Of a DNA stretch of 14,309 nucleotides, positions 1 through 14,309 are shown piece by piece. Under the pieces are notes generated by a model. The model searched no databases. It saw only the letters and a program-made list of their open reading frames with translations, and was not told where the DNA came from. Origin of the DNA: Deltaproteobacteria bacterium RIFOXYA12_FULL_61_11 (lineage in GTDB: Bacteria > Bdellovibrionota_F > JAHFAK01 > YA12-FULL-61-11); NCBI GenBank assembly GCA_001799195.1, contig MGSU01000075.1, positions 1 through 14,309 of the forward strand, given 5' to 3'. Both the position numbers and the translations under genes were made by a program. Each line of letters starts with the position of its first letter. Position 1 is the first letter of the stretch.

Positions 1-1085
1 ATCCCCCGAAGAAGGTCCTGGTCACCGACCTCGACGGAACCCTGTGGGGTGGAGTGATCGGTGATGACGGGGTGGCCGGGATCGAACTCGGCACCGTTTC
101 TCCCCGTGGCCATGCCTATCAAACTCTTCAGCGGTATCTCCAAGAGTTGCGCGGCCGCGGGATCCTCCTGGCCGTGTGCAGCAAGAATGAAGAAGGGGTC
201 GCGCGGGAACCTTTCGAACGGCACCCGGAAACCGTGTTGCGGCTCGAGGATTTCGTGGCTTTCAAGGCCAACTGGGCGCCGAAACCGGACAACCTGCGCC
301 ACATCGCTGCGGAACTGAACCTGGGACTGGATAGTGTCGTCTTCCTCGACGACAACCCGGCCGAAATTGAGCTGGTGCGTAGGGAAATACCCGAGGTGGT
401 CGCCTTGCAGCTCGAAGATCCCGCCCTCGCAGTGCGTATGCTGGCCGAGGCCCGGTTGTTCGAACCGCGCCGCCTGACCGATGAAGATTTCCAGCGCACC
501 GAGATGTATCGCCAGGAACGCCAACGTCAGGCCTGCGCCGGGCAGTGCACCGATCTTGCCGGTTTCCTCCAATCCCTCGGTATGACCGCTCGCTACGAGC
601 CCTTCACCGCCCTCAACCTCGGCCGTATCGCCCAACTGGTGCAGCGCAGCAACCAGTTCAACCTGACCACGAAACGGCGAGACGAGGCTCAGCTCCGCAC
701 CCTCATGGCAGACCAGGCCTTTCTCTGCCGGACCCTCTCCCTGGCCGACCGCTTCGGCGACTACGGACTCATCTGCGTCCTCATCGCCAAAGTACGAGCC
801 GCCGACAGCGCCCTCTTCCTCGACACCTGGCTGATGAGCTGTCGGGTGCTGAGCCGGCAGGTGGAAGAACTCGCCCTCAACTTGTTGGTCGAGGAAGCCC
901 GCAACCGGAGCTTGACCACCCTCCAGGGTCTGTTCCTGCCGACCCGGAGGAACGACCTCGTCCGGGAGCACTACGACCGCCTCGGCTTTTTGGTACTCGA
1001 AGCGAGCGCCGAAGTGCGCCGGTACCGGCTCGAAATCGAAAGCTTCTGCCCTCGACCAACCCCTATCACCGTGGTGAGGTATTGA
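1..1085 (+). CDS. FkbH-like HAD-superfamily protein (glyceryl-ACP loading type), 5' end cut off by the window
   Basis: FkbH proteins take a phosphoglyceryl group from 1,3-bisphosphoglycerate, dephosphorylate it and load the glyceryl unit onto a carrier protein. The reading frame is open from base 3, so the true start lies left of the window. The HAD nucleophile motif DLDGTLWGGVIGDDG is at the edge (bases 27-71). The conserved Cys of the family motif (AVCSKNEEG, Cys codon 177-179) follows, then WAPKPDNLRHIAAELNLGLD and the acidic HAD motif VFLDDNPAE. The C-terminal part (QRSNQFNLTTKRR, FGDYGLICV, WLMSCRVLSRQVE) is the acetyltransferase-like domain typical of FkbH. Here the motif reads DLDG where DLDN is more usual in the family. 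An ACP gene starts 2 bases after the stop, the standard FkbH partner arrangement. Family assignment is very secure; the exact acyl substrate is inferred. Confidence 0.93.
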   Translation, partial: PPKKVLVTDLDGTLWGGVIGDDGVAGIELGTVSPRGHAYQTLQRYLQELRGRGILLAVCSKNEEGVAREPFERHPETVLRLEDFVAFKANWAPKPDNLRHIAAELNLGLDSVVFLDDNPAEIELVRREIPEVVALQLEDPALAVRMLAEARLFEPRRLTDEDFQRTEMYRQERQRQACAGQCTDLAGFLQSLGMTARYEPFTALNLGRIAQLVQRSNQFNLTTKRRDEAQLRTLMADQAFLCRTLSLADRFGDYGLICVLIAKVRAADSALFLDTWLMSCRVLSRQVEELALNLLVEEARNRSLTTLQGLFLPTRRNDLVREHYDRLGFLVLEASAEVRRYRLEIESFCPRPTPITVVRY

Positions 1086-1087
1086 CG

Positions 1088-1336
1088 ATGAGTGATGATC
1101 GACACGTCTACGAACGTTTACAGAGCGTGTTCGACCGCGTCTTCCTGGACGAAGTCAAGGTTTCCCCTCAGCTTTCTGCCAAAGATGTGGATGAATGGGA
1201 CTCCCTGCTGCACGTCACGCTCATCCTGCTGGTAGAGAAGGAGTTCGGCATCCGTTTCGCCACCGGGGAAGTCGAGGCCACCGAGAACGTAGGGGAACTC
1301 GTGACCCTTGTCCTGCGGCACCTCGAGGGTGGTTGA
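1088..1336 (+). CDS. Acyl carrier protein (82 aa)
   Basis: This small acidic carrier protein has the phosphopantetheine attachment motif VDEWDSLLHV, with Ser39 as the predicted attachment site. Helix II/III features (LVEKEFGIRF, ENVGELVTLV) match phosphopantetheine-binding proteins of the DltC/FkbJ kind, and the length is normal for the family. The ATG lies 2 bases after the FkbH stop and is preceded by GAGGT inside the FkbH 3' end, so the two are almost certainly co-translated. A longer open frame extends upstream but only overprints fkbH. It probably receives the glyceryl (or derived) unit from FkbH. Its converging neighbour is an MBOAT acyltransferase, which suggests the loaded ACP donates its acyl group to a membrane acyltransferase rather than to a polyketide synthase. 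That last step is inference. Confidence 0.93.
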   Translation: MSDDRHVYERLQSVFDRVFLDEVKVSPQLSAKDVDEWDSLLHVTLILLVEKEFGIRFATGEVEATENVGELVTLVLRHLEGG

Positions 1337-1367
1337 ACCCCGGTTACTGCGTACAGCCCCGCATACC

Positions 1368-2597
1368 TCATACACCCCGGAACTGGCGCCACAACAGTTC
1401 GAGCTGTGCCGGTTCGTTGGCGAACAAGATCACGCTGAGGGAGATATAGAGGAAGGTCAGCAGCCAGGCGCACAGAGCGATGGACCTGTTGTTCAGGTAG
1501 CGCCGGTACCCGCTCAACCCCAACCAGCGCTTGAGCAACAACGACCAGGAGTAGACCACGATGACGCCAAGGCCATGCATCGCTCCGAAGAGGAGGAAGT
1601 TCCAACTCTGGCCGTGCCAGACACCAATGACCAGGAAGGACAAGAGGATGGAGGACACCGTCGCCGCGTGTAGGTGGTCGGTTCCCCAGCGACGGACCAG
1701 CCATTTGGTCAGCGGCGTGAAAACCATACTGCCGACGTATCGCCCCAGGGTGATGTGCCAAGTGCCCCAGAATACCTGTAAATTCCGCGACGCCAGAGGA
1801 TTGCGAAAATTATCGTCGATTTCGATACCGATCAGACGTGCCGCGCCGATACAGAACTCACAGAAACCCGAGAAACTGAAATAGACATAAAGGTAGAAGC
1901 CGACACCGCTGACCAGGAGCTCCGGGAGTCCGTGTTGATTGTGATCCCAAAAATACCCGGAGAAGCTCAGTTGATCGCAGACCGTGGCCAGGACGAGATA
2001 TTTCACGGCACCCACGAGGAGCTGACAGAGGGCGGGGATGGCTTCGGGCCAATGCCCATGTGAGTCGTCCATCGATTGGACAAAACGCGGGTAAGCTGAA
2101 ATCGGCCCTACCAGCAGCGTCGGCAGGAAGAAAGCGAAGGATAGGTAGGTGGCTGGATCGGGGGGCGGAAGGTTCCTGGCCCTGAGTTCGACCGGCAGGA
2201 TGCTCAGTCGGAACGCCATGAAGGACAACCCTACCATGGACCAGGTAGCAAGGTCCTCTCGATTGGCCCCAGCCTGCACCAAGAACTCTTGGGTCCAGCC
2301 AGCACCGACCTTACTCCACACTAGCACCAGGAGAGGGAACAGCATGGCCGCGAGGTAGAGAAGTCGATGGCGGTACATGAACCGCACGAAGAAGTAGTGG
2401 CCCAGGGTCCATGCACAGTACAGGGCCAACCCGCCCGACCACGTACCCCAATCGAAGAAGTACAGCAGCGCTGACGCGTTGCAGAAGGCGAAGGCTGGGT
2501 TGCGCAGCGCACGTGGCGCCGTGCGTACGATCAGGGCAGCCACGAGGAAATAACTACCGAGCGGAAGCAGCATCGAGAAGTCCAGCACCTGGTTCAT
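1368..2597 (-). CDS. MBOAT-family O-acyltransferase (DltB/AlgI-like, 409 aa)
   Basis: This is a polytopic membrane protein with many hydrophobic segments from about residue 8 to 395. The MBOAT signature is clear: SFSGFCEFCIGAARLIGI (241-258), NPLASRNLQVFWGTWHITLG (266-285, His281), and VIGVWHGQSWNFLLFGAMHG (323-342) with the catalytic-type His328 and a further His341. DltB and AlgI use this histidine to pass an acyl group across the membrane for O-acylation of a surface polymer. The protein is somewhat shorter than typical AlgI proteins. The ATG is 10 bases after the stop of a 42-residue membrane microprotein, with GTGAG as a weak ribosome site. It is the last gene of the minus-strand run and ends 31 bases from the converging ACP gene. 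The acceptor is unknown; the acyl donor is probably the neighbouring ACP. Confidence 0.92.
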   Translation of the reverse strand: MNQVLDFSMLLPLGSYFLVAALIVRTAPRALRNPAFAFCNASALLYFFDWGTWSGGLALYCAWTLGHYFFVRFMYRHRLLYLAAMLFPLLVLVWSKVGAGWTQEFLVQAGANREDLATWSMVGLSFMAFRLSILPVELRARNLPPPDPATYLSFAFFLPTLLVGPISAYPRFVQSMDDSHGHWPEAIPALCQLLVGAVKYLVLATVCDQLSFSGYFWDHNQHGLPELLVSGVGFYLYVYFSFSGFCEFCIGAARLIGIEIDDNFRNPLASRNLQVFWGTWHITLGRYVGSMVFTPLTKWLVRRWGTDHLHAATVSSILLSFLVIGVWHGQSWNFLLFGAMHGLGVIVVYSWSLLLKRWLGLSGYRRYLNNRSIALCAWLLTFLYISLSVILFANEPAQLELLWRQFRGV

Positions 2598-2607
2598 GGC
2601 TGCTCAC

Positions 2608-2736
2608 TCAGAAGCGTCGATAGACAAGGCCAAAATCGAGAGAGCGCTCGGGGATGGTGGAAAATGCATAGAGCGACACCAGGCACAGCACCATTGCACA
2701 CAACCCGAGTATCCAAGCGATTATTCCGGGTTTCAT
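2608..2736 (-). CDS. DltX-like membrane microprotein (42 aa)
   Basis: A single transmembrane helix (about residues 4-26, IIAWILGLCAMVLCLVSLYA) is followed by a short polar tail, TIPERSLDFGLVYRRF, that ends at the stop codon. The terminal LVYRRF resembles the C-terminal FxYxxF motif of DltX, the microprotein of teichoic-acid D-alanylation, whose tyrosine near the end carries the acyl group between the MBOAT DltB and DltD. Tyr39 and the final Phe42 occupy the matching places; the first Phe is Leu. The ATG overlaps the stop of the SGNH gene (ATGA), AGGAG lies 6 bases upstream, and the MBOAT gene follows 10 bases after the stop. Coupling, strong ribosome site, helix and terminal motif together make it a real gene. 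Its proposed acyl-relay role is inference from the motif and position. Confidence 0.82.
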   Translation of the reverse strand: MKPGIIAWILGLCAMVLCLVSLYAFSTIPERSLDFGLVYRRF

Positions 2737-3815
2737 TGTGGTCTCCTGGAGTACCGATCGAAGGCGTGGAGCAGGGCCGTTTGGGTCACGCGGGTGTGGA
2801 GGTAGCCGCCCCCGGTGTTGAAATGGAGAATGTCGCCCGGCAGGTAGAGTTGGTCTATCTGCGCCTCGTTGAAACCGGCAAAGAACCGCGCTGGGGCAAC
2901 GGCGAGCAGGGGAACTCCATCCCGCTCGAGCCAGGACTGGGCCCGATGGGGCAAGCGTATGACTTCCTCTGCAGCAGCATGGCGGAAGGGAATCCTCACC
3001 AGGATCAGGCGTGTCTGACTGGCAGCGACCAGTTCGACGATGCGTTCCATGAAGTGGGCTTGGTAGTCGGGGAGCTCAAGATCGAAACGCAGGTGCTCGT
3101 CTTGCCGACCATGGTGCAATAGTTCGTCGAGTTCGCAGGGATGCTCGCGCAACCGAGCCTGCAATTCCTCGGGCACAGCCTCATCCGGCAGCCAGTCGCT
3201 GCCGCGGGTTTTGGCGAAGGTAGCTTCGACGATCGGTACATCCCGGGTCAGCAGGGCGGCGAGATATTGCCGCGGAGCGACAAGCACGGTGAGCGCGAAT
3301 AAGGGAATGACGGTATCTCGGGGTAGTCCGGCGAAGGCTGACCAGTGTTCGTGCGCTTGGAGTATGCGGTGCAGGCTGGGATTGATCGGGATGTGCGGGT
3401 TGGGATCCACGTCGTACAGGACCAAACCGACCCTGCGGTGGGCCAGGAGATCGCGCAGCAGGATGTAATGGAGGTCTGTACCGTAGAAGACCGAGGGCAG
3501 GTGGACCACGGTCGCGGTTCGTCCCAGGTGAGCACTCAGGGCTTCTTGGATTCGGCGGGCATGAAAACCGGCGGCCACGTGGGACGATCCCAGGATGGCA
3601 ACATCCACGGGTTTGGTCTCGGTGAAGAGCTGCTGGTACACATAACCGCTCAGATTCTCACGTCGATCTGCCCCCCGGTAGACCTGCTCGCGCGAGGGGA
3701 AGCCGGTGATACCCGGAGCCAGGGTCAGTACGAGCAAGCCGACGAGCGCAAGCGAGGCGTACAAGAGGGACTGTTGCGGCCGGAACAGGGGGCCTCGAGA
3801 GCTGGTGTTGAACAT
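2733..3815 (-). CDS. Membrane-anchored SGNH/DltD-like hydrolase or acyltransferase (360 aa)
   Basis: One N-terminal membrane segment (about 17-37, LLYASLALVGLLVLTLAPG) places the rest outside the cytoplasmic membrane. VAILGSSHVAAGF (72-84) is SGNH block I, with Ser78 as predicted nucleophile. LPGDILHFNTGGG (325-337) near the C-terminus supplies the DxxH pair Asp328/His331. This pattern is shared by DltD and the AlgX/AlgJ-like proteins that work with MBOATs on surface polymers. The ATG at 3815 is chosen. An upstream TTG at 3851 would add 12 residues and overlap the glycosyltransferase gene, and neither start has a strong ribosome site. It follows the glycosyltransferase after 14 bases and overlaps the microprotein gene by 4. 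It could transfer the acyl group to the polymer or remove it; the triad alone does not decide. Confidence 0.8.
   Translation of the reverse strand: MFNTSSRGPLFRPQQSLLYASLALVGLLVLTLAPGITGFPSREQVYRGADRRENLSGYVYQQLFTETKPVDVAILGSSHVAAGFHARRIQEALSAHLGRTATVVHLPSVFYGTDLHYILLRDLLAHRRVGLVLYDVDPNPHIPINPSLHRILQAHEHWSAFAGLPRDTVIPLFALTVLVAPRQYLAALLTRDVPIVEATFAKTRGSDWLPDEAVPEELQARLREHPCELDELLHHGRQDEHLRFDLELPDYQAHFMERIVELVAASQTRLILVRIPFRHAAAEEVIRLPHRAQSWLERDGVPLLAVAPARFFAGFNEAQIDQLYLPGDILHFNTGGGYLHTRVTQTALLHAFDRYSRRPQ
2743..2747 (-). promoter_or_regulatory. Ribosome binding site of the microprotein gene
   Basis: AGGAG on the minus strand, 6 bases before the ATG at 2736, inside the 3' end of the SGNH gene. 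It supports translation of the 42-residue ORF, and the ATGA overlap (2733-2736) suggests coupling to the upstream gene. Confidence 0.75.
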
Positions 3816-3829
3816 GGGGTGCTCGTACG

Positions 3830-4498
3830 TCAGAGGAGATAGCGGAGCCAACTATAGACATAGCGCCAGGAATGTCGGCGCAGCGAGATCTTGGAGTGAC
3901 CGTATAGCCGGCGGTACTCGTGCGTAGGCACCTCCAGAAGGCGATAGCCGGCGCGGAGGGTCTTGATGATCAACTCTTGTTCTATGGTGGTCAGGTCTTC
4001 GCGCAGGTCCAGGGTCAGCGCGACCTCGCGCAGGATGGCGCGAAAACCGTTTTGGCTGTCGGTGAGCGCGGCACCGAAGCGCAGGTTGATGCCGCAGGTG
4101 ATAATATCGCTGCCGATGTTGCGCAGGAACTTCGATACATCCCCGTGCAGTTCGTCCGAGCCGCCCATGATGCGCGAGCCTTGTACGTGTTCGGCTCTGC
4201 CCTCGACGATGGGCATGACCAGCCGGGGAATGTCGTCTGGGTCATGCGAACCCTCGGCATCGATGAAGACCAGCACCTCGCCCGTGGCCAGTGCGATACC
4301 TTGGCGCAGCGCCGCTCCCTTGCCCTTTCCCGCGTCCAGATGCACCTCGGCTCCGCAGCGGCGAGCTACCTCGGCGGTGCCATCCCGAGAATGGCCGTCG
4401 ATCACTAAGAGCTCGTCGGCATGGCCCCGGCACCCCTCGATGACGTCCGCGATGGTCTTGGCTTCCTCTTTGGCCGGAATGATGACCGATACTTTCAT
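3830..4498 (-). CDS. Family 2 glycosyltransferase, DPM1 / polyprenyl-phosphate sugar synthase type (222 aa)
   Basis: This is a GT-A fold enzyme with N-terminal VSVIIPAKEEAKTI (3-16), LLVIDGHSRDGTAE (30-43), GKGKGAALRQG (57-67) and the metal-binding FIDAEGSHDPDD (78-89), the variant seen in dolichyl- and undecaprenyl-phosphate hexose synthases. DSQNGFRAI (147-155) and YGHSKISL (199-206) are further DPM1-type marks. It ends without the transmembrane helices of GtrB-like enzymes. The ATG at 4498 has AAGGA 5 bases upstream; the longer open frame back to 4594 would overlap the lipoprotein gene and add residues foreign to the family. It sits 7 bases after the lipoprotein stop. It probably makes a lipid-linked sugar donor at the inner membrane face for the glycan served by the acylation genes; the sugar is unknown. 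Confidence 0.88.
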   Translation of the reverse strand: MKVSVIIPAKEEAKTIADVIEGCRGHADELLVIDGHSRDGTAEVARRCGAEVHLDAGKGKGAALRQGIALATGEVLVFIDAEGSHDPDDIPRLVMPIVEGRAEHVQGSRIMGGSDELHGDVSKFLRNIGSDIITCGINLRFGAALTDSQNGFRAILREVALTLDLREDLTTIEQELIIKTLRAGYRLLEVPTHEYRRLYGHSKISLRRHSWRYVYSWLRYLL

Positions 4499-4505
4499 GG
4501 TTCCT

Positions 4506-5915
4506 TCAGAACTCGGCCTCGCTCCGGTCGGTACTGCCGTCTCGAACGAAGAGGGGATCCCCGTCGAGGATGGCGCGGCGGGCATTGCGGGCATCTTCGG
4601 ACTTGAAGAGAGCGCAGTCTTTGTCCTCTGTCCCCCCTGCCTTCCAGCACTGCACGGCGCTACCGCCCTTCTTCAGGAAACCGCCGCGGGTGTCGGCCGA
4701 GCGATCGAGGAAGACGAGGTAGTTCTTGTCGTCCCTCGCGTTGTGGAAGAGGAAGAGGCTCAGGTCGGCGGAGCGGCGGTGGACCAGATAGCTCCCCTTG
4801 GACTTGCCTCTCTCGAGCACGAGCTTGGTCATGAGGTGCGAGCCATCGCCGTGGAGGTAGGAGATGGTCATCAAGGGCTCGCGGCGGTCGGGTACGGTGA
4901 AATCGAAGAGGCGCCAGATGCCCTGTCGACCATCGGCCGAGGTAATGCCGTTGACCAGCACAAAGTCCTCGAGGTCGAGGCGTGGTCCCGCGCCGCTCAC
5001 CAGGAGCGACCAGAGCAAGCCCTTGCCGTCGGCCTGATCCAGCTCGACCTCAGGAGAAAAGGCCTCGAGGTTGTCCCCTGGCGCGGAGAACGATGGCAAC
5101 TCCATGTCTTTACAGGCCTGCGCGATCAAGCGCACCGTTGGCAGGGTAACGTTGCGACCCTGTTCGTCGAAGTCGTCCTTGAAGCTGAGAGGCCGCTCCG
5201 GCTGGTTGAACCAGACCACGGCCGAATTGTAGAGGTACGTGGCCTTGATCGTTTTCCCCGTCACTCCCTTGTCGAGCAGCTCGAACATCTTGCGTGGGAA
5301 GAAGACGAGCGAGAGGAGTACCGTGTCCACGGTCTTGATGACCGCCTTGGCCTGTTCAAACGGTCCGACCAAGTCTCCCAGCCGTCCAGTGAGGTCGTCG
5401 GGGTCGTCAAGGGTGTCGCGCAACCCGCCCAGGTCGGGCAGGTCGAAGTCGGCCAGGGTGTCGAGCAGGTAGAAGGAGTTGAAGCCGGACACGTCGGCGC
5501 CGAACGCGGCCGAGGGGGGGATGTCCGGCAACGCAGCATTGCTGGAGAAGCTCGTCGGCAGAGCGGCAGCGGGCAAGGCCGCCGCAGGGAGCGCCTCGGC
5601 TGCGACGGCATCAGTTCCACCGCTGTCCCCTTCAATGACCAAAGCCGCGGGCAGGGCTGCGGCAGGAAGGGCTGATGCCGGCAAGGCCGCAGCAGGCAAT
5701 GCTGAGGTCGGCACTAATCCCGATGAAGAGGAGAAAGCGTCCGGGTTCTTCATCTCTTCGGGAACGGCCTCGGCCGCGGGGTCCTCGACCTCGTCGGGAG
5801 GCGTAGTTTCTTCGCTCTCGTCCTCTCCACCGAGAAAACCGCACGAGAGGAAGACGAGACCTGTGAGCACCAGGCAGAGCAAGGGCAGGACGAGAAGCGT
5901 GCGGGCAGACGACAT
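4506..5915 (-). CDS. Predicted lipoprotein with ALPAA pentapeptide repeats, unknown function (469 aa)
   Basis: I do not recognise a domain family. The N-terminus is a lipoprotein signal (SSARTLLVLPLLCLVLTG, then LVFLSC with Cys25 as the lipidated residue). It is followed by an acidic linker (GGEDESEETTPPDEVEDP) and two low-complexity blocks of ALPA[A/S] pentapeptides at about residues 72-91 and 108-122. The rest, about 140-469, looks like a folded soluble domain with many acidic and hydrophobic residues (for example SGFNSFYLLDTLADFDLP, FPRKMFELLDKG, LMTISYLHGDGSH) and a Cys pair near the C-terminus (VQCWKAGGTEDKDC). The ATG at 5915 is chosen because GGAGG lies 5 bases upstream; a GTG at 5927 would add 4 residues. 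It sits between the thiolase and glycosyltransferase genes with gaps of 22 and 7 bases. It may be an envelope partner of the glycan acylation genes, but only position suggests this. Confidence 0.78.
   Translation of the reverse strand: MSSARTLLVLPLLCLVLTGLVFLSCGFLGGEDESEETTPPDEVEDPAAEAVPEEMKNPDAFSSSSGLVPTSALPAAALPASALPAAALPAALVIEGDSGGTDAVAAEALPAAALPAAALPTSFSSNAALPDIPPSAAFGADVSGFNSFYLLDTLADFDLPDLGGLRDTLDDPDDLTGRLGDLVGPFEQAKAVIKTVDTVLLSLVFFPRKMFELLDKGVTGKTIKATYLYNSAVVWFNQPERPLSFKDDFDEQGRNVTLPTVRLIAQACKDMELPSFSAPGDNLEAFSPEVELDQADGKGLLWSLLVSGAGPRLDLEDFVLVNGITSADGRQGIWRLFDFTVPDRREPLMTISYLHGDGSHLMTKLVLERGKSKGSYLVHRRSADLSLFLFHNARDDKNYLVFLDRSADTRGGFLKKGGSAVQCWKAGGTEDKDCALFKSEDARNARRAILDGDPLFVRDGSTDRSEAEF
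5550..5594 (-). repeat. Second ALPAA-coding repeat block in the lipoprotein gene
   Basis: Three consecutive 15-base units encode ALPAA, ALPAA, ALPTS (lipoprotein residues 108-122). The units share sequence but differ at wobble positions, so the peptide repeat seems older than a recent slippage event, or is kept by selection. Confidence 0.8.
5643..5702 (-). repeat. First ALPAA-coding repeat block in the lipoprotein gene
   Basis: Four consecutive 15-base units encode ALPAA, ALPAS, ALPAA, ALPAA (lipoprotein residues 72-91). The block lies just after the lipidated N-terminus and probably forms a flexible or extended spacer between the membrane anchor and the folded domain. Confidence 0.82.
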
Positions 5916-5937
5916 GGGAACCTCCACGAACGAGTGG

Positions 5938-7185
5938 TTACACGGCCCGGGTGAAGATCATGGCGACCACGGTCACATCGTTGCCGCCCATGCTGATCAT
6001 CAGGCCATAGGGCCTGGCAGGATCGAGGGAGAGCTGGCACGGGCCGGCGTTGCCGGTGAGCTGGTCGAGGAGGTCCACTGCCTGGCGTACCCCGGTACCG
6101 CCGGTATAATGGCCGTAACCGATCAGACCTCCCGTGGCGTTGGCCGGCACCTTTCCATCCCGGCGTGTGTGCCCGTCGAGTACATACTGCGGGGCAGTGC
6201 CGGGAGGGGTGAGGCCGATGGCTTCGAGGGCCAACATGGCGCTGATGGTGAAGCAATCGTGCACCTCGACGAACCCGAGGTCCTCGAGACTGAGCCCGGC
6301 CATTTCCAGGGCCCTTTGCACGGCCGCGGCCGTGGTGTCGAGCACGGTGAGGTCCTCGGGAGGCCGGGTGATGTCCCTCGCCGCCTGACCGAAACCGATG
6401 AGGCGGGCACAGCGATCCCTGTGAAGACCTGCCTTTTGCACCCCTTCTTCGCTCAGGAACAAGAGCGAGGAGGCTCCGTCCGAGACCTTGGAGCAATCGA
6501 AATAATTGAGGTGCTCGACGAAGCTCTTCGGATTGGGCGCGGCCATGGCCGCGGCCTCGGGATCCTCTAGCGTGTTGTGGTGTTCTTGGGCCTTGGGACA
6601 GAGCCTGGCGTTCTCGACCATCTGAGCGTACCAGCGGGCCATGCCCTTGCGCGCCGTCTCTCCCCCGTAACGCTGGAAATAGGCTCCGGCGCGGTCGGAG
6701 AACTTCGAGGGGAAGAAGTAGGCATGGCCGGCCTTGCGCTCGCCGCGGTAGTACCCCGCCGCGGCCAGGTAATCGGCGCCATACACGGCCTTGACCGTGT
6801 TCTGGATCTCGAAGCCGAGGCAGAGGGAGATATCGGAGAGGTCCGAGAGGACGGTCTTCATGGCCGTGGCCAAGGCCAGACCGCCGGAACAGCAGGCGCC
6901 CTCGACCCTGGTCGCCGGTTTATGCCGCAAGCCCTCATGCAGCATGCCAACGAAACCGGGCAAGTTGCCTTGGCGCAGGAAGCGGCCGGCCATGAAGTTG
7001 CCAACCACGGCCTCGTCCACCAGGGAGGGATCGGGCAGGGCCGTGAGCGTGGACCGGCCTGCCTCGACCACATATTCCTCGAAGGTGCGCATGGGTTTCT
7101 TGGGGTTGAACTCCTTGCGGCCGGAGCCGAAGGAGACGGTATTGTACCCGGCGGCGATATAGACGTTCTTGCGTAACTGCTTCAT
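5938..7185 (-). CDS. Thiolase-family acyl-CoA acyltransferase, SCP2-thiolase-like (415 aa)
   Basis: Thiolases cleave 3-ketoacyl-CoA with CoA (or run the reverse condensation). The nucleophile region RVEGACCSGGLAL places the catalytic Cys at about 98 (CCSG in the place of CASG). FDCSKVSDGASSLLF (229-243), the VEVHDCFTI motif (307-314, typical of the SCP-x/SCP2 branch) and GGLIGYGHYTGGTG (352-365) with His359 follow. The second catalytic Cys of classical thiolases (CxG) is replaced by SMG (398-400), as expected for the SCP2-type branch. Length is normal for the family. The ATG has GGAG 8 bases upstream and lies 16 bases after the dehydrogenase stop. It probably completes the last step of the neighbouring acyl-CoA oxidation module; chain and branch specificity cannot be read from the sequence. 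Confidence 0.88.
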   Translation of the reverse strand: MKQLRKNVYIAAGYNTVSFGSGRKEFNPKKPMRTFEEYVVEAGRSTLTALPDPSLVDEAVVGNFMAGRFLRQGNLPGFVGMLHEGLRHKPATRVEGACCSGGLALATAMKTVLSDLSDISLCLGFEIQNTVKAVYGADYLAAAGYYRGERKAGHAYFFPSKFSDRAGAYFQRYGGETARKGMARWYAQMVENARLCPKAQEHHNTLEDPEAAAMAAPNPKSFVEHLNYFDCSKVSDGASSLLFLSEEGVQKAGLHRDRCARLIGFGQAARDITRPPEDLTVLDTTAAAVQRALEMAGLSLEDLGFVEVHDCFTISAMLALEAIGLTPPGTAPQYVLDGHTRRDGKVPANATGGLIGYGHYTGGTGVRQAVDLLDQLTGNAGPCQLSLDPARPYGLMISMGGNDVTVVAMIFTRAV

Positions 7186-7201
7186 CGAGTTGCTCCTTTG
7201 C

Positions 7202-8536
7202 TCAAGCGAAGTCGGCGACGCCGTACAGATGGAAGAAGCCGAGCTTGAGCACGGCGCTGACGTCGTCCACGGTGGGGGTCACCCCGAGCTGCACCAGGGT
7301 CTCCGCGATGACCTTGGAGTTCTTCAGGTAGTCCCGGGCCAAGCTCGCGCCGAGGGTGTCCAGGGCTTCGAGCTTGCCGAAATAGGCTGCCAATCGCTCG
7401 CCTGCATGGCCGTCCCGAGAGAGGGCCTTCCAGGTCAGCGCACTCGAGGGTAGGGGGCCAAGCAGACCGTCGACCTTCCCGAGGAGCGCTTCGTCGATGG
7501 TCCGGTAGGTTCCGGACTCGAGGTCGTAGACCCTTGCTGGACGACCCTTCTCGTAACCGAGGAAACCGTCCTTCTGGCTGCCATCCTGGTGTTGGCCGCC
7601 TCGGATCCCGGCCGCGAGCATGCGGTCGCACAACGGCGAACGCAGGTGCGGTTGCTCGCCGTGCTCTGCGATGATGGCCAGGATGGACTGATAGACCTCG
7701 ATGCCGACGTAGTCGAGGAGTTGGAAGATGCCCATGGGCCGCAACAGGAAATCTTGGGTCACGCGGTTCACGGCCACGACGGCCTCGGGCAGCGTGAGTC
7801 CACGGTCGGCCACGAGACGTTCGGCGAGGTTGAGCCCATACAGACCGTCTCGGGTGAAGTGCCCGTTGCCGATGAAACCGGCCACGTCGGCCGAGCGGAC
7901 CACGGTCTTGCGCAAATGGGCGGCCAGTTCGACGGCCAAGCCGACAAGCTCCTTGCGGGTTGTCTCGGGCACGATGAGTTCCAAGAGCTTCTGCACGATC
8001 GGTGGGTTGTAGAAATGATAACCGATGACGCGGCCGACCAGGTCGGTGCGCTGTGAGATCAGGCCGATGGGGATAGACGAGGTATTGGTAAAGAAGTAGG
8101 TCTCTTTGGCACAACTCTCCGCCAACTGCTTGAAGACCTTCAGCTTCACCTCGAGATTTTCGACGATCGCCTCGAAGACCATGGTCGCGGGCGCGACCAC
8201 GCGCAGGTCGGTGTCCACGCGCACGAGAGAGAGGAGATCGGCGATGTACTGCTCGATGATCTCGCCGTTGTCCACGAGGTCGGCGCGGTCGGAATAGAAA
8301 CCCCGCAAGGTGACGATCTGTTTCTCGGCCGCCCGGCGGGCCTGATCGGCGAGGTAGGCCAGCAGGCCGGGAAAGGCGGCCTCGTTGGTGTCGATCAACG
8401 TGAGACGCAGATGCTCGAGCCGGTACTGCAACTTCAGGCGGACCAATTCTTGGGAGAGCAACGCGGCGATGCCGCTGCCCATCTTCCCGGCCGCTCCGAG
8501 CACGGCCACGCGCTGCATGAGTTGTTGGTATTCCAT
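7202..8536 (-). CDS. 3-hydroxyacyl-CoA dehydrogenase, long form (444 aa)
   Basis: This NAD-dependent enzyme oxidises a 3-hydroxyacyl-CoA to the 3-keto form. A Rossmann motif VAVLGAAGKMGSGIA (10-24) opens the protein. FEAIVENLEVK (121-131), TNTSSIPIG (150-158), the catalytic-type IGYHFYNPP (171-179, His174) and VAGFIGNGHF (218-227, Asn224) follow in family order. At 444 residues it is longer than single-domain enzymes of about 290. An extra stretch of about a dozen residues separates the dinucleotide helix from LTLID. The C-terminal third (EKGRPARVYDLESGTYRTI onward) resembles the dehydrogenase part of FadN-like proteins without their hydratase domain; this comparison is from memory. The ATG has AGGAGG 6 bases upstream and follows the acyl-CoA dehydrogenase stop after 14 bases. 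Confidence 0.88.
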   Translation of the reverse strand: MEYQQLMQRVAVLGAAGKMGSGIAALLSQELVRLKLQYRLEHLRLTLIDTNEAAFPGLLAYLADQARRAAEKQIVTLRGFYSDRADLVDNGEIIEQYIADLLSLVRVDTDLRVVAPATMVFEAIVENLEVKLKVFKQLAESCAKETYFFTNTSSIPIGLISQRTDLVGRVIGYHFYNPPIVQKLLELIVPETTRKELVGLAVELAAHLRKTVVRSADVAGFIGNGHFTRDGLYGLNLAERLVADRGLTLPEAVVAVNRVTQDFLLRPMGIFQLLDYVGIEVYQSILAIIAEHGEQPHLRSPLCDRMLAAGIRGGQHQDGSQKDGFLGYEKGRPARVYDLESGTYRTIDEALLGKVDGLLGPLPSSALTWKALSRDGHAGERLAAYFGKLEALDTLGASLARDYLKNSKVIAETLVQLGVTPTVDDVSAVLKLGFFHLYGVADFA

Positions 8537-8550
8537 GGTTTCCTCCTCCC

Positions 8551-9699
8551 TTACCCTGCAAGGAGTATTTTGGCGATGGTCAGGAGCTGCATGAACGAGG
8601 TGCCCTCATAGATACTGCCGATCTTGGCATCGCGGTAGAACTTCTCGACCGGGTATTCTTTGGTGAAACCTGCGCCGCCATAGATCTCCACCGCTTTGCT
8701 GGCGACCCGTTCGGCCACCTGACTGGTGAAGAACTTCGCCATGGCCGCTTCTTTGACGAAGGGCAGGCCCGCGTCTTTGAGCCGCGCGGCGTTGTAGGTC
8801 ATGGTCTTAGCCGCCTCGATGTTCACCGCCAATTCGGCGAGGAGCATCTGCATGCCCTGGAAGGTGGCGATGGGCTTGCCGAACTGGGCCCGCTCCTTGG
8901 CATACCCGAGGGCACAGGCGAAGGCTCCCTCGGCCACGCCGACCATCTGGCCGGAGATGCCGATGCGACCCTCGTTGAGGGTCTCGATGGCCACCTTGTA
9001 CCCCTGCCCGACCTCGCCGAGCACGTTCTCGGCCGGGACCTCGCAGTTCTCGAAGAGTAATTCGCAGGTGCTGGAGGCGCGAATGCCGAGCTTGTCCTCC
9101 TTCTTGCCGATCGAGAAGCCGGGAAAATCCTTCTCGACGATGAAGGAGGTGATCCCGCGGTAGCCGGCCTCAGGGTCAGCGTTGGCAAAGACGATGAAAA
9201 TCTCGGCCTCCTTGGCGTTGGTGATCCAGAGTTTGGACCCGCTCAACAGGAAGCGGTCGCCCTTCTTCGTCGCCCTGGTCTTGAGCGCGAAGGCGTCGCT
9301 GCCCGAGGTGCCCTCCGAAAGGGCGTAGGCGCCGAGCTTCTGGGTGCAGAGCTGGGGCAGGTACCGCTCCTGTTGGGCCTCGGTGCCCCAACGCAGGATG
9401 CAGTTATCCACCAGGGTGTTCTGGACATCGACGAGCACGGCCAGGGAGGCGTCGACCTTGGCCAATTCCTCGATCGCCAGCACCGCGGAGAAGAAGGACG
9501 AGCCGGTGCCGCCGAAACGCTCGGGCACCTCGATGCCCATCAGACCGAGGTCGAAGCATTGCTTGATCAACGCTGGATCCATGGCCTGTTGTTCGTCCAT
9601 GGCATGACAGCGCGGGGCCACGTCGTTCTTGGCGAACTTCTCGATGCTCTGGCGCAGGAATTCCTCGTCCTCGGTCAAGTGCGTGATGGGTTCGGTCAT
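8551..9699 (-). CDS. Short/branched-chain acyl-CoA dehydrogenase, ACADSB-like (382 aa)
   Basis: This FAD flavoenzyme introduces a 2,3-double bond into an acyl-CoA and passes electrons to electron-transfer flavoprotein. Family motifs run in order: GLMGIEVPERFGGTG (53-67), IEELAKVDASLAVL, YALSEGTSGSDAFALKTRA for FAD and substrate binding, WITNAKEA, LGIRASSTCELLFENCEVP, NEGRIGISGQMVGVAEG, RAQFGKPIATFQGMQ and KFYRDAKIGSIYEGTS. Glu365 in IYEGTS is the predicted catalytic base. The match to the mammalian 2-methylbutyryl-CoA dehydrogenase ACADSB is striking along the whole length, including FENCEVPAENVLG. This points to isobutyryl-, 2-methylbutyryl- or short straight-chain CoA substrates. The ATG has GGAG about 9 bases upstream. 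It follows the MBL-fold gene after 43 bases, the widest gap in the run. Confidence 0.93.
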   Translation of the reverse strand: MTEPITHLTEDEEFLRQSIEKFAKNDVAPRCHAMDEQQAMDPALIKQCFDLGLMGIEVPERFGGTGSSFFSAVLAIEELAKVDASLAVLVDVQNTLVDNCILRWGTEAQQERYLPQLCTQKLGAYALSEGTSGSDAFALKTRATKKGDRFLLSGSKLWITNAKEAEIFIVFANADPEAGYRGITSFIVEKDFPGFSIGKKEDKLGIRASSTCELLFENCEVPAENVLGEVGQGYKVAIETLNEGRIGISGQMVGVAEGAFACALGYAKERAQFGKPIATFQGMQMLLAELAVNIEAAKTMTYNAARLKDAGLPFVKEAAMAKFFTSQVAERVASKAVEIYGGAGFTKEYPVEKFYRDAKIGSIYEGTSFMQLLTIAKILLAG

Positions 9700-9742
9700 G
9701 GGTCTGTCTCCTCTGCTAGCGTCGCCTCCGTGGCGACGGGGT

Positions 9743-10624
9743 TCACGTTCGGGGATGCCATTCCTTGCCCAGCGCGAGGAGCTCCTCGTCGAGGGCTATG
9801 GCGAAATCGTCGTTCTCGCGCACGATCCTGGTCAGCGGCGTGACCGGGTCGTGTTCGAAACAGCACAGCCAGCCCTCGTCCGCGGCCCTGCCCAAGAGCC
9901 CTGCTTTTTCCTCCAACAGGCGCTGGGCCCACAGGTCGTAGCCCATGGTATAGGCAAGGCGGACATGGCTGGTGGTGGGTACGAGGTCCGAAGGGTAGCA
10001 CAGGGTGCGTTCGGCCGAATGCACGATCGGCACGAGCTGCCCGGGGGTGTGTCCATCGCACAGCTCGACCCGGAGCCCCGGCAGGAGCTCTCCCTCGTTC
10101 TTGACCAGGTGTACCTCCACGGCTTGGATCAGGGCCTCGAGTTCGGCACGGAGATAGCTGGCCCGATCGCGCACGGTCGGCTCGAGGGCATGGTGGAGCT
10201 GCTCCGAACCGATGAAATGCACGGCCGAGGGGAAGGTCGGACGGATCGTACCCTCGCGGTCGAGGCGGAAGAAACCGGCGACGTGATCGAAGTGGAGATG
10301 GGTGCACAGGACATGGGTGACCTGCTCGGCGGCGACACCGTGTCTGCCCAGTTCGGCGAGGACCTGCTGGTGCGAGGCCTCCACGGCGTAGAGTTCCCTC
10401 TGCTTGGCGGGCATGCTGTCGCCGACACCCGCGTCGACCACAATGATCTTGCCTTCTCCGCGCAGGAGCAACCCGCGCAGGGCCAGGGCGATGCGGTTGC
10501 GCTCGTCGGGGGGGTTGGTCCGCTGCCACAACGGGCGTGGCACCACGCCGAACATGGCCCCGCCGTCTAATCGTATCCGGCCGAACTCGAGGGGATCGAG
10601 GCAGTAGGGACCTATGGTCAGCAC
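9743..10624 (-). CDS. MBL-fold metallohydrolase (293 aa)
   Basis: The metallo-beta-lactamase fold binds two metal ions and usually hydrolyses ester, thioester or lactone bonds. Metal ligands are complete: CTHLHFDHVAG (107-117; His109, His111, Asp113, His114), DGHTPGQ (190-196, His192), YPSDLVP (210-216, Asp213) and a late His in CFEHDP. IIVVDAGVGDS (60-70) is the usual strand before the metal loop. The start is GTG at 10624, with AGGAGGAG 5 bases upstream; icmF stops 16 bases before it. Specificity cannot be read from motifs. Its place inside an acyl-CoA gene set suggests a thioesterase or lactonase job, for example release of a hydroxyacyl group from CoA, but that is inference from context. 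Confidence 0.87.
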   Translation of the reverse strand: MLTIGPYCLDPLEFGRIRLDGGAMFGVVPRPLWQRTNPPDERNRIALALRGLLLRGEGKIIVVDAGVGDSMPAKQRELYAVEASHQQVLAELGRHGVAAEQVTHVLCTHLHFDHVAGFFRLDREGTIRPTFPSAVHFIGSEQLHHALEPTVRDRASYLRAELEALIQAVEVHLVKNEGELLPGLRVELCDGHTPGQLVPIVHSAERTLCYPSDLVPTTSHVRLAYTMGYDLWAQRLLEEKAGLLGRAADEGWLCCFEHDPVTPLTRIVRENDDFAIALDEELLALGKEWHPRT

Positions 10625-10640
10625 GCCAACTCCTCCTCGC

Positions 10641-13600
10641 TCACATGGCCCGGCGGTATTCGCCGCCGATCTCGTACAGGAGCCGGGTGATCTGCCCCAG
10701 GCTCGCCACCTGCACCGTGTGCATCAACTCTTCGAAGACGTTGGCTCCGGACAACACGGTAGCGCGCAGCCGCTCGAGGGCCGCAGGGCAGGTCTGCGCG
10801 TTGCGCCGTTGAAATGCCTCGAGGGCCTCGATCTGGCCCTGCTTCTCCTCAGTACTGGCCCGGGTCAGTGCAACCCCGCGGGCTTCACCGGCGTTCGGTT
10901 CGAGGAAGGTATTCACCCCGATCAGAGGCAGCTCGCCGGAGTGCTTGAGTTGCTCGTACTGCAACGATTCGTCCTGGATGAGCCCCCGGTGGAACTGGGT
11001 CTCCATGGCCCGGAGGGTGCCCCCGCGGTTGCTGAGCTGGACGAAGAGGTCGAGCACTGCCTCCTCGACCAGGTCGGTGAGCCGCTCGTAAAAGTACGAA
11101 CCCTGGAGGTTGTTCTCGTTCTTGAGCTGACCGAATTCGCGGGTCAGGATGAGTTGGATGGCCATGGCGTTGCGCACCGAACGCTCGGTCGGAGTGGTGA
11201 TGGCCTCGTTGTAGGCGTTGGTGTGCAGGGAGTTGCAATTGTCCGCCAGGGCGGTCAGGGCCTGCAAGGTGGTGCGGATGTCGTTGAACTGGATCTCCTG
11301 GGCGTGCAGGGAACGACCCGAGGTCTGGATGTGGTACTTGAGCTTTTGGCTGCGCTCGCTCGCACCGTACCGATCGCGCATGGTGACGGCCCAGATCCGC
11401 CGCGCGACCCGGCCCATCACCGAATACTCGGGGTCCATGCCCGTGCTGAAGAAGAAGGACAGGTTGGGCGCGAAGTCGTCGATGGCCATGCCGCGGTTGA
11501 GGTAGTACTCGACCAGGGTGAAGCCATTGCTGAGGGTGAAGGCGAGCTGGGTGATGGGGTTGGCCCCGGCCTCGGCGATGTGATAGCCGGAGATGCTGAC
11601 CGTGTAGTAGTTGCGCACCCCATGCCCAATCGCGAACTCCTGCATGTCGCCCATCAGGCGCAGGGCGAAGTCGGTGGAAAAGATACAGGTGTTCTGGGCC
11701 TGGTCTTCCTTGAGGATATCTGCTTGAACCGTGCCGCGGACCACGGCTAGGGTTGCTGCCCGGATACGCTCGGCCTCCTCCTCGGTCGGTCGGCGGCCGC
11801 TCTGCTCGGAAGAGAAGCGCTCGAGTTGTTGGGCGACCGCGGTGTTGAAGTACATGGCCAGCATGATCGGCGCTGGACCGTTGATGGTCATAGAAACCGA
11901 ACAGTTGGGATCAGTGAGATCGAACCCGGCGTAGAGTTTCTCCATATCGTCAAGCGTCGCCACGCTGACCCCGCTCTCGCCGATCTTCCCGAAGATGTCG
12001 GGCCGCACGGCCGGGTCCTCGCCGTAGAGGGTCACGCTATCGAAGGCCGTGGAGAGGCGTTTAGCCTGCTCGCCTTTACAGAGATAGTGGAACCTGCGGT
12101 TGGTGCGCTCGGGCGGTCCTTCTCCCGCGAACTGGCGTTTGGGTTCCTCGTCTGTGCGTTTGAAGGGGAAGACCCCCGCGGTGAAGGGGAAGGTGCCGGG
12201 CAGGTTCTCGAGCAGGAGGTAGCGCACCAGCTCTCGAGGTGAGGGTTTCTTCGGTAGCGCCACTTTGGGGATACCGAGCCCGGAAAGGCTCCGGCTGCAC
12301 AGAGCGTGCGTAAAGGTTTTTCCGCGCACCTCGTAGCTCACCTCGGACTTCGCGTACACCTCGGCCTGGCGCTGCCACGTCGCGAGCGCGTCGATACAAT
12401 CATCGGAGAGGCTTTTCTCAAGGGAGGTGCAGCGTTGCGAGGCCGTTTCGGGGTCGAGACCGGCTTCGCCGAACTCCTGCAACCTGCGGTAAGCGCTGAG
12501 GGTTTCGTAGGTCGCGGCGTCTTGTTCGACCCGTTGCTTGTACCCGCGCACGGTCTCGGCTAGGTCGGCCAGATAGGCCTGACGTTCTTGTGGGATGATG
12601 CTGCCGACGCGGCCCGAATCGAAGGCCCTCTCGGTGCGATAGGACCGCCTCGGAACCAGCTCCAGTCTGTGGTTTTTATGCAGCAAGGAGAGTAGATGCA
12701 GGTAGGCCACGTTCACGCCCTGGTCATCGAAGCGGTTGGCCGCCGTACCGAAAACCGGCAGATCTTCGTCGATAACCCCGCTGAACAAATTGAAATTGCG
12801 GCGATACTGCTTGCGAACCGCCTGTAGGGCGTCCTCGGCGCGCTTCTGCTCGAATTTATTGATGAGGATCATGCTGGCGTAGTCGAGCATGTTGATCTTC
12901 TCGAGCTGCGTGTCGGCCCCGTACTCGCTGGTCATCACGTAGAGCGACAGCGGCGTGACCTCGGTGATACTGGTCTCGAGCTGCCCGATACCAGCGGTTT
13001 CCAGGAAACAGAGGTCGAAACCGCAGGCCGAGAAGGTAGCGATGCCGCGGCGCAAGACCGCAGCGAGGTCCTCGCCGGGACCGAGCGCCACGCTGCGCAG
13101 GAAGACCGTGCTGTGATCGATGGCGTTCATACGGATCCTGTCGCCGAGCAGGGCGCCCCCGGTGCGGCGCTTGACCGGATCGACGGCCAGGAGCCCAAGG
13201 CGCAGCCCTGGGAAATCATCCACGAAGCGGCGCACGAACTCGTCGAGCAAGGAGCTCTTACCCGCCCCGCCGGAGCCGGTCACGCCGACGACCGGCATGG
13301 TCGCGTTGCGCTTCTGGGAGAATGGCGCCAGGAGGTCGTCTAGCCCGGCTCCTTTTAAGGCGAGGGCAGCGGAGAGCAGGGCAGAGGCCTGCACGGTCGG
13401 GTCCTGACTGTCGCGCGGCAAGCGGCCGTTCCGGCTCTTCGTCCGTGCGATCATGTCATCGATCATACCGGAGAGCCCCAGCCGTTGGCCGTCTGCCGGC
13501 GAGTAGATCTTTTCGACCCCCGCGGCTTCGAGGGCGTCGATCTCCTCGGGCACGATGACCCCGCCACCGCCGCCGAAAACGGCAATGTGTCCGCAGCCCC

Positions 13601-13862
13601 GCCGCGCCAGCAGTTCCAATATATAGGTATAAAACTCAACGTGACCTCCCTGGTACGAGCTGACCGCGATAGCTTGCGCGTCTTCTTCGATGGCAGCATC
13701 GACGATCTGCTGGCAGGAACGGTTGTGCCCGAGGTGGACAACCTCTGCGCCGCGTTGCACTAACAGGCGGCGGATGACGTTGATCGAGGCGTCATGGCCG
13801 TCGAAGAGCGAGGTCGCGGTAAGGAACCTCATCGGAGGGGCCGGGGAAGGCGGTTGCTGCAT
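10641..13862 (-). CDS. icmF: Fused isobutyryl-CoA mutase IcmF (adenosylcobalamin-dependent, 1073 aa)
   Basis: The fusion protein interconverts isobutyryl-CoA and butyryl-CoA with coenzyme B12 and carries its own G-protein chaperone. Domains in order: B12-binding (about 11-145) with DGHDASINV (21-29, His23 as lower cobalt ligand), SSYQGGH and FGGGGGVIVPEE; a MeaB-like GTPase (about 188-400) with P-loop GSGGAGKS (196-203), LLAVDPVKRRTGGA, LETAGIGQ and base-recognition NKFE (335-338); and a mutase barrel (about 545-1073). In the barrel, GVF (Phe565) and DQAQNTCIF (Gln723) stand where methylmalonyl-CoA mutase has Tyr89 and Arg207, which argues for isobutyryl- rather than methylmalonyl-CoA. SISGYHIAEAGA holds active-site His761. 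Length and order match IcmF. The ATG at 13862 has GAGGTGGG just upstream. It is the first gene of the minus-strand run. Confidence 0.96.
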   Translation of the reverse strand: MQQPPSPAPPMRFLTATSLFDGHDASINVIRRLLVQRGAEVVHLGHNRSCQQIVDAAIEEDAQAIAVSSYQGGHVEFYTYILELLARRGCGHIAVFGGGGGVIVPEEIDALEAAGVEKIYSPADGQRLGLSGMIDDMIARTKSRNGRLPRDSQDPTVQASALLSAALALKGAGLDDLLAPFSQKRNATMPVVGVTGSGGAGKSSLLDEFVRRFVDDFPGLRLGLLAVDPVKRRTGGALLGDRIRMNAIDHSTVFLRSVALGPGEDLAAVLRRGIATFSACGFDLCFLETAGIGQLETSITEVTPLSLYVMTSEYGADTQLEKINMLDYASMILINKFEQKRAEDALQAVRKQYRRNFNLFSGVIDEDLPVFGTAANRFDDQGVNVAYLHLLSLLHKNHRLELVPRRSYRTERAFDSGRVGSIIPQERQAYLADLAETVRGYKQRVEQDAATYETLSAYRRLQEFGEAGLDPETASQRCTSLEKSLSDDCIDALATWQRQAEVYAKSEVSYEVRGKTFTHALCSRSLSGLGIPKVALPKKPSPRELVRYLLLENLPGTFPFTAGVFPFKRTDEEPKRQFAGEGPPERTNRRFHYLCKGEQAKRLSTAFDSVTLYGEDPAVRPDIFGKIGESGVSVATLDDMEKLYAGFDLTDPNCSVSMTINGPAPIMLAMYFNTAVAQQLERFSSEQSGRRPTEEEAERIRAATLAVVRGTVQADILKEDQAQNTCIFSTDFALRLMGDMQEFAIGHGVRNYYTVSISGYHIAEAGANPITQLAFTLSNGFTLVEYYLNRGMAIDDFAPNLSFFFSTGMDPEYSVMGRVARRIWAVTMRDRYGASERSQKLKYHIQTSGRSLHAQEIQFNDIRTTLQALTALADNCNSLHTNAYNEAITTPTERSVRNAMAIQLILTREFGQLKNENNLQGSYFYERLTDLVEEAVLDLFVQLSNRGGTLRAMETQFHRGLIQDESLQYEQLKHSGELPLIGVNTFLEPNAGEARGVALTRASTEEKQGQIEALEAFQRRNAQTCPAALERLRATVLSGANVFEELMHTVQVASLGQITRLLYEIGGEYRRAM

Positions 13863-13895
13863 GGTCCCACCTCTGGTTGCCGAGCCGAAAGAGAA

Positions 13896-13923
13896 ATAAT
13901 AGCAAGGAAAAACATAAAGTTAA
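13896..13923 (-). promoter_or_regulatory. Candidate sigma-70-type promoter of icmF and the downstream run
   Basis: On the minus strand a -35-like TTAACT (13918-13923) is separated by 16 bases from a -10-like TATTAT (13896-13901). Transcription would begin near 13888, leaving a leader of about 26 bases before the icmF ATG. This stretch is AT-rich against a GC-rich background. Four of six -35 bases match the consensus; no transcription data are available. Confidence 0.5.
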
Positions 13924-13935
13924 GCGTTTTCCTTG
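13903..13935. promoter_or_regulatory. Inverted repeat over the icmF promoter, candidate operator
   Basis: CAAGGAAAA (13903-13911) and TTTTCCTTG (13927-13935) are perfect 9-base inverted arms around a 15-base spacer. The centre (13919) falls in the -35 box and one arm lies next to the -10 box. The symmetry fits a dimeric repressor or activator site controlling the acyl-CoA and envelope genes. The regulator is not in the window. Confidence 0.5.
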
Positions 13936-14119
13936 GCGCAGGTTAGCATGGGACCCATGGGGTTGCAAGCGAGAAAAGGGAGCATCGGAAGAGGATCTGA
14001 TCGGTTTCAGCAGTGGTCGAACAGGACCGGGTGAGGGGAACCTTGCTCGAAGAAATTGCGCAGCCCGAGGTGCAGGTCTTCGGTCTCGCGGCACAGATCT
14101 GCAAGGGACAGGGGTTGCC

Positions 14120-14143
14120 AGGAACTGAGGAACTGAGGAACTG
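14120..14143. repeat. Tandem triplicate of an 8-base unit
   Basis: AGGAACTG occurs three times in a row without mismatch. It is probably a slippage product in non-coding DNA. The unit is not a multiple of three, so the repeat would shift frame in a coding region if its copy number changed. Confidence 0.8.
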
Positions 14144-14264
14144 CAGGGAACAGGGGTATCCAGAACCGGTTCGGGTCAATAAATGAGAACCCGGCCCCTA
14201 GGGCCGCGTTCCATTGCATCGGGGTTCCATCTGACCAGCACCCCCTCCACCCAGGGTCAGAGGT

Positions 14265-14293
14265 CCGGATTTCGGAGAGTGACCGAAAACCGG
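14265..14293. repeat. Inverted repeat at the right edge
   Basis: CCGGATTTCGG (14265-14275) and CCGAAAACCGG (14283-14293) pair at 10 of 11 positions across a 7-base loop. No T-run follows on either strand, so it does not look like a standard intrinsic terminator. It merges into the tandem repeats next to it. Confidence 0.6.
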
Positions 14294-14309
14294 TGACCGG
14301 AAATCGGTG
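14279..14309. repeat. Imperfect 14-base tandem repeat running off the window edge
   Basis: GTGACCGAAAACCG (14279-14292) is followed at once by GTGACCGGAAATCG (14293-14306), and a third unit begins with GTG at the edge. The two full units differ at two positions. Clustered repeats of this kind occur near the ends of some insertion sequences, such as the IS21 family, as transposase-binding sites; no transposase is visible here. Confidence 0.6.

Follow-up and report, generated by a model that had tools for sequence, protein, structure and literature searches.

What is encoded by the short open reading frame between the SGNH and MBOAT genes of this DNA, and how might its product work with the two enzymes? 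The window, that is the whole stretch of 14,309 nucleotides that was analysed, carries this frame at 2608..2736 on the minus strand. Its 42 codons, read from 2736 to 2608, specify a microprotein, MKPGIIAWILGLCAMVLCLVSLYAFSTIPERSLDFGLVYRRF, with a single hydrophobic helix and the C-terminus LVYRRF, in which Tyr39 occupies position -4 and Phe42 is the terminal residue. The microprotein ATG and the TGA of the SGNH gene share the letters ATGA, a probable ribosome-binding site, AGGAG (2743..2747, minus strand; sequence TCCAGGAGACCACA-ATG), lies 6 nt 5' of the ATG, and the ATG of the MBOAT gene is located 10 nt past the microprotein stop codon. In Gram-positive bacteria, DltX moves a chemical group across the membrane, attached to the last tyrosine of the protein. 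A first-pass annotation had placed the frame between the two genes, with correct coordinates and the strand omitted, and had described the ATGA overlap, the AGGAG site, one membrane helix and the LVYRRF terminus, all of which were confirmed in the DNA and its translation. The DltX-like spacing of the tyrosine and the terminal phenylalanine that it had pointed out was also borne out, although the motif reads LVYRRF and thus has a leucine at position -6, which is phenylalanine in most DltX and PatA tails. No family was matched in a Pfam search of the microprotein, and its GC3 is 0.60 compared with 0.72-0.75 in the neighbouring genes. A microprotein of this type is easily overlooked by gene finders.

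The next gene (1368..2597, minus strand; Pfam MBOAT, 1.7e-20) encodes a DltB-like protein of 409 residues that scores 74 bits against PF03062 and has no fused C-terminal FxYxxF motif; its length is some 70 residues below the median for MBOATs with such a motif (409 vs. 477 aa). Plasmid-record rows were excluded from the structure alignment, and the AF2 model, with 28 sequences in the alignment, had a pLDDT of 88. Its best PDB match was DltB (8jem, TM 0.80), and DltB proteins were also the best matches in a sequence search of the PDB. Across the aligned MBOAT homologs His328, the histidine of the WHG motif, is invariant and His281 is nearly so. The MBOAT fold together with the invariant catalytic histidine identifies the protein as an MBOAT acyltransferase.

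The SGNH gene is located at 2733..3851 on the minus strand, with an uncertain start at TTG 3851 or ATG 3815. Numbered from the ATG, the protein has GSS at 76-78 and DxxH at 328-331, and the GxS and DxxH motifs are invariant when it is aligned with DltD and other SGNH partners. No significant sequence match was obtained in Pfam, NCBIfam or the PDB. The AF2 model is weak to moderate (pLDDT 61); Foldseek returned DltD (7dxm) as its top match at E 1.1e-3 with a low TM, while VIA-align gave Z values of 11-12.7 against SGNH hydrolases including PatB. An SGNH fold, modelled at this pLDDT, with GxS and DxxH places the protein among the SGNH transferases. Upstream, at 3830..4594 (minus strand; Pfam Glycos_transf_2, 2.8e-22), is a gene for a family 2 glycosyltransferase resembling polyprenyl-phosphate glycosyltransferases, which the AglJ and PpgS-like models match below cut-off and which possibly acts in a glycan pathway. 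A 473-aa putative secreted protein with a lipoprotein-like start, ALPAAALPASALPAAALP repeats and no family match is encoded at 4506-5927 (minus strand). The region 5938-13862 (minus strand) encodes a thiolase-like protein, a 3-hydroxyacyl-CoA dehydrogenase, an acyl-CoA dehydrogenase and a fused isobutyryl-CoA mutase, IcmF (1588 bits). This acyl-CoA catabolism block is probably unrelated to the microprotein finding.

The same genome contains a second set. On contig C33 the genes for an SGNH protein, a microprotein and an MBOAT are arranged in the window order, and the microprotein, MPDSTANSLLRWILFLLFAAAVGLFFLIPGHSLELQLVYKAF, ends in LVYKAF. The MBOAT and SGNH proteins of the two sets are 38% and 39% identical, respectively. 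An ACP gene is found ~1.5 kb downstream of the C33 set on the other strand. The surrounding frames were read as an initiating glycosyltransferase, a chain-length protein, a polymerase-like protein and glycosyltransferases, and this reading, made from the ORFs and not from a profile search, would make the surroundings an exopolysaccharide-type cluster.

Plasmid records and a varied set of ~390 genomes supplied the MBOAT loci, which comprised 88 distinct MBOATs. A fused C-terminal motif, for example FIYFQF, was present in 72 of them, and in none of these 72 did a neighbouring ORF encode a one-helix protein with the motif at its end. The 16 without a fused motif comprised five dltB products and 11 non-Dlt proteins. 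At the five dltB loci DltX either had its gene at another place in the operon or was not detected; an adjacent motif microprotein accompanied eight of the 11 non-Dlt proteins. The exclusion of the microprotein by the fused motif gave a Fisher p of 2e-8 in a calculation that counted the Dlt genes and one chance hit; this value overstates the evidence because shared ancestry is ignored. No microprotein was found near the non-fused MBOATs of loci L085 and L123. At locus L106 a shuttle microprotein ending in SFVYAMF is encoded at 9373-9495 (minus strand), on the strand opposite the non-fused MBOAT and ~575 bp away from it, so such genes can escape operon-based searches.

Four more split loci, with the motif on a separate protein, were found in the phylum of genomes G181, G036 and G315. 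Split non-Dlt loci occur in the window's phylum, the phylum of G181, the phyla of G119 and G205, and Chloroflexota, where the case is Leptolinea sp. HRD-7 (hrd7_34310, annotated as a hypothetical protein); at least four phylum-level groups are represented besides the window's. For the window's phylum the search covered two genomes, and the other genome gave no match. A peptide-pattern scan of the genome collection returned just four distant fused MBOATs, from Acidobacteriota.

The first-pass annotation had suggested that small ORFs beside homologous MBOAT genes be aligned at their C-termini, and that absence of the ORF or loss of the tyrosine and phenylalanine would speak against its proposal. 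Neither occurred among the homologous loci. When the window microprotein was aligned with 11 other non-Dlt microproteins, the tyrosine at -4 was invariant (12/12) and the terminal phenylalanine was present in 11, the twelfth having leucine; the shuttle tyrosine and the terminal phenylalanine are the only residues conserved across phyla. Furthermore, the tight terminus [FL][IV]YxxF is placed more selectively than chance would give: the fetched loci contain 6876 distinct small ORFs (30-80 aa), and only 8 of these end in it. All eight have a membrane helix, and seven lie in loci whose MBOAT has no fused motif.

Several candidates were discarded. The eighth tight-motif ORF, at L084, probably encodes the C-terminal end of a truncated MBOAT, at a contig end, and the survey hit at L090 is an orphan dltB next to a chance 38-aa frame. 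L090 and L091 are plasmids of Ligilactobacillus murinus and Enterococcus faecalis, both with an orphan dltB and no annotated dltA, dltC or dltD nearby; one of these dltB genes adjoins a bactofencin-like bacteriocin gene. Microproteins of the G036 type, encoded after the MBOAT, were also considered as frameshifted MBOAT tails, and this reading was rejected because their own ATG overlaps the stop codon and the arrangement recurs in several genomes. No case of a microprotein and an MBOAT in one reading frame was seen among the loci checked.

In the family of G205, the SGNH-microprotein-MBOAT order of the window is kept in five genera. The microprotein in this family has a pS of 0.61 and a pN of 0.13 over 38 codons, with an invariant tail, LLFSGDLSASKFIYVDF, and by this measure is under strong purifying selection. 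More distant relatives of G205 have no microprotein adjoining the MBOAT; in two distant relatives it is found at least ~1.5 kb downstream, ending in FIYVDF, in a rearranged locus. The microprotein gene of this group relocates, yet persists.

In the Dlt and PatAB pathways the MBOAT acylates the tyrosine of a C-terminal hexapeptide, from which the SGNH enzyme takes the group, and in PatA the tyrosine of the C-terminal motif is the acyl carrier (PMC12148441). The window microprotein probably serves its MBOAT-SGNH pair as DltX serves DltB and DltD, a shuttle role to which we assign a probability of roughly 0.78. A cytoplasmic carrier thioester would supply the MBOAT with an acyl group, which the enzyme would lead through the tunnel at His328 and attach to Tyr39 of the hexapeptide at the outer face. 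The acylated tail would then swing to the SGNH enzyme, whose serine would accept the group, and the enzyme would move it onto a surface glycan. That this acceptor is an exopolysaccharide or an O-antigen-like glycan is less certain. Acylation of Tyr39, an outward-facing tail and the transfer steps are proposed by analogy, with the chemistry taken from Dlt and PatAB. The annotation had proposed an acyl relay of the DltX kind, serving a different polymer and a different acyl group. The relay is supported by the conservation of the tyrosine and phenylalanine and by the motif exclusion, while the other acyl group is something that we infer. The observation is confirmed, its interpretation is supported by independent comparative evidence, and, as far as sequences can tell, a shuttle mechanism is likely.

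The acyl group itself may be indicated by two genes on the plus strand. The first (3..1085), cut by the contig start with loss of its N-terminus, encodes an FkbH domain protein, a probable glyceryl-ACP synthase. It scores 301.8 bits against TIGR01686, above the cut-off of 146.65, keeps the DLDGTLWGG (DxDxTLW) and CSKN motifs of this family, and is present in a single copy in the genome bin. The second (1088..1336) encodes an acyl carrier protein with an EWDSL phosphopantetheine site, matched by NCBIfam ACP models below their cut-offs. The pair, unmentioned in the first-pass annotation, converges on the MBOAT gene and ends 31 nt beyond its stop codon. The window ACP shares 60% identity with its counterpart by the paralogous MBOAT on C33. 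After that paralog its closest matches, among the handful of sequences compared, are the ACPs of FkbH-MBOAT loci in G025, Rhodobacteraceae SC52, Tistrella and S. meliloti pSymB, at 34-43% identity. A BLAST comparison with DltC, within the same handful of ACPs, gave no match, and a PKS-linked FkbH ACP was matched at E 0.002. FkbH-ACP-MBOAT sets with a fused motif are found in G025 (L099, LIYGGF), SC52 (FIYFNF), Tistrella mobilis (FIYAGF) and S. meliloti pSymB (FLYQGF); a search of the G025 phylum yielded no further FkbH-MBOAT loci. Additionally, fused-motif MBOATs at loci L100, L101, L095 and L128 adjoin an ACP and some of them also an adenylating enzyme, and carrier-fed MBOAT systems other than Dlt seem to be common.

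The acyl donor is probably the adjacent ACP, loaded by FkbH, and we tentatively propose, at a little below even odds, that the group is glyceryl, formed on this ACP by FkbH. This donor we can only infer, because modular polyketide synthases are also encoded in the genome bin, on contigs C16 and C103. It is a serious, if somewhat doubtful, possibility that the shuttle is real and uses another ACP-borne acyl group or an acyl-CoA, with FkbH serving the polyketide synthases. The FkbH and ACP genes are on the opposite strand from the MBOAT gene, and FkbH is cut at the contig end. However, the only FkbH gene sits with an ACP adjoining the MBOAT, and a similar ACP is found near the second SGNH-microprotein-MBOAT set. 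The synthases on C16 and C103 could use FkbH products, and the acyl-CoA catabolism block of the window also speaks for this alternative, but the window ACP is much nearer to the MBOAT-linked ACPs than to the PKS-linked FkbH ACP. The other split systems showed no FkbH next to them; FkbH-ACP-MBOAT sets nevertheless recur in other genomes.

It is unlikely that the microprotein instead serves the MBOAT-SGNH complex as a scaffold or regulatory subunit, its tyrosine unacylated and its motif only docking in the MBOAT funnel. A scaffold might also take the form of a small protein with one helix next to two membrane enzymes, and regulatory roles for DltX and DltD were still under discussion in a DltB paper of 2024 (PMC11035591). 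However, the only residues conserved across phyla are those of the shuttle, the microprotein is present only where the MBOAT has no motif of its own, and the equivalent tyrosine of PatA carries the acyl group.

Slightly less probable still is an ordinary divergent Dlt system, in which the microprotein would be DltX and D-alanine would be supplied via a DltA encoded elsewhere. DltB is the closest solved relative of the window MBOAT, DltD is the top Foldseek match of the SGNH model, and a distant adenylating enzyme on C316 scores 178 bits with the DltA model. However, this score is far below the cut-off, as is the 150.7 bits of the MBOAT with the DltB model (TIGR04091; curated cut-off 375), and no DltA above the family cut-off was detected anywhere in the 87% complete genome. 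Pfam DltX (PF12459) did not match the window microprotein even at E 10 and recognised 0/6 of the new microproteins, whereas two true DltX proteins, run as controls, scored 7e-16 and 6e-16. A profile-profile comparison with DltX was weak (probability 15%, E 0.0019) and confined to the tail. The microprotein has the one helix and terminal FxYxxF-type motif of DltX, with leucine at -6; it is encoded apart from any dltA or dltC, the ACP matching those of FkbH-MBOAT loci and not DltC. Lacking a Pfam DltX match, it is DltX-like in its proposed working and not shown to be DltX.

In the phylogenetic trees the window and C33 MBOATs fall outside the DltB clade (100/100). Most fused MBOATs form one clade (95/95, core-column tree) and the split MBOATs a grade outside it, in a tree whose deep branches are weak. 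After the paralog, the nearest relatives of the window MBOAT are two G025 MBOATs with a fused LIYGGF or similar motif, a weak placement (66/95), and one of these belongs to an FkbH-ACP-MBOAT-SGNH operon.

A frame open by chance between two genes is scarcely credible, because the short length of 42 codons, the lower GC3 and the want of a database family are outweighed by the C33 paralog, whose tail and gene position are the same, the ATGA coupling and ribosome site, and recurrence in several phyla with purifying selection in one clade, a conservation that argues strongly against it.

The 2025 PatAB paper describes non-Dlt MBOAT-SGNH pathways as having neither a carrier protein nor a DltX-like microprotein (PMC12148441), and the present loci appear to contradict both statements. 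No published description of such loci was found in a literature search that covered few subscription papers, and an earlier description is possible. The separate-shuttle form exists outside the large fused-motif MBOAT clade, and these small genes, of which many have probably escaped annotation, make the shuttle available for study as a separate peptide. Furthermore, the loci suggest an export route by which glyceryl groups carried on an ACP can reach glycans. Separate shuttle microproteins may perhaps be a general overlooked class, spread over several phyla and extending beyond D-alanylation, a generalisation offered with some hesitation.

Compared with DltX, DltB and DltD of the D-alanylation pathway, the window set has the same parts: a one-helix microprotein of ~40-50 aa with a C-terminal hexapeptide, tyrosine at -4 and phenylalanine last, accompanied by an SGNH enzyme, a carrier protein and a DltB-like MBOAT to which no motif is fused. 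It differs in that the microprotein has no Pfam DltX match, the MBOAT branches outside the DltB clade, no DltA is found and FkbH is present with an ACP that does not resemble DltC, and the microprotein gene is placed between the SGNH and MBOAT genes whereas dltX precedes dltA. With the peptidoglycan O-acetyltransferases PatA/PatB and other fused MBOAT-SGNH pairs it shares an MBOAT with the catalytic histidine, an SGNH transferase and an F-x-Y-x-x-F type of acyl-tyrosine shuttle, but in the PatA type two additional helices at the C-terminus of the MBOAT carry the motif, and in the window a separate protein does. The FkbH-ACP-MBOAT sets resemble it in FkbH, in a related ACP with a WDSL site, in the MBOAT and, in G025, in an SGNH-type partner, whereas their shuttle motif is fused to the MBOAT. 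The window set belongs to the MBOAT-SGNH acyl-shuttle systems, in which the shuttle hexapeptide is either fused or on a partner, and here it is on the microprotein.
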